A stretch of 53,196 nt of DNA from a virus: positions 1 to 53,196 of the IMG/VR virus record IMGVR_UViG_3300037586_004576; one strand, written 5' to 3'. The notes under the pieces are model-generated. The model was given only the letters and a program-made list of their open reading frames with translations. It did no database searches and was not told the DNA's origin. The position numbers and the translations under genes were made by a program. Below, one piece after another: positions 1 to 53,196 of this stretch; position 1 is the stretch's first letter, and each line of letters opens with the position of its first letter.

Positions 1-283
1 GGTCCTGCTCCACATCATACCACACCAGGGTCACTGGGTCCCAATCCTGCTTTCCAGCGAACCGGGCGACTTCCTGGTTGTGGTGCATTTCCGGTTCATC
101 GAATTTGAACGCAGGCCGAGATGCGGATTGTAAGACCAATAATTCCGACTGGGAAAATGTTCCAGTACCACGCCCCAACGTCTCGAAAACCCACCGATGC
201 TTCCGGCGTGTTTCGATCGTGTTTGATGGTCCATCTGTTTCGGAGTAACCGCCTCCGAAAGGGTGTACATTAAAACCAGGCAT
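1..283 (-). CDS. Tail tube protein, gp19-like (3' part cut by window edge)
   Basis: The N-terminal 94 residues of a protein that runs off the left edge of the window. It starts MPGFNVHPFGGGYSE and contains RPAFKFDEPEMHHN followed by GKQDWDPVTLVWYD. This K/R-P-x-F-K pattern leading to 'GK-x-x-W-x-P-[IV]-T-[LV]-x-[WF]-x-D' is what I know from T4 gp19-like tube subunits, which form the rigid inner tube of contractile tails. It lies 16 bp downstream of the tail sheath gene on the same strand, the usual sheath-tube order (T4 genes 18 and 19). The ATG is at 281-283. Family assignment is by pattern memory only. Confidence 0.72.
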   Translation of the reverse strand, partial: MPGFNVHPFGGGYSETDGPSNTIETRRKHRWVFETLGRGTGTFSQSELLVLQSASRPAFKFDEPEMHHNQEVARFAGKQDWDPVTLVWYDVEQD

Positions 284-299
284 TGTTTACTCCATCAGT

Positions 300-3158
300 T
301 TACGTAGCCGTCACGATGCCACCCGCCGCCAAAACTTCTTCAGCAGAGAAGCTGGCACCAGTGCGGAGGACAACCAAATTGAGCACGATGAATTCAACCG
401 TCCGGGTCGGCTTCAAGAACACCGATACCCACAATTCATTGCGATCAATTCGTTCAGGTGTATTATTCGTCTCATCGACAACGACTCGGAATGCCTGCAA
501 ACCGCGTCTGGCTTGAATGTCCGCCAAGAACGGCTCAATCGTAGCCGACACCTGACGCCACAAAACGCGATCGTTTGGCTCGAAGATGAAATTCCGCAGA
601 AGACGAATCAAATTCTTCTTAACAAAGATCAACAACATCCGGACATTAACACGATCCAAAGCTGATGAAGTTCGTTGCAGAGTCCGTTGACCCCAAACCG
701 TGATACCATCTTGTGGGAATTTCACAATTGGGTTGACTGAGTTGCCAGAGCCATACAACAGATCGCGTTCTCCCTGCGTCGGGGAATACTCCACATCCAA
801 CGCGGTGAGCAATCGACCACGGCGAAGACCGGCAGGGGCAAACCACTGCTCAGTTTCACGTGCGGTACGGGAGAAGACACTCGTGATGTGTCCAGATGGT
901 GGAATCCAAATCTCGTTCGAGCTGAACTGATCGAAGATTCGGAGCCAACCCCAATACAGGGCACCATAGCTACTATTAATAGCAGCCTTGAGATCGGACA
1001 GCAACATACCATTATGCCAATCAACAACTTGTTGCGGCCGGAGACCGAACGGAGGATCGACAATATAAAGCACATCACCACGGCTCTCGCAAACTTGCAA
1101 AGCCGTACCAATAACAGCACCGGTCGAGAACCCAGGAGTCGTCAACAAGTTAATATCAATTGTTTCCGGGTTCTGGAATGCGTACAATCCAGTGGATAAG
1201 GCTGGGTTGCCGATGACTGCTGCGTCCAACTCACTTGAAAATGCCGGATCAGTCGGAATACCATTAGTCTGACCAGCATACTCGCGGTTATTGAATTGTG
1301 ATGGCTGCCGGACATCAAAGGTCGACAAATTCACGTTATTGTTCAGGAATGCTGGCCGCTCTTCCCAATTAACGTATGAATTGCCGTTCTGACCACCAAT
1401 CGGCGATCCTGGGTTGACAATATTGGCAATATAACGGTCTTCACGCTTGTCAAAACTCGCGTCTTCAATCACGTCCAGGACTTCGCCCTGCGAACCAGCA
1501 ATTGTGACCTTATATCGACCAGCAGCATCTCCAAGACCTTCAGTATAGACTTCCAAGCTGACTGTGTAGTCGTCGATCCAGGTGCCAGCACTTGGAGCAA
1601 CCAACCAGCCGACGATATTCGCGTAATATGAGGTGTCGATCGAGCATTCGTTGCTAAACGGATCAGTCTCACACGACAGAGGGATCGAAGCAGTGGTTTC
1701 GCCAGAATCCGGCAAAATAGTCCGATTATCATTGAATCCGCGATAGGATCTCTTGTGAGGGAACAGGATATTCAACTCTTCAGAGAATCGCAATGTCCGC
1801 AAATTCGAATAATCGGCCAACATCTGAAGGGTATCAAATTGATGATCAGATGATGCCACGATTATAACATGTGTAGTCTCACCAGGAACCGTCAATTCGA
1901 ACGAATCCCAGAGAACATCACCGGCAACGATACCAGCAGCATCTACTGAACCGGCAATGGAAGCCGTCGTTTGATCAAGACCAATCGGCACGTTGAATTC
2001 AACATCAACCGTCTCATTATCACCCACCAAGTTCATGCGAACTCGGTTATTTTGGCTGGTGATATCATATGGTCCAGAGTCCAAACCAAGAAGGTAAGAT
2101 CGTGGAATATCCCAGGCGTATTGCTGAGTCCCAACTTCCAATGCCCATCCTTGAGTGGTCATCAACTGAAGACGTTCACCAGCAGTGTCCGAACGAATCT
2201 GCGGGATAACAGTAACGCCGTCATCTAAAGTAAATTCGACGAACTGGTAATCCTCGCCAGACAATAGCAAATTTGCCGCATCGGTGAAGGATGTGGAGGT
2301 CGTGTGAGTCGCGGCGAGCATCGTGTAAACGGTCGGTGATGTAGCACCTTCCACGGAAACCGAGAAATCACGGTTGTCGGGAACGACAGAGAATGTAAAA
2401 GTATCATTTTCGTCCAAGACACCAGACGTGACGGCAACTTGAACCGAAACACCAGTCCCGATGGGGATGAAGGATGAAATACCGTCATCACCTGGGTCAT
2501 CTAAAACACCCTCTGCAACGATTTGACCATCACTGTTTCTGACGATTTGATATCCTGCTCCTGCGACAGCAGCATTATCGGAGAGATTTGGTGCGGACGT
2601 GATAATCATCACGAATGAATCGTCAACAGACCCAGTGTAGGTGCCGGTTGTGTTCAATGTTGCCGCTGTGGCCCCAAAAGTGCTCGAGACTTCAACGTCA
2701 CGGTAGTCGATCGCACTGATGGAAGCTGCATGGAATACTAGCGGTTCCGGGTTGTCGCCAACGCCATCGCCAACTTCACGGAGATTCAAACGGCCAAAAT
2801 CGATTCCTTGATATAGGGGAATTCTTCCCCAGCCCTTGCCACGTCCGCCGGACAAGTCGATACATACGGAGTCTAGTTCGGCCCCTTGGCCTTCGGCACA
2901 TTCCACGCCAACACGCATAACGTAAGCTTGGTTGCCTTCTTCAAGATATGCCAATACAGCATACATCAAATAACTGGCTGGGAAGGGCTCACCGAATGTA
3001 TCAACTGCCTGCTGCGAATTCGTAATCAGGACTGCTTCATTGACCGGACCTTTATTGGCGGTGCCGATAAAAGCGGGCCGAAGCGGTCCGATGGCGGTCG
3101 GGATGACACTCAGATCGATTTCGCGAGGGAAAACACCTGGACTAAGGAATACTGCCAT
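300..3158 (-). CDS. Contractile tail sheath protein
   Basis: A 952-residue protein opening with FLSPGVFPREIDLS at residues 4-17, the classical N-terminus of contractile sheath subunits. The early 'GPLRPAFIGTANKGPVNE' stretch and C-terminal region (GLQAFRVVVDETNN, then VFLKPTRTVEFIVLN) match the conserved sheath fold that polymerises around the tube and drives DNA injection by contraction. T4 gp18 is about 660 residues, so this protein carries roughly 300 extra residues, mostly in the Thr/Ser/Asp-rich middle, probably surface-exposed domains. Start ATG at 3156-3158 is preceded by GGAG, and a TCAAAAATA element lies at 3198-3207. The tail tube gene follows directly. Confidence 0.95.
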   Translation of the reverse strand: MAVFLSPGVFPREIDLSVIPTAIGPLRPAFIGTANKGPVNEAVLITNSQQAVDTFGEPFPASYLMYAVLAYLEEGNQAYVMRVGVECAEGQGAELDSVCIDLSGGRGKGWGRIPLYQGIDFGRLNLREVGDGVGDNPEPLVFHAASISAIDYRDVEVSSTFGATAATLNTTGTYTGSVDDSFVMIITSAPNLSDNAAVAGAGYQIVRNSDGQIVAEGVLDDPGDDGISSFIPIGTGVSVQVAVTSGVLDENDTFTFSVVPDNRDFSVSVEGATSPTVYTMLAATHTTSTSFTDAANLLLSGEDYQFVEFTLDDGVTVIPQIRSDTAGERLQLMTTQGWALEVGTQQYAWDIPRSYLLGLDSGPYDITSQNNRVRMNLVGDNETVDVEFNVPIGLDQTTASIAGSVDAAGIVAGDVLWDSFELTVPGETTHVIIVASSDHQFDTLQMLADYSNLRTLRFSEELNILFPHKRSYRGFNDNRTILPDSGETTASIPLSCETDPFSNECSIDTSYYANIVGWLVAPSAGTWIDDYTVSLEVYTEGLGDAAGRYKVTIAGSQGEVLDVIEDASFDKREDRYIANIVNPGSPIGGQNGNSYVNWEERPAFLNNNVNLSTFDVRQPSQFNNREYAGQTNGIPTDPAFSSELDAAVIGNPALSTGLYAFQNPETIDINLLTTPGFSTGAVIGTALQVCESRGDVLYIVDPPFGLRPQQVVDWHNGMLLSDLKAAINSSYGALYWGWLRIFDQFSSNEIWIPPSGHITSVFSRTARETEQWFAPAGLRRGRLLTALDVEYSPTQGERDLLYGSGNSVNPIVKFPQDGITVWGQRTLQRTSSALDRVNVRMLLIFVKKNLIRLLRNFIFEPNDRVLWRQVSATIEPFLADIQARRGLQAFRVVVDETNNTPERIDRNELWVSVFLKPTRTVEFIVLNLVVLRTGASFSAEEVLAAGGIVTAT

Positions 3159-3197
3159 TGGGATCTACTCCATACGTCAAATTCTTGACTTCTGAGG

Positions 3198-3207
3198 TAT
3201 TTTTGAC
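3198..3207 (-). promoter_or_regulatory. TCAAAAATA promoter-like element upstream of sheath gene
   Basis: On the minus strand this reads G-TCAAAAATA, 39 nt before the sheath ATG, which has its own GGAG Shine-Dalgarno. The same element recurs before many genes in the window in the orientation of the downstream gene. It is inferred to be a -10-type promoter element. Confidence 0.4.
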
Positions 3208-3219
3208 GGAATGATGCCC

Positions 3220-3474
3220 TTAGGGAGTAACTGCTGCCTCTTGATCGACATGTGCTTCAGAGTCATAAATAACCTGAATCATGCGTCTCTTCTGCAGATT
3301 CTCAATCTGCTCATTACGCAGATGAGACTTCGGCAGCAGAGCATCCTGGCCTGGATTAATCCTGACCTGTTGCTCATTTCGGTAGAAATCACTGTTAGGG
3401 GGCCGTACTTGTAGAGCGATCATCTGCGAGGAGCAGTTGTAAATTCGCACCACACTACTTTTCTGTTTGCTCAT
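3220..3474 (-). CDS. Small protein, 84 aa, PG-x-x-x-L type, next to tail genes
   Basis: Unnamed 84-residue protein. It has an N-terminal 'VVRIYNCSSQMIALQV' strand, a middle 'VRINPGQDALLP' turn and a C-terminal 'NEQIENLQKRRMIQVI' helix-strand. The same layout (N-x-[ST] near the N-terminus, PG, then a Q-[IL]-x-x-L-x-[RK]-x-x-[LIM] ending) appears in the plus-strand gene at 28867-29091 and in the first 50 residues of the double glycosyltransferase at 31882-33837. I read these as three copies of one small beta-rich domain, perhaps a virion attachment module. The start is supported by GAGGAA about 8 nt upstream. It lies just before the sheath gene in the tail cluster, so a structural role is plausible. 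Confidence 0.6.
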   Translation of the reverse strand: MSKQKSSVVRIYNCSSQMIALQVRPPNSDFYRNEQQVRINPGQDALLPKSHLRNEQIENLQKRRMIQVIYDSEAHVDQEAAVTP

Positions 3475-3505
3475 TAATCAATTCCTCAGCTTTTGGGTCC
3501 TGAAT

Positions 3506-3712
3506 TCAGGCCATACTGTACTTTTGATGTGGACATATTCCACCATTTGCATTACGACCGCAATTACAATTAAAGCATAAAACATCATATCCTGATGGAT
3601 ATTGATTTTGTCTCAACCAACTGTAGAATCGCCAGCCGCTAGTCGTGCCAGTCTCACGTCTTGCTCTCGAAGACAAAGCGGCTGGACTAGGTGATATCTT
3701 CGAATATTTCAT
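3506..3712 (-). CDS. HNH-like zinc-binding remnant, 68 aa
   Basis: A 68-residue protein whose second half reads GWRFYSWLRQNQYPSGYDVLC and then FNCNCGRNANGGICPH. This W-x-x-L-x-x-x-x-x-P-x-G-Y-x-V-L-C-x-N-C-N...CPH layout is what I know as the zinc-binding tail of a group of HNH-type endonuclease-like proteins. The upstream catalytic HNH segment is missing, so it is either a truncated endonuclease or a stand-alone zinc knuckle. The ATG overlaps the stop of the preceding gp15-like gene by 4 bases (ATGA at 3709-3712), typical of translational coupling, which argues that it is translated. Confidence 0.55.
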   Translation of the reverse strand: MKYSKISPSPAALSSRARRETGTTSGWRFYSWLRQNQYPSGYDVLCFNCNCGRNANGGICPHQKYSMA

Positions 3713-4602
3713 TGTATTATTTCTTCAGCTTCATCTACATCTTGGATTGGTTCAGACCACAAATTCCCACCAGCCACCGTTGATTGAGCTTTGGAAGCAA
3801 CAAGGATTTCACCAGCTTTTTCTTGAAGAGTTACCACTCGACCAAGAACTGTTTTGACAATCTTCTCTGGTAAAGGCAACCAGGCTTCTGCAGTAGTGGT
3901 TACTTCATACCGAACTTTTGCATGCGTGTCAAATCCTGCTTCTTTATCACTCGCATCTGTCGACCCACCATAGCGAATCTGGACATTCCCTTCTAATTTG
4001 CCATCAAACATCCGGAATTCAGCTAATGGATTGAACCGGGTGAGCACCTGATAGATTATGTACTCCACATCTCTTTTATGTTCTGCCCAAATAGTGAGAT
4101 TATAATCAACGAGCCAAGGCGTTGGGCGATATACCTTAGCCACCTGATCACCACGGCTACTCAGATATCGAGCAGTCATAGCATGATATGGAGGACTGAA
4201 CTTCTCAGGATTGAACTCATGACTCTCACGACTGATAGCAGCCACAGGTAATCGAGCACGACCCTCGACAAGATCATCATTCCATATCAGAACACTCTTA
4301 TCACCACCAGCAATCTTGACCCTCATGAAACGATACGAATCCTTAGTCGGAACACGAATTCCAGACCAATATTGTTTCATCGAGTCATCCAATGACCTAA
4401 AGCCAGGCTGAAGGTACTCCTCAAGATGATATGGATAAACTGGGACATCACCATCACCAGAAATCCCAGTACGACCGCCCTCAGCATGACTAAGCTGTTT
4501 GACAGCCGGAATAGATCCCAATCCACTAGGGAGCTGTTGCGGACCGACCTGGGTCGACCCACTCTTAACAGAAAAATCAGCTCCAAAATCGTAGATTGGC
4601 AA
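3709..4602 (-). CDS. gp15-like tail terminator / sheath completion protein
   Basis: About 297 residues. Residues around 155-200 contain RPTPWLVDYNLTIW followed by a helix and 'VLTRFNPLAEF', then a region ending 'VTTTAEAWLPLP'. T4 gp15 has the same block, a P-x-P-x-x-x-x-Y-x-L-x-[IF] strand, a D-x-x-x-I-[IV]-[YE]-Q-[IV]-L-x-x-F-x-P helix and a late W-x-x-P. gp15 caps the tail tube and sheath and joins tail to head. Position in the cluster agrees, since the sheath and tube genes lie downstream. The start appears to be TTG (4600-4602) with GGA upstream. The downstream 68-aa gene overlaps by 4 bases. Confidence 0.62.
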   Translation of the reverse strand: MPIYDFGADFSVKSGSTQVGPQQLPSGLGSIPAVKQLSHAEGGRTGISGDGDVPVYPYHLEEYLQPGFRSLDDSMKQYWSGIRVPTKDSYRFMRVKIAGGDKSVLIWNDDLVEGRARLPVAAISRESHEFNPEKFSPPYHAMTARYLSSRGDQVAKVYRPTPWLVDYNLTIWAEHKRDVEYIIYQVLTRFNPLAEFRMFDGKLEGNVQIRYGGSTDASDKEAGFDTHAKVRYEVTTTAEAWLPLPEKIVKTVLGRVVTLQEKAGEILVASKAQSTVAGGNLWSEPIQDVDEAEEIIQ

Positions 4603-4613
4603 TGTTTATCCAA

Positions 4614-4910
4614 TTACTTTACAGACGATAACAAATCAGCAGGATTCTTCAGGTCATCCATAACCTGCCGCACCTTATCTTCCGTGGACTTCTTCTCATC
4701 TGCATCCTGCACAATAATCTGGCCAGTCAGAACAGTAGTACCCCCATTCTTGGTGACACTACCAGCTGCCTGAACCAATTTCAAACCAGGGACCTGTTGC
4801 TCAAGATGTTTCTGCACCCCAGCAGCAATCATATTAAAGAAACGATGATTCGACACAGAATTGCTGGATCGAATCTGTTTAACCTGATCAGATACTTTCG
4901 CGGTAGACAC
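4614..4910 (-). CDS. Hypothetical virion-region protein, 98 aa
   Basis: A 98-residue protein of unknown family with helical N- and C-terminal parts and a central beta-like segment with 'GGTTVLTGQIIVQD'. It contains no Cys, no signal peptide and no membrane segment. It overlaps the 3' end of the 4888-5517 gene by 23 bases and starts at GTG (4908-4910) with AGGA upstream. It sits between the gp15-like gene and the 209-aa neck-type gene, so a minor tail or neck role is a guess from position only. Confidence 0.55.
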   Translation of the reverse strand: MSTAKVSDQVKQIRSSNSVSNHRFFNMIAAGVQKHLEQQVPGLKLVQAAGSVTKNGGTTVLTGQIIVQDADEKKSTEDKVRQVMDDLKNPADLLSSVK

Positions 4911-5517
4911 CGTTAGTCCTCACATGCTCCTCTGTAGGCATATCTTCCTCAGGCCGCACAGTAATATCGGCAGTAAGGATTTCAACCTGACAGGTAAAGT
5001 AAAGCCAGATATAACGGAAATTACCACTAGGAGTAGCATTCATAATTCTAAAATTCTTTGGACTAACAGCAGCCGCATTATACGGCAACTGTAGCACATC
5101 CCCCATCCGCAACATCCTATCGTTGAACCTCTCGTGTAGTTGTCTATGACTGAAAACTACCTCCAATCGGTGGGCTTCCATATCCGCACCCCATTTCTTC
5201 AGCTCAATTTCAATCGGAGCCGGTTTGAAGAATGCCTTCATAGGGATATGATTCCAGTATGTTGGGTCAGCATCCTCATCCCAAACACCATCATGATCCA
5301 CATTCTCAGTACGCTGAAAGACTTTAATCTCGGCACCAGACACATGAATAATTTCATCAGCCAATTGACGGGCCAGCTTGATATCCGCAACTTCCGTATC
5401 ATGTAGAGCGATAGGAGTATGACGCTGCTCTACATCAGTGCGATAACTCTCCCACACTGAATCAAAAGTGCCAGGACTAATTTGTCCCGTATCGGCTGCA
5501 AAGCGATGAATTGTCAT
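4888..5517 (-). CDS. Probable neck / head-tail connector protein, 209 aa
   Basis: A 209-residue protein with a long N-terminal helical part (to about residue 65), a segment 'YWNHIPMKAFFKP', then an OB- or beta-barrel-like half with 'RMLRMGDVLQLPYNA' and 'FRYIWLYFTCQVEIL'. It lies between gp13-like (7138-7923) and gp15-like (3709-4602) genes, the slot of T4 gene 14, so a gp14-like neck function is inferred from position; I cannot confirm sequence similarity. The ATG at 5515-5517 has no Shine-Dalgarno, but a CAAAGATA element lies exactly 4 nt upstream, as in several other genes here, suggesting a leaderless message. Confidence 0.6.
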   Translation of the reverse strand: MTIHRFAADTGQISPGTFDSVWESYRTDVEQRHTPIALHDTEVADIKLARQLADEIIHVSGAEIKVFQRTENVDHDGVWDEDADPTYWNHIPMKAFFKPAPIEIELKKWGADMEAHRLEVVFSHRQLHERFNDRMLRMGDVLQLPYNAAAVSPKNFRIMNATPSGNFRYIWLYFTCQVEILTADITVRPEEDMPTEEHVRTNGVYRESI

Positions 5518-5734
5518 GTTCTATCTTTGTATTTGAATCCCATACAAAAGGACAGAAGCCAAATCGAGAAGATGTTGCCTGGTAGCATACAAATTCGATA
5601 AGGATGTTCATTACCCACAGTGTGAAGGCTGGGCACTGATACCCAAAGGGCGTCCACACCAAGAACCAGACAACGAAGTCCCATTCTAGGCAGTTAAATT
5701 TGGCTGATTTAACTAAGTGCCAGATAAACCCCAA
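5477..5734 (-). CDS. Doubtful small hydrophobic ORF filling a gap
   Basis: An 85-codon open frame covering the 195-bp gap between the 170-aa and 209-aa genes. Its N-terminal half is rich in W, F, V and L (for example 'DFVVWFLVWTPFGY') and could span a membrane once or twice. It overlaps both neighbours (22 and 41 bases), no Shine-Dalgarno is evident, and the Cys-rich tail lies in another gene's 5' end. It could be a chance frame, with the gap being 5' untranslated region for the 209-aa gene. Confidence 0.2.
   Translation of the reverse strand: MGFIWHLVKSAKFNCLEWDFVVWFLVWTPFGYQCPAFTLWVMNILIEFVCYQATSSRFGFCPFVWDSNTKIEHDNSSLCSRYGTN
5522..5529 (-). promoter_or_regulatory. CAAAGATA element, 4 nt before ATG
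   Basis: Minus strand A-CAAAGATA-GAAC-ATG before the 209-aa neck gene. No Shine-Dalgarno is present. The 4-nt spacing is identical to that before 15095, 19481, 21528 and 29730. A -10 element here would place transcription start at or next to the ATG. Confidence 0.4.
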
Positions 5735-6225
5735 GGCGGCACAGGCGGCAATATGCCCACACCCTCGGGGAACACGCCCTCCTCAACATATGGATCAGGC
5801 GGTGGTGGCAAGACATCATCAAAATCCGGAGATGGGCAAAAACCCATCCCAATCACATCACACGCATCGAAATTCTCTTTGACGGGTAATTCCTCATTAG
5901 CCAGATCACGTAATATCTCATAGTAATCATCATAATCGGCACATGGGCAATCAGTATCTATTGGTGGCAACACCAACCATTTCTGACGCATATTCCCACG
6001 ATTGAAGTTGGCCCCCAACTTCACTTTAGACCCAGGAATCGCATCTAGTGCGGCCTGTAGATCAATGATCGCATTCCCACAACCAGATTCAGCAAGGTGG
6101 GAAGAAAGAGCAGTTGAGGACAATGCAGACGTTGGCTCGCATCCAGGAACAAGAACTTTATTCCCAGAGATCACCTCCAACTGGAGGCTGATCGTTGTCT
6201 GCATTCGTAGTGGCATTATTTTCAT
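5713..6225 (-). CDS. Hypothetical virion-region protein, 170 aa, proline-rich tail
   Basis: A protein of up to 170 residues with Cys in 'CEPTS', 'ESGCGNAIID', 'DTDCPCADYDDYYE' and 'DACDVIGMGFCP', and a C-terminal Pro-rich stretch (VLPPPPDPYVEEG). ATG codons occur at 6225, 6216 and 6204. The last (MQTTISLQLEV) looks like the natural N-terminus of the ancestral protein, because the first codons overlap the 3' end of the homing endonuclease (6158-7096). That overlap suggests the endonuclease inserted directly upstream and used the gene's 5' end as its own 3' end. I do not recognise the family; the position suggests a neck or tail protein. Confidence 0.55.
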   Translation of the reverse strand: MKIMPLRMQTTISLQLEVISGNKVLVPGCEPTSALSSTALSSHLAESGCGNAIIDLQAALDAIPGSKVKLGANFNRGNMRQKWLVLPPIDTDCPCADYDDYYEILRDLANEELPVKENFDACDVIGMGFCPSPDFDDVLPPPPDPYVEEGVFPEGVGILPPVPPWGLSGT

Positions 6226-7096
6226 CTTCGCCGATTACTTCCCACGGAAATCTGTCATCCACATTCATTACGCGGAAATTGAAAATCGATTTCTTAGCTG
6301 CTTTAGTTTTGCCCTCTACATATGGAAGTAATCCATCAGGCTTGATTTCAAGAAGAAATTGCTCTTCTGCCAAAATGACCAAGAAATCTGGAATATATCT
6401 TCTAATTTTACCGTCTTGTTGATAAGAAATCGGAAATGGATTTTTGATGAATTTTATTACTTTATCGTCATCATCAAGCCGATTAGATATAACCAATTCC
6501 CAATATGAATCACACCAAAAATCATTGCATTTGTTGCGTTTCGAACTGAATTTACCTCTATTACCAGGGCCTTTTCTCACTGTTATCCTGTGGCGACGCA
6601 AAGCCGATAATACAGCTTTTTTACCACAATTCAATTCGCTAGCAATGACTCTTGATGGTTTTCGTTCTACAACATATGCATTGAACAACCATTCAACATC
6701 GCCAAGTTTGTCGTATGCTTCTTGCCCTATTTGAACACTAAGATTAGTCGATTCTTTAAAGCTGAATCCTGGCGATTTGACTCCAGCCGCATAACATCGT
6801 TGTCTAACAACGTTGATCGAGCATTCCAACTGCCTTGCTACTTCACTGAATGCCGTGCCCTTTTTTACCAAACCAATAATTTCGTCGTCAACAACATCTG
6901 ATTTATTATGCGGCTTGTGAGATGACTTAAACCTTCCCCTTATGATTTTTAACCCAGCCGATTTCAAAACCTTTCTAATATGATAATCCCTAGCTTCATA
7001 TTTATTTGCTAGATCAGCAACCGCAACTCCAGATTTATAAGATGCAACGATTGCGTCTTTGTCTAGATTGGCTACAACCGGTTTCCATGTTCCCAT
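6158..7096 (-). CDS. Free-standing homing endonuclease, PD-(D/E)XK type with HTH repeats
   Basis: 312 residues. Three helix-turn-helix-like repeats (about 10-50, 70-110 and 135-175) share the pattern of a hydrophobic helix, 'VADLANKY' or 'FSEVARQL' or 'SRVIASEL', then a recognition helix and R. The C-terminal nuclease domain has E200 in YWELV, PD at 236-237 in YIPDFLV, and E-x-K at 250-252 in LLEIKPD, the full PD-(D/E)XK set. This matches phage homing endonucleases that cut DNA of related phages and copy themselves. It sits between two tail or neck genes without a recognisable intron. A hairpin with a promoter-like element in its loop precedes the start (7097-7129). Its 3' end overlaps the next gene by 47-68 bases. 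Confidence 0.85.
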   Translation of the reverse strand: MGTWKPVVANLDKDAIVASYKSGVAVADLANKYEARDYHIRKVLKSAGLKIIRGRFKSSHKPHNKSDVVDDEIIGLVKKGTAFSEVARQLECSINVVRQRCYAAGVKSPGFSFKESTNLSVQIGQEAYDKLGDVEWLFNAYVVERKPSRVIASELNCGKKAVLSALRRHRITVRKGPGNRGKFSSKRNKCNDFWCDSYWELVISNRLDDDDKVIKFIKNPFPISYQQDGKIRRYIPDFLVILAEEQFLLEIKPDGLLPYVEGKTKAAKKSIFNFRVMNVDDRFPWEVIGEDENNATTNADNDQPPVGGDLWE

Positions 7097-7129
7097 TATC
7101 GCGTCCTCCGAGTTATTTTTGACGCGATA
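7097..7129 (-). promoter_or_regulatory. 5' hairpin masking the endonuclease ribosome-binding site, with promoter-like loop
   Basis: On the minus strand TATCGCGTC (7129-7121) pairs perfectly with GACGCGATA (7105-7097), 9 bp, closing a 15-nt loop. The right arm touches the ATG, and the GGAGG Shine-Dalgarno spans loop and stem. The loop side carries TCAAAAATAA (7122-7113). Read-through RNA would fold and hide the site, whereas RNA started at the element would lack the left arm. Confidence 0.6.
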
Positions 7130-7137
7130 TAACTAAA

Positions 7138-7923
7138 CTACCACAACCAGAGACCTATCGGCTCTCCCAACTTTATGGCCATCTCAATTATTTCATCTTT
7201 ATCTTTTTGACCTTCTTGCACTAAGTCTGATCCGTCATAATTAATAGTACCACCATCAGGAGTTGGCATACCAGCTACCTTCCGACGAGCACTACCGACC
7301 GCAATCCGTGCTTCAGCCAACATCATATCGTAAACCAGTTGTCTGGATTGCGGACTACGGAAATGATTCACTACAGGAGTGTAAAGGACAACTACTGGGA
7401 ACGCACCCTTGGGTGTCGGGTACAATCGAATCAACTGATCTTTTGCACTGAGTCCATCACCAACAATACCAGTGCCGTCTCCTTCACCGATCACTTCCCA
7501 GTGGCCTTCTGTCCCTAGAACTTTTTGGGAGAACTTGCGATAAGCTTGTAGAAGGTGGTAGTCGGTAAGGATGTTTTGAATACCAGAAATATTGCCGATA
7601 TTGAAAAGGAATGACTCGGCACCGAAGACGTCATCGATCCTGGTAGTGACAGGGTCCCAATTGACCTCTTGCACCCAGTAAGCATCCTCTGGTAGTGGGT
7701 AAGTGGACTGGAGAGGCTTGGTATAGAACAGAGATAATTTCTGTTCTCGAGGGAAATACCCAGCAATGAAGTCACCAGCGACCCGGAAGATTGTCTCCCA
7801 CTGGTCTTCAGAAATCTCCACCTCAGTGATAGGATGTCCCATTTTGGATAGGACATACTTCTTCATCGGGTCACTGCGGACCTTTAGGACACTCGGGAGT
7901 TCTGCTGGTGCCAGAATTGCCAT
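7138..7923 (-). CDS. gp13-like neck protein
   Basis: 261 residues. The N-terminal part reads VLSKMGHPITEVEISEDQW followed by a helix 'VAGDFIAGYF', the pattern I recall from T4 and cyanophage gp13 (L-G-x-P-x-[IV]-x-V-E-[LI]-x-x-x-Q-[IW] and an A-x-D-x-F-x-x-Y helix). A middle 'AYWVQEVNWDP' strand and a late 'LIRLYPTPKGAFPVVVLYTP' segment fit the beta domain. gp13 joins with gp14 at the phage neck after DNA packaging. The order gp13-like, 209-aa protein, gp15-like, sheath, tube follows T4 genes 13-14-15-18-19. The ATG overlaps the last base of the upstream ParB-like gene's stop codon (7923). Confidence 0.55.
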   Translation of the reverse strand: MAILAPAELPSVLKVRSDPMKKYVLSKMGHPITEVEISEDQWETIFRVAGDFIAGYFPREQKLSLFYTKPLQSTYPLPEDAYWVQEVNWDPVTTRIDDVFGAESFLFNIGNISGIQNILTDYHLLQAYRKFSQKVLGTEGHWEVIGEGDGTGIVGDGLSAKDQLIRLYPTPKGAFPVVVLYTPVVNHFRSPQSRQLVYDMMLAEARIAVGSARRKVAGMPTPDGGTINYDGSDLVQEGQKDKDEIIEMAIKLGEPIGLWLW

Positions 7924-8330
7924 TAACCCAACACCTCTTGGAAATCGCTAGGAAGACCACTAAGTTTAATTAATTTAGCTTGCACTTCTGACAACTTCTT
8001 CTGAACTGCTTTTTGAATTCTATGATTTCCATCGAGGATATAATTTATTGAATTATCGTCATTGACTATGATTAAAACTGGATATTTCAAATCAGCATTC
8101 TGTATCTTTCCTTGTTCTGCAGGATCATCACCATGAAGTGCGAGGTTAGACAATACTGATGTAGAGACATTTTGTATGGGGACATCTTTTATAATATCCA
8201 ACAATTTAGTGAGTGTGACAGTTGTTTCCCCACTTGTCCATGAATCATCTAGTCCCTCCTCATTGAAAATATCTGCGTCCTCAGTGATCAGATTCGTTAT
8301 GCTCATGATCGTGGCCTTTGTTATTGCCAT
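7923..8330 (-). CDS. Tagged ParB-nuclease-like protein with LITE leader
   Basis: 135 residues. Residues 10-20 carry SITNLITEDADIF, one of several 'L-I-T-E-D' leaders in this window (also at 18147-19481 and 24723-26261), ending in [LI]-x-E as T4-type prohead protease sites do. The rest contains 'YPVLIIVNDD', 'YILDGNHRIQKA' and a C-terminal helix. The D-G-N-H-R motif after a hydrophobic strand is typical of the ParB N-terminal/sulfiredoxin-like fold, which binds or hydrolyses nucleotides. GAGG lies 4 nt before the ATG at 8328-8330; an internal ATG at 8306 has none. I infer a packaged protein with a nucleotide-binding domain. Confidence 0.6.
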   Translation of the reverse strand: MAITKATIMSITNLITEDADIFNEEGLDDSWTSGETTVTLTKLLDIIKDVPIQNVSTSVLSNLALHGDDPAEQGKIQNADLKYPVLIIVNDDNSINYILDGNHRIQKAVQKKLSEVQAKLIKLSGLPSDFQEVLG

Positions 8331-8487
8331 CTTGCCTCAATATGGTTGCCAGACCCGGCTCGTCAACTACCTCGATTTTCTTCACTTCACGCATCACTTC
8401 GAGGACCTGGGCAGGAGTCATCTCCTTACCATGTTTTTCAGCGATATATTGCCGAACGTACTGGAGATCTTCTTTAGTGACTTTCAT
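8281..8487 (-). CDS. Hypothetical protein, 68 aa, His-rich tail
   Basis: A 68-residue charged helical protein ('DLQYVRQYIAEKHG' then 'PAQVLEVMREVKK') with a C-terminal His/Asp/Glu-rich tail (GHDHEHNESDH) that could bind metal. The ATG (8485-8487) overlaps the stop of the 180-aa gene by one base, and the 3' end overlaps the ParB-like gene by 50 bases, so it appears translationally coupled. Function unknown. Confidence 0.55.
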   Translation of the reverse strand: MKVTKEDLQYVRQYIAEKHGKEMTPAQVLEVMREVKKIEVVDEPGLATILRQDGNNKGHDHEHNESDH

Positions 8488-9029
8488 TACGGGAAGTGAT
8501 ACCCCTTGTCACCATAGACCACACCGGCATAATCAATCCGGAAGATTTCGAAAATGATACCCACCGGAAGGTTAGCCAAAATCCGAGTCTCTAACTCAGA
8601 TCGTAGTGCAGCACACCCAGTATCCGTGGCTGTTGCGGGATTCTGGAGCGACGGGGAAGATCCAGGACCAGTAACCACCTCACCAGCATGTATCAATTGT
8701 TTCTCTGGATGCGGTTGAGCATTCAAATCATTCGCATTGAAGAACCCAGTAATCGCTGCCTGAGCCGGTACTTCACCCATTTGTGGTTTCACTGCAGTGC
8801 CACGGGTCAACCCGCTATTACCGCTGCGTCCTTGGCCGCCAAACGATTGATGCTGACCACCGCCGGGCTCCGAGATATTAAGAGATGCAGATGCCTCTAG
8901 ACCCTCAAATATGAGTGTCCCAATTTTTTGCATATCCCGCCAAGTCTCGAATCGTTTCGTCTTTATAAGCCCCGAACCACGATCAGGAACAATTCGGATG
9001 TGTGCGGTGAATGGTACCCAACGAGCCAT
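8487..9029 (-). CDS. Hypothetical virion-region protein, 180 aa
   Basis: 180 residues. An N-terminal folded part ('WVPFTAHIRIVPDRG', 'FETWRDMQKIGTLIFEGLEAS') is followed by a low-complexity Gly/Ser/Gln/Pro linker from about 50 to 125, and a C-terminal part with 'LPVGIIFEIFRIDYAGVVYGD'. It has no signal peptide. Good Shine-Dalgarno (GGAGAA) and a TCAAAGATAA element (9048-9058) lie upstream, so it probably starts the transcription unit running leftward. I do not recognise the family. Confidence 0.6.
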   Translation of the reverse strand: MARWVPFTAHIRIVPDRGSGLIKTKRFETWRDMQKIGTLIFEGLEASASLNISEPGGGQHQSFGGQGRSGNSGLTRGTAVKPQMGEVPAQAAITGFFNANDLNAQPHPEKQLIHAGEVVTGPGSSPSLQNPATATDTGCAALRSELETRILANLPVGIIFEIFRIDYAGVVYGDKGYHFP

Positions 9030-9047
9030 TGTAGGTTCTCCTTTGAA

Positions 9048-9058
9048 TTATCTTTGAC
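9048..9058 (-). promoter_or_regulatory. GTCAAAGATAA promoter-like element
   Basis: Minus strand GTCAAAGATAA, 18 nt before the ATG of the 180-aa gene, with GGAGAA between. It is one of the best matches to the recurring element. Confidence 0.4.
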
Positions 9059-9062
9059 CTAC

Positions 9063-9090
9063 TGATCACCAAGGGGCTTCCTTGGGATCA
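9063..9090. other. Hairpin next to the promoter-like element
   Basis: TGATC-A-CCAAGG and CCTTGG-GATCA form an 11-bp stem with one bulge and a GGCTT loop. On the plus strand five T residues follow (9091-9095), terminator-like, but no plus-strand gene ends here. On the minus strand there is no T-run, although the hairpin lies between the end of the 213-aa gene and the next promoter-like element. It may be a terminator working with leftward transcription or an RNA stability element. Confidence 0.4.
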
Positions 9091-9172
9091 TTTTTGGTAC
9101 TGTTTTAAGTTTTCGTGGTATAATCTGTGGGACACAAGACTAATTTTGATAGAATGGCTAACGTTGGCTTAT

Positions 9173-9814
9173 TCAGCTAATAGGAACCAAATCGGAATCA
9201 TGCCACTTAATAGGATATCGCCATTCATCGATGGCATCTACTTGATTCCGGAAATCGCCAATTTCGTTATGCATATCGCTCTCATAGAAAAAGATGATAT
9301 CATTTGGACCATCTTCAGAGCGTGTTTTCCCTACGATGTGGATAACCTCAACGACATCGTGGCCGGGACGCATAGCAGTGCGTCGACGGTAAAAGAACAT
9401 GTCCCCAGTTTCAAGAACATGTGAGCACACTTCGCCACCATTCCTAGTAACAAGAGCAAACTTCCGAAGTCCAACTCTCGACAAATTATCAGTAGATGTC
9501 TCTTTACCTAATTCACCAATTTGATCTTGGACAGAGCCATCTGCATACAGTGCCTTCCAAACCAGTTTATTAGTGTGGAAATAGTTGCTAGCGTTGGGAC
9601 GTGGATGTGGTGACAATACAACCGGACCTTCTACAACATCGGTGGACACAACTAATGGATGATTGGCTTCCGTCCCTTGCATGACGGGTGGCTCCATCTC
9701 CAAGATATTGACCCTAAACCCATCATCGGATGATTTACCAACAGACTTTGCAGCCTCTGGCATATCTTCCTTACTAATAGGGGCGGTCCATTGTTTGATC
9801 GTTACTTTTGACAT
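9173..9814 (-). CDS. Hypothetical protein, 213 aa
   Basis: 213 residues. It appears to be mostly beta: 'LVWKALYADGSVQDQ', 'LRKFALVTRNGGEV', 'GDMFFYRRRTAM', 'VVEVIHIVGKT' and 'NDIIFFYESDMH' alternate strands with turns, ending in 'WRYPIKWHDSDLVPI'. No signal peptide or transmembrane segment is present. It follows the 119-aa zinc-type gene on the same strand with a 44-bp gap. Position among virion genes suggests a structural role; the family is unknown to me. Confidence 0.6.
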   Translation of the reverse strand: MSKVTIKQWTAPISKEDMPEAAKSVGKSSDDGFRVNILEMEPPVMQGTEANHPLVVSTDVVEGPVVLSPHPRPNASNYFHTNKLVWKALYADGSVQDQIGELGKETSTDNLSRVGLRKFALVTRNGGEVCSHVLETGDMFFYRRRTAMRPGHDVVEVIHIVGKTRSEDGPNDIIFFYESDMHNEIGDFRNQVDAIDEWRYPIKWHDSDLVPIS

Positions 9815-9858
9815 TCCGTTATCATCTTAGCAATTTGTTTGGGATCGATTTTCATAAT

Positions 9859-10218
9859 CTACTTGAGATCAGCAGTAAGATCAATCTCCTCGAGGGATTC
9901 GCCTTCAACACCTTTGATGCGTTCTAGATCTGCCTTACGCTGTTCCTCTATTGCCTTAATCATATCATCGTTAGCCAAATGACTAATACGACAATAAAGG
10001 CAATACCCTTGCTTACCACATCCGTCACAAGAATGGCCGCCAACATCTTCGTCGAATTCAAGACCAATTTGCTTGGATAGAGAAGTTGATAGAGAAATAA
10101 TCTTTCCCTTTTTGGGTTCCTTCAGGCGGGGGAGCATACACCAATATTTATCACCTTTTTTCAGAGACTTAGCTTGCCTGGCTAATTGCTCTTGTGGGGT
10201 ATTGGTTCGTTCAGCCAT
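9859..10218 (-). CDS. Small zinc-cluster protein, 119 aa
   Basis: 119 residues with a central cluster H-S-C-D-G-C-G-K-Q-G-Y-C-L-Y-C-R-I-S-H, giving two C-x2-C pairs and flanking His that could bind one zinc ion. The N-terminal half is basic with 'KKGDKYWCMLPRL'; the C-terminal half is an acidic helix. GAGGAC (minus strand) precedes the ATG. Many phage proteins here carry similar small zinc knuckles. Function unknown, possibly nucleic-acid or protein binding. Confidence 0.6.
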   Translation of the reverse strand: MAERTNTPQEQLARQAKSLKKGDKYWCMLPRLKEPKKGKIISLSTSLSKQIGLEFDEDVGGHSCDGCGKQGYCLYCRISHLANDDMIKAIEEQRKADLERIKGVEGESLEEIDLTADLK

Positions 10219-10227
10219 AATTGTCCT

Positions 10228-10782
10228 CTATGTCTCGTCGAAGAGCCAAGTGAATGTCTCTTGGGCAGTTGTACCTGCAGAAGCTGTAGTAGCAACTGTC
10301 AATTGATAAACAACCAATTCCCCGAGTGCTGTATCGGTTGTGGTGGTCGAACCAGTCACAGTCAACGGCGCACCAGACGTATACATCGTGAAATCCGGCG
10401 GAGCGGCCGTGGTGAGCGTTGTTCCATAATTGGTCGTATTTAGAGCATCACCGGTAGTACCAGTCATTCCGGTGGCTTGGACATATCCAGAAGCTTTGGC
10501 GGCAACAGCACCGACACCAGTTCCGAAATTGGCGGAACCATCACCATGCCATCGAATATTATCGATCGTCCCTGATGGGGCTACATCAACCGACAGCCTT
10601 GTGGCAACCCAAAATGATCGGTTGGTACCGGCCGCAGGAATTTTAATAGGGTTGGTACTACCAGAAGCAGTTGCCTGATGTGTATCGACAGCATTGGCAA
10701 CGGTATTAGCACTGGTAATATCTGTTCGAGTAGGCGAACCAGAAGCACCAGTCCAACGCCTAATCGTTACTGTCGCTGCCAT
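10228..10782 (-). CDS. Thr/Ala/Gly-rich structural protein, 184 aa
   Basis: 184 residues, very rich in Thr, Ala, Gly and Ser with no Cys. It starts 'MAATVTIRRWTGASGSPTRTDIT' (first residues conserved-looking) and runs as a beta-sandwich-like sequence ('FWVATRLSVDVAPSG', 'ALGELVVYQLTVATTASAG', 'QETFTWLFDET'). This composition is typical of phage capsid decoration or tail surface proteins. AGGAG lies before the ATG and a GTCAAAGTTA element lies at 10807-10816. Assignment to a virion surface role is inference. Confidence 0.6.
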   Translation of the reverse strand: MAATVTIRRWTGASGSPTRTDITSANTVANAVDTHQATASGSTNPIKIPAAGTNRSFWVATRLSVDVAPSGTIDNIRWHGDGSANFGTGVGAVAAKASGYVQATGMTGTTGDALNTTNYGTTLTTAAPPDFTMYTSGAPLTVTGSTTTTDTALGELVVYQLTVATTASAGTTAQETFTWLFDET

Positions 10783-10806
10783 TTTTGCACTCCTGAAGTT
10801 ATGTTG

Positions 10807-10816
10807 TAACTTTGAC
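10807..10816 (-). promoter_or_regulatory. GTCAAAGTTA promoter-like element
   Basis: Minus strand GTCAAAGTTA 24 nt before the ATG of the 184-aa gene. It is followed by AGGAG. An AT-rich stretch lies just upstream (10823-10845). Confidence 0.35.
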
Positions 10817-10849
10817 GGAGCAGATTATACTTATAATACACAATTGCCC

Positions 10850-12313
10850 TCAACCAGAATTTGTCACAAGTTTCACGAATGCCAATTTCTTGCCGCCAAA
10901 TACCTTTTTATATCCATGCTTTTGGGCATAAATCGCTTCTTTGACATTATTCAATCTTGCACGATTGTATAAAGTCTTTTTATGGATAACAATTCCAAGG
11001 TCATCTATGTACCAATAATCAGGTGGAATTTCATGGTGAAGATCAAAATTGCATGCTTTATAAACAGTACCAACATGACCGCGAGTTGTGTCAGCATAGG
11101 CGATTACAGCATCAGCCTGTATTGATTGCAAAGTCCTTGATACAAACCATGATCCTAGATTTTTCTTTTGGAATTTAGGATCAATACAAAGTCGTGATAA
11201 TTCCTTCAAATTTCCAAGTCCGATAAATTTTTCTGTTTGTTGTCTAATTGGGTTACTGTATAACACCACCGCAATCAACTCATCTCGATACCAAGCCCCA
11301 TATGCTAGACCACCTCTATTACCGCCCAAATAATGATATGCATCTAAAAGTGACTTACAATCATGCCGCGAAACTTCTGAGACTTTTAATTCATTAAATT
11401 CAAAATCTGTTATTTCAACAGACCTGTGGAGTTTGTTCCTTAACCTATTAATCAATTTATGTAGATCTGAAAATTCATTTTCCCAGATATACATGATTTC
11501 ATATTGTGGAAAATACTTATTAATATATGTAAATTTCGAACTATCATTCTTTTTCGCATTTTTCAATGAATGCCAATATTCACCCTGGACTTCGATCAGA
11601 ATATCACACGGTGTCGATTTGACTAAACAGTCAAATGAATAATGACCGATTAGAGTTGCAGGTCCTTCTCGACAATACTCAATGTCAAGATCATCGAGAG
11701 TATTATATAACAGTAATTGGATGCTACTTACTTTAGGATTAGAAGAGAGATACTCCGCATGTTTCTGGCGATACTCTGGTTCATTCCATTTTAATGCAAT
11801 TGATGATTTAAAATCTCTCAACTTTATTCCAAGTTCACACATCAAATCATGAACATAAGTATACGACCACCCAACCAATTCAGATATTTGGTTAATTGAT
11901 AAGCAAGTATATTTGTCTTCTAGAAATTCTTTATTTGCCCACTGCTCTAAGGGCAAACTGTTCTCTCTATTTCCGAAAGTGATTATTTTAGTTTCTTCTC
12001 TTTTCCTAAAATTGACTCCGGAAAGCAGTAGTTTATTACGCATCACAGAATAAACTACATTATAGTCTTTAGCAATATCTGCTATTGATCGGCCAGATTC
12101 GTATCCCGCCTTAATTTTCTTTAACGGGATTTTATTAATATTTTGTCTAATTTCTGAAACAGTTCTTGATTTTATTCCAAATTTCTTTGCTGCAAACCGT
12201 ACAGCTGTGCTGGTTCTGCTGACTATAGAAGCAATCTCCTCCCATGACAAACCCTCCACAATATATTTCTGGCACAACCATTCTCTAGTTCTCCAAATCC
12301 CGTTTTCCATCAT
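10850..12313 (-). CDS. HTH + Vsr/EDxHD-like homing endonuclease fused to Mom-like GNAT domain
   Basis: About 487 residues from ATG 12311-12313. Three N-terminal HTH units (about 18-50, 65-102 and 125-165) precede a nuclease domain with FDCLV (near 227) and 'DILIEVQGEYWHS' (near 240), the E-x-Q-G-[DE]-x-W-H signature of Vsr-like homing nucleases. The C-terminal 170 residues form an acetyltransferase-like domain: 'HYLGGNRGGLAYGAW', 'ELSRLCIDPKFQKKNLGS', 'VIAYADTTRGHVGTVYKACNF'. These match phage Mu Mom-type and related GNAT proteins that modify adenine in DNA or use similar chemistry. A strong terminator lies just upstream (12345-12382). AT-rich composition differs from the neighbouring genes, consistent with acquisition. 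Confidence 0.8.
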   Translation of the reverse strand: MMENGIWRTREWLCQKYIVEGLSWEEIASIVSRTSTAVRFAAKKFGIKSRTVSEIRQNINKIPLKKIKAGYESGRSIADIAKDYNVVYSVMRNKLLLSGVNFRKREETKIITFGNRENSLPLEQWANKEFLEDKYTCLSINQISELVGWSYTYVHDLMCELGIKLRDFKSSIALKWNEPEYRQKHAEYLSSNPKVSSIQLLLYNTLDDLDIEYCREGPATLIGHYSFDCLVKSTPCDILIEVQGEYWHSLKNAKKNDSSKFTYINKYFPQYEIMYIWENEFSDLHKLINRLRNKLHRSVEITDFEFNELKVSEVSRHDCKSLLDAYHYLGGNRGGLAYGAWYRDELIAVVLYSNPIRQQTEKFIGLGNLKELSRLCIDPKFQKKNLGSWFVSRTLQSIQADAVIAYADTTRGHVGTVYKACNFDLHHEIPPDYWYIDDLGIVIHKKTLYNRARLNNVKEAIYAQKHGYKKVFGGKKLAFVKLVTNSG

Positions 12314-12344
12314 ACACAATCTCTAACACGAAATCTTTGTATAC

Positions 12345-12382
12345 AAAAAAAGAGTTAGACGGGAAATCCCATCTAACTCTTT
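12345..12382 (-). terminator. Strong intrinsic terminator after the 134-aa gene
   Basis: On the minus strand AAAGAGTTAGA (12382-12372) pairs perfectly with TCTAACTCTTT (12359-12349); the loop contains an inner GGGA-TT-TCCC stem, and the stem runs into a seven-T tract. It follows the gene at 12402-12806 and separates it from the endonuclease. Confidence 0.9.
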
Positions 12383-12401
12383 ACCATGCTCACAATCAAT
12401 C

Positions 12402-12806
12402 TTAGACCAAAACGTCCGGTGTCAAACCGCGAGTATCCTCATGTAGATCGCGGGTAAGTCCAGCGACAGTATTGCTGAGGAATTTGTCGTGGCCAATCTG
12501 GAAACCGAAATCGATTTCGGTAATGTTGGTCTGGGCGTTCGCAAATGACACTTGGTCCTTCAGACCGATGACAATCGGGAAACCACGAGTCGCGTTGTGA
12601 CGTGCTTCACCCATATACGGACTGAAATCAGCCGTGGTGGTGTCACGTGTCTTCACTTCGACCAGGATTTCGTCCGCAGGTATGCTCATGACCAGCGGAC
12701 GGAGTCTTTTGATCAAAGCGGCGACGGACTCGTGCCGATGCATCTGCCGAAAGGAACGGATCCTTCGGAACACCTGAATGTCGGTGTTGGCAGGTTGTGC
12801 AGCCAT
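12402..12806 (-). CDS. Hypothetical structural-region protein, 134 aa
   Basis: 134 residues, no Cys, no membrane segment. The N-terminal part has 'DIQVFRRIRSFRQMHRHESVAALIKRL', the middle 'DEILVEVKTRDT', then 'PIVIGLKDQVSFANAQTNITEIDFGFQIGHDKF'. GGAG precedes the ATG, a GCTCAAAAATAAG element lies 54 nt upstream, and a strong terminator follows, so it appears to be a one-gene transcription unit. A dedicated promoter and terminator suggest high expression, as for a major virion protein, but this is inference. Confidence 0.6.
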   Translation of the reverse strand: MAAQPANTDIQVFRRIRSFRQMHRHESVAALIKRLRPLVMSIPADEILVEVKTRDTTTADFSPYMGEARHNATRGFPIVIGLKDQVSFANAQTNITEIDFGFQIGHDKFLSNTVAGLTRDLHEDTRGLTPDVLV

Positions 12807-12860
12807 GAGATCATCTCCTAAACTGGTTTTGTTCGACTCTCTATTTTCTCGAACTACAAC

Positions 12861-12872
12861 TTATTTTTGAGC
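12861..12872 (-). promoter_or_regulatory. GCTCAAAAATAA promoter-like element
   Basis: Minus strand GCTCAAAAATAA, 54 nt before the ATG of the 134-aa gene. With the terminator at 12345-12382 it would bound a monocistronic unit. Confidence 0.4.
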
Positions 12873-12891
12873 GAAACCATGGCTTTTCACA

Positions 12892-13110
12892 CTAATTGCA
12901 ACGACGGCGGAAAAGTCGAAAACGAACAGATCGTTGCCCGCAGGAATTATAATTCTGTCGCACACCACGGGAATTCCTAAAGACGCGGACGGGAGCCGTC
13001 ACGGCACGAAACAGGGGACGTCGAACATTGCATGTTCCATTGCTACATTGCTGGGCTTGAGCCAAAGAAGCAAAGAACAACAAAACAATAACAGCCAGTA
13101 AAGAACGCAT
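12892..13110 (-). CDS. Small exported Cys/Arg-rich protein, 72 aa
   Basis: 72 residues from ATG 13108-13110, which has GGAGG 8 nt upstream. The first 19 residues (M-R-S then LLAVIVLLFFASLAQAQ) are a clear signal peptide with an A-x-A cleavage site. The mature part is Cys- and Arg-rich: 'QCSNGTCNVRRPLF' and 'FRLFRRRCN'. The 'QC-x-NG-x-C-x-x-R' start followed by Arg/Val/Pro and an 'LF-x-RRC' end resembles small exported proteins I associate with Planctomycetes, so it is the main hint to the host. Possibly cell-envelope acting; function unknown. Confidence 0.65.
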   Translation of the reverse strand: MRSLLAVIVLLFFASLAQAQQCSNGTCNVRRPLFRAVTAPVRVFRNSRGVRQNYNSCGQRSVRFRLFRRRCN

Positions 13111-13159
13111 GGGGTGATCCTCCGTGGGGAATTGGGGTGGGACAATATAATAGGGGCAA

Positions 13160-15041
<1,882 letters not shown>

Positions 15042-15044
<3 letters not shown>

Positions 15045-15075
15045 ATGACCTTTGACCTGTAAAACCTGTGATATG
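15042..15075 (-). promoter_or_regulatory. Hairpin covering the LAGLIDADG gene start codon
   Basis: On the minus strand CATATCAC (15075-15068) pairs with GTCATATG (15049-15042), 7 of 8 bp. The ATG is the last three bases of the right arm. The loop carries GGTCAAAG (15057-15050), a partial match to the recurring element. The arrangement parallels the hairpin before the other endonuclease at 7096. Confidence 0.45.
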
Positions 15076-15081
15076 TTTGCT

Positions 15082-15091
15082 TCAAAGATAA
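15082..15091 (+). promoter_or_regulatory. TCAAAGATAA element, 4 nt before ATG (leaderless type)
   Basis: Plus strand T-CAAAGATA-AATC-ATG before the tagged gene at 15095; there is no Shine-Dalgarno. It shows that the element works in either orientation with its gene. Confidence 0.45.
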
Positions 15092-15094
15092 ATC

Positions 15095-15928
15095 ATGAAG
15101 CTCAAAGCAATTATAGAATCTGAATACGACGGCCTCGAAGACGCCGACGAATTTTCAGATCCTCACGCATGCCTACATTGTGGAGAATCTGAAGCCTGGG
15201 CATGGTGTAACCAATGCCATGCCAACATATGCACCGATTGTGGAACATCCGGTACATCGGTAGCTGAAGGTTGGGTATTCTTTATAGTTCCAGGAACCAG
15301 GTCCGATCCACCATACATCGAAGATGCCTATTGCCCGCAACACCGGGACATGATAGGGCCTGACCCACCCACCAACATTGTGGGACTTACGCGATACGAC
15401 TCGCCCAGCTTCCCGAACTGGATGTCACCATCAGCATTCCAAGCATACCTCCGCGATGAGTACAGAGATGGGGAAACTTGGGATGGTGGTCACGGGAAGC
15501 GTGGTCAGTGGGAGCATGGGGAAACTTGGGATGGGGAAACTTGGGATGAAATCAGCGAATCGATTAGTGATTACGACGGACTTGAGGACGCAGACGAGTT
15601 CAGCAACGACATCGAGTTTATGGGTGAAGCCAATTTAGGACCCCATATCTTCAGGGTCTGGCATCATAAACAGCTCAACAGAATCTCAATGGAAATCAAT
15701 GGATATGAATTAGGATTCGAAGATGATCATATGCCAACGGCCCAAAAAGAAGATATCCTCAAGAAACTAATCACTCTACGGCCAGATTTAGTTCCATTCG
15801 TCAAAGACCACAGCATCAATGGACAACTCATGGATACCGGTCTAGCACTGGTGCAAAATCAGCACAATGGGCAATTGGCTGTGCGAGGCGTGGGCGAAGA
15901 CAGACGCCGAAACTATGATACCTGGTGA
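15095..15928 (+). CDS. Tagged zinc-domain protein with two SDYDG elements, 277 aa
   Basis: Starts M-K-L-K-A-I-I-E, a leader ending I-I-E, directly followed by SEYDGLEDADEF (residues 9-20). A zinc-binding domain follows: 'CLHCGE', 'WCNQCHANICTDCG' and 'YCPQH'. A repeat-rich linker (G-E-T-W-D-G three times) leads to ISESISDYDGLEDADEF (residues 153-169), then a C-terminal domain with 'FRVWHHKQLNRISMEINGYEL'. The L/I-x-E positions match T4 gp21-type prohead protease sites, so I infer packaging and cleavage into a zinc domain and a C-terminal domain. No Shine-Dalgarno is present; the CAAAGATA element lies 4 nt upstream. Family unknown. Confidence 0.72.
   Translation: MKLKAIIESEYDGLEDADEFSDPHACLHCGESEAWAWCNQCHANICTDCGTSGTSVAEGWVFFIVPGTRSDPPYIEDAYCPQHRDMIGPDPPTNIVGLTRYDSPSFPNWMSPSAFQAYLRDEYRDGETWDGGHGKRGQWEHGETWDGETWDEISESISDYDGLEDADEFSNDIEFMGEANLGPHIFRVWHHKQLNRISMEINGYELGFEDDHMPTAQKEDILKKLITLRPDLVPFVKDHSINGQLMDTGLALVQNQHNGQLAVRGVGEDRRRNYDTW
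15470..15548 (+). repeat. Three copies of a 16-bp repeat (GETWDG)
   Basis: GGGGAAACTTGGGATG occurs at 15470-15485, 15518-15533 and 15533-15548. It encodes G-E-T-W-D in the linker of the tagged protein and probably arose by slippage or local duplication. Confidence 0.9.
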
Positions 15929-15929
15929 G

Positions 15930-16850
15930 TCAGGAAATTCTAGCAAAGTTCTGTAGCCAAGCCCCGTCTACCAATTTCTCACCTTTGCCATAGACCACAT
16001 CGACCACACCCGTGAGATACCGTAGATCAAACGGGCTCCAACCAGCCTTAGACATTATCGGCCGCCCACTATCCGCAGTCTTAGTAATGTCGATAGCAGT
16101 AAAAGATGCCTCATATCCAGGCTGTAAACGGCCTATCTTCCGGTCAGTGAACTCGCCCAACCGTTTACCAGGATTCTTACAGGCTATATTAAACACAGTG
16201 GACACATCAACCTTCTTTTCTTGGACCAACCAAGCAACAAACGACCCAAATGTGTCCAAAGATGGCACCCCACATAAGCCAGAACGGATCTTATCAAGGG
16301 CTAAATGTGGAACATGGCCGCTCACCAAATAGTCGAACACGCCCAAACAATCGAACAATCTCAACTGTTCCTTGGCCGTAGGGAGAGGTGGATTAGTCCG
16401 CAAATACTCAGACTTATTATGCATATCAGAGTTGAAATAAAGATGATGTGGCGTAATCGCTATCGGATCAGCAATACCCAAAAATTCATCAACAGACGCG
16501 GTGACCAGGAAATTAGGCGGTAAATGGGTTATCTCAAGTGCCAACGCTTCGGTACGTGGATCATCTGATATATCAGCAAGAGCGGTAATCCCACCATTCA
16601 ATGCAGCCACCGCCGCAGACTGATATGTCTCTTGTCCAAAGTCGCAATAAGCACCGAGATCGACAAATCCTGGAAAGATGATATGAGAAGTCCTAAGAAA
16701 ATGACGGTCAATAAAACTGCCATACTCATCAAACAAATCATTCCTCGGACTTTGAGGTTTCCTGATTAATCTTTTGATTACACCATCTTCGAATTCCAGG
16801 ATACCAGGTTTTAGCCCATCTTCTTCTACGATATTTCCGTAAATGATCAT
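15930..16850 (-). CDS. Dihydroorotase-like amidohydrolase lacking the HxH metal motif
   Basis: 306 residues. It follows the dihydroorotase/allantoinase layout: short N-terminal beta part, 'IIFPGFVDLGAYCDFGQETY' (about 57-76), 'AALNGGITALADISDDP', then 'RTNPPLPTAKEQ', 'SGHVPHLALDK' and 'SGLCGVPSLDT', and a C-terminal 'IGRLQPGYEASFTAID'. In active enzymes P-G-x-[IV]-D-x-H-x-H binds two metals; here the two His are replaced (D-L-G-A-Y-C-D), and the strand-8 D-H-x-P-H is G-H-V-P-H. It therefore resembles a non-catalytic pseudo-DHO, which in some bacteria supports aspartate transcarbamoylase, or a repurposed enzyme. It is short for the family (about 400). Confidence 0.65.
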   Translation of the reverse strand: MIIYGNIVEEDGLKPGILEFEDGVIKRLIRKPQSPRNDLFDEYGSFIDRHFLRTSHIIFPGFVDLGAYCDFGQETYQSAAVAALNGGITALADISDDPRTEALALEITHLPPNFLVTASVDEFLGIADPIAITPHHLYFNSDMHNKSEYLRTNPPLPTAKEQLRLFDCLGVFDYLVSGHVPHLALDKIRSGLCGVPSLDTFGSFVAWLVQEKKVDVSTVFNIACKNPGKRLGEFTDRKIGRLQPGYEASFTAIDITKTADSGRPIMSKAGWSPFDLRYLTGVVDVVYGKGEKLVDGAWLQNFARIS

Positions 16851-17581
16851 TATTCAACTCTCAGAAAACATGGGGTCTCACATTTGAGCCTACCAAATAT
16901 GATTCCACCCACAAACCGGCATAAATCGTCATCAACGTCCCAGTCATACTCATTATTTTCATTTACACTAATATTCCATTCTTTCAGAACTTGCCGCAGT
17001 TCAACTCCGGACGGATATTGCTGACGATACCCAAACACAAGACGATGGAACGTCTCTATATCCGGATTTGTGTCCGAAAGGCGGTCTGTAATTTCAACAC
17101 GTGTTGGTGGCCGACCATTACTCTCACCAGATACTCGACATTGATTAGCAATCCAGATTGTGCGACAGGTTTCGGCCAATACCTTTACCGCATCTGAATC
17201 ATACCGCACTAATGGAACATCATCTTGGATATCCATCAAGTGGATTACCGTACGATATAACACATAATATGTCTCTGGAGCCGCAGCAGCCCGGAAATCC
17301 TCAATTTCATATCTGGCTTTGAACCAGTCTAGAGTAACGAGCATTTCGTCGTAATCATCACATGTTATTTCCTTGGTGAGAACCATAGCAGATGATGGGT
17401 TGGTGTAATGAGCGACCGCTTTGATAGACAGTGCAAATGGGTCATCACCCTCATTAGTGAGGATAACAAAATCCCCTGCCACCGGTCTCATTGAAAAAGC
17501 AATATTAGGAATAGTTAAGCTACAGGTTGAACCAGAATGAATACCAACTTGTAGTTCAACCCGAACAGGTAAAAGAATCAT
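16850..17581 (-). CDS. Hypothetical protein, 243 aa
   Basis: 243 residues. The first 60 residues look like a small beta domain ('LLPVRVELQVGIHSGSTCSLTI', 'GDFVILTNEGDDPFALSIKAVAHY'), the rest is mainly helical with 'DEMLVTLDWFKARYEI' and 'ETFHRLVFGYRQQYPSG', ending 'FGRLKCETPCFLRVE'. Its stop overlaps the start of the dihydroorotase-like gene by one base, so the two are probably translated together. I do not recognise the family. Confidence 0.6.
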   Translation of the reverse strand: MILLPVRVELQVGIHSGSTCSLTIPNIAFSMRPVAGDFVILTNEGDDPFALSIKAVAHYTNPSSAMVLTKEITCDDYDEMLVTLDWFKARYEIEDFRAAAAPETYYVLYRTVIHLMDIQDDVPLVRYDSDAVKVLAETCRTIWIANQCRVSGESNGRPPTRVEITDRLSDTNPDIETFHRLVFGYRQQYPSGVELRQVLKEWNISVNENNEYDWDVDDDLCRFVGGIIFGRLKCETPCFLRVE

Positions 17582-17638
17582 CGTTATTTAGCCAAAACAG
17601 ATAGAAAGCCCGACGATAAATACTTAACACCGAGCAAA

Positions 17639-18136
17639 CTAAGACAATGATGGCCAACGAAGATATGGAATATCATTTAACTGCCTAACTAGAGCATCCC
17701 ACGATAAACGCTGTGCTGGAAGATGCTCACCGATAGCATGATACTCAAGTTCAGGCCAAGGAACCGGGTCCCCCGCCTTAGCGATAAATTCCCAATTAGG
17801 ATTGCTAGCTTTACCATATTCAGTGTCCATATAGACACTGCCACCATTAAGACCAGACGATAGATTAGCTATTGGGATCCAATAAGAATTACCCTGATAA
17901 ACAAACCAATGGCCCTCACGCTCACCAACATATCTGTATTCGAATTCATCCCAAATTGGACCTCTAAATTCGTCTGCATCCTCAAGTCCGTCGTAATCAC
18001 TCTCATTGAGCGATTTAGGAGGACCGAACCGTTCACAGGTTTCGCAATTCTCTACATCAGGGTAAGGCTCACTCTTCGGGAATTTCTTGCCGCAACTTGG
18101 GCAACATTTCTTTTCGGAGATAGTTCTAAGACGCAT
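17639..18136 (-). CDS. Tagged zinc-ribbon protein with one SDYDG element, 165 aa
   Basis: Begins M-R-L-R-T-I-S-E, a leader ending I-S-E, then a zinc ribbon 'CCPSCGKKFP' and 'CETCERFGPP' (residues 11-40). Next comes SLNESDYDGLEDADEF (residues 42-57; element at 17966-18001) and a C-terminal domain with 'YRYVGEREGHWFVYQGNSYWIPI' features. Possible cleavage sites are after I-S-E8 and L-N-E45, which would free the zinc ribbon. GTGAGG precedes the ATG. It lies 10 bp downstream of the 444-aa tagged gene. Packaged-protein status is inferred from the leader. Confidence 0.72.
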   Translation of the reverse strand: MRLRTISEKKCCPSCGKKFPKSEPYPDVENCETCERFGPPKSLNESDYDGLEDADEFRGPIWDEFEYRYVGEREGHWFVYQGNSYWIPIANLSSGLNGGSVYMDTEYGKASNPNWEFIAKAGDPVPWPELEYHAIGEHLPAQRLSWDALVRQLNDIPYLRWPSLS

Positions 18137-18146
18137 GACACCTCAC

Positions 18147-19481
18147 CTAATAAGATGCCTCGCCCACGTCCCAGCTCTCTTCATCCCCATCATCATACTC
18201 ATCATCGATCTCCTCATAATCACCACGATCGAATTGAGCTGGGGTTTCTGCCTCTAGATGAGCCATCAACTCTATGAGGGTTTCGCGAGGACCGGCCGGA
18301 TCTTGTCCGGACTTTATGGATTCGAGAGTATCGGCCAGCAACTTGTGTATTAGTTGTGGCTCTTGTACTGCTAAAGTAGAAACAACACCCGCCAAAGAGT
18401 GCCCTTTTGGGACGATTTGTAGGAATGCACGCCACAATTGCGGACCAACCTGGATTAGCCATGGTTCATCCTCAAGACGATCAGCTTCTTGGTAGATCCC
18501 AGCAAGTTGATTCTTGTCCAGACCCTCGAGACCATGATAAGACAATAATTCCATAGTCCCCTTCACCAGCTCTTGAACAAGAACCGGGAAATTGATAGCA
18601 CGAGCGATGACCTTAGCTTCCGATATCTCTTGCTCAGCCTCTAGCTCAAAGTCACCTTCTTGTGTCTCCTCTGCCTCGTACTGGCTTTCGGCGTCTGGGC
18701 TATCTTCGGCCTCATTATCCCCGTACTGGACGCGGGAAGTACCAACCGTGGCGTTGTCGAGCATCTCTCGGGCCATGTTTGCAAAATCGAGTAGCCAGTA
18801 ATAGTGAATAGAACCACTGGCAAACTGCCCGTAAGCCTGCAACAATTGTGGGTTGATCTTCGCTAATTGTTCTTTGGCAGCATGGTGAATAGATGCCATG
18901 TTATGAACCGCCGCCCCCTGAGTCAGGGTATTCATGGTGATTCGCTTATTCACCTGTTCCCGATCAATACCAACATTCTCGAGATCAATACCAACATTCT
19001 CGATATCTGTTGGTTCTGGGATCGCATCGTCTCCTTGACCAACAGCCTGAGGTGGCTCCAGCTTTCCGTCGAGCATCTCAAGCGGGATGCCCCAGGTCTC
19101 ATGGACTAATTGCATCGCAAGTTGTTCTAAATGCTGCTTATACGGTGCTTCAAGACGTGCAACTTGTTGAAACGCCCGCCCTACCAACTGAGGAGCCATT
19201 TGAGCGACTCGCTCCGGTTCCATTTGTTGGAGTTGCGGGAAAGCCTTCATAAGTTGTTCTACACTATGACCAAATGCACCTTCCGCAGTTTCAGCCCCAT
19301 ACATTGCCATAAGTGGATGAGCAGCAAACGGATGCCGAGATTGCCTAATCCCACCCCAGAATTGTTGGGTAGATGGGTGGCTCCCGCGTTCAAACCCCTC
19401 GATGATCATGGGGAGATCACCAAAGAACGTATTGGGGTCTTCAGTAATTAAAGATGCAATATAATCGACACGTTTATTCAT
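18147..19481 (-). CDS. Large acidic tagged protein with LITE leader, 444 aa
   Basis: 444 residues. Residues 7-17 read YIASLITEDPN, a leader ending L-I-T-E-D like those of 7923-8330 and 24723-26261. The body is helical and acidic, with 'IENVGID-LENVGID' repeats (DNA repeat at 18962-19003), a Glu-rich stretch containing 'EQEISEAKV' (another I-S-E, about residue 291) and an Asp/Glu-rich C-terminus. Two helical halves would be separated by cleavage at I-S-E. No Shine-Dalgarno is present; TCAAATATA lies 4 nt before the ATG (19479-19481). I infer an abundant internal capsid protein; no enzymatic motif is visible. Confidence 0.68.
   Translation of the reverse strand: MNKRVDYIASLITEDPNTFFGDLPMIIEGFERGSHPSTQQFWGGIRQSRHPFAAHPLMAMYGAETAEGAFGHSVEQLMKAFPQLQQMEPERVAQMAPQLVGRAFQQVARLEAPYKQHLEQLAMQLVHETWGIPLEMLDGKLEPPQAVGQGDDAIPEPTDIENVGIDLENVGIDREQVNKRITMNTLTQGAAVHNMASIHHAAKEQLAKINPQLLQAYGQFASGSIHYYWLLDFANMAREMLDNATVGTSRVQYGDNEAEDSPDAESQYEAEETQEGDFELEAEQEISEAKVIARAINFPVLVQELVKGTMELLSYHGLEGLDKNQLAGIYQEADRLEDEPWLIQVGPQLWRAFLQIVPKGHSLAGVVSTLAVQEPQLIHKLLADTLESIKSGQDPAGPRETLIELMAHLEAETPAQFDRGDYEEIDDEYDDGDEESWDVGEASY
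18962..19003 (-). repeat. 21-bp tandem duplication (ENVGID)
   Basis: The unit GATCAATACCAACATTCTCGA is repeated back-to-back (18962-18982, 18983-19003). In the minus-strand gene it encodes two 7-residue copies, IENVGID and LENVGID. Confidence 0.9.
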
Positions 19482-19484
19482 ATA

Positions 19485-19494
19485 CTATATTTGA
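19485..19494 (-). promoter_or_regulatory. TCAAATATA element, 4 nt before ATG (leaderless type)
   Basis: Minus strand A-TCAAATATA-GTAT-ATG for the 444-aa tagged gene; no Shine-Dalgarno. Confidence 0.4.
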
Positions 19495-19577
19495 TATAGA
19501 AGTAAATGTTACATAATCATCTCCCCCTGGATGTTCCCAACAAGTTCACTTACGCCCAGGTTCCAATTATCCGTACA

Positions 19578-19656
19578 CGGTGATCCTTGTCCTTGACGGT
19601 ATCACCGCTGCTGGTCCAAATGCGTTAAATTCTTTCGATTTAACGCTCCCAGCGGT
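19578..19656. other. Densely structured non-coding stretch (nested hairpins)
   Basis: The 397 bases between 19482 and 19878 hold no convincing gene. Here CGGTGAT (19578-19584) pairs with ATCACCG (19601-19607); ACCGCTG (19604-19610) pairs with CAGCGGT (19650-19656), enclosing a perfect 9-bp hairpin GCGTTAAAT / ATTTAACGC (19622-19630, 19638-19646) with a 7-nt loop. A GCTC/GAGC hairpin follows at 19677-19689. The first two helices are mutually exclusive, as in a switch. Next to a tRNA-like element, this may be a structured RNA; strand uncertain, minus more likely. Confidence 0.45.
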
Positions 19657-19716
19657 TGTCGACCTCACACTTCTCGGCTCAAATTGAGCACTATAGTAGA
19701 TTATAAAATACGGCGG

Positions 19717-19826
19717 CCGATGGCTAGGATTTGCACCCGCGACATCCGTCCCGACAGGACGTTACTCTGGACTACCTCCGCAGGGTAATACCCCACGGCT
19801 GGCTCCAAGTGGCTGAGTTACACCGG
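19717..19826 (-). tRNA. tRNA-like element, atypical (110 nt)
   Basis: On the minus strand CCGGTG and CATCGG can pair as a 6-bp acceptor-like stem (one G-U). After the 5' arm comes TAACTCAGCCACTTGGAGC, D-arm-like with CTC/GAG. The 3' part has GGGTGCAAATCC, a T-loop-like TGCAAAT where the usual T-T-C is T-G-C, but its stem pairs poorly. A CCTGTCGG loop that would read GTC (Asp) lies between. At 110 nt it is too long for a standard tRNA. It could be a degenerate tRNA, a tRNA with an insertion or another RNA. Confidence 0.3.
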
Positions 19827-19878
19827 GTAGCACCGCATTGAAGCAGGGCCACATAGCTTCCGCCGTAGTATCTTTCCG

Positions 19879-20220
19879 TTAGGCGTTCGGCTTGATCTTG
19901 ACCGATGCCTTCGCCGGAGAAATTTGTTTCTTCTCTTCTTTGGCGACACCCTTCTCGATCAGCATGGCCTTGAGACCAGTAACCTGACCAACCCGCTCTT
20001 CGTCGATGACGAATGTGATCTTCTCGCTGCCTTCTCGGGGTTCTGTGACGTCGACGCGACCCTTGCCGGGCACCTCGATGTTCAATTTGCTGCCATTGGC
20101 GAAAGTTCGTAGTTCTTCCTTCTTCGCGTCGAGCCGCTCCTGCAATTCGGCCATCTCGATATGCAGATCGAGAGCTGAATCCGCCAATTCTTGTCCGACG
20201 TTTTCAATTGTTGTCGTCAT
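19879..20220 (-). CDS. Hypothetical coiled-coil protein, 113 aa
   Basis: 113 residues from ATG 20218-20220, which has GGAGAA upstream. The N-terminal half is a coiled coil ('ELADSALDLHIEMAELQERLDAK', split by charged residues), the C-terminal half is small and basic: 'LNIEVPGKGRVDVTEP', 'KITFVIDEERVG', ending with Lys/Ala repeats. No Cys and no signal peptide. It may bind DNA through the basic tail, but I see no named family. The plus-strand gene at 20242 diverges 21 bp away. Confidence 0.6.
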   Translation of the reverse strand: MTTTIENVGQELADSALDLHIEMAELQERLDAKKEELRTFANGSKLNIEVPGKGRVDVTEPREGSEKITFVIDEERVGQVTGLKAMLIEKGVAKEEKKQISPAKASVKIKPNA

Positions 20221-20241
20221 CGTGTTCTCCGTAGATATCGC

Positions 20242-20550
20242 ATGGCCTTGAAATTGATCAGACGTGTTACCACGCCATTCCTGCAATCGATTCCACCAGA
20301 GATCAATCACTTTGATGCTTATATGTACGCAGTAGTACAACGTAAGCCGGGTAAGGATTTCCCAGATGAGGAATGGGGGACAGACGCCAGGATAGACCCC
20401 TGCGAACTAGATTGGGAACACATGTCGATCAGAATGACACTCCCGGAGAAGATAAACTACGGGATAGAGAGCTTCGATGATTTAGACCCCGAGTTCTTCG
20501 AGGCAATCGAAGCTGCGTTCATATCACTTATGCACGGATGTCTCACCTAA
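20242..20550 (+). CDS. Hypothetical acidic protein, about 102 aa
   Basis: About 102 residues from ATG 20242-20244; an internal ATG at 20321 ('MYAVVQRKPG') is an alternative. The sequence 'PGKDFPDEEWGTDARIDPCELDWEHM' and 'IESFDDLDPEFFEAIEAAFISLMHG' has a strongly coding-like composition with alternating acidic and hydrophobic residues. Neither start has a strong Shine-Dalgarno. It diverges from the 113-aa gene and converges with the tagged gene at 20605-21528. Unknown family. Confidence 0.5.
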   Translation: MALKLIRRVTTPFLQSIPPEINHFDAYMYAVVQRKPGKDFPDEEWGTDARIDPCELDWEHMSIRMTLPEKINYGIESFDDLDPEFFEAIEAAFISLMHGCLT

Positions 20551-20604
20551 TATGGCTAGCCCACGCCGCCTTCTCTATAGTGGCGATCGTAATCTTGATT
20601 CTCA

Positions 20605-21528
20605 TCAAGAAATTGTGTGCCGCTGTATTACCTTACGTGCGGTGGATACGGCGTCAATAAGAGCCCGCCAATTATCCGGAATCCGTGACTCTAAACGCGG
20701 ATCATTCCCCCAGTTAAGCTGATCGAAGCTCTCTGCTGGGGTAAACGCCGAAACTATTCGGTCGTTACGATGCTCATTACGGCCAGTTTGGCGACCGAGA
20801 CCAGTTTGCATCAAAATGTTTCTGAGCGTCACCTTCCAACTTGGTGAATCATACTCAGTTGGCTCTTCCGTCTTCGCCAGAAAATCCAGGACTTTAGGGA
20901 GCCATTGTTGGGCTGTCATTCCGGCTTCGACGCCGATGTGCGGGATGGTGGTATGTGCTCTCTTCCTAAGGAGATACAACCCAAGCCCACCTGTTTCTCT
21001 GTCAGTACGACTCCTGGTTTGAGGAGCGGCAATTGTGTACCAGCCATCTGGCCCACCAACATCAAAAACAAAGTAGGTGGTATCTGGGAAATACTCATTG
21101 ATGCCCCGACCCCAAAGAGCACTAGGTCTGAAATAATCCAATTCCTCATATGCCCTTTCCAGGGTATCATGCCACACAGTCTCCCAGTCATGTTCATTTT
21201 CTGAACGTGTTGTCGTTGGTTTTGGAGGTTTTGGTCGACGGATTGTTGGTTCTCTCTCAGGCACCGGTTCAGGCTTGATTGTTCCATACCAAGGATCTTC
21301 ATCCTTATCAACCAGGTATTGATCAATTTCACGTTCTACTTTGTCCAACGGTAACCCCGTCTTCGCAGCCATCAGCCCAGACACCTGGCCAAACAACTCA
21401 TGTAATGCCTTCCTAGAATATTGGTTCTTCTGAGTAAGAACCGTCCCAATGCTTTTAGCAATAGCTTCTGGAACATCCTCAGCAAGCAATTGCTGAACCA
21501 AATCAAAAGAAATTGTTTGTAATTTCAT
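20605..21528 (-). CDS. Tagged protein with MKLQTIS / LLAE leader, 307 aa
   Basis: Starts M-K-L-Q-T-I-S-F-D-L-V-Q-Q-L-L-A-E-D, combining the MKL-x-x-I-S start with an L-A-E-D end, so the leader may be cleaved after residue 17. A helical region (20-65) precedes a Pro/Arg/Thr-rich linker (about 78-110) and a C-terminal folded domain with 'TTYFVFDVGGPDGWYTIAA', 'GGLGLYLLRKRAHTTIPHIGV' and 'MTAQQWLPKVLDFLAK'. No Shine-Dalgarno; a TAAAAATA element lies 4 nt before the ATG. I do not recognise the C-terminal domain. By leader and promoter it belongs with the inferred packaged set. Confidence 0.65.
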   Translation of the reverse strand: MKLQTISFDLVQQLLAEDVPEAIAKSIGTVLTQKNQYSRKALHELFGQVSGLMAAKTGLPLDKVEREIDQYLVDKDEDPWYGTIKPEPVPEREPTIRRPKPPKPTTTRSENEHDWETVWHDTLERAYEELDYFRPSALWGRGINEYFPDTTYFVFDVGGPDGWYTIAAPQTRSRTDRETGGLGLYLLRKRAHTTIPHIGVEAGMTAQQWLPKVLDFLAKTEEPTEYDSPSWKVTLRNILMQTGLGRQTGRNEHRNDRIVSAFTPAESFDQLNWGNDPRLESRIPDNWRALIDAVSTARKVIQRHTIS

Positions 21529-21532
21529 ACCG

Positions 21533-21541
21533 TATTTTTAC
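21533..21541 (-). promoter_or_regulatory. GTAAAAATA element, 4 nt before ATG (leaderless type)
   Basis: Minus strand A-GTAAAAATA-CGGT-ATG before the MKLQTIS tagged gene. It is the weakest match of the five leaderless sites (GT in place of TC). Confidence 0.33.
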
Positions 21542-21614
21542 TTGTATGACTACTCACGAAGATACATTTCCTCGAGACAGACGTCATACTTGTCTCGTTT
21601 GTTATGAACAACTT

Positions 21615-21968
21615 TCATATGTGGCGTCTGTGTTCCCTTCTGTGTGTCTCTACTTCTCTGCTTATTTCTAGAACTCGGACGGAAGTGTCTCTCTTCACGG
21701 GGAAGTTGAAGATTTGGACTTTCCAACCAGCTTCTTCGATTTTCTTCATGTCTTCAGCAGAAGCTTCTAAAGTTCCTATGATGTAGTCCCGATGTGTGTT
21801 CCTTTTAGCGAATTTTTGGGCTATTATTTTGGTGGAGAACATGGGAACCGTGACCCCATCGATTTCCAGCACCAAAATTGGGGCGATACGGTGCTCTCGG
21901 AGTTCACGCATCATCTCCTGGCCGGTCATCTGGCCATCGCTAGAGATCGCAAAAAAGTGACCAATCAT
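21615..21968 (-). CDS. Hypothetical protein, 117 aa
   Basis: 117 residues from ATG at 21968 ('MIGHFFAISSDGQMTG'). A GTG at 21995 gives a 9-residue extension without a Shine-Dalgarno. The sequence alternates short strands and helices: 'IAPILVLEIDGVTVPMFSTK', 'RDYIIGTLEASAEDMKKIEEAGWKVQIFNF', then a basic Arg/His-rich tail (ETHRREHRRHI). No Cys. It is the last gene before the non-coding tRNA-like stretch; function unknown. Confidence 0.55.
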   Translation of the reverse strand: MIGHFFAISSDGQMTGQEMMRELREHRIAPILVLEIDGVTVPMFSTKIIAQKFAKRNTHRDYIIGTLEASAEDMKKIEEAGWKVQIFNFPVKRDTSVRVLEISREVETHRREHRRHI

Positions 21969-22057
21969 ATTAGTTCCAAAGGATGCCCGGTCCACCGCCT
22001 GACGTTACTGGCCAACTTGTTGACAGATGGTACCACCAGCACGCTGCGAATGACTTA

Positions 22058-22162
22058 GCGGTAGGTTCGCGGATTCGCATCGATCGATCGAACATACCGG
22101 ACACTAGAACTACAATACAGCCGTGGGCTTCAACCAAGTGTCTTCCGACTAAACTACACCGC
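22058..22162 (-). tRNA. tRNA-like element with Phe-like anticodon arm (105 nt, atypical)
   Basis: Minus strand begins GCGGT (22162-22158) and ends ACCGC (22062-22058), a 5-bp acceptor-like stem extended by a G-U pair. The 5' half is very tRNA-like: TAGTTTAGTCGGAAGAC (D arm GTTT/AGAC), then CTTGG-TTGAAGC-CCACG, a 7-nt anticodon loop with T33 and GAA (Phe), 4 of 5 stem pairs. The 3' half is abnormal: about 30 extra bases with CGATCGATCGAT and a T-loop-like TGCGAAT (T-G-C for T-T-C). It lies 8 bases from a second tRNA-like element. Confidence 0.4.
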
Positions 22163-22170
22163 ACATAAGC

Positions 22171-22250
22171 GAACCGTAGAGGATTTGAACCTCACACCGA
22201 CGTGGTTGGACCGAGTGCTGTTAACAGGGTACGCTCACAGCACACGGTTC
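22171..22250 (-). tRNA. tRNA-like element with perfect acceptor stem (80 nt)
   Basis: Minus strand GAACCGT (22250-22244) pairs perfectly with ACGGTTC (22177-22171), a 7-bp acceptor stem. The T arm is canonical: GAGG-TTCAAAT-CCTC. Between them, GTGCTGT and ACAGCAC form a 7-bp stem with a 15-nt loop instead of a normal D arm, and I find no 5-bp anticodon stem with a 7-nt loop. A CTGTTAA segment (Asn-like GTT) occurs but is not in a proper stem. It is a tRNA-like structure of uncertain identity; it may be a diverged tRNA or mimic. Confidence 0.45.
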
Positions 22251-22521
22251 ATTTATCATATCTAGCCTTGTACCGAAGGCCGAGATTATTGCTGAGTGAT
22301 AAGGAAATTTATAGCTAGTGTTGTCGGCCACAATTTTCTCAATCCTTGCTAATCCCTTCTAACTCCTGCCAATGTGGAGCAAAATTCCGGTCCGCCAAAT
22401 GTTCAAAGGTCGCTTGTAATATCTCTTTGAACAAGACTTAAATCTCCAGTATTGAGTTAATCACCTGCAAAGGTAAATAAGGCATATTAACGTTTCCACA
22501 ACACACACGGAGAATAGAATC
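22251..22521. promoter_or_regulatory. Divergent intergenic region with candidate promoter
   Basis: No gene is seen in these 271 bases, which separate minus-strand tRNA-like elements from the plus-strand secretion trio. TTGAGT (22452-22457), 16 nt, TAAATA (22474-22479) is a plausible sigma70-type promoter for 22522. GCAAAGGTA (22468-22476), a loose match to the recurring element, overlaps the -10. A direct-repeat-like 'TTGAACAAG' / 'TTCAAAGG' area lies at 22400-22440. Confidence 0.35.
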
Positions 22522-23199
22522 ATGAAACGAATAATTTTGCCACTTACATTGTTTGCAATGGCACTCGTATCACCTGTCGCTGCCACTGAATTTGGACCTG
22601 GAACACACATTGTTAATAAACTAATCCTCAGAGTGCCAACGATCGCCGAGCAACAAGCGGGTGCAAAAGTGACTATCACTGTCCCATTATCTGTTGTAAC
22701 CATTGGTCCACAAATCGAACCAATCAACCCACCAATCGACCCTCCTGTTGACCCACCAATCGACCCTCCTGTCGACGGTACTATTTCGGAAGCAGTCAAA
22801 CAAGCAACAGCTGCGATTCCTGTTTACACTGACAAAGAAAAACATCAACGAACTATTGCCTTTACCCTAACATTTTTATCACAGGCAATTCCGTCCGATT
22901 CTAACCCATCAACCGAAGTGAGAAATGAGTTACATAAAGCATGTGATCTCGCACTTGGTAATGCTGCTTCCCAATGGTCGCCTTGGTGGGAAGTTGTCGA
23001 TTCCAAGACCGCTACAATGACAAATGCTCAATATAAAGCAGCGGTTCCGTTGATCGCAACGGCAGTCACCAACACAGCTCCGAATGCTGCCGGGAGTGAG
23101 TCTTTTGGCGTGCCAAATTTTGGGTTACCAGATGGGTTTCTTGCGGAGCTATTCAAGATTTTACTCCCTATCCTGTTGGAATTGTTATCTGGACTATAG
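22522..23199 (+). CDS. Exported protein with PPIDPPVD repeats, 225 aa
   Basis: 225 residues with a signal peptide (M-K-R-I-I then LPLTLFAMALVSPVAA, cleavage near residue 21). A beta-like segment is followed by a Pro/Asp repeat, NPPIDPPVDPPIDPP (about 73-88), a helical domain ('RTIAFTLTFLSQAIP'), and a hydrophobic amphipathic C-terminus 'FLAELFKILLPILLELLSGL'. The C-terminal helix could insert in or lie on a membrane. GGAGAA precedes the ATG. It heads a plus-strand trio with a second exported protein and a papain-like protease, suggesting an envelope-directed function. Family unknown. Confidence 0.65.
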   Translation: MKRIILPLTLFAMALVSPVAATEFGPGTHIVNKLILRVPTIAEQQAGAKVTITVPLSVVTIGPQIEPINPPIDPPVDPPIDPPVDGTISEAVKQATAAIPVYTDKEKHQRTIAFTLTFLSQAIPSDSNPSTEVRNELHKACDLALGNAASQWSPWWEVVDSKTATMTNAQYKAAVPLIATAVTNTAPNAAGSESFGVPNFGLPDGFLAELFKILLPILLELLSGL

Positions 23200-23214
23200 A
23201 AAGGCTGATGAACC

Positions 23215-23718
23215 ATGCAACCACGATCAATTATTCTATGCTTGCTTTTGATGGTTTTTGGCATATCATCTGCCCAAGCACAACGAGCAACACTTGTAAA
23301 ATTACCAACTGGTCAACATATTGGCATCGCCTATACGTCGTCTGGCGAAATGATAGTGCTAACCAATATCCAGATCCTCGAGTTGCCAAGCCCTACACCA
23401 CCCCCGGCAAAGATCAAAAGAGCGATAGTGGTGATCGAGTCGGGGGCATCAACACAAGAGACCGCGATCCTAATCGCGGGAATCAGGAACAACCAGACAC
23501 TATCGCGGAAAGTAGTGATTCTAGACCCGGACACCAAGAACGAACAGAGGAAGTCAGACCCACAAATTCAAGCCGCGATCAAACTGATGGGAGAAGACGT
23601 CTCTTTCCCCGCCTTAATCGGTTTAGACGGCGACGGTAAACCTGTCTTAGTAGTACCAATCAAAAAGAATGCTAAAGTTAGTGATATCGAATTACAACTA
23701 AAAAAGTGGGGACTCTGA
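23215..23718 (+). CDS. Exported thioredoxin-fold-like protein without CxxC, 167 aa
   Basis: 167 residues with a signal peptide (M-Q-P-R-S then IILCLLLMVFGISSAQAQ, A-x-A site near residue 22). The mature part looks like a thioredoxin-type alpha/beta fold: 'KRAIVVIESGASTQETAILIAGI', 'KVVILDPDTKN', 'VSFPALIGLDGDGKPVLVV', where 'S-F-P-A-L' resembles the cis-Pro loop. The usual C-x-x-C is replaced by S-G-A-S, so it should not be redox active. It lies 15 bp after the first exported gene and 1 bp before the protease gene, clearly one operon. Confidence 0.6.
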   Translation: MQPRSIILCLLLMVFGISSAQAQRATLVKLPTGQHIGIAYTSSGEMIVLTNIQILELPSPTPPPAKIKRAIVVIESGASTQETAILIAGIRNNQTLSRKVVILDPDTKNEQRKSDPQIQAAIKLMGEDVSFPALIGLDGDGKPVLVVPIKKNAKVSDIELQLKKWGL

Positions 23719-23719
23719 T

Positions 23720-24601
23720 ATGCCATACGTTTCTCCATCAATTCAAACCATCACCGATGACATTCTTGACGTTGACCTTGCGGTCGAATCTCGCAAGGTA
23801 AACCGTCTCATGGGATACATAGCAGACGACCCATTAGACATAAATATGGGGCTCACTGATTACGGTGCCGATAATAAGATCTATCCACGATCAGAATGGC
23901 CTGATCGCATTGAAGCGATGGATAATGCCAAAGCATGGAAGCAATACCGCATCACTTATCGACATGATCAAAATGGCGAACCATCTTGTGTCTACAATAT
24001 GGCATCCTCAATCGTCGAGACTGCCTGGAATACACAATTTGGTGATCACAATGCTATTAACTTGTCGCCGATTTCAGGTTACCGGTGGAACGGATCCCCA
24101 CGCAGTGGTTCCAATATTTATGGTTCAGCCAAGTGGTGCGAAGAAACAGGCTTGCTTCCACTTCGTGATGACCGCAACCTCGAACTTGTTAAGCGTGGTC
24201 TGTTCGATCATACCCATCCACATAATGGGTATCATGGCAAATTCATGGATGATTGGAAAGAGACCGCGAAATGCTTTCGACTCCAGGAATGGTATCGAAT
24301 TGAATCTGTCGAAGCTTGGGTTTCAGCTGCAATCAACGGATTCGGCCTCGGTGGCGGTCGTGATGGTCATGCGATTTTTCATTGCCTTATCGGCATTGAT
24401 GGCAGAAACATCTACAGTGGCTATTCAAATTCTTGGGGTCCGTGGGGTGCTACCCTGGAGATTAGCGGCGGAGAAAAATTGAAATCGTTCGGATTTGATA
24501 GTGAACGTAAGATTCAAGCAATGGTAAACCATGGTGCTTATGCAGGACGTACAGTGCTTCGCCCATCTTGGATGCGTGAGAACATTCATACGGCCGTGTG
24601 A
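23720..24601 (+). CDS. Papain-like (C1 family) cysteine peptidase
   Basis: 293 residues. It carries the three papain landmarks in order: 'QNGEPSCVYNMASS' with the likely catalytic Cys (residue about 93, in place of Q-x-x-x-C-G-S-C-W), 'GRDGHAIFHCLIGID' with the catalytic His, and 'GYSNSWGPWGATLEI' with Asn in the conserved N-S-W-G-x-x-G. No signal peptide is present, unlike the two preceding genes, so it may act in the cytoplasm, be packaged, or cleave the exported partners during export. GGGGA precedes the ATG. Bacterial C1 peptidases are usually effectors or processing enzymes. Confidence 0.85.
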   Translation: MPYVSPSIQTITDDILDVDLAVESRKVNRLMGYIADDPLDINMGLTDYGADNKIYPRSEWPDRIEAMDNAKAWKQYRITYRHDQNGEPSCVYNMASSIVETAWNTQFGDHNAINLSPISGYRWNGSPRSGSNIYGSAKWCEETGLLPLRDDRNLELVKRGLFDHTHPHNGYHGKFMDDWKETAKCFRLQEWYRIESVEAWVSAAINGFGLGGGRDGHAIFHCLIGIDGRNIYSGYSNSWGPWGATLEISGGEKLKSFGFDSERKIQAMVNHGAYAGRTVLRPSWMRENIHTAV

Positions 24602-24722
24602 AAGCAACACTCAATCGCTCTTCCAAAAAGAGCCATATTGACATGAGACAAATTGCATAATCTCATCAATTCCTAATCCTTCAGCGACCAATGGCCCCAA
24701 CCACGAATTCACTGCTGTGATG

Positions 24723-26261
24723 CTAGATTTGGTCTTCGTAGACCCCGAATTTGTCCATAGATGCATCAACTTCTAGGGATATGTCTGGATTTTCCGTGAT
24801 GAGGTTGGCGATTAATCTGACTCGATTTTCAAACCATTGGTGCATTGGAGATGCTGCCTTATAATCGCCAGGTATATTATACTGTTCTAATTCTTCTGGC
24901 TTTTTCGCTTGTTTTTCGGCTTCTTCTTTCTCTTTACGTTCTTCTTCCCTTTTTTGGTATTCTTCTTTTTCGCGTTTTCGTTTCTCACGAAATTCTGAGC
25001 TCCAGAGCGAGCGATTCCAGAGCGATTGTTGGATATTTTTTATTTCAGTTTGGGCTGCCTCTTTATTGACAATACCCTTTCGCATCAGTGCTCCAGCACC
25101 TTGAATAGTGCCTCTTAACTTTTCTAATTGCTGATGGTTCATGCCAATTTGAGCCATGAAGTTTGGGTTCAGATCTAGCAGGTCATGTAGCCAAACCCAA
25201 AATTGATCATCAATACCGATATTTTCATTAGCATAATCCTTCTGCAAACTCGCAATTATGTCCTTAAAACTGAATTTCTTAATCATTGCCTGTAAAATAT
25301 GATTCTTGAACCCTTCAAATCCTGGGATATCATTTAAAGCACCACTAGCATCCCCCAGTATGAATCGATTCATTAAATCGGCTGGATCTTCAGAGTCTGA
25401 CTCATCAAGCATTTGTCCGATTACAACTTCTACAGGCAGGTTATCCGGAATCTTCAGGTTGTGTAGACCACTTGGTGCTCGCCGTATTCCAGCTGCCGTA
25501 GCGGACGAAACCCATTGGGCGAGATGGTCCTTATAAGCCTGCTTCATAAACTTTAGATTATACTGCCCATCCTCTGCTTGGTCAACAACACCTTGAACGG
25601 CGGTTGGACGTCCATGGACGGTTGTTCGCACCTCGACCTGACGAAGCTTTCTACCATTCGCAATATCGAATATGACGTCACTGATTATGCCTGTGTTGAA
25701 ACCCGCCGCTTTATATTGTCTATATGCCTTTATTGCTTGTGCATATTTGTCACTAGCTCCAGTCAACATACTTACTATATTATTTGGGGTTGTAGCAGCA
25801 GACCCCATCGTTTTAAGAAAATCCCTACGACGCCAATTCTCTTGAAGATTATGGCCGCTATGTTCCGCAGGCCCAGAACAGGCAGGACAGTAGGCTATGA
25901 GTAAAGTCTCTGGATATGTATGGTTTATCCCGAGTTGTTCTGCTGTTCTCCAAACAAATTCTTCTCGTTCTGCACATTTGGTGCAGTATTTTCGCTCGCA
26001 ATTTTGGCAGTAGCGTATATTCTCACGCAGCTGAGTCAAATCGTATCGATCACCGCAATTATAACATTCTTCATGATAATGATCCCCGAATTCATCAGCA
26101 TCTTCGAGACCATCGTAGTCGCTAGCCTCTAAAACAGGCTTCCAGCGGGTTCCGTCTGGATTGTATCCAAATTCCTGACCATCTTTGGTTTTGAGAAAAT
26201 ATGCACCATTCCATATATCCGGATCTTCCGTAATCAACAAAGCTATAACATTAGGATTCAC
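24723..26261 (-). CDS. Tagged zinc-domain protein with LITE leader and SDYDG element, 512 aa
   Basis: Starts (GTG) M-N-P-N-V-I-A-L-L-I-T-E-D-P-D, leader ending L-I-T-E. Residues 16-46 repeat those of the 249-aa gene, followed by SDYDGLEDADEF (47-58; DNA 26088-26123) and a zinc domain: 'CYNCGDRYD', 'YCQNCERKYCTKCAERE', 'YCPACSG'. The central 300 residues are helical, then a highly charged Glu/Lys/Arg coiled coil (about 420-460). The C-terminus contains RLIANLITENPDISLEV, a second leader-like L-I-T-E, and ends GVYEDQI. Cleavage would give three or more fragments. GAGG precedes the GTG. Confidence 0.7.
   Translation of the reverse strand: MNPNVIALLITEDPDIWNGAYFLKTKDGQEFGYNPDGTRWKPVLEASDYDGLEDADEFGDHYHEECYNCGDRYDLTQLRENIRYCQNCERKYCTKCAEREEFVWRTAEQLGINHTYPETLLIAYCPACSGPAEHSGHNLQENWRRRDFLKTMGSAATTPNNIVSMLTGASDKYAQAIKAYRQYKAAGFNTGIISDVIFDIANGRKLRQVEVRTTVHGRPTAVQGVVDQAEDGQYNLKFMKQAYKDHLAQWVSSATAAGIRRAPSGLHNLKIPDNLPVEVVIGQMLDESDSEDPADLMNRFILGDASGALNDIPGFEGFKNHILQAMIKKFSFKDIIASLQKDYANENIGIDDQFWVWLHDLLDLNPNFMAQIGMNHQQLEKLRGTIQGAGALMRKGIVNKEAAQTEIKNIQQSLWNRSLWSSEFREKRKREKEEYQKREEERKEKEEAEKQAKKPEELEQYNIPGDYKAASPMHQWFENRVRLIANLITENPDISLEVDASMDKFGVYEDQI
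26084..26216 (-). repeat. 133-bp perfect direct repeat, copy A
   Basis: Identical over 133 bp to 26742-26874 (offset 658). It encodes the segment from I-W-N-G-A-Y-F through the SDYDG element. Copy A lies 15 codons after the start of the 512-aa tagged gene. Complete identity indicates recent duplication or gene conversion. Confidence 0.97.
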
Positions 26262-26298
26262 AACAAACCCTCGTACTCATTTGTGATAGTCTTAAGTT

Positions 26299-27048
26299 TC
26301 ATACCAAGATCTTCTGTAAGGCTAGATTAAGATCACCAGCCTGAATGAGTGCCATCAGTTCAAGCTCTTCATGCTCAGCTTGCCCTATAGGGCTACCTAC
26401 AGTCTCCCTGGGCCACCTCCAAAACCGGTCTAGTGTCTCTTGACAGAACACTAAAGCTGTATTGATGAGTTCTTTCGCAAACGGTTTACATCTCTCAACC
26501 GCCTCATCAAAGGTCGCAAATATCTCTGGTTCATTCCACGGTGTAACATCTACCTCAAAAAAGTGATATTCTACACGTGGAGCACCTCCTCCTTCGTAAA
26601 AATTCATCAAATTAATAATGGCAATATTGTTTTGCGGCGGCGAATTAATATTGCCAACTCGGTCATTGCCACGTGGTGGCCATAGTTGCTTTTGAAGTTC
26701 TCGTGTGATAACAGCTTGCTTCTCGATTTGGTCTTCGTAGACCCCGAATTCATCAGCATCTTCGAGACCATCGTAGTCGCTAGCCTCTAAAACAGGCTTC
26801 CAGCGGGTTCCGTCTGGATTGTATCCAAATTCCTGACCATCTTTGGTTTTGAGAAAATATGCACCATTCCATATCTTGGCTTCAGCGAAATCATCATAAG
26901 ACATGTCCGCAAAAGCGGCTTTCTGAATTATCTCAGGGAGGTCATAGAAGTATAACTTCTGGACACGATCCCGCTTCTTGGCCTGAGATACAGGATCAAT
27001 CTCAGACTTATGAGTTAACTGTAATTCAGCTATCAGACGTAATCGCAT
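26299..27048 (-). CDS. Tagged protein with MRLRLIAE leader and SDYDG element, 249 aa
   Basis: Starts M-R-L-R-L-I-A-E, leader ending I-A-E. A short helical part is followed at residue 59 by the segment shared with the 512-aa protein (IWNGAYFLKTKDGQEF and onward) and SDYDGLEDADEF (90-101; DNA 26746-26781), then GVYEDQIEK, which matches the C-terminus of the 512-aa protein. The C-terminal half has 'VEYHFFEVDVTPWNEP' and 'FATFDEAVERCKPFAKEL'. So a shared cassette sits between two unrelated domains. It lies downstream of a glycosyltransferase with a 23-base overlap. Confidence 0.68.
   Translation of the reverse strand: MRLRLIAELQLTHKSEIDPVSQAKKRDRVQKLYFYDLPEIIQKAAFADMSYDDFAEAKIWNGAYFLKTKDGQEFGYNPDGTRWKPVLEASDYDGLEDADEFGVYEDQIEKQAVITRELQKQLWPPRGNDRVGNINSPPQNNIAIINLMNFYEGGGAPRVEYHFFEVDVTPWNEPEIFATFDEAVERCKPFAKELINTALVFCQETLDRFWRWPRETVGSPIGQAEHEELELMALIQAGDLNLALQKILV
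26742..26874 (-). repeat. 133-bp perfect direct repeat, copy B
   Basis: Second copy of the 133-bp repeat, internal to the 249-aa tagged gene. A further 26-bp identity (26725-26750 with 24726-24751) links the sequence after this copy with the 3' end of the 512-aa gene. Confidence 0.97.
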
Positions 27049-27841
27049 TAGCTCTTGTGCAGACTTGATAGAATTTCAATGCCCGTGGTCCATACAGGCT
27101 CAATTCGCCAGGACCGGCAACCGCCGAAGAAGCATGATGCCAGAACGCAGTCGACAAGACTGGCTCTCCTCCATATTTGGCTAAAAACAGAGCAATGATC
27201 CTCTCGAACATATGAGGAGTCCAAAATCCAATATCCCCAAGACGCAACCGATGAGCAATATCATATAATTTATTCCCCAACTGATCAAAAGTCGCCCGAG
27301 TGCAAGCAAACTGATGTGAATAAATCATATCCGGCTTCTCATCCATCGCAAAATCCCACAGATCACGATCATACTGTTTAATAAAGTCCCACACATGGAT
27401 CTTATTATCAAAGCAATGCCGCATAAACGGATCTTGGTCAGGAGTCACCGGGTATTCCTCAGGAATCTCCCAACCATCCCAAAACCCAATTGCGGACGAT
27501 GGGGCAGTTAGACCCACAGACCGCTTAGGGTTCTCTCGTAACCACCCATCGATCTTTTTCCAGGTCTCACCTGGGTTGAAGTGCATCTCGATATCGGAAT
27601 GAATGATCGCCACGTCATTGTCACCAATGAGGGCATCAGCGTGCTCCCAGACTGTCAGAATGACAGAGGTCTCGAATAAAGATGAGTTCCATGGGGCATA
27701 GGTTGGGAAGAAGTCATTGGACTCATAAAAGTCCACATTCTTAGGCTTGGTAGTTCCACAAGCGATGCGATAGCAATTAGCCTGCTTTGTCCGAAACGCC
27801 GACTTCTTCAGAAGATCCGCCGACTGTGGGTGGACCAACAT
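27026..27841 (-). CDS. Glycosyltransferase-like protein
   Basis: About 271 residues from ATG 27839-27841 (a GTG 15 bases upstream is possible). 'VWEHADALIGDNDVAIIHSDIEMHF' has a D-x-D/E-type element (S-D-I-E) after a hydrophobic strand, as in nucleotide-sugar transferases; later 'NKIHVWDFIKQYDRDLWDF' and 'LRLGDIGFWTPHMFERIIALFL' recall phage and bacterial polysaccharide transferases. It appears to be of the same broad type as the next gene (27947-28828). No membrane segment. The sugar donor and acceptor cannot be told from sequence. Confidence 0.6.
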   Translation of the reverse strand: MLVHPQSADLLKKSAFRTKQANCYRIACGTTKPKNVDFYESNDFFPTYAPWNSSLFETSVILTVWEHADALIGDNDVAIIHSDIEMHFNPGETWKKIDGWLRENPKRSVGLTAPSSAIGFWDGWEIPEEYPVTPDQDPFMRHCFDNKIHVWDFIKQYDRDLWDFAMDEKPDMIYSHQFACTRATFDQLGNKLYDIAHRLRLGDIGFWTPHMFERIIALFLAKYGGEPVLSTAFWHHASSAVAGPGELSLYGPRALKFYQVCTRANAITSDS

Positions 27842-27946
27842 TATGGCTTGCAACACGATGTCTTCTCGAATAACCAGGAGTGGTGGTGAGGAGATCGTCG
27901 GGATCGTAAGTGAACACGCCCAACAATTTTTCAGTGCACCTATCTA

Positions 27947-28828
27947 TCACTTCCTGGAAAACCCACTAGCAGGATCAGTCCGATCAGTAGTTTGTTCTTC
28001 ATGAATCTTCCTTATTTTGACATCACCGAGACCCATAGCCCCGATTTTGAGATTACAGCCATCTTGTGACTCCAGCTCAATAGGAATGTAGCTGGTCATC
28101 TCGTTCTCGGCCCAATGCATGTGGGTGCCGAGCATCTCAGGAAATTGGTACTTCCACTTATCATGTAGTCTTCTCAAATACGTCCAGTATCGAGAATCAC
28201 TAGTAAAACTGGCAGAATACTTGCCATAATGGATAATTGGTAGATCAGCACAATACACCCCATAGCCAGCAGCCCTAGCCTGGAGGCAGATATCCACCCC
28301 GTAGAAGTGAAACCCATTGAACAGCGGGTCGAACCGTAGACCAGTACTCTTCTTGAGGATGAAAAGACATTCATCCACACAGTGGCACTTAGTCGGTTCC
28401 TTGATCCCATTCCAGTACGGCGGCTCATCCAGGCAATCATCATTATCCCAGACAGAGCCAACTGCCACAGTATCCACCTCCTTAGCACCTCCCCACGGTC
28501 CTATATCACCACGCATAAAGTCCATAGAGATACCGGCCGACCCAACTATTGCCCAATCATCCTCTAATTGGGATATAATCTTCTTGACAGCACCAAACCA
28601 ATCATCCCCAAGGAGTTGTACGTCTTGATGGCAGATTACCAGGATGTCTGATTTCGAGGAATCTATCCCAACATTGAGGGCAAGAGAGGCTGAATATAAT
28701 CCCTCCATATTCAGCACTGGGACAAATTCTACGCCATGGTTATTCCTGCAAGCGTTTACAGAATGTAATACACACTCATCGTAAACGTCAGGTTTGGAAA
28801 TACAAGATATAATTGAAAATTCAGACAT
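27947..28828 (-). CDS. GT2-like glycosyltransferase
   Basis: 293 residues from ATG 28826-28828. The N-terminus 'FSIISCISKPDVYDECVLHSV' then 'ASLALNVGIDSSKSDILVICHQDVQLLGDDW' is the GT-A pattern in which a stretch of small residues precedes H-Q-D-V, acting as the D-x-D-like metal site. 'DECLFILKKSTGLRFDPLFNGFHFYGVDICLQA' matches the acceptor half of such enzymes, with 'HYGKYS' near the end. It resembles a group of GT2-type proteins often clustered in large phages. The plus-strand gene at 28867 diverges from it. Confidence 0.75.
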   Translation of the reverse strand: MSEFSIISCISKPDVYDECVLHSVNACRNNHGVEFVPVLNMEGLYSASLALNVGIDSSKSDILVICHQDVQLLGDDWFGAVKKIISQLEDDWAIVGSAGISMDFMRGDIGPWGGAKEVDTVAVGSVWDNDDCLDEPPYWNGIKEPTKCHCVDECLFILKKSTGLRFDPLFNGFHFYGVDICLQARAAGYGVYCADLPIIHYGKYSASFTSDSRYWTYLRRLHDKWKYQFPEMLGTHMHWAENEMTSYIPIELESQDGCNLKIGAMGLGDVKIRKIHEEQTTDRTDPASGFSRK

Positions 28829-28866
28829 CTTGGCAAAACTACCATAGACTCGAAGGAGAAACACAA

Positions 28867-29091
28867 ATGGCATTGACCAGTATCACAAATATTTCAAACC
28901 AAGTCGTTCCCATTCTATTGAACGATATTGCACTTGCGAATGCCGACGCAGGCTCTGATTTCTCCGCGACGAAATCAGAACAGTTGCAGATTCCACCCGG
29001 ATCTGAGGTGAACGTCGAATCAGATCGAGTTGATCTCGCCCAGCTGGAGCAATTGCAACGTCTCAAGCTACTTACGTTTGTGGCTTACTGA
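28867..29091 (+). CDS. Small beta-domain protein, 74 aa, paralogue-like to 3220-3474
   Basis: 74 residues from ATG 28867-28869, with GGAG 9 nt upstream. 'SITNISNQVVPILLND', then 'LQIPPGSEVNVES' and 'LAQLEQLQRLKLLTFV' give the same strand, PG turn and Q-L-x-x-L-x-x-L ending as the 84-aa protein next to the tail sheath and the N-terminal module of 31882-33837. A GCAAAACTA element (28832-28840) lies about 27 nt upstream. Its isolated plus-strand position and own promoter-like element suggest it is expressed strongly, perhaps as a small virion component. Confidence 0.6.
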   Translation: MALTSITNISNQVVPILLNDIALANADAGSDFSATKSEQLQIPPGSEVNVESDRVDLAQLEQLQRLKLLTFVAY

Positions 29092-29199
29092 ACGCTGGCA
29101 GTTCTTCCCTTCAGCATCTTCTACCGGCAATTCAATACCGGTGTGCTTGTACCAACCCTCAAGTACTGTTCAGCCATACGATCATTATCGCTGTCACAC

Positions 29200-29730
29200 C
29201 TAGCCCTGTTTTGTAATCATGTCAGGAGTGACAAGAAGTTCAGTATTGCATCCGATGAACTTCTCCATCTTATAACTAAAGATCCAACCATCAGGAAGTT
29301 CAACACCCAAATAAAACTGGCTATTAGAAGTCGGATCTGTAGCATCTAGAATAGCTTCTGGGATAAAATCATGATGTGATCCATCGTCGTAAATCTTACG
29401 CTCGATGTGTCTAACACACTCCAGAGGATACGTCAACAGAAACGCACCACGACCAGTCACATACTCAATCGGATCATATCCTGAAATAAGCTTGTGTGTG
29501 AACCAAATCAAACCCTGCTCACTCTTACGAGGACTCAGGACGTACTGGCCATCCCTCTGATCGATCTCACCCATATCTGCGTCAAATCCGCGATATAGAT
29601 CCAATTTATATGGAATAATAGTCGGAGGTTGTGTTTCCACCAACTTGGGTCTTGGTGGAGTATCACCAAATAAATCCCAGGCATCTTGTGCTCTTGGCGG
29701 ACGACTTTCAGCTATTTTGTTGAGACGCAT
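29200..29730 (-). CDS. Tagged protein with MRLNKIAE leader; possible ADP-ribosyltransferase-like fold
   Basis: Starts M-R-L-N-K-I-A-E-S, leader ending I-A-E, then a Pro-rich spacer (about 9-40). The domain begins 'YKLDLYRGFDADMGE', with 'YVLSPRKSEQGLIWFTHKL', 'EYVTGRGAFLLTYPLECVRHIE', and 'GVELPDGWIFSYKMEKFIG'. L-Y-R-G followed by a W-F-T strand and a later E-x-x-x-x-x-x-x-x-E region loosely recalls ADP-ribosyltransferases (R, S/T, E). T4 Alt is a packaged, leader-cleaved ADP-ribosyltransferase, so this would fit the tag, but the motif match is weak. No Shine-Dalgarno; CAAAAATA lies 4 nt before the ATG. Confidence 0.6.
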   Translation of the reverse strand: MRLNKIAESRPPRAQDAWDLFGDTPPRPKLVETQPPTIIPYKLDLYRGFDADMGEIDQRDGQYVLSPRKSEQGLIWFTHKLISGYDPIEYVTGRGAFLLTYPLECVRHIERKIYDDGSHHDFIPEAILDATDPTSNSQFYLGVELPDGWIFSYKMEKFIGCNTELLVTPDMITKQG

Positions 29731-29734
29731 ATTC

Positions 29735-29743
29735 TATTTTTGC
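29735..29743 (-). promoter_or_regulatory. GCAAAAATA element, 4 nt before ATG (leaderless type)
   Basis: Minus strand GCAAAAATA-GAAT-ATG before the tagged gene at 29200-29730; no Shine-Dalgarno. Confidence 0.4.
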
Positions 29744-29839
29744 ATTACTCAACGACTCTCTAGTAACGTGAACCGATCATCCAAGTTCGGCCGCAAGATG
29801 GGGAGGACATGAACATTAGTCCATAATGATCCGACACGC

Positions 29840-30502
29840 TCAAGCATAGGGGCATTCTCCAATAAAATCGTCGCGGTTAATTTCGGCATCTGGGTAATAC
29901 TTGGTAATAGCATCCTGCTCCACAGCTATCACTCGATCAAGTAATTCAGGCGTATACTTGGCCCAATATTTCGAGGAATGACCTTCCATACTTGAATCAT
30001 TAACCCAACGACAACCGCGAAACTTCTCCTCATCGAATTCAACACCCGCCAAATTCAGACATTTTACTAAATCGTCAGTTAGGTTTTCGGTGCGGACAAT
30101 GTGGTCAGTTGGGTGTATCCGGTGTTCATTGTAGTTTCGGTAGATCCAACTGACCCAACCATCTGGTTTGTACTTCAAGACGTTGTCTACAAAAGTTGGG
30201 AAGTCGTTGCTAGCACATGCCATGTCCATTGGATGCTCGCCGTGCCACCCATGCTTGACACGGAAGCACCACCTCGATTGATACCATGTTACTGGATGCC
30301 GCACTATCGTAAACACGAACTTCCCATTGAACCACGCCTCATCTTTACCGTCCTGGAGCATCTTAGCCACGTTACCGTGCTGATTCCCATATTCGATGAA
30401 TTTGATATTTGAGGCATATGCTGCTTGTTTAAACCAGGTGCCACCTGTCTTTGGAATATGGAGAAAGACCACCGCTTGATCTTCCCCGAGAATTAGGGCC
30501 AT
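29840..30502 (-). CDS. Sulfotransferase
   Basis: 220 residues. The 5'-phosphosulfate-binding motif is 'FLHIPKTGGTWFKQA' (near residue 13-27), the classical H-x-P-K-T-G-[GS]-T loop of PAPS-dependent sulfotransferases, and 'FVFTIVRHPVTWYQSRW' is the R-x-P-x-x-x-x-x-S 3'-phosphate site. It transfers sulfate from PAPS to a sugar or similar acceptor. It lies among glycosyltransferases on the same strand, so glycan sulfation is the likely role. GAGGTG precedes the ATG. At 220 residues it is near the lower end of the family. Confidence 0.88.
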   Translation of the reverse strand: MALILGEDQAVVFLHIPKTGGTWFKQAAYASNIKFIEYGNQHGNVAKMLQDGKDEAWFNGKFVFTIVRHPVTWYQSRWCFRVKHGWHGEHPMDMACASNDFPTFVDNVLKYKPDGWVSWIYRNYNEHRIHPTDHIVRTENLTDDLVKCLNLAGVEFDEEKFRGCRWVNDSSMEGHSSKYWAKYTPELLDRVIAVEQDAITKYYPDAEINRDDFIGECPYA

Positions 30503-30514
30503 CTTGTTACACCT

Positions 30515-30709
30515 CTAATACTCATGCTTGTCTCTTCCATGTTGCTCAACTAATGCTTCACACATATGTCGAGCTATGGCATCTAATGGATCTTCTCCAT
30601 TGTTGGCGGCATCGGCAAGAAGTTGAAACATTCCAATATCGTCGCCATATACCGTAGTAACTATCTTCCGCAATCTGTTCTTGAATAAGTCTTGGACGTC
30701 AATTGGCAT
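30515..30709 (-). CDS. Hypothetical protein, 64 aa
   Basis: 64-residue helical protein ('VQDLFKNRLRKIVTTVYG', 'DPLDAIARHMCEALVEQHG'). Its start overlaps the 3' end of the glycosyltransferase gene at 30699-31652 by 11 bases, and it lies 12 bp before the sulfotransferase gene. Probably co-translated; no family recognised. Confidence 0.5.
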   Translation of the reverse strand: MPIDVQDLFKNRLRKIVTTVYGDDIGMFQLLADAANNGEDPLDAIARHMCEALVEQHGRDKHEY

Positions 30710-31652
30710 CGATCATTGCCTCAGCTTCAGCAGTGAAACCTGTAGCGGCCATTAATGTACGCATTCTATGGTGATATGTCTCGCTCGCTAATACTTCACT
30801 CCGCTGTCGCTCAACAAGTTTCTTCCGTTGGACATCGTTCTTGCTCAGTTCGATACATTTCTCAGTGAATTCTTGTGAATTTCTGGCGATCACAGCAGAC
30901 GGTATCATACGACGTACTGATGGTACTGCATCATGGATCACTAGTGCACCACATAGGGCCACTTTGAACGCTCTCTCTGGGATATCAATCCCGTATTGCT
31001 GAGTATGTTTCTCGGAGATACATGGTCCGATCTTACCCTGATTCAGCAATTGGCAAGGCTGGTCAGCAGGTAAAATACCCGAACAAATTTTAGCAGGCCA
31101 ATCACCCCACCCATGAACCTTGAAATTCAAACGCCCATGTTGTAACATTGGAAGTAAGAAAGTATCGATCGTTTGGGCTTTATAAGGCCACCGGCCACCT
31201 AAGTAGACAACATCCAACGGACGATCATCAAGATCCCGCGTCATATTAAACAGAATTCGGTCACCGGCAGTGGGCATTGGCACCCAAGGGATACCCGCTT
31301 TCTTCCGCCAATGAGACCACATGATACGATCTTCTTCATGACCATACCCAAAGACTGTGTCCGGTTTCTGCTTCTTCACCCAATCAATATTTTGGGGAGT
31401 TTCCAGAATGCCTGGAATATCAACAGGACCATACGGGTTAACATGAATCGCGACTTTGGTGTTTCGTTTGGCTGGGATCGGCTGTTTATGACCTGAGCAC
31501 CCAATATAAAGCTCTGGCTGGAATTCACGCCAAGTATTCTCAGCCCCATCCCACCGTCTGACATTATGACCACGATCTCTCAACGCATTCAACCAACCAT
31601 CGGTAATATAACCGAAGGCACCACCCGGACGATGGCAAATCAGAACTTTCAT
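30699..31652 (-). CDS. Glycosyltransferase, GT-B / CgeB-like
   Basis: 317 residues. It begins MKVLICHRPGGAFGY, the first Rossmann strand with a Gly loop, and has 'QPELYIGCSGHKQPIP', 'DTVFGYGHEEDRI', 'PLDVVYLGGRWPYKA' (start of the second Rossmann domain) and 'YGIDIPERAFKVALCGALVIHD', similar to the E-R-x-F-E-x-x-[AG]-x-G-x-x donor-binding helix of GT4 and CgeB-like enzymes. It lacks a membrane segment. GGGAG lies 8 nt before the ATG. It is part of the glycan cluster. Confidence 0.78.
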   Translation of the reverse strand: MKVLICHRPGGAFGYITDGWLNALRDRGHNVRRWDGAENTWREFQPELYIGCSGHKQPIPAKRNTKVAIHVNPYGPVDIPGILETPQNIDWVKKQKPDTVFGYGHEEDRIMWSHWRKKAGIPWVPMPTAGDRILFNMTRDLDDRPLDVVYLGGRWPYKAQTIDTFLLPMLQHGRLNFKVHGWGDWPAKICSGILPADQPCQLLNQGKIGPCISEKHTQQYGIDIPERAFKVALCGALVIHDAVPSVRRMIPSAVIARNSQEFTEKCIELSKNDVQRKKLVERQRSEVLASETYHHRMRTLMAATGFTAEAEAMIDAN

Positions 31653-31654
31653 AT

Positions 31655-31882
31655 TTAGACTCCCTGATCATCAGGAATAGGAGCATCTTCAGCTCGAGCT
31701 ACCAATTCCAATTGATCTTGTCGTGCGAAAATGTTGTAATACAGACCAACATTTATCTCCAAATCGGAGCCGTTTACTTTAATAACTGTACCAGTAATCC
31801 CAAGACGACGACACCAAACAGCAGCGATGCAAGTAGCAGTAAGATTAAACTTGACAATATCTGTCGGGACTATCACAGCCAT
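31655..31882 (-). CDS. Hypothetical protein, 75 aa
   Basis: 75 residues from ATG 31880-31882, overlapping the stop of the upstream double glycosyltransferase by one base. It is beta-rich: 'VIVPTDIVKFNLTATCIAAVW', 'ITGTVIKVNGSDLEINVGLYYNIF'. Two bases separate it from the next gene, so it belongs to the same operon. No family recognised. Confidence 0.55.
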   Translation of the reverse strand: MAVIVPTDIVKFNLTATCIAAVWCRRLGITGTVIKVNGSDLEINVGLYYNIFARQDQLELVARAEDAPIPDDQGV

Positions 31883-33837
31883 CACTTCAATCCTCCAAGG
31901 AAATCACCATATCCATTCTTACGCATCTGGTTATGCTGCCTAGAAATCCGTTCCTTAACAGGTAATACTTTCAGCCTAGATTCAATTTCCTTATTAATAT
32001 TGTGATGCTGCCCCCAACCGTCAGTCCGACCATGCCAAAGATGTAAGAAGTCAAAGACACGATCTTCTTTCCATCTGCAACCACCAGCCAGCCTTGTATA
32101 AAAATCACAATCTTCACAACCGTAACCCCAGTAGTCCTCATTAAATGCACCAACAAGCCAATAAGCCTTGGTCTTGCACGCCAGAGAGCCTCCCTCAAAG
32201 TAACCGACTACTCGTTCACACTCACACTTCTTATTGATCTCATTGGCGGAATTAACACTATCAGTCGACGATTTCGTCGAATAAATGACAGTACCACCAA
32301 GATGGCAGGCATCTGCTGATTGTAAAGTATTAAACACATGCTGGGTATAGTTTCCTTGTACCACCATATCAGCATCATGCAGAATAACACTCTCAGTAGT
32401 CGCCTTAGACACCCCAAGATTAAACGCAATTGCCTTATTGAACAGAGTGTTAGTGGTTTCTTGGGCCAAGTAATAAAAAATTGGCTTATAATTCTCCAGA
32501 TTGATTTTGGTCTTAGAGTCCTGCTCCACCATTATTGTATGGATAACAGGGAACCTCTGACCGCGAATGTTTCTTACCACTGTCTGAATCGAAGCATCAC
32601 GATCAATATTCCGGAATGGAATAACATACGTAATCTCCGGAACTTTGGATTTATCGGTTGGGCCGCATCTTTTCTTCTGCCGGGTCGCGAACACCTTGCG
32701 AGCTTTTTTTAGGTGTGTCGTACGATCCTCCATAGCAGATGAATCGCTATGAACTCTGAAGTAATCCTCCGACCCATCGACATCATGAAAACCAGGTTCT
32801 TGTAGATTGAACTCCCACGCCTTCATAGACCAATCCACATGCTCCATACCGTATAGACCAAAACTCTCGTCGAAATATCCAGCTTGTACTAACATCTCCC
32901 GGCTAAACGCCATAACAGCCCCCTGCGGGCGGTCAGATACTACCCGCAGTTTGATACCTTTCTTATCTTTAGGGTCTCCGAGCTTAGCACCATACACGCC
33001 AGGCTGTCGATGTTGGAAATGGTGCATCCCGGTGCGACGCATGGCCTCAACATAGAACTCATCCCAACCAGTTTTAAGCACTTCAACATCATCATTCAAA
33101 ATCAACCCATACTCGAATCTGGACATACATCGGATAAGGCGATTGGTATTGACCGCGATACCACCACGCTCCTTATTCCTGATTATGACAAAGTTGGGAG
33201 CCGCAGCGAGTTCTTTGAGGTAGGCAATAATAGCAGGTTCGGTACTCGCATCATCGCTGATGAATACGGTAGTCCGGCGTAGGTCAGTCGTGCAAGATAT
33301 TGATTCGACGATGCGTTTCAAGGAAGAAATTCGGTTATAGGACATGATGCCTACACCAATATTGTTGCTGACTGGAAAATGATTCTTTTCCAGGTTGCTA
33401 CGGAGAAGTTCTGTAGCGTCTATTGCTAGCCGTCTTCCCACCACAAGTCTTTTGCCTGTGGAAGATGCGGGTACTGATCTTCGGATTTTGGTGGCATTAG
33501 AGATTTTACGGGCTCGTTGGATTTCCTGCTTACGAGTCCGCTGTCGTTGTCGCAGTTCTTGCTGGGCTGGGTCGGGTATAGCGGTGGCTTTTCTGTGGAT
33601 TTGTTTTTGTCTGATTTTAGTCAGTTTAAGGGAGCTTTGGACTCGTTTTGGTTTTTGAGGTGATTGTTGGGTAGGTATTGGGGTGGATTCGTTGAGTAAT
33701 TTTATAAACCCACGAGCACGGTATCTGTCGAAATATTCCGACAAGATCACGCGTTGTTTAGCACGGACTTTGATGGCTTTTCCATCCGGTCCGGTAAGGT
33801 GAACTGTATGTGGGTTAGGATTAAAATATTCTGGCAC
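31882..33837 (-). CDS. Double glycosyltransferase (two GT2 domains) with small N-terminal module
   Basis: 651 residues. Residues 1-50 ('HTVHLTGPDGKAIKVRAKQRVILSEYF', 'YRARGFIKLL') resemble the small 84-aa protein next to the tail sheath. A Lys/Arg/Gln-rich linker (about 55-130) leads to GT2 domain 1: 'VGIMSYNRISSLKRIVESI', 'FISDDASTEP', 'GLILNDDVEVL'. GT2 domain 2 starts near residue 400: 'ITYVIPFRNIDRD', 'VILHDADMVVQGNY' (D-x-D) and 'WGYGCEDCDFYTRL' (the galactosyltransferase-type E-D motif of chondroitin-polymerase-like enzymes). It starts at GTG. Two catalytic domains in one chain suggest a polymerase of a disaccharide repeat. Confidence 0.85.
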   Translation of the reverse strand: MPEYFNPNPHTVHLTGPDGKAIKVRAKQRVILSEYFDRYRARGFIKLLNESTPIPTQQSPQKPKRVQSSLKLTKIRQKQIHRKATAIPDPAQQELRQRQRTRKQEIQRARKISNATKIRRSVPASSTGKRLVVGRRLAIDATELLRSNLEKNHFPVSNNIGVGIMSYNRISSLKRIVESISCTTDLRRTTVFISDDASTEPAIIAYLKELAAAPNFVIIRNKERGGIAVNTNRLIRCMSRFEYGLILNDDVEVLKTGWDEFYVEAMRRTGMHHFQHRQPGVYGAKLGDPKDKKGIKLRVVSDRPQGAVMAFSREMLVQAGYFDESFGLYGMEHVDWSMKAWEFNLQEPGFHDVDGSEDYFRVHSDSSAMEDRTTHLKKARKVFATRQKKRCGPTDKSKVPEITYVIPFRNIDRDASIQTVVRNIRGQRFPVIHTIMVEQDSKTKINLENYKPIFYYLAQETTNTLFNKAIAFNLGVSKATTESVILHDADMVVQGNYTQHVFNTLQSADACHLGGTVIYSTKSSTDSVNSANEINKKCECERVVGYFEGGSLACKTKAYWLVGAFNEDYWGYGCEDCDFYTRLAGGCRWKEDRVFDFLHLWHGRTDGWGQHHNINKEIESRLKVLPVKERISRQHNQMRKNGYGDFLGGLK

Positions 33838-34496
33838 TATCTTCTGACCTCAACGTAGAGCGGACTATAGGTGTTGGTTTCCGGATCATGGAACATCCGG
33901 AACCGACTTGGCTTGATTAGTAAATCACCCTCGTATGCACCAGTCCCTTTTTGGATATACTCCAACGCTCTTTCGTCAATAATCTCCGTTTTGAGGGTTT
34001 GTGGTGTTCTAAATATTTTACCAAAGACATCCCCAACCATGCCAGGCCCAGCGAACTTGTTCAATGATAATTGAACATCATAGAGCAATAATCCTTCATC
34101 ATCTACGGCGAAGAAGAATTGAGCTTGGTCCACACCCATCACCCGCATCATTTCGTAAAACTTGACAGCTTCCTTGGTCACAAAGTCAGAAGCTAAATCG
34201 ACGATGGGTGATGATACCACAAGATCGAGTTTAATTCCGTGCCAATCACCACAGATGACAATTACTTGATCATTATCTGGCTGGCGATAAATGAGCACCG
34301 AGAGACCATCGTCACCAGGATGTTTAAGGATATAACTGAAGATATCCTTAACATTAATGAGGTCAGGCAGGAGAGTAGGATATTTTAAGACTTGGGGAAG
34401 CTGATCTACGCGAGCAGGACCGCCAGGATTTGGTTTAGATATACCAGATTCTAGCGTTTTGGGCTTCGTCGTGTCTCTGAATCGCGAATTTACCAT
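33837..34496 (-). CDS. Hypothetical protein, 219 aa
   Basis: 219 residues, mixed alpha/beta, without Cys-rich or membrane segments. 'DGLSVLIYRQPDNDQVIVICGDW', 'MMRVMGVDQAQFFFAVDDEGLLLYDVQLSLNKF', and a C-terminal 'DLLIKPSRFRMFHDPETNTYSPLYVEV'. Its start overlaps the 3' end of the 101-aa gene by 62 bases. It lies between the glycan cluster and a run of small genes. I do not recognise it. Confidence 0.55.
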   Translation of the reverse strand: MVNSRFRDTTKPKTLESGISKPNPGGPARVDQLPQVLKYPTLLPDLINVKDIFSYILKHPGDDGLSVLIYRQPDNDQVIVICGDWHGIKLDLVVSSPIVDLASDFVTKEAVKFYEMMRVMGVDQAQFFFAVDDEGLLLYDVQLSLNKFAGPGMVGDVFGKIFRTPQTLKTEIIDERALEYIQKGTGAYEGDLLIKPSRFRMFHDPETNTYSPLYVEVRR

Positions 34497-34740
34497 TACC
34501 GGCTTTCCGTACTTTGTCTAGCTTTAACTTCTTAGTATCCTTCTTTTGGGCTGCCTCATCCATTGTGAATAATAAGAATGGCACCCCAGAGAAAATAACT
34601 GAAATCTCATCCTCTGCTTGGTCATAATTTATAACCACACCATGCCAAGTAGAAAACCATCCAGACCAAACGAAATAATCGCCATATTGTGGACGGTATT
34701 CACTTCGCGGTTTGAACTGTGCTAGGGGTGGGAGGTCCAT
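34435..34740 (-). CDS. Hypothetical protein, 101 aa
   Basis: 101 residues from ATG 34738-34740 (another ATG lies two codons upstream). 'YGDYFVWSGWFSTWHGVVINYDQAEDEISVIFSGVPFLLF' forms a beta-barrel-like stretch, then a Lys-rich C-terminus. The layout (hydrophobic SH3/Tudor-like barrel plus basic tail) is common in small phage proteins. It overlaps both neighbours by about 40-60 bases. Function unknown. Confidence 0.5.
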   Translation of the reverse strand: MDLPPLAQFKPRSEYRPQYGDYFVWSGWFSTWHGVVINYDQAEDEISVIFSGVPFLLFTMDEAAQKKDTKKLKLDKVRKAGNGKFAIQRHDEAQNARIWYI

Positions 34741-35236
34741 TTTCATCGTGTTTGACTCTCGTCAATTTGTGTTCGAAGATATTGTATTTGTAGCGGTGTC
34801 CATCCAGGTCCCAACAAATATGTATCCCAACACGGAATCCTCCAGTCCATTGACTTATTAAAGGATCCACCCAACTTCTGCCTTCGATTCCACTACCGAC
34901 AGGTGTTGGTTTCATGATAATACCGTTGATCTCAACATCCTCACCAGCCTCGGCAAATTTCTCAGACACCTCTACTCGTTTTTTGATGACCTCAATCCCA
35001 TCCACCAACATATCACGTTTAGTGCGTGATTTAGTGTTGGCACGGACCTCATAAGTATCACCCTCCACCTCCATTTGGGCAGCTATTTCAATATCGTGTG
35101 ATTCTGGATTCTTCTTAGGATCCAGATCTGCCACCACACGTTTAATATCCTGAACACTCCTAACTTCTACTGGATCAAGGATAACCTTACTAAGTCGGCG
35201 AGCATCCCGAGCTTTGGCACGTTCTAAATTCTCCAT
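34700..35236 (-). CDS. Hypothetical protein, 178 aa
   Basis: 178 residues. The N-terminal 60 residues are charged and helical; 'AAQMEVEGDTYEVRANTKSRTKR' and 'AGEDVEINGIIMKPTP' follow, then 'GGFRVGIHICWDLDGHRYKYNIFEHKL'. No signal peptide or transmembrane segment. Its ATG overlaps the stop of the membrane protein gene at 35236. Unknown family; co-transcribed with its neighbours. Confidence 0.55.
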   Translation of the reverse strand: MENLERAKARDARRLSKVILDPVEVRSVQDIKRVVADLDPKKNPESHDIEIAAQMEVEGDTYEVRANTKSRTKRDMLVDGIEVIKKRVEVSEKFAEAGEDVEINGIIMKPTPVGSGIEGRSWVDPLISQWTGGFRVGIHICWDLDGHRYKYNIFEHKLTRVKHDENGPPTPSTVQTAK

Positions 35237-35700
35237 CAGGATTTCTCCAAAGACTCGACTAATTCACCAACGTTGTCATCCTCGTCCTCATCCTCGTCCT
35301 CATCAGGTTCTACCATAATAACCCTAACAGATAATTCAGCATCATGGGTAGAGACCCTTCCTTTCCTAACCAATTCATATATTACATGCAACCAATTAGC
35401 CAAACGATGCAAAAGGAACGTCATACACATCCAGTTGACGAATTGGTTGTAAAACAATTCAGGAGTGAATAAAGCGAAGAATCCTGCGGTCCAAACACTG
35501 AAGCAATACCCGCAACTAAACAATTTATAAACAGCAACAGTAGTCTGTTGCTTGAAATCATTACGTGGGGTATCTGGAATGGCTCTTTGAGCAAGATTGT
35601 TGCGGAACCATAGAAATAGTGGGAACTCAGAAGCAACAATTATTTCTGTCACCGCTTCAGTCGCGATCACTAATATGATGAGTAGTCCAAAGTCAATCAC
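35236..35700 (-). CDS. DUF1360-like membrane protein, 154 aa
   Basis: 154 residues with hydrophobic segments at about 4-22, 25-35, 58-80 and 88-108. The 'VIATEAVTEIIVASEFPLF' start and 'KLFSCGYCFSVWTAGFFALF' with the C-x-x-C-x-x-x-W motif match what I know as DUF1360, a small membrane protein family of phages and Gram-positive bacteria. The C-terminal tail is an Asp/Glu repeat (DEDEDEDEDD). It overlaps both neighbours by a few bases. Role in the infection cycle unknown. Confidence 0.55.
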   Translation of the reverse strand: MIDFGLLIILVIATEAVTEIIVASEFPLFLWFRNNLAQRAIPDTPRNDFKQQTTVAVYKLFSCGYCFSVWTAGFFALFTPELFYNQFVNWMCMTFLLHRLANWLHVIYELVRKGRVSTHDAELSVRVIMVEPDEDEDEDEDDNVGELVESLEKS

Positions 35701-35957
35701 TTGATAATCTGCCTACAGTTAGCATTGCTACATTGTTGTCTCTCACGTCCGCCGATATTTACGAGCATGGTTGGGTAACCACACGATGGGCATCGGGCAT
35801 GAGGTTCAACACGTTGTCTAGCAATACTTACTGGGCGAGTGGCACGCCGTCTTACACGTTGTACCTTAGCGGCTTTTTGAGGCTTCGCCTTAGACTTAGA
35901 AATTTGTTGTGTGCGGAGTTTTCGTCCTTTACCGCCGCCACATCCACCACATGCCAT
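35697..35957 (-). CDS. Basic zinc-ribbon protein, 86 aa
   Basis: 86 residues, very basic (Lys/Arg/Gln in residues 10-50). It has a C-terminal zinc ribbon, 'RCPSCGYPTMLVNIGG' and 'QQCSNANCRQIIK', four Cys in two C-x2-4-C pairs, plus 'ACGGCGGGK' at the N-terminus. The layout fits a nucleic-acid binding protein. It overlaps the membrane protein gene by 4 bases and the upstream zinc gene is 2 bp away, so these small genes form one operon. Confidence 0.6.
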   Translation of the reverse strand: MACGGCGGGKGRKLRTQQISKSKAKPQKAAKVQRVRRRATRPVSIARQRVEPHARCPSCGYPTMLVNIGGRERQQCSNANCRQIIK

Positions 35958-35959
35958 AT

Positions 35960-36142
35960 TTATGCTCGATATTTATCGATACGATTTGCTGGTACAGAGA
36001 CAGAAGTCCTAGCAATCAGCTTTCTCGATCCGAGCTGTTGTATAGTGGCAGTAGTCTTCACCACTTTAGCGGGTGTAATATGTATCCCTGCTCGATCAAT
36101 TCTGATTGAAGAATTCTTGCCTCCACATGATTTACAAGTCAT
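35960..36142 (-). CDS. Small Cys-containing protein, 60 aa
   Basis: 60 residues from ATG 36140-36142, which has a clear GGAGGA 4-9 nt upstream. It starts M-T-C-K-S-C-G-G-K-N, a single C-x2-C knuckle, then a basic beta-rich part ('GIHITPAKVVKTTATIQQLG'). Possibly binds metal or nucleic acid together with the neighbouring zinc-ribbon protein. Family unknown. Confidence 0.55.
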   Translation of the reverse strand: MTCKSCGGKNSSIRIDRAGIHITPAKVVKTTATIQQLGSRKLIARTSVSVPANRIDKYRA

Positions 36143-36155
36143 TTTGTCCTCCTCT

Positions 36156-36878
36156 TTAGGTTTGGACGAATATCGATTGCGGATCAACGTTAGTGGCAAA
36201 ATCTTTCCATCGGCACATAATACAGGGTTCTAGATCAAGTGCCTCCATCACCTTATTCTTAGTAGATGTGGCAATATTGTGTGTGACCGGACCTATCCAA
36301 CGGTATGCATCGTAAGAGATATGCTGGAACCAGCATTTTCCTCCATAAAAATCAGAAGGATAATTTTTCGAGACCAAGATCTCATTCTCAAAGCACTTGA
36401 TAGGCACAGCTACCCAATCCCAATTAGGATGTGGCTTGAAAAAGAGTAACGGCCACCGCTTTGCACCGAGCTTCTCTGTTAGGAGTTTAGCGTCGTAATT
36501 CACCTGGTGCCACCATTTAGTAAACCTGGCACCATGCGAATTGAGGAATAACCCATCTAGGCTGAAATCCTCACCCTTTTTAGATTCGATGGCGAATAGG
36601 ATTTTTCCTTCTACTGGGATAATATCCGCAACACCCTCTACGACGGACACATCGTCGCCTCTTCCTTCAACTCGACGCCGCCTAAATTCGACACCCGCCC
36701 ATTCAGTCAGAAGTTTTTTACAACGCCTTTCGTGGCTTTTCGAGGTGGCTACGTTGCGTTTACCAGTTTTAGAGAATGTCTCTTTCCGCTTCTGGATAAT
36801 CTTCTCAATAAGTTGATCTTTGGTAAGCTTACCAAGATCACCACGAGCTTTTTCCATCCAATCAGATTTATCCACCAT
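36156..36878 (-). CDS. PD-(D/E)XK nuclease, resolvase-like
   Basis: 240 residues. 'KSHERRCKKLLTEW' supplies the N-terminal Glu, 'VVEGVADIIPVEGKILFAIESKKGE' supplies D and E-x-K (A-D-I-I ... I-E-S-K-K), the PD-(D/E)XK core used by Holliday-junction resolvases and related phage nucleases. The following 'TKWWHQVNYDAKLL' and 'WPLLFFKPHPNWDWVAVP' complete the fold. It probably processes branched or damaged DNA during phage recombination, since the replication genes lie just to the right. Unlike the homing endonucleases here, it has no HTH repeats. Confidence 0.72.
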   Translation of the reverse strand: MVDKSDWMEKARGDLGKLTKDQLIEKIIQKRKETFSKTGKRNVATSKSHERRCKKLLTEWAGVEFRRRRVEGRGDDVSVVEGVADIIPVEGKILFAIESKKGEDFSLDGLFLNSHGARFTKWWHQVNYDAKLLTEKLGAKRWPLLFFKPHPNWDWVAVPIKCFENEILVSKNYPSDFYGGKCWFQHISYDAYRWIGPVTHNIATSTKNKVMEALDLEPCIMCRWKDFATNVDPQSIFVQT

Positions 36879-37071
36879 AGTACTTCTTTTCCAACAATTC
36901 TTGCCAGTAATGAAGAGCGTAATCTATATCCGCTTTTTTAACACCTTCTTCCTTACGAAGGTAGCGAATTAAGCGTTTCGCCTTCTTAAGTACTTCTTCA
37001 CAACTCATCTCTTGGCCCATTTCGTGGCTCAAGAGCATGATCCGTTTGGTGGATGACTCCCTGAAATTCAT
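36868..37071 (-). CDS. Hypothetical helical protein, about 67 aa
   Basis: 67 residues from ATG 37069-37071; a later ATG at 37038 is possible. Charged helices ('EEVLKKAKRLIRYLRKEEGVKKADIDYALHYWQELLEKK'). It overlaps the nuclease gene by 11 bases, which suggests co-translation. No Shine-Dalgarno is seen for the first ATG. No family recognised. Confidence 0.45.
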   Translation of the reverse strand: MNFRESSTKRIMLLSHEMGQEMSCEEVLKKAKRLIRYLRKEEGVKKADIDYALHYWQELLEKKYYGG

Positions 37072-37236
37072 ATAAGTGTGACATGTTCGGGTTGTTGGAT
37101 CAATCAATCACTCAGCGTTTGTGTAGCCATTGCACAAAACCAAGCCACTCCCGACCATCGCTAGGTATCACACTATGGTAAGCTGGCTTTCCTGGAAATT
37201 ACAGGAATACACCTATTTACAATAGATATTGCCCAT

Positions 37237-37521
37237 TTATGGTGCCGAAAATCCACCAGCTGCTGTCCTACGGTAAGTGATAATTGTATTCTGGTCCATA
37301 TATTCCAGAACATAATCGTCACTCGCCTCTGCTTCTAAGTATGCCTTCACAGTAGGTTGAGTGGTCGAATTAGGAACAATAGCACTTGAAATGATACGGT
37401 GATCATGACCACCCGTCAATTGTTGCTTGAGAGTGACATCCGGGTCCTCCTTACTGAGGACAGCACCGGTCGCATCTACTTTCAAGAAGGCGACTCGAAC
37501 AACATGAATGCCAATAGCCAT
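37237..37521 (-). CDS. Hypothetical protein, 94 aa
   Basis: 94 residues, beta-rich: 'GIHVVRVAFLKVDATGAVLSKEDPD', 'HDHRIISSAIVPNSTTQ', 'YVLEYMDQNTIITYRRT'. AGGAGAA precedes the ATG, and an A-rich AGAAAAAATA tract lies 30 nt upstream (37550-37558). The 165 bases between this gene and the 67-aa gene to its left show no gene, only a weak TCCTG/CAGGA hairpin. Family unknown. Confidence 0.5.
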   Translation of the reverse strand: MAIGIHVVRVAFLKVDATGAVLSKEDPDVTLKQQLTGGHDHRIISSAIVPNSTTQPTVKAYLEAEASDDYVLEYMDQNTIITYRRTAAGGFSAP

Positions 37522-37560
37522 TTATATTCTCCTGTTAGCTGGTTCTACCTATTTTTTCTG

Positions 37561-38403
37561 TCACGCTAATTTCTTAAATGGTGGAACCAGATTAGAGTAT
37601 TCTTGCATCATACCATTGACTTTATATTTGCGAGTCATCTCGTCAATGTCCTTCTTGGAAAATTCTACCTCTTCCGCTAATCGGCGATTCACATATAGAG
37701 TATTGGCCAGTAATCGTGGGCACATAGCCAGATCAATCAATGCCATATTTAAGCCAAAAATCCTCCGACCCTTGAGTTTCAAAAAATCATCCAACGTCGT
37801 AAAATCCGCCAGCATGATTGCACTTTTCTTGGGACCGATGCCATAATATCCATCAATATTATCAGATTTATCTCCAATCAGTGCCTTCTGCATTACCGGA
37901 TTTACATCTGGCACTTGCACCTCTTCTTGCTTCTGGGGATGGTACACCACAGAGCTAGAGAATCGATATGGGATCTGAATCATGTCACTGTCTGTGGACA
38001 CGATCACTGTGGGTAGTGGATGCAGAGCAGAAACAGCAGCATAGATGAGATCATCAGCTTCCATTTCTTTCCTAGAATATTGCCGCACTCCCATCTTGGT
38101 GAAAAATGCCTGCGACACAGATGTTGTCATAGACAACTCTTCGGAGATATCCTCCGTGTACTTGCTATCATCGCGATCTTTATATGTAGGATAGAGCTTC
38201 CTACGCCACACCGTTTGACGTGGAGCATCCCAAAAAACGTGGACAGAAACAGGATCATACCGCCGAATCCAACTCGCCATTTGACGCAGAAAGATGACAA
38301 AGTAATGATACTTCACATCGAATCTAGTGTCATGCTTAGTGGCGAAGATCGCTCGGTACAGTGCATTCCTGGCATCCACCAGTAAAGCCGGTTTAGCACT
38401 CAT
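37561..38403 (-). CDS. 5'-3' exonuclease / flap nuclease (T4 RNase H-like)
   Basis: 280 residues from ATG 38401-38403. All acidic metal-binding blocks of the FEN/5'-3' exonuclease family are visible: 'LLVDARNALYRA', 'VFWDAPRQTVWRRKLYPTYKDRD', 'EMEADDLIYAA', 'VSTDSDMIQIP' and the helix-hairpin 'GDKSDNIDGYYGIGPKKSA'. It removes RNA primers and flaps during replication, as RNase H does in T4. It is free-standing, not fused to the polymerase-like protein at 40386. It follows a strong terminator (38414-38449), and GGGTATAGGT leads into the ATG. Confidence 0.92.
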   Translation of the reverse strand: MSAKPALLVDARNALYRAIFATKHDTRFDVKYHYFVIFLRQMASWIRRYDPVSVHVFWDAPRQTVWRRKLYPTYKDRDDSKYTEDISEELSMTTSVSQAFFTKMGVRQYSRKEMEADDLIYAAVSALHPLPTVIVSTDSDMIQIPYRFSSSVVYHPQKQEEVQVPDVNPVMQKALIGDKSDNIDGYYGIGPKKSAIMLADFTTLDDFLKLKGRRIFGLNMALIDLAMCPRLLANTLYVNRRLAEEVEFSKKDIDEMTRKYKVNGMMQEYSNLVPPFKKLA

Positions 38404-38413
38404 ACCTATACCC

Positions 38414-38449
38414 AAAAAGGTCACAGGCGGCCCGAAGGCCGCCTGTGAC
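38414..38449 (-). terminator. Strong intrinsic terminator after the gp32-like gene
   Basis: On the minus strand a perfect 13-bp stem GTCACAGGCGGCC / GGCCGCCTGTGAC (38449-38437, 38432-38420) closes a TTCG tetraloop and is followed by C-TTTTT (38419-38414). It ends transcription of the single-stranded-DNA-binding gene. Confidence 0.93.
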
Positions 38450-38459
38450 TAGCATGACT

Positions 38460-39572
38460 TTAGTCATCATCTTCTAATTGACTAAGCAGTGCGGAGATCT
38501 CATTCGATTCTTCCCCACTATCAGCGGTGGCAGCTACCGGCTCCGGCGAGTCAGAGTCAGTGTCGTCAATCGGTGCCTCGTCGGCAAGTGAAGATGATTC
38601 GTCGGACGGACCCGGATCTGGGGCATCGTCTGCCGGGCCTGGGTCAATGTGGTCGACAACATCTTCGTCATCGTCCTTTGGCGGCTTCTTATACTCCGTC
38701 TTAGTCTTCGTCTTCGTCTTCGTCTTCGTGGGCTTTGTCTCCGACTTGGTTTCGTCGGAATCGAAGCCACCACCACCGTCATCGTCGTCGTCATCACCTT
38801 CGACCATGACGCTATAGAGCTTCTTGATCTTCGCCATATCAGGCTCTTCCAGTTTATCCCAGAGGTTATGGCGGAGACGGAGTAGAGTGGCGACACCCTT
38901 CTCGTTCAACGATCCATCCTCGTCCTTCACCATTGGCTGGCCAATGCCGCCATTAGCGAGAAAGTGACTGGTGCGATAACTATTCTGCTTTCCTTGCTTG
39001 AGGACTTCAAGCTGATAAAGGTAAGCAGCAGACTCATCGAAGAACACACCATGTGCTTCCGGTTCTTCTGGATCCCCGGCGTCGTCCTTCATCAGGGTGG
39101 CGGTCCAGTGATCGAACAACGTCTTAGGGGCGTTGTACCACTTGACTTTGCCGCGAAGGTCTTCCGGGTTATGCTTCCAATGTGGAAAGTAGATGTTGAC
39201 GGCCTGATAGGTCGTCGGCATCCATTGCTTGATAATAGCACGTCGCTTATCTTCGTCCTTCTCCTCCTTAAGCATGTCGAAGCCGAATTTGCACACTGGA
39301 CATTCCTCGCTGCTCCAGACTCGTGGGCAGGGGTGTGGTCGATCATTGACCCAATGGTTGGCATGCTGAATGTAAAACTGTTCCATATCCTTCAACACTT
39401 CCCCGCTCTTGAGCTTGAAGCCCAGTTGGAGAGGTGGCAGTATGAAAAATCGGTACCTGATAGCGGTGGTGCCGTCTTTTGCCTTTGCCGGTTTGAATTC
39501 ATCCGGATCAGTGTATTTTCCGGCTTGGGATTGCTTGAGCTTTTTGCGGATTGCTTCTACGTCATAAGCCAT
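38460..39572 (-). CDS. gp32-like single-stranded DNA-binding protein
   Basis: 370 residues. The core contains a zinc site like T4 gp32: 'QHANHWVNDRPHPCPRVW' followed by 'SEECPVCKFGFDML' (His and three Cys). The OB-fold strands around 'YRFFILPPLQLGF' and 'YQAVNIYFPHWKHNPEDL' agree. The C-terminal 100 residues are very acidic with a K-T-K-T-K-T repeat between, ending 'ISALLSQLEDDD', the type of acidic tail gp32 uses to recruit partners. It coats single-stranded DNA in replication and recombination. AGGAG precedes the ATG, and terminators flank it on both sides (38414, 39609), implying its own strong unit. Confidence 0.9.
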   Translation of the reverse strand: MAYDVEAIRKKLKQSQAGKYTDPDEFKPAKAKDGTTAIRYRFFILPPLQLGFKLKSGEVLKDMEQFYIQHANHWVNDRPHPCPRVWSSEECPVCKFGFDMLKEEKDEDKRRAIIKQWMPTTYQAVNIYFPHWKHNPEDLRGKVKWYNAPKTLFDHWTATLMKDDAGDPEEPEAHGVFFDESAAYLYQLEVLKQGKQNSYRTSHFLANGGIGQPMVKDEDGSLNEKGVATLLRLRHNLWDKLEEPDMAKIKKLYSVMVEGDDDDDDGGGGFDSDETKSETKPTKTKTKTKTKTEYKKPPKDDDEDVVDHIDPGPADDAPDPGPSDESSSLADEAPIDDTDSDSPEPVAATADSGEESNEISALLSQLEDDD

Positions 39573-39608
39573 TTGTCAAACTCCTGAGGTTACCTTAACA
39601 TCGAAATG

Positions 39609-39631
39609 AAAAACGCGGGGCCAACCCCCGC
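39609..39631 (-). terminator. Intrinsic terminator after the UvsY-like gene
   Basis: On the minus strand GCGGGG / CCCCGC (39631-39626, 39620-39615) form a 6-bp GC stem with a short loop, followed by G-TTTTT (39613-39609). It separates the UvsY-like gene from the gp32-like gene. Confidence 0.88.
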
Positions 39632-39651
39632 TGTGGTCAATAGTATTAGCA

Positions 39652-40179
39652 TCAACTTTTGTCATACTCTTGTCGCTTGGTCGCGAGTAGTGACCGAGCT
39701 AATTCTGCCTTCATCTTCAGGGCTTCCATCATATGATAGACCTTGCCGGTATGCATTTGTACTTTAGCAAGTCCCTGATCCAATTTGCCAAGTTCAGGGT
39801 CGGCTTCCATAACGATCTTAACCTGATCCCCAGTAAATCGGATATTCTCTTCTCTCGCACTCTCTTGGACTTCCTTCACCGCTTGACCCTTTCGGATTTT
39901 GACAGCTCGTTCCAAGACAGAAACGTTCATCCGTAGTTCGGAATAAACTGCGGACCAAAAAGCATAAGCTGCCGGAATATCCTCCATTTGGAATTCGATC
40001 ATTTCCCGATCGCACATAAGATCGGGTAACATATCCAAGGCTATGACACGTGGTAAACCGGTGTTGGGGTCTTTAACCCGCAGATTCACTTTGAATGCGA
40101 ACAAACCAGTCCCGAGTAATTCTTCGGGCAGATTCTCGTCCATCCATTTGGGGATTTCACCCCTCTTCGGTATGCTCAT
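39652..40179 (-). CDS. UvsY-like recombination mediator
   Basis: 175 residues, mainly helical. The segment 'IPAAYAFWSAVYSELRMNVSVLERAVKIRKGQAV' with a following 'RFTGDQVKIVMEADPELGKLDQGLAKVQMHTGKVYHMMEALK' copies the layout of T4 UvsY (A-x-x-x-x-x-Y-x-x-W, a long helix, then 'V-x-x-A-D-x-[DE]-[VL]-x-K-[VL]-[DN]-x-x-L'). UvsY loads UvsX/RecA onto single-stranded DNA coated with gp32. It lies next to the gp32-like gene and a RecA gene occurs in the same block. Identity is by pattern memory and position. Confidence 0.5.
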   Translation of the reverse strand: MSIPKRGEIPKWMDENLPEELLGTGLFAFKVNLRVKDPNTGLPRVIALDMLPDLMCDREMIEFQMEDIPAAYAFWSAVYSELRMNVSVLERAVKIRKGQAVKEVQESAREENIRFTGDQVKIVMEADPELGKLDQGLAKVQMHTGKVYHMMEALKMKAELARSLLATKRQEYDKS

Positions 40180-40486
40180 TCGGTGGTGGTCCCCACGCTC
40201 CCTTTTGGAAGCCTACACTTGGTTGCTTGTTATCTAATACGGCACTCTTTACAGTGCCTGATGTGGTATTACTTGGAGGCCGCGACGCCTGGAAGGCACC
40301 CCTATTGAAACTAGGGACCTTCTGCTGCTCGAGCTGCGAAATGAGATTTTCAGCACGAACCGTGTCAGTCGACTTGACATTCTTCCTACGTTTCTTCTCG
40401 GCCTGCTTTTTCTTCTTCCGCTTCCGCTCCAGAGATTTCTTCTTGGTCTGCTGCCGAGCCTTCGTCTTGTTTCTTTTGTTGGACAT
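40157..40486 (-). CDS. Basic Lys/Arg-rich protein, 109 aa
   Basis: 109 residues. The first 40 are almost all Lys, Arg, Gln and Asn with heptad-like spacing; the rest is low complexity ('ENLISQLEQQKVPSFNRGAFQ', 'NEHTEEG'). It may bind DNA or RNA, or be disordered. It overlaps the upstream polymerase-like gene by 101 bases in another frame, so one of the two ends may be shorter in life; an ATG is present at 40484-40486. Confidence 0.45.
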   Translation of the reverse strand: MSNKRNKTKARQQTKKKSLERKRKKKKQAEKKRRKNVKSTDTVRAENLISQLEQQKVPSFNRGAFQASRPPSNTTSGTVKSAVLDNKQPSVGFQKGAWGPPPNEHTEEG

Positions 40487-41696
40487 GGGTAATTCCGCTC
40501 TCGCGATACTCTCGCATCGTGTGCCATTTCTTCCAGCGTTTACCTACACTCACCTTCAACGGGAACGCAGGATCAGTTTTTAGCACACCCCTGAATGGGT
40601 GCAACATGATTTCGGAAACAGTATCTATCGCTGACTTGATACCACGAGATGTGGGATGGGCAGATATGACTAACGAGTCATGGATTTCAGTAATCAGACA
40701 CTGCGGAATCACTTCCCAAATCCGCCTGATCGACAATTGCATAGCATGAGCAACAGATCCTTGCATCACCCCATTAAGGACCGCCAAATCATTCTTTGCC
40801 TGAGCCCTACGGAATCTACGTTTCAGCAATGTCTCAAGATACCCATTATCACGCGACAAAGTCTGCTTACACCGCCCAATCCAATCACCAAGTTGTGGGT
40901 AGACAGATGAGAGAGCGGCACTAGTAAAGTCCATTGAGTTAATCGACTTCAGCAGATATGTCTTACATTCATCCCTAGTCAACAAATCAGTCGTCGCCCC
41001 CTTATTTAACTCCTCCATCATAACCATATATGGATCAGACGATTCAAAAGCAACCTGAAGGTTCTCATCCTGGGATAGTAATGACGCCACGCGAATATCA
41101 GCACAAATCCAATCAAAATGAATCAAAATCGAATCATCCGGCATAGCTGTAGATCGAATTTTATCATTATTAGAGTATCCCTGAATATTGAATTTAGTAG
41201 TCTTGCTGCGTCCAGAAAACGTCTTCTGCGACCAAACCGGCTTTTCAAGTCCGTAGTTAACCAACAGCCCCTTATCCTCTAAATCCTGGTAGACCACAGC
41301 AGCATTGGCCATAACACGCTGATATTCCCGAGTCGGTGCTCCAACCATTTTGGCCAAGATTTTACGGACCAAAGCATGATCACTTTGCTTCTTCCCAGTT
41401 GATCTAACATCAGGAAGATGAAGATCATAAATGTTATAATGAGTAGTGTCCCGTGGTATATTAAAAGCCTGAATATGGCTTTTAAAGTCAGATAAAACAA
41501 CTGGGCGGCCCTGAGTATTAGCCAACAAGATTAAATTTCGAATAATCTTGGTTTGTTTAAAGAGATCGGCGATAGATTTACGATCGCCAGCACGATACAA
41601 CTCTGCCAAAACCACTTGACCACCGTCAAAAATTCCGGTGCATCTGGGGAGTCTAGTAACGTGATCAAATAATGTGTAAACATAAAGATTGCTCAT
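40386..41696 (-). CDS. Diverged family A DNA polymerase-like protein
   Basis: About 436 residues from ATG 41694-41696 (ATG 41699 is adjacent; GAGG lies just upstream). Family A palm landmarks: motif A as 'LIHFDWICADIRVASLLSQDENL', a diverged motif B region 'RDECKTYLLKSINSMDFTSA', then 'NDLAVLNGVMQGSVAHAMQLSIRRIW' (like N-x-P-I-Q-G-[ST]-A-A-D) and motif C 'LITEIHDSLVIS', where the usual H-D-E is H-D-S. The N-terminal part lacks a recognisable 3'-5' exonuclease. It is much shorter than Pol I. It may be a replicative or repair polymerase with the separate exonuclease at 37561. The acidic 3' end overlaps the next gene. Confidence 0.7.
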   Translation of the reverse strand: MSNLYVYTLFDHVTRLPRCTGIFDGGQVVLAELYRAGDRKSIADLFKQTKIIRNLILLANTQGRPVVLSDFKSHIQAFNIPRDTTHYNIYDLHLPDVRSTGKKQSDHALVRKILAKMVGAPTREYQRVMANAAVVYQDLEDKGLLVNYGLEKPVWSQKTFSGRSKTTKFNIQGYSNNDKIRSTAMPDDSILIHFDWICADIRVASLLSQDENLQVAFESSDPYMVMMEELNKGATTDLLTRDECKTYLLKSINSMDFTSAALSSVYPQLGDWIGRCKQTLSRDNGYLETLLKRRFRRAQAKNDLAVLNGVMQGSVAHAMQLSIRRIWEVIPQCLITEIHDSLVISAHPTSRGIKSAIDTVSEIMLHPFRGVLKTDPAFPLKVSVGKRWKKWHTMREYRESGITHVQQKKQDEGSAADQEEISGAEAEEEKAGREET

Positions 41697-41737
41697 CATA
41701 GCCTCGACACCTATCAACACAGGCAAACAAGGCCGTG

Positions 41738-42322
41738 TCAGAAATCAATTGGTTTTCTCACTATCCACGAATTCGTCCCACGACCTGGTAGCTCAGATGT
41801 ATAGTGAGCCTCTAATCTGACTTCCGACAAGAATTCATTGAGTGCTTCACGCGGTGCCATCGTACTTGTTATCACCCCGTTTTCTTGCACTACCTTATGG
41901 AATATATGACCACAAAATAAACCGCCATTTTTCACCTTTGGCCACCAGGTATCGATTCCCTCTTTGACACTTACCCGATCATGACCTATATCATAATAAA
42001 CAAAATCTAGGGAACCATTTGGGATGAGACCAGCTGCCGTCTGGTGGTCTAGACGTAGAATTACACTCCGCCCAAGATATGGAAACAACTTGAGAGAAGC
42101 GGAGATATAGTCGCTGATATTTTCTGTCTCGGACTTACTGGGGTGGCACCAGAAGTCTACTGAGTACAGGAGTGATAACTCAGATTTGGCTAATAAATAT
42201 GTTGAGTAGTCGGCATGTTTAACACCAACTTCCGCACCATAACCAACTAGACCTAAAGCGGTGAGTAATTTGGGTATATCACGACGATGAGTGACTACAG
42301 AGAGGAGTTGATCATAATCCAT
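41738..42322 (-). CDS. Class I SAM-dependent methyltransferase
   Basis: 194 residues from ATG 42320-42322. The SAM-binding loop is 'GYGAEVGVKHADYSTYLLAKSEL', followed by 'LYSVDFWCHP' (acidic end of strand 2), 'LDFVYYDIGHDRVSVKEGIDTWWPKVKNGGLFCGH' (strand 4, motif D-x-G-H and K-x-G-G). This is the Methyltransf_24-type pattern often used for sugars or small metabolites. No DNA-recognition domain is present, so a DNA methylase is less likely. It overlaps the upstream gene's stop by one base. Confidence 0.75.
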   Translation of the reverse strand: MDYDQLLSVVTHRRDIPKLLTALGLVGYGAEVGVKHADYSTYLLAKSELSLLYSVDFWCHPSKSETENISDYISASLKLFPYLGRSVILRLDHQTAAGLIPNGSLDFVYYDIGHDRVSVKEGIDTWWPKVKNGGLFCGHIFHKVVQENGVITSTMAPREALNEFLSEVRLEAHYTSELPGRGTNSWIVRKPIDF

Positions 42323-42810
42323 CACTCTTCTTCAGCTGGAGTCGAGGTAGCTTTATCTATCTCTTTTCCCAAATGCGGTCCCGGAGTGGTCAGATAATGC
42401 TTCCTCTTAGGGTCGTATTGACCTTCTTTCTTCAATTGCTGATCGATATGATCAACTTCCCCATCTACCCGATATGGGGCATATGGATCATCGTTAGCCA
42501 GTTTATGCCTATTCATGTCCCGTTTGGCACCAGCTCGATCAAGCCATCCATACCCCTTTGTATACCCATAAATCTGGGCACCATAGAAACTTTTTTCACA
42601 GTTGTGGCCATGGCATCTAGGGCATTCGGTTGCCTCATGCAATTCTTCTTCTGTCGGTTGCATCGCGTGCGAGGTCTCGAACAGCACCAATTCTTCGTAA
42701 ATCTCAATAGGAAACTCGGATTCCCCATTGCTATTCACCACTAGATGGTCAGCGTATTGTTCGCGTGCGGCTTTCTCGCAGTCAAAACAGTGGTAATTGT
42801 AGTTCGCCAT
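42322..42810 (-). CDS. Zinc-binding protein, 162 aa
   Basis: 162 residues. It has 'NYHCFDCEKAARE' at the N-terminus and 'TECPRCHGHNCEKSFYG' in the middle, two C-x2-C pairs, as in FmdB-type zinc ribbons, then 'GYTKGYGWLDRAGAKRDMNRHKLANDDPYAPYR'. The G-Y-G-W-L-D-x-x-G-x-K-R-D-M block is something I have seen in large-phage proteins without a known function. It overlaps both neighbours by one base and is co-translated with the GroES-like gene. Confidence 0.6.
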   Translation of the reverse strand: MANYNYHCFDCEKAAREQYADHLVVNSNGESEFPIEIYEELVLFETSHAMQPTEEELHEATECPRCHGHNCEKSFYGAQIYGYTKGYGWLDRAGAKRDMNRHKLANDDPYAPYRVDGEVDHIDQQLKKEGQYDPKRKHYLTTPGPHLGKEIDKATSTPAEEE

Positions 42811-43250
42811 CAGTCACCTTTATAACGCTCCCACGGCAACTGCTTATGCAATTTGCAGAGAACATTTCGTTCAGAAACGAGTACGATTTTGTGTCCTGCG
42901 TAGGGAGGGCTGTCGGAGGCGATTTGGGCGACGATGTTCTTTCCGAACATTACCACATCACCTACTGATAATTGCGGTGGTAACCGGCCACCAGCATTAT
43001 CAGAAACACCAGGTCCTACACCCACTACCAAACCTTCGAACTTATACTTAGAGTCCGAGTCTGGTACGACAATACTCCCCATATCCACTTCAAATTGGAG
43101 GATAGCCACGAAATCATTCAGACACTGAACTTCGCGGACTTGGATAGGGCCATCTTGCTCTGCCATAACAGTAGCCAATCCTTCCGGGACTTCTGGACTT
43201 CTCCCGGCTTTTTCCTCTTTCTGCAGCTTCTCGCTCTTTGGTGTCGCCAT
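42810..43250 (-). CDS. GroES-like co-chaperonin (gp31-type)
   Basis: 146 residues. After a charged N-terminal extension, the Cpn10 fold is visible: 'LNDFVAILQFEVDMGSIVVPDSDSK', 'FEGLVVGVGPGVSDNAGG', 'LSVGDVVMFGKNIVAQI' and 'HKIVLVSERNVLCKL', matching the G-x-[IV]-x-[IV]-P, G-x-V-x-x-x-G-x-G, and V-G-D-x-V-x-[FY] landmarks of GroES. The stretch 'EVDMGSIVVPDSDSKY' is at the mobile loop. Phages such as T4 (gp31) and RB49 (CocO) encode such co-chaperonins to fold their major capsid protein with host GroEL. No GroEL gene is in the window. Confidence 0.78.
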   Translation of the reverse strand: MATPKSEKLQKEEKAGRSPEVPEGLATVMAEQDGPIQVREVQCLNDFVAILQFEVDMGSIVVPDSDSKYKFEGLVVGVGPGVSDNAGGRLPPQLSVGDVVMFGKNIVAQIASDSPPYAGHKIVLVSERNVLCKLHKQLPWERYKGD

Positions 43251-43283
43251 AATTGGTCTCCATTTATCTCTTTGAGTGACCTG

Positions 43284-43505
43284 CTATTTACTCTCAGAGA
43301 CCTTAGTCTCAGCGAAGTGGGTTATTGGTGTTTCCGGATTCTCGACGAACAATACTTTTGTCTTTCTCTTCGGGACGGCTGGGGAGGTACCACCAACTTT
43401 GACCTGTTGGCCTGACCCATCGGCACACAAGGTGAATCCTCCCCGCTGGATGGTTTCAGCCAATGTTGGCGACACGTCCACGTCCACTATTACTCTAAGT
43501 TTCAT
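43284..43505 (-). CDS. Hypothetical protein, 73 aa
   Basis: 73 residues. It begins MKLRVIVDVDVSPTLAE, a beta strand and turn, and ends with a Lys-rich part ('VPKRKTKVLFVENPETP'). Its ATG overlaps the last bases of the DnaB-like gene's stop (43502-43505). Despite the M-K-L-R start, the residues after it do not form an I-x-E site within the first ten positions, so I do not count it among the tagged proteins. Unknown function. Confidence 0.5.
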   Translation of the reverse strand: MKLRVIVDVDVSPTLAETIQRGGFTLCADGSGQQVKVGGTSPAVPKRKTKVLFVENPETPITHFAETKVSESK

Positions 43506-44842
43506 GTTTCTTCTCTAACAAGCATGTTGTTGTAATTGATGGTGCAGTTCACAGTTTCATGCTTAGGTCCATTACGATTTTTGGCGATAAACATGCTCAA
43601 TCTTGGAAGAGGCGTTGCCTGTCGTTGTGATTCAGATTGATTAAGACTAACCACATAATCCAATGAGAATTGCTTGGCAAAACTCTCCGCAGCCTTAGTC
43701 AAATCAGCTACACCTTCACCGGACGCACCACTACGGTTAGTTTGCGTCGCGGTGAAGACTAAAACATTCTCATTCTTCGCAAGACCTCGAATCTCATTTG
43801 CGACATGTTTTTGCCGTGTGTAGTCATCCTTGTTCAAAGCAGGGTGACGGCTCATCATCAAATCCATGTAGTCTAAGATGACTACATCCGGCCTGAACCC
43901 ATCGGTTCGCCGAAGATTATCTAATAGAGCATAAACATGGCTCACACTACATTCATCAGGTGGCCATTCGAAGATAGCGAATCTCTTGTTATACGTCTGT
44001 TTCATTTGGGCGATAATACGCTCGATATAATTACGTTTTTCAGGTATCTCATCGAGACGCACATCAGTAGCTGCACCCAAACACCGCATCGCAGTTTTGA
44101 TCGTATCCAGTTCGAAAGTAATCAACAGGACATCCTGTCCCGGTTTACCATTCTTGCCAATACCCTTTAAAGACGAGATAGCATTATTGCAGAGGACAAT
44201 AGACTTACCAACGTTCGTCGCCGCCAACCAGCATACCACTTCTTTAGTAGATGGACCGCCATTATTCAGTTTACGGTCAAGACTCGGAAATCCGGTGGTC
44301 TTATGGTCAATAACATCTGGCTCAAACAAAATCTCGTAATTATCTAGAAACCAAAATGCCTGCTGCCCAACATCAGCGATACGATTAGCACTCTCAACTA
44401 TAGATTCCAGTTCTTCATAATCCCCTCTAGCATAAGCTTCCTGTGCCTCTTCACTATAAATCAACCCATACGCCCTATCCTGTGCCCACCGTAATAAGGT
44501 ATCCTTAATGATCGGTACCTCACGGGGATCAGATGGACGATCCACCAGCTCCAAAATTCGCTGCCATGGATCGTCCTCGGTCAGAGAGGCAACCATCTTG
44601 TCCCGTAACAAAGGGCGTGGCGGTACAACATTGTGTTTCTCAAAAGAATTGAGAATCTCTGCTATCACCCACCGGCATTCAAGACTACCAAACATCTCTG
44701 GCTTCATAAATCTCCCAACCGAAGTAAAGAACTCCGGATGATCGAGAGCCAGTGATATTATCGCCTCTTCTTGATATGGCCCAAAAGGTTTGATCTCATC
44801 TGAATCTTCAGTCAAGTCTTGGAGCTTCGATAACGTAGACAT
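43502..44842 (-). CDS. DnaB-like replicative helicase
   Basis: 446 residues. The N-terminal helical domain (about 1-150) is followed by the RecA-like motor: Walker A 'LAATNVGKSIVLCNN' (G-x-T-N-V-G-K-S type), 'DVLLITFELDTIKTAMR' (the E of motif 1a), Walker B 'PDVVILDYMDLMMS', 'NVLVFTATQTNRSG' (sensor-like Q), and C-terminal 'SLDYVVSLNQSE'. Residues after it include a 'KNRNGPK' finger as in DnaB. It unwinds DNA at the phage fork. Length matches DnaB (about 450). Its position near RecA and SSB supports a phage replisome. Confidence 0.9.
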   Translation of the reverse strand: MSTLSKLQDLTEDSDEIKPFGPYQEEAIISLALDHPEFFTSVGRFMKPEMFGSLECRWVIAEILNSFEKHNVVPPRPLLRDKMVASLTEDDPWQRILELVDRPSDPREVPIIKDTLLRWAQDRAYGLIYSEEAQEAYARGDYEELESIVESANRIADVGQQAFWFLDNYEILFEPDVIDHKTTGFPSLDRKLNNGGPSTKEVVCWLAATNVGKSIVLCNNAISSLKGIGKNGKPGQDVLLITFELDTIKTAMRCLGAATDVRLDEIPEKRNYIERIIAQMKQTYNKRFAIFEWPPDECSVSHVYALLDNLRRTDGFRPDVVILDYMDLMMSRHPALNKDDYTRQKHVANEIRGLAKNENVLVFTATQTNRSGASGEGVADLTKAAESFAKQFSLDYVVSLNQSESQRQATPLPRLSMFIAKNRNGPKHETVNCTINYNNMLVREET

Positions 44843-45180
44843 TAGGTTCCCGCTGTAGGCTCAATACAAATACTCGCCCGTTGTGCCTGAATCTGAGCCA
44901 GCTGCCGGGCAGCATTAGCTTCAGCTAAAGACAGGGCGTCACACAAAGGCACGAAATCGCTTTCTGTGAAATACAAGATCATGCCCGCTACCGCAGTAAT
45001 GCGATCCCCATGGTGCGATACAGCAGTAGGTTGCGGAGCCTTAGCAGAAATAGAGTATATCCAAGTCCCATTAGCACGACTAATACCACTGACACGAACG
45101 GCTTCCAAGAAACCGAGGGCAGCCGATTCCTTCAGGTATACTACCTCATTAATATCATAGAGTGGTGATTCAATCGCCAT
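44842..45180 (-). CDS. Hypothetical protein, 112 aa
   Basis: 112 residues. 'SPLYDINEVVYLKESAALGFLEAVRVSGI' then 'GTWIYSISAKAPQPTAVSHHGDRI' and 'FTESDFVPLCDALSLAEANAARQLAQIQAQRASI' form a beta part and a long C-terminal helix. I have seen similar 'VYL-x-E-S-A-x-x-G-F-L-E' proteins next to RecA in large phages, with no assigned role. Its ends overlap both DnaB (1 base) and RecA (11 bases), so it is probably co-translated with the recombination machinery. Confidence 0.6.
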   Translation of the reverse strand: MAIESPLYDINEVVYLKESAALGFLEAVRVSGISRANGTWIYSISAKAPQPTAVSHHGDRITAVAGMILYFTESDFVPLCDALSLAEANAARQLAQIQAQRASICIEPTAGT

Positions 45181-46309
45181 CGTTTAGTGCCTCCGAGATA
45201 TTCTCAATTACCGCATCATGTTCGGACTGCGAGATCAAGGTACCAGCAGCTCTGGCCTTCGCTTTCTTCTTCTCGATCTCCGCATAGAGTCCATTGTAGA
45301 TTTGGTTCCTGAGATCATCGGCGAGTGCCACATCTAACCTCAACTTATCGTAGGCGTTCGCCATCCCATTGCCAAGTGTCTCCTTACCAAAATTGACAAA
45401 ATGCCCCTTCTTGGTCAAGATGCCAGAATCCAACCCCACTTTCACTAACGACTCGATCGTATCAATTCCAGATACGGGGTCACCACTATAAATCTTGAAC
45501 TCAAACTCACGGAAGGGCTGCCCAATCTTGGTCTTGATGAATTTGCACTTCGGGCTGAATCCGATAACCTTATTATCATCCTTAACCTTAGAACCCTTCG
45601 TCAAGTCCATGCGTGCAGAAGTATAATGTCTCAGTGCCCTGCCGCCGGGAGTAGTTTCGGGATTCCCGAACATAACCCCAATCTTCTCGCGGATTTGATT
45701 GATGAAAATGATAGTACACTTATTCTTCGCCGATGCGGCATGGATTTTCCGCATCGATTGACTCATCAAGCGAGCCAAGGCACCAATCTGGACATCACCA
45801 ATTTCACCATCGATTTCGCATTGTGGTGTCAAGGCCGCAACAGAATCGAGAATAACTAGATCCACCAATCCACTATCAGCAACACGTTGGACTAACTTTA
45901 GTGCCTCATCACCACTATTAGGCTGGGAGAACAATAGAGTCTCCCAATTCACCCCACATGATTGTGCCCAATCCGGGTCCACCGCGTGTTCCACGTCAAT
46001 GAAGGCGGCCACACCACTCCGGTCTTTGTCCTCGAAATAATGCCGCTGACAAGCTGCCGCAAGATGGTGGCATAGAGTAGTCTTGCCACAGCTCTCTACC
46101 CCAAAGATCTCGAGAATCCTACCGCGAGGAATACCCCCAACACCAATCTCACGATCCAATTGGGCAATACCAGAAGGCCAGACCTCCACATCGACAATAG
46201 CATCCTGACCCATAATTAATGTGCCAGCACCATATTCCTTATCACATTGGGCACGTAGCTCATTGAGATCCTTGGGCTTTGGGGCCACCTTCTTCTTCTC
46301 TTTCGCCAC
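45170..46309 (-). CDS. recA: RecA recombinase (bacterial type)
   Basis: About 380 residues from GTG 46307-46309, with GGAG 9 nt upstream. Walker A is 'EIFGVESCGKTTLCHHLAA', 'VAAFIDVEHAVDPDWAQSCGV' matches the conserved E/D-H-A-x-D-P region, Walker B 'VDLVILDSVAALTP', and the L2 loop 'FINQIREKIGVMFGNPETTPGGRALRHY' is close to cellular RecA (F-x-N-Q-x-R-x-K-I-G-V-M-F-G-N-P-E-T-T-P-G-G). This is a bacterial RecA rather than a T4 UvsX. It would drive strand exchange and recombination-dependent replication. The first codons overlap the upstream 102-aa gene. The alternative TTG at 46324 lacks a Shine-Dalgarno. Confidence 0.95.
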   Translation of the reverse strand: MAKEKKKVAPKPKDLNELRAQCDKEYGAGTLIMGQDAIVDVEVWPSGIAQLDREIGVGGIPRGRILEIFGVESCGKTTLCHHLAAACQRHYFEDKDRSGVAAFIDVEHAVDPDWAQSCGVNWETLLFSQPNSGDEALKLVQRVADSGLVDLVILDSVAALTPQCEIDGEIGDVQIGALARLMSQSMRKIHAASAKNKCTIIFINQIREKIGVMFGNPETTPGGRALRHYTSARMDLTKGSKVKDDNKVIGFSPKCKFIKTKIGQPFREFEFKIYSGDPVSGIDTIESLVKVGLDSGILTKKGHFVNFGKETLGNGMANAYDKLRLDVALADDLRNQIYNGLYAEIEKKKAKARAAGTLISQSEHDAVIENISEALNDGD

Positions 46310-46568
46310 GTGATAATCTCCCAAGTCGACTTGTGATCTTTTCTAATGTATAGCCAGCAATTTTTAACACGTCAGCAGCGGGGATACGGATCGTAACATT
46401 GTTCTTCACGACCAACAAATGATCTTCGGCCACAATCGCAGCCACCGACCATATCCCACCAGGTTGTGCTTCAGAGGTAGATGGAGCAGATAAATAATCG
46501 ACATTTTTAGTAGTCATCAGCCTGACCTGATCGAACCTACCAATTTTCGTTTGTTGTTGTTCCGCCAT
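46260..46568 (-). CDS. Hypothetical protein, 102 aa
   Basis: 102 residues. 'KIGRFDQVRLMTTKNVDYLS', 'GGIWSVAAIVAEDHLLVVKNNVTIRIPAADVLKIAGY' form a small beta-barrel-like domain (SH3-like pattern ending 'V-T-I-R-I-P-x-x-D-V'), followed by a charged tail that overlaps the RecA start by 50 bases. Common pattern of phage proteins near RecA. Function unknown. Confidence 0.55.
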   Translation of the reverse strand: MAEQQQTKIGRFDQVRLMTTKNVDYLSAPSTSEAQPGGIWSVAAIVAEDHLLVVKNNVTIRIPAADVLKIAGYTLEKITSRLGRLSRGEREEEGGPKAQGSQ

Positions 46569-46583
46569 ACAGTCACTCTTCGT

Positions 46584-46592
46584 TCAAAATTA
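46584..46592 (+). promoter_or_regulatory. TCAAAATTA promoter-like element
   Basis: Plus strand T-TCAAAATTA, 25 nt before the ATG at 46618; GGAGGA follows. A leadered version of the recurring element, in front of the operon with the triple-tagged gene. Confidence 0.35.
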
Positions 46593-46617
46593 CCAATGGA
46601 TTTCTCGGAGGATAAAA

Positions 46618-47157
46618 ATGGCACTGAATAAGAATGAAAAGCTTGTCCTGGAGGCCATCGATTCGATGCTCCAGCAGGACGCCAAACTAGGTTTGGTCAT
46701 CCACGACAAGCAGCACGAAGAAACCGGTGCGGCCGAACGTGGATATGAATATCTACATGGCCAAATCGACGATATGTTCCAGGTCAAGGCCGCCGAACTA
46801 GTACACGCAGAAAGCGTTTGCCAAGCATTCCGCTCAGTGCATAATTATAAGTATGTCGACGATCCATCCTTCGGCACCGCTATGGAAAAGCAAATGGTGG
46901 CCCAAGCAGTGCCAGCCGCCGAACGCACCAAAGCCACCGACTTCGTCCCAGCCATTATCAAAGAGCTGAAGACCGAACAAAAAGAATGGCAAGAGAAGGA
47001 TTTCGGATTCAACCCAGCATTAAACGAAATCCGCGAAGCCAGCAAGCCCGAACAACCGATGGACTTCAATATCGAAGAAGTCGATGGCTGGCCCACTGAC
47101 TCAAATGTCGATTGGGATCCGGGCAACGCAAGTCCTGACCGGACTCCCAGTGACTAA
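46618..47157 (+). CDS. Hypothetical protein, 179 aa, partner of tagged gene
   Basis: 179 residues, acidic and helical: 'NEKLVLEAIDSMLQQDAKLG', 'AAERGYEYLHGQIDDMFQVKAAELVHAESVCQAFRSV', then 'DFVPAIIKELKTEQKEW' and an acidic tail ending in Asp/Pro repeats. Strong GGAGGA precedes the ATG. The stop TAA overlaps the ATG of the triple-tagged gene (TAATG at 47155-47159), so their translation is coupled and they may act together. No signal peptide and no leader of the I-x-E type. Family unknown. Confidence 0.6.
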   Translation: MALNKNEKLVLEAIDSMLQQDAKLGLVIHDKQHEETGAAERGYEYLHGQIDDMFQVKAAELVHAESVCQAFRSVHNYKYVDDPSFGTAMEKQMVAQAVPAAERTKATDFVPAIIKELKTEQKEWQEKDFGFNPALNEIREASKPEQPMDFNIEEVDGWPTDSNVDWDPGNASPDRTPSD

Positions 47158-48149
47158 TGAAACTCTTCCAGATCTCTGAATCTGATTACGACGGACTCGA
47201 AGATGCCGATGAGTTCGCATCTAACTGTAATTATTGCGGCGAGCTCTATGAACAAACCAATATACCGTGTATTGGTGGGTGTGGCAAAGAAGTACCACTA
47301 GATATCTGTGCTCAATGTGCGGGACGTCACGAGGATCGCGAATCATATTCTTTTAACGCACAAAGATGGTGTCCAAATTGCTGGGGCAGTAGACATTGGG
47401 CAAAACCAGTATCTGAATCTGATTACGACGGACTCGAAGATGCCGATGAGTTCGGCGAACCTTCTCTAGGTCCGTGCTATGGCTGCAGAATGGATGTCCC
47501 AGAAGACAGCGTCGGCCCTTGGGTATGTGACAGATGCGATATCGCTGTCCACTTCAGTTGTGCGATGCCGACCCAAAAAGACATTCACCAATACGACAGC
47601 CAACGGGAAGGAATCACATCGACCGGCTGGTACTACCGCCCAGAACCAGGGCAATATTTTCGCCAAAATCACAATGTTCTCCAGGGTCAGCGAGTACTAG
47701 CTGCCACTCGATGCTACGACGTCTACACTTGCCCAAATTGTGCCAAAACTGGGAACTTAACGGAATCGTCTGATTACGACGGTCTCGAGGACGCGGACGA
47801 ATTCGAGAAGGACTACGAGATAGAATGGAGATCGGTTTACCAATTCACCATAGCATGCGACCAAGTCACACTCCTGATTGACGTCAATAGTCCCCAACGG
47901 TGGGATGTGATGTTCGGTGAGAACATCATAGATGATTTCGACCTCAGCTTCATCCAGGAGCTTGCCACCTGGTTAGGAGTCCAATTCTATCATCAGACGT
48001 CGTATGAGAAGTTGACCGAAATGATTAAAGATAAGGTCTACCTCAGAGCGTACAAAGATAATAGGTGGCGCTGGCCTCCGCAATGGGGCCGCCTCTGGGA
48101 ACCTCCTCAAGGTTTCCCACCAAAAGAACCACCTGATTGGTATTATTAA
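47157..48149 (+). CDS. Triple-tagged modular zinc protein (three SDYDG elements), 330 aa
   Basis: Starts M-K-L-F-Q-I-S-E, then SDYDGLEDADEF (residues 9-20), zinc domain 1 ('CNYCGE', 'PCIGGCGKEV', 'CAQCAGRH', 'CPNCWG'), then VSE and element 2 (88-99), zinc domain 2 ('CYGCRMDV', 'VCDRCDIAVHFSCAM', 'YTCPNCAK'), then LTES and element 3 (205-216), and a C-terminal non-zinc domain ending in a Trp/Pro-rich tail. Each element follows an [LIV]-x-E, so a prohead protease could cut the chain into leader, two zinc peptides and the tail domain. Elements 1 and 2 are identical over about 40 bp; element 3 differs at synonymous sites. Confidence 0.75.
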   Translation: MKLFQISESDYDGLEDADEFASNCNYCGELYEQTNIPCIGGCGKEVPLDICAQCAGRHEDRESYSFNAQRWCPNCWGSRHWAKPVSESDYDGLEDADEFGEPSLGPCYGCRMDVPEDSVGPWVCDRCDIAVHFSCAMPTQKDIHQYDSQREGITSTGWYYRPEPGQYFRQNHNVLQGQRVLAATRCYDVYTCPNCAKTGNLTESSDYDGLEDADEFEKDYEIEWRSVYQFTIACDQVTLLIDVNSPQRWDVMFGENIIDDFDLSFIQELATWLGVQFYHQTSYEKLTEMIKDKVYLRAYKDNRWRWPPQWGRLWEPPQGFPPKEPPDWYY

Positions 48150-48182
48150 TGGACACTAACCCCGTCAAATGGCCAAATTAGC

Positions 48183-48425
48183 GTGAAATTGCGGCAAATC
48201 AACGAAAACCTGATCATGCAGCAAGTCCGGGGGCAACTACTCAGGTCTGGGCCGTTCGCCGCACGTCCATTCGTCACATCCAACCAACTCTATGATTCAT
48301 CTAGAGGGATGGATTCTGGTACCAGGGTATCTAGTGGCACTTATCTCCCAACCGGGGTGCCGCAAAAACCACGACACCGCCAATACCTCGGTATGGAAGC
48401 AAGACCAGGGACGATCAGACTCTAA
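48183..48425 (+). CDS. Small tagged protein with MKLRQINE leader, 80 aa
   Basis: 80 residues starting (GTG 48183) M-K-L-R-Q-I-N-E-N-L, leader ending I-N-E. The mature part is basic and low in acidic residues ('QQVRGQLLRSGPFAARPFVTSN', 'QYLGMEARPGTIRL'). A size and composition like this resemble T4 internal proteins IPI-IPIII, small basic proteins carried in the head. It lies 33 bp after the triple-tagged gene on the same strand. No Shine-Dalgarno is obvious. Confidence 0.55.
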   Translation: MKLRQINENLIMQQVRGQLLRSGPFAARPFVTSNQLYDSSRGMDSGTRVSSGTYLPTGVPQKPRHRQYLGMEARPGTIRL

Positions 48426-48619
48426 CCAGAGTCAACGCCAGAATTAACAGATTTTCCAGCTCTCTTGCCTTTACCACTGCTGGAAGTCTTCCCATATGTC
48501 TTGGGTCGTTTTTTATCGCAGTCCGGGCAAATCCGGTGTTGTGATTTTGGCCTATCTGATAAGAAAGTTTTCCCACATCCAGGGCCTAAGCACGTCCTTG
48601 GCGTCATAATACTATCCAT
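48422..48619 (-). CDS. Zinc-ribbon protein, 65 aa, basic tail
   Basis: 65 residues from ATG 48617-48619 (M-D-S-I-M-T-P). 'CLGPGCGKTFLSDRPKSQHRICPDCDKKRP' gives C-x4-C and C-x2-C pairs, a zinc-ribbon or Zn-finger pattern, followed by a Lys/Ser/Gly-rich tail. Its start overlaps the stop of the 256-aa gene by one base (TGATG). The 3' end meets the plus-strand tagged gene (4-base convergent overlap). Possibly a nucleic-acid binding protein. Confidence 0.55.
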   Translation of the reverse strand: MDSIMTPRTCLGPGCGKTFLSDRPKSQHRICPDCDKKRPKTYGKTSSSGKGKRAGKSVNSGVDSG

Positions 48620-49389
48620 CAATAAGTAGAAATAATCCCTGCTCCCCCACATTTGGGGCACTCTATAATTTTACCAGCATTATTAATTGACCCCTCACCC
48701 CTACACATTCCGCAGTTAACGGTCGTATTCGAATATCCCGACCTTGCGAAATCTGGTACTTTGTCATGCATCGAGTCGTCGGCCATTTTCTTAAACCGAC
48801 TTTGTAATTTTTGGTCGTCCTCTGCCTTAGTGATCTTAATACGTGTGGTACCAGTACCATCTACTCGTTTCTCAGGGATGGCCATAGGCATACCCTCACG
48901 CCCCTCAGCCAATCCCATTTTCGCCTTGCCCTTCAGGATTTCTTCGGACAGAATATCCTCTTGCCCAATTACTTGATGAGAAGTGTGGGAAGCAACAGCA
49001 CCCATATCAGTGGATCCACCAACAGATGTCATTCCAGGTCTACTGTCAATAAGACCAGTCTCAATAACATCATCCCCGCCCATATCCTCCAATACTGGAT
49101 TTTGAGCTACTGGAGTAGGGGAGGCCGGGGTAGGCTGGGTAGGTTGGGTAGCAGCAACGGTAAGGCCACTGTCAGTCTGACTCAGATCCAAACCAAGTGC
49201 TTTAGCTTGTGCTAGGACTTCCTCAATCTTCCTCTGTTTATCAAGATGTGCAGCCTTGGCCGTTTTGATAGATGCTTCTTCTGCATGTTCATCGCAGATA
49301 TCCACAGTGATCCGATTACCATCCTCCAAAGTGACGGTAAGCTGCGTATTAAGATTTTCTACTTTATCACAGTAGACACATTGAGCCAT
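48619..49389 (-). CDS. Protein with zinc sites at both ends, 256 aa
   Basis: 256 residues. N-terminal 'CVYCDKVEN' and 'VDICDEH' (C-x2-C...C-x2-H) look like a ClpX-type or ring-like zinc site; the C-terminus has 'VNCGMCRGEGSINNAGKIIECPKCGGAG', a DnaJ-type cysteine-rich repeat (C-x2-C-x-G-x-G). The middle 100 residues are low complexity (Pro/Thr/Gln/Ala, 'QPTQPTPASPTP'). The DnaJ-like zinc repeat suggests binding unfolded proteins, fitting the GroES-like gene, but no J domain is present. Function uncertain. Confidence 0.55.
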   Translation of the reverse strand: MAQCVYCDKVENLNTQLTVTLEDGNRITVDICDEHAEEASIKTAKAAHLDKQRKIEEVLAQAKALGLDLSQTDSGLTVAATQPTQPTPASPTPVAQNPVLEDMGGDDVIETGLIDSRPGMTSVGGSTDMGAVASHTSHQVIGQEDILSEEILKGKAKMGLAEGREGMPMAIPEKRVDGTGTTRIKITKAEDDQKLQSRFKKMADDSMHDKVPDFARSGYSNTTVNCGMCRGEGSINNAGKIIECPKCGGAGIISTY

Positions 49390-49502
49390 CTTTAAATTCC
49401 TTAAGAGTATTTCTTATCGAAAACACTCTGGACATTGATGTTGTTTCTTCCGTGTTGGTACATAAACCACACTTGCACATTCATCCATATTAGGTAATAC
49501 AC

Positions 49503-49955
49503 ATGGCAACAAAAGTATCTATCATCGACGTAACTCTAGGAGCACGGGTAGAAGACATTATCTCCGAAAACGTAGTGAGCTTAACCGGCAAAGCCCGCCA
49601 AGAGTTAGATACCGCCATAGAAGAACGGAAGAAAGTAGACGAAGTCAAAAACAAACGTGCTGCAGCCAAAAAAGAAAGTGACGACAAAGTCACTAATGCA
49701 ATGGGACAAGTATATGAACTACTAGAGAAAGCCGGTGAAGATGGAGTCATTGTAGATGACATCATGGCTATTATCCAGGAATTTGTCCCCAACACCTCAG
49801 CATTCACACTCAGGATGAAAAAGATCTTGAAAGATAAGGGGCATCCATTCAGAATCGCCCGCAAAAAACGGAATAAAAAGGCAGTCTACACCTTCGAGCC
49901 GTTCAATCAAGTGGAAATTCTTCCGGATCCCAATCCCACAACTCCAGAAGATTAA
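49503..49955 (+). CDS. Hypothetical protein, 150 aa, possible winged helix
   Basis: 150 residues. An N-terminal part ('VSIIDVTLGARVEDIISENV') and a charged coiled coil (30-65) precede a winged-helix-like C-terminal domain: 'YELLEKAGEDGVIVDDIMAIIQEF', 'SAFTLRMKKILKDKGHPFRIARKKRNKKAVYTF', with a basic wing. It diverges from the 256-aa gene and overlaps the alpha-CTD-like gene convergently by 53 bases. I infer DNA binding, perhaps transcriptional. No Shine-Dalgarno is strong. Confidence 0.5.
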   Translation: MATKVSIIDVTLGARVEDIISENVVSLTGKARQELDTAIEERKKVDEVKNKRAAAKKESDDKVTNAMGQVYELLEKAGEDGVIVDDIMAIIQEFVPNTSAFTLRMKKILKDKGHPFRIARKKRNKKAVYTFEPFNQVEILPDPNPTTPED

Positions 49956-50277
49956 GACACTCGAGGCAATTAATCAAATCAATAATTGTCTTCTTACCAC
50001 AATTTGGTATCGCCATTATCTCAAAGCACGATACCTGTAATAATTGTCCAACGAACAGAATTCCCTTATGTGTCTCCAAGGCATTAGCAGCCCTAGCTGA
50101 AACACCTAATTGGCGGAGTGCCTGTTCTTTCTTCTCCGCCAATGACAACTTGTTGATTTCTCTGAAATCGACCCTGGAATTCATCCCATCTACTTGTGAA
50201 ACCTGCTGGGCTATTTTCCTCCCATATACTTTCAATTCTGATTCACTGTATACTTCTGGTGGATCCTGATCTATCAC
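49903..50277 (-). CDS. RNA polymerase alpha C-terminal domain-like protein
   Basis: 124 residues. Residues 50-115 read 'EKKEQALRQLGVSARAANALETHKG' and 'LFVGQLLQVSCFEIMAIPNCGKKTIIDLINCLECLNL', which matches the alpha-CTD pattern: L-x-x-L-x-[VL]-S-x-R-[AST]-x-N-[AC]-L...I-x-[ TY]-[IV]-x-[DQ]-L-[LV]...L-x-x-I-x-N-[FC]-G-[KR]-K-[ST]-[LI]-x-E/D-I. The N-terminal 45 residues differ from RpoA. The alpha-CTD binds UP-element DNA and activators, so a stand-alone phage copy could redirect host RNA polymerase. No catalytic RNA polymerase gene is in the window. Confidence 0.68.
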   Translation of the reverse strand: MIDQDPPEVYSESELKVYGRKIAQQVSQVDGMNSRVDFREINKLSLAEKKEQALRQLGVSARAANALETHKGILFVGQLLQVSCFEIMAIPNCGKKTIIDLINCLECLNLLELWDWDPEEFPLD

Positions 50278-51007
50278 GTCTTTGAAGTTCCTTTACAAGA
50301 CCGCACATCACTTGGATCTGTGATGCAAAGGCTTCCCGTCTGGTGCCATCGCGAAAATTCACTGGTGATGGATGATAAATCGCAAAAACAGGAGCATTAT
50401 TATAAACAGAACTTTTAGTAATCTTCTTTAGGCCATTCTTAAATTCAGTCTCGGGACATAATTGTGAAAAAGCAACTGCACCGAGGGCAATAACAAGGCG
50501 TGGTTTTATCAGATTTATCTCCATCTGCAGGAATGATTCACACCTCTTCTTATGTTTATCCGTGGGTTTAGTATTACTAATCGTAAAACATCGGACAGTG
50601 TTGCAGATATAAAAATCATTCCTCGACAAACCATGAGGGGCAATTGCCTTATCGAAATTAGCCCCAGCCGCTCCAACAAATGGCTCTCGCTTCTCAAGCT
50701 CGTTCCAACCTGGATTCTGGCCAACCACCATATATCTAGTGGGATTTAGATTACTAAAGACATGTGGATCACGAACGGTATTATTCTTCACAGCCTCCTT
50801 CAAGCCCAGCTCACACATCGAACAGGCAACGCATGCGACATCCAACTGTCGCAACATGCGTAACTTACGGTCATAAAGCTTTTCAGGCTGTATTGATTGC
50901 ATAATACTCACAAATACTGGCTTGAATGACTTCGCAGGAGCAGTACTCTTACTGAGCCAGAACCAATCAAAATTTTCCAACTCTTTGAACGAATGATTGA
51001 TATTCAT
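50243..51007 (-). CDS. Family 4-like uracil-DNA glycosylase
   Basis: About 254 residues from ATG 51007 (or 51019). Family 4 UDG landmarks: 'CVACSMCELG' (first two cluster Cys), 'VVGQNPGWNELEKREPFVGAAGANFD' (active-site motif 1, G-[EQ]-[AN]-P-G, and the F-V-G-x-[AS]-G loop), 'YICNTVRC' with the third Cys, 'KRCESF' the fourth, and 'AIYHPSPVNF' (motif 2, H-P-[SA]). These bind a 4Fe-4S cluster. The enzyme removes uracil from DNA. It overlaps both neighbours (35 and 41 bases). Confidence 0.85.
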   Translation of the reverse strand: MNINHSFKELENFDWFWLSKSTAPAKSFKPVFVSIMQSIQPEKLYDRKLRMLRQLDVACVACSMCELGLKEAVKNNTVRDPHVFSNLNPTRYMVVGQNPGWNELEKREPFVGAAGANFDKAIAPHGLSRNDFYICNTVRCFTISNTKPTDKHKKRCESFLQMEINLIKPRLVIALGAVAFSQLCPETEFKNGLKKITKSSVYNNAPVFAIYHPSPVNFRDGTRREAFASQIQVMCGLVKELQRRDRSGSTRSIQ

Positions 51008-51686
51008 CAATCGTATCAATCCCTGTTGTTTTAATATCTCTCTCTAGTACCCGTATCTTGAACCCACTCTGTAACCATTGTAATTGCTCCAAGGATTCGC
51101 TACCCAAAGTGGTAGGTTCCATACTGCTTAGAGCAAGCAAGAATTCCCGTCGATACGCATATACACCAATATGCTTCAAAGGCCAAACATTATCAGCACT
51201 CCCAGCCCCATACGGAATAGCACACCTACTGAAGTACATCGCATCACCATCATGGTTTAACACCGTTTTAACAACACTATACGACTTGTAGTCGAGACTA
51301 TTAGCAGGTGCAGCTAGAGTGGCCACATCCACAACAGAATCATCCTGGAGAACTTGAATCAAAGAGTCCAGATGTTCACCAGACAGCTCCGGTTCATCAC
51401 CTTGGAGATTCACCACAATATTATCTGGCATAACGCAATTCTCAGTAACCCAAGCCACTCTCTCAGAACCAGAAAAGCATTTAGGGGTCAATGCAGTAAT
51501 AATATCACTGGGGACAACATCCAGGATCCCTTGATCCTCAGACGCCACAATAATTTTATTAGCTAATTTCGACTCCCTGGCCCTATCGATGGTATGGTGG
51601 AGAAGAGATTTACCAGTCTCAGCAAGCAACAGCTTATTAGGCAGACGGGTAGAAGCGAGACGAGCCGGTATGATTATTATTGCCAC
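50967..51686 (-). CDS. kdsB: CMP-KDO synthetase (3-deoxy-manno-octulosonate cytidylyltransferase)
   Basis: 239 residues from GTG 51684-51686. The nucleotidyltransferase signature 'IIPARLASTRLPNKLL' (5-20) is nearly identical to KdsB; 'ALTPKCFSGSERVAWVTE', 'VNLQGDEPELSGEHLD' and 'PLKHIGVYAYRREFL' match the conserved CTP- and metal-binding blocks. KdsB makes CMP-KDO from CTP and KDO for lipopolysaccharide. In a phage it may feed surface-glycan modification along with gmd, the glycosyltransferases and the UGM-like flavoprotein. Length is near the family norm (about 250). Confidence 0.9.
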   Translation of the reverse strand: MAIIIIPARLASTRLPNKLLLAETGKSLLHHTIDRARESKLANKIIVASEDQGILDVVPSDIITALTPKCFSGSERVAWVTENCVMPDNIVVNLQGDEPELSGEHLDSLIQVLQDDSVVDVATLAAPANSLDYKSYSVVKTVLNHDGDAMYFSRCAIPYGAGSADNVWPLKHIGVYAYRREFLLALSSMEPTTLGSESLEQLQWLQSGFKIRVLERDIKTTGIDTIDEYQSFVQRVGKF

Positions 51687-51739
51687 AATTATATAATCTT
51701 TCTCTTTTTCGGCGGCAAACTAACAGCTCGTTCAGGATC

Positions 51740-52696
51740 TCAACCAAGTTTTACCTCTTTGGATTTGCCGCCAGGTTTAGCACCACGCTGTGAATATTTC
51801 AATATCCTAATCATACACGAGCCAACATCCATACACCAATCCCACTGGGCTGAACTACCAACACTAAAAATCCCACGCTGTTCTACAGCGTCGATCTTCG
51901 GGATTGGCCCCATTGGAATAGCACCATCGATAGAGGTGCCATCTAGAATATCAAATTTCTTGATAAAACTCATAAAGTAAATCCCAGGATTTGGGATTTC
52001 TTCATGGCAGTAAATCAAGTACCTGCCGGGAGATACATTCGTCGATTTGAAAAAGCTGAAAATCGGATCGGAGACCATCACCTGGTTTATGCCCTCAAAA
52101 TCCAAATCCTCCGTCTGGATGTGCAGATAGTGCACAGTTTTAGACGGAAGGGTGGTCTCTTGCTTCATCAGGCGTAATAATGCATCAAGTGGGATAGTAC
52201 TGACCGCGTTGTCAAAATCCCGTCGCACCCCATTCTGAATGAAATAATGATCTCCAATTTCTGTCACTTCACCCTTCGTAACCTCTTCCCTGAGTTCGTC
52301 GATATAAATCGATTGGAGTTGTTCGTAGAGTTGGTTGATACGAATATCGTAAACAAACAGACTCATCCTATTCATCATATAAGGTTCGGTCTGTGGGGGA
52401 ATTTGGGACCCGAATATCTTGTAGGCCCAGTCATTAAAGACACCAGAGTCCCACTCTCTGAGAAGTTCGCCACCAACGGACCAAGCCCTAGTATAAATAA
52501 ACCGCTGGGGAGCCATATCCTTCATCAAATCCTTGATGAAGGGATCGAGTTGGTCGTCACAGATTATGAAGTTATCATCTAAAGCAGGGTTGAAACTAAA
52601 GAATCGACTTCTGTAAAATGGTATGACAGTCCAGGAATCACCTAAAATGATTCTGGCAAGTAATCCCACAATCCCTGATCCAAAGATTACATTCAT
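51740..52696 (-). CDS. UDP-galactopyranose mutase-like flavoprotein
   Basis: 318 residues. It starts MNVIFGSGIVGLLARIILGD, a FAD-binding Rossmann G-x-G-x-x-G-like turn. Later 'RRDFDNAVSTIPLDALLRLM' is a typical flavoprotein strand (D-x-[VA]-[IV]-x-T-[IV]-P-x-x), and 'GIFSVGSSAQWDWCMDVGSCMIRI' resembles the C-terminal G-R-x-A-x-W-x-Y-x-x-x-D FAD-closing motif of UGM (here G-S-S-A-Q-W-D-W-C-M-D). It may interconvert or oxidise a nucleotide sugar. UGM enzymes are longer (about 370-390). It overlaps the lysine-rich gene by 4 bases (ATGA). Confidence 0.65.
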   Translation of the reverse strand: MNVIFGSGIVGLLARIILGDSWTVIPFYRSRFFSFNPALDDNFIICDDQLDPFIKDLMKDMAPQRFIYTRAWSVGGELLREWDSGVFNDWAYKIFGSQIPPQTEPYMMNRMSLFVYDIRINQLYEQLQSIYIDELREEVTKGEVTEIGDHYFIQNGVRRDFDNAVSTIPLDALLRLMKQETTLPSKTVHYLHIQTEDLDFEGINQVMVSDPIFSFFKSTNVSPGRYLIYCHEEIPNPGIYFMSFIKKFDILDGTSIDGAIPMGPIPKIDAVEQRGIFSVGSSAQWDWCMDVGSCMIRILKYSQRGAKPGGKSKEVKLG

Positions 52697-53196
52697 TCAT
52701 CATCAACCAGATCGTCGAGGTCTTTTTCCTCTGACATCCCTTCGGCTGGTTCCAGCTTAGGGATAGGTCTGTCTTCTGTGGCCAACGAAGGTGTCTCCTG
52801 TACCTCCGGTGGAGCTCCAGCAGATTCAGACGGCTGAGGAGGGGCGTCGCCCTTAGACTTTTTCGTAGCCTTTTTCGTAGCCTTTTTCGTAGCCTTTTTC
52901 GTAGCCTTTTTCTTGGTCTTCTTGGCAGCCTTTTTCTTGGTCTTCTTCGGCTCCTCGACCACTGATTCCTCAGACGGCTCTTTCGGTTGCTCAATAGCGA
53001 GCGATTCGTCATTCAGATCGGTCTCAGAATCATCTTCCAATAGGGCACTGGTTGAATGTGAAGCACCATCAGCACCATCAGCACCATCAGCACCATCAAC
53101 CATCGCCAAACGATCAGCAACCGTCTCCTCCGGATCGTCAACGATAACTTGTTCATTAGGATCATGCAGCAAAGGATCTAACTGAAAGCTCTCAAT
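52693..53196 (-). CDS. Lysine-rich, histone H1-like protein (5' end outside window)
   Basis: At least 167 residues; the frame is open to the right edge (I-E-S-F-Q-L-D-P at the edge). It consists of an acidic start, a GAD repeat (53062-53097), an acidic segment, a K-K-A-T repeat block (residues about 85-110 from the edge, from 12-bp DNA repeats at 52859-52906), and an acidic Pro-rich tail. The A-T-K-K-A-T-K-K composition resembles histone H1-like bacterial proteins and basic linkers that condense DNA. Low-complexity repeats make homology inference unsafe. It overlaps the UGM-like gene by 4 bases. Confidence 0.65.
   Translation of the reverse strand: MESFQLDPLLHDPNEQVIVDDPEETVADRLAMVDGADGADGADGASHSTSALLEDDSETDLNDESLAIEQPKEPSEESVVEEPKKTKKKAAKKTKKKATKKATKKATKKATKKSKGDAPPQPSESAGAPPEVQETPSLATEDRPIPKLEPAEGMSEEKDLDDLVDDE
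52859..52906 (-). repeat. Four 12-bp tandem repeats (Lys-rich block)
   Basis: TTTTTCGTAGCC occurs four times back-to-back at 52859-52906. In the minus strand it encodes repeated A-T-K-K units. Confidence 0.95.
53062..53097 (-). repeat. Four 9-bp tandem repeats (GAD)
   Basis: AGCACCATC occurs four times at 53062-53097, giving G-A-D repeats in the minus-strand protein. Confidence 0.95.

Follow-up and report, generated by a model that had tools for sequence, protein, structure and literature searches.

Exact repeats in two neighbouring tagged genes of a jumbo T4-like myovirus support sequence exchange centred on a dispersed peptide tag

Results

We analysed the whole of the 53,196-nt IMG/VR fragment IMGVR_UViG_3300037586_004576 (the window), in which two neighbouring genes on the minus strand carry the same peptide tag, DYDGLEDADEF. 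One is a 512-aa ORF with a GTG start (24723..26261), whose translation opens with the leader NPNVIALLITEDPD (class-B leader MNPNVIALLITEDPD, encoded at 26217..26261) and continues through a cassette, the tag (26088..26120), a zinc-ribbon-like Cys cluster and a long body to a second LITENPD near the C-terminus (24783..24803, located by sequence comparison). The other, a 249-aa ORF (26299..27048), is translated with the leader MRLRLIAE, overlaps a conserved 276-aa gene at its start and has its tag at 26746..26778; both tags were located with the tag pattern. No homologue of the 512-aa ORF was found among INPHARED phages and IMG/VR, neither of the two proteins had a confident match in PHROGs or Pfam, and single-sequence AlphaFold models were poor (mean pLDDT 45 for the 512-aa protein and 33 for a 176-aa leader-bearing protein described below) and were set aside. 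A 14-codon frame, MKLKTITNEYEGLL-stop (26258..26302, minus strand), occupies the junction of the two genes and consists of a class-A leader and a truncated tag; its ATG overlaps the stop codon that ends the 249-aa gene, and its own stop codon overlaps the GTG start of the 512-aa gene. The 512-aa protein also contains a Tat-like sequence, RRDFLKTMGSAATTP, at about residue 145 (window position 25829, minus strand).

The two genes share two exact repeats, both read on the minus strand. Copy 1 of the longer repeat (26084..26216), right after the LITEDPD leader of the 512-aa gene, matches copy 2 (26742..26874), which lies in the 249-aa gene with the tag at its end, at 133 of 133 bp, and identity stops at both edges; the shorter pair (24726..24751 and 26725..26750) matches at 26 of 26 bp, and a separate repeat search agreed on both pairs. 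Because exact repeats in size-matched shuffled sequences reached 17-18 bp at most, both repeats are far above chance. Translation of the 133 bp gives an identical stretch of 44 residues in both genes, IWNGAYFLKTKDGQEFGYNPDGTRWKPVLEASDYDGLEDADEFG, which follows MNPNVIALLITEDPD in the 512-aa ORF and is internal (residues 59-102) in the 249-aa ORF. The 26-bp copy forms the C-terminus of the 512-aa protein, FGVYEDQI, in which GVYEDQI equals the residues just after the tag in the 249-aa protein. A first-pass annotation had described the 133-bp identity with its common cassette, the different placement of that cassette in the two genes and the C-terminal match, and our comparisons and translations agree with it on each of these points. 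Two other contigs with matches to a 17-mer of the 26-bp block (L024 and L025) gave no alignment to the window and were dismissed as chance.

The two repeats are related in their arrangement. Within the 249-aa gene, 9 bp (AATTCGGGG) belong to both the 133-bp and the 26-bp block, which together form a single contiguous 150-bp tract at 26725..26874 (minus strand). In the 512-aa gene this tract is divided, with 133 bp after the leader, 26 bp at the C-terminus and a 1,332-bp body (24752..26083, minus strand) between them, and AATTCGGGG, present once in the 249-aa tract, is found at both edges of the body. Since the tract is split in this manner, the 133-bp and 26-bp exchanges are probably two halves of a single history, and the complete lack of differences between the 133-bp copies indicates that the pair is recent or was recently homogenised.

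The window was overlapped by seven other contigs at an identity of ~99.9% or better. Contig G005 (IMGVR_UViG_3300037634_004439), from another metagenome and with 3 differences from the window in 20.4 kb, includes all of copy 2, 127 bp of copy 1 and the unique sequence between the copies, each copy being in its own unique setting. It and contig G007 (IMGVR_UViG_3300010155_005175) terminate inside the 133-bp repeat, stopping 6 and 10 bp short of its edge, and positions 23231-26083 of the window were absent from every other contig found, so that the join from copy 1 to the body is supported by the window alone. Both the restriction of the 512-aa gene body to a single contig and the breaks of G005 and G007 exactly at the repeat would fit an assembly artefact, in which the repeat joined phage sequences that are not adjacent or one copy was a duplicated assembly path. 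Contig breaks at this position are, however, also expected of a true two-copy repeat, the independent metagenome of G005 contains both copies in unique settings, and the join from copy 1 to the body yields the usual order of tag and then Cys cluster, as at 18 of 31 tags; we therefore consider an artefact very unlikely.

The genome to which the window belongs is that of a jumbo T4-like myovirus. Tail sheath, UvsX, a DnaB-type helicase and a single-strand binding protein are encoded on the window, which together with contigs G009, G003 and G001 is collinear with, and falls in a single order (G009, G003, window, G001) along, a 408-kb relative, G010. Contig G009, assigned to the window's phage by collinearity with G010 and the shared tag, without overlapping sequence, encodes terminase, baseplate gp25, an S77 prohead protease (PF03420, E 9e-18) and a Gp23 capsid protein (E 1e-79); a PF03420 profile search of the window, G001 and G003 gave no match. 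Elsewhere in the window, a 446-aa ORF (40386-41726, minus strand) had a partial match to phage DNA polymerase profiles only and is possibly a split or reduced polymerase, and a 159-aa ORF near the window end contains short tandem repeats of 12-bp and 9-bp units (52858-52912 and 53062-53098).

The tag has the consensus [DES]YxGLEDxDxF, and at least 20 copies were found in the window's phage, 11 in the relative G011 and 11 in the relative G020. Across the window's phage and G011, no copy departs from the consensus at Y, G, L, E, D, the second D or F, and tag copies differ synonymously at an average of 4.7 of 11 codons; because the residues are kept while the codons differ, selection conserves the tag peptide and most copies are old. 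A Cys cluster follows 18 of 31 tags. Other tagged genes in the window are a 277-aa gene (15095..15928, plus strand) that begins MKLKAIIES-EYDGLEDADEF and has a second, internal tag at 15569, a 165-aa gene (17639..18136, minus strand) with the leader MRLRTISE and an internal tag at 17998, and a 330-aa gene with three tags (47157..48149, plus strand) that is inserted relative to G010 and has an orthologue in G020. Searches of G010 and of a further relative, G012, found no tag. Among 2.9 million viral contigs scanned, one match only was added to the known carriers: contig G021 fitted a relaxed pattern and was not confirmed by a stricter one. Tag-like matches in bacterial genomes were single occurrences that look like chance. 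Neither was retained. On G001, a 497-aa protein (54460-55953, minus strand) contains five tags, several of them followed by Cys clusters, and an entire class-A leader (MKLKHITESDYAGLEDADEF) stands in mid-frame, as if two tagged genes had been fused.

Leaders of two classes, M[KR]L[KR]xIxE (class A; usual form MKLRxIxE) and IAxLITEDPD (class B), form the usual start of tagged proteins and also occur on some untagged ones, with the endings IIE, ISE, IAE, INE and ITE. The class-A leader forms the N-terminus of 12 ORFs in the window's phage (one of them partial, at a contig end); in G010 the class-A pattern matched 10 times. The bodies behind these leaders are unrelated, and internal occurrences were nearly nil. 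Both G010 and G012, tagless as they are, still carry the leader. Among the leader-bearing proteins of the window are three untagged ones, of 80 aa (48183..48425, plus strand; class-A leader KLRQINE, conserved in G010), 176 aa (29200..29730, minus strand; class-A leader MRLNKIAE) and 444 aa (18147..19481, minus strand; class-B leader VDYIASLITEDPN), as well as a 135-aa protein with the leader IMSITNLITEDAD within the tail-gene region (7923..8330, minus strand).

The same [LIV]xE ending, which approximates the cut-site rule of T4-type prohead proteases, recurs at the tags themselves. It ends 0-5 residues upstream of 18 of 20 tags, compared with a background of 8.3%, and the binomial P of 6e-18 for this association is overstated because the motif is weak and many of the tags share ancestry. 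All 11 tags lying well inside proteins follow the rule with varied sequences, some with V for L or I, and [LIV]xE precedes 8 of the 11 tags in G011; the residues that separate it from the tag differ (S, SS, AS, SIS or DAN). On G009, a 93-aa LITEDPD protein is encoded immediately before the prohead protease gene, the capsid precursor contains LTE-DA and ILE-DQ, and the protease N-terminus also has a matching site. Directly after the leader, Tat-like signals (MKLSLIIEAEFTRRNFLKSMAGAAAALSG; MKLSAIIEVDSRRDFLKKSGAGIAN) are present in L054:9792-9997 (at the end of G009) and G012:136442-137299; if the leader is removed by cleavage, such an export signal would come to lie at the new N-terminus. A search for an ADP-ribosyltransferase cargo family found only a sub-threshold match to PF18760 (E 3e-5) in one leader-bearing protein of G010 (L094:18463-18891, minus strand), which recalls T4 Alt.

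Like the 133-bp pair, nearly all dispersed repeats elsewhere in the genome are found at tags or leaders. With tandem repeats left out of the count, ~168 kb contained 15 dispersed exact repeats of at least 23 bp, 14 of which were at or no more than 60 bp from tags or leaders, and the 133-bp pair was the longest of them. A 79-bp leader and tag block encoding MKIDPKKIARMISEDPDESDYDGLED is identical in two different genes of G001, and 48 bp of it are found in a third. Tags 1 and 2 of the 330-aa gene show no differences and share 43 identical bp, while those of the G020 orthologue differ from each other at 6 of 33 bases; between a window tag and its G020 counterpart there are 7-8 differences. Because tags 1 and 2 are alike in the window and divergent from their counterparts, we conclude that a genome homogenises its tags.

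The first-pass annotation had also proposed a comparison of related phages at the same loci. Precisely where the 249-aa gene starts, G020 has a leader (MRLRQIRE) and tag on an unrelated body. The genes that flank window positions 20.55-27.03 kb are directly adjacent in G012, and ~22 kb of other genes occupy this slot in G010; the 330-aa gene is likewise absent from G010, where its flanking genes are adjacent. These slot comparisons indicate that tagged genes are the variable cargo of fixed slots and that leader and tag outlast the body. Sequence exchange between tagged genes, centred on the tag, is thus supported, and the earlier suggestion that cassettes move between such genes stands to the extent that exchange is concentrated at tags and leaders, for which the 79-bp block and the G020 slot are the more direct cases. 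The repeat itself does not bear out the idea of a tag handed to new cargo: both genes already have leaders, and the 26-bp piece, which sits at and beyond the tag end, contains no working tag.

Discussion

We think it probable that the repeat records recent copying between neighbouring cargo genes that bear leader and tag, within a capsid-targeting system in which the amplified tag acts as a recombination seam. The 150-bp tract, taken either from the 249-aa gene or from a common source, would have been copied into the 512-aa gene, whose body would then be flanked by the two parts of the tract with their common 9-bp edge. The seam would lie at the tag, each copy of which offers ~33-40 bp of partial homology for joining one gene to another, and recombination at tags would reshuffle leader, tag, spacer and body. 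Such a seam resembles PeSL, the mobile promoter/stem-loop cassettes of T4-type phages that Arbiol et al. 2010 and Comeau et al. 2014 are said to have described, in that gene modules of T4-type phages are exchanged at seams made of short repeats; PeSL are intergenic promoter-terminator motifs, whereas the seam considered here is a protein-coding tag inside reading frames.

The junctions in relatives bear on the direction of copying. In other genes (G001, G009, G020 and G011), LITEDPD stands next to the tag or close to it, the 31-residue cassette being missing from between the two, and what comes after the DASMD of the 512-aa C-terminal region is different in G011 (DASMD-PSMEA); the G011 stretch homologous to the second LITENPD (IAALITEDPDIFMELDASMD) lies close to the N-terminus of a protein predicted to have 156 residues. 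Because the relatives read through both junctions with no cassette, the recipient was apparently the 512-aa gene, and we infer that transfer ran from the 249-aa gene to the 512-aa gene. An older 512-aa arrangement would reverse this order and make the 249-aa tract a deletion scar, left when recombination at the 9-bp AATTCGGGG removed the body of a duplicated gene of the 512-aa type; the single occurrence of AATTCGGGG in the tract and its presence at both body edges do form the pattern of a direct-repeat deletion, but the continuity of relatives across both junctions (LITEDPD-tag; DASMD-PSMEA) again marks the 512-aa gene as recipient, and we judge a scar of this kind unlikely. The same exact 9-bp flanks could be read as the target duplication of a mobile element, now the body of the 512-aa gene, that had entered the cassette. 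With no inverted repeats of at least 20 bp in the region and none visible at the ends of the body (24752-26083), no transposase found and a body in frame with the tag, we give insertion almost no weight.

As to the function of the tagged proteins, capsid targeting is the best reading because the leaders, the [LIV]xE sites, the S77 protease and the T4 parallels point the same way when taken together. The leader (MKLRxIxE or IAxLITEDPD) would direct the protein into the prohead core, as in the T4 internal proteins, and the S77 prohead protease would cut after [LIV]xE, with the tags left attached to the mature pieces or lying between them; a protein that has several internal tags may be cut into several zinc-ribbon-bearing pieces. 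Packaging of tagged proteins into the head is plausible on the sequences at hand, and we infer that the proteins may be packaged, cut and injected. Many tags lie inside proteins, in association with zinc-ribbon-like Cys clusters, and G010 and G012 have the leader without the tag, as might be expected if the tag were a motif for protein interactions that have nothing to do with the capsid (for instance, with a host or phage regulator), with the upstream [LIV]xE as part of the motif. That alternative seems to us rather unlikely, given the identical leader types on untagged proteins (one encoded just before the prohead protease gene), the matching sites in the capsid precursor and protease N-termini, and the variable residues between [LIV]xE and tag, which are those expected of a cut site and spacer. 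Capsid targeting also admits a broader, tentative proposal, which we regard as possible if doubtful: [LIV]xE-(0-5)-[DES]YxGLEDxDxF may be a dispersed address-and-cut label of one small jumbo-phage group, homogenised in each genome and acting as a recombination seam that hands bodies to leaders, and genes with two to five copies may encode polyproteins that are cut in the head into zinc-ribbon proteins.

The closest parallel is the capsid targeting sequence (CTS) of T4 and its relatives. In T4, L/I-X-E is the site after which gp21 cleaves, IPIII needs no more than its first 10 residues to be targeted, and processing of Alt takes place at its two termini (PMC9026906); the internal proteins of T-even phages are diverse defence proteins with the CTS as the sole common part (PMC3012670). 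Like the CTS of IPI-III and Alt, the leader here is short, N-terminal, common to unrelated proteins and ends near L/I-X-E, and, as in T4, a gp21-type S77 protease and a Gp23 capsid are encoded, here on the collinear contig G009. LITE also occurs close to both termini of the 512-aa protein, a parallel to the two-ended cutting of Alt (PMC9026906, PMC3012670). The leader resembles the CTS in length, position and ending only, and its targeting role in this phage is a prediction from sequence. Unlike the T4 CTS, the leaders here are of two types and are accompanied by an extra conserved tag, with up to five copies per protein (the 497-aa ORF of G001), that is not described for T4 in PMC9026906 and PMC3012670. 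The jumbo heads of phiKZ and SPN3US contain many internal proteins, several of which are cut after x-X-E motifs (PMC5694885, PMC10052503); the propeptides of their ejection proteins are mostly long, with the motif S/A-X-E in phiKZ, whereas the leaders here have ~8-15 residues and [LIV]xE. In P1, the Dar defence proteins are directed to the head by an N-terminal CTS, but no common N-terminal consensus was found among them, in contrast to the strongly shared leader described here (PMC9024508).

If this account is true, it would show how a large phage keeps altering the proteins that it carries into its host, with one short genome-wide label being both loading signal and gene-splicing site, and it would provide a simple sequence rule for predicting the cargo of uncultured jumbo phages.
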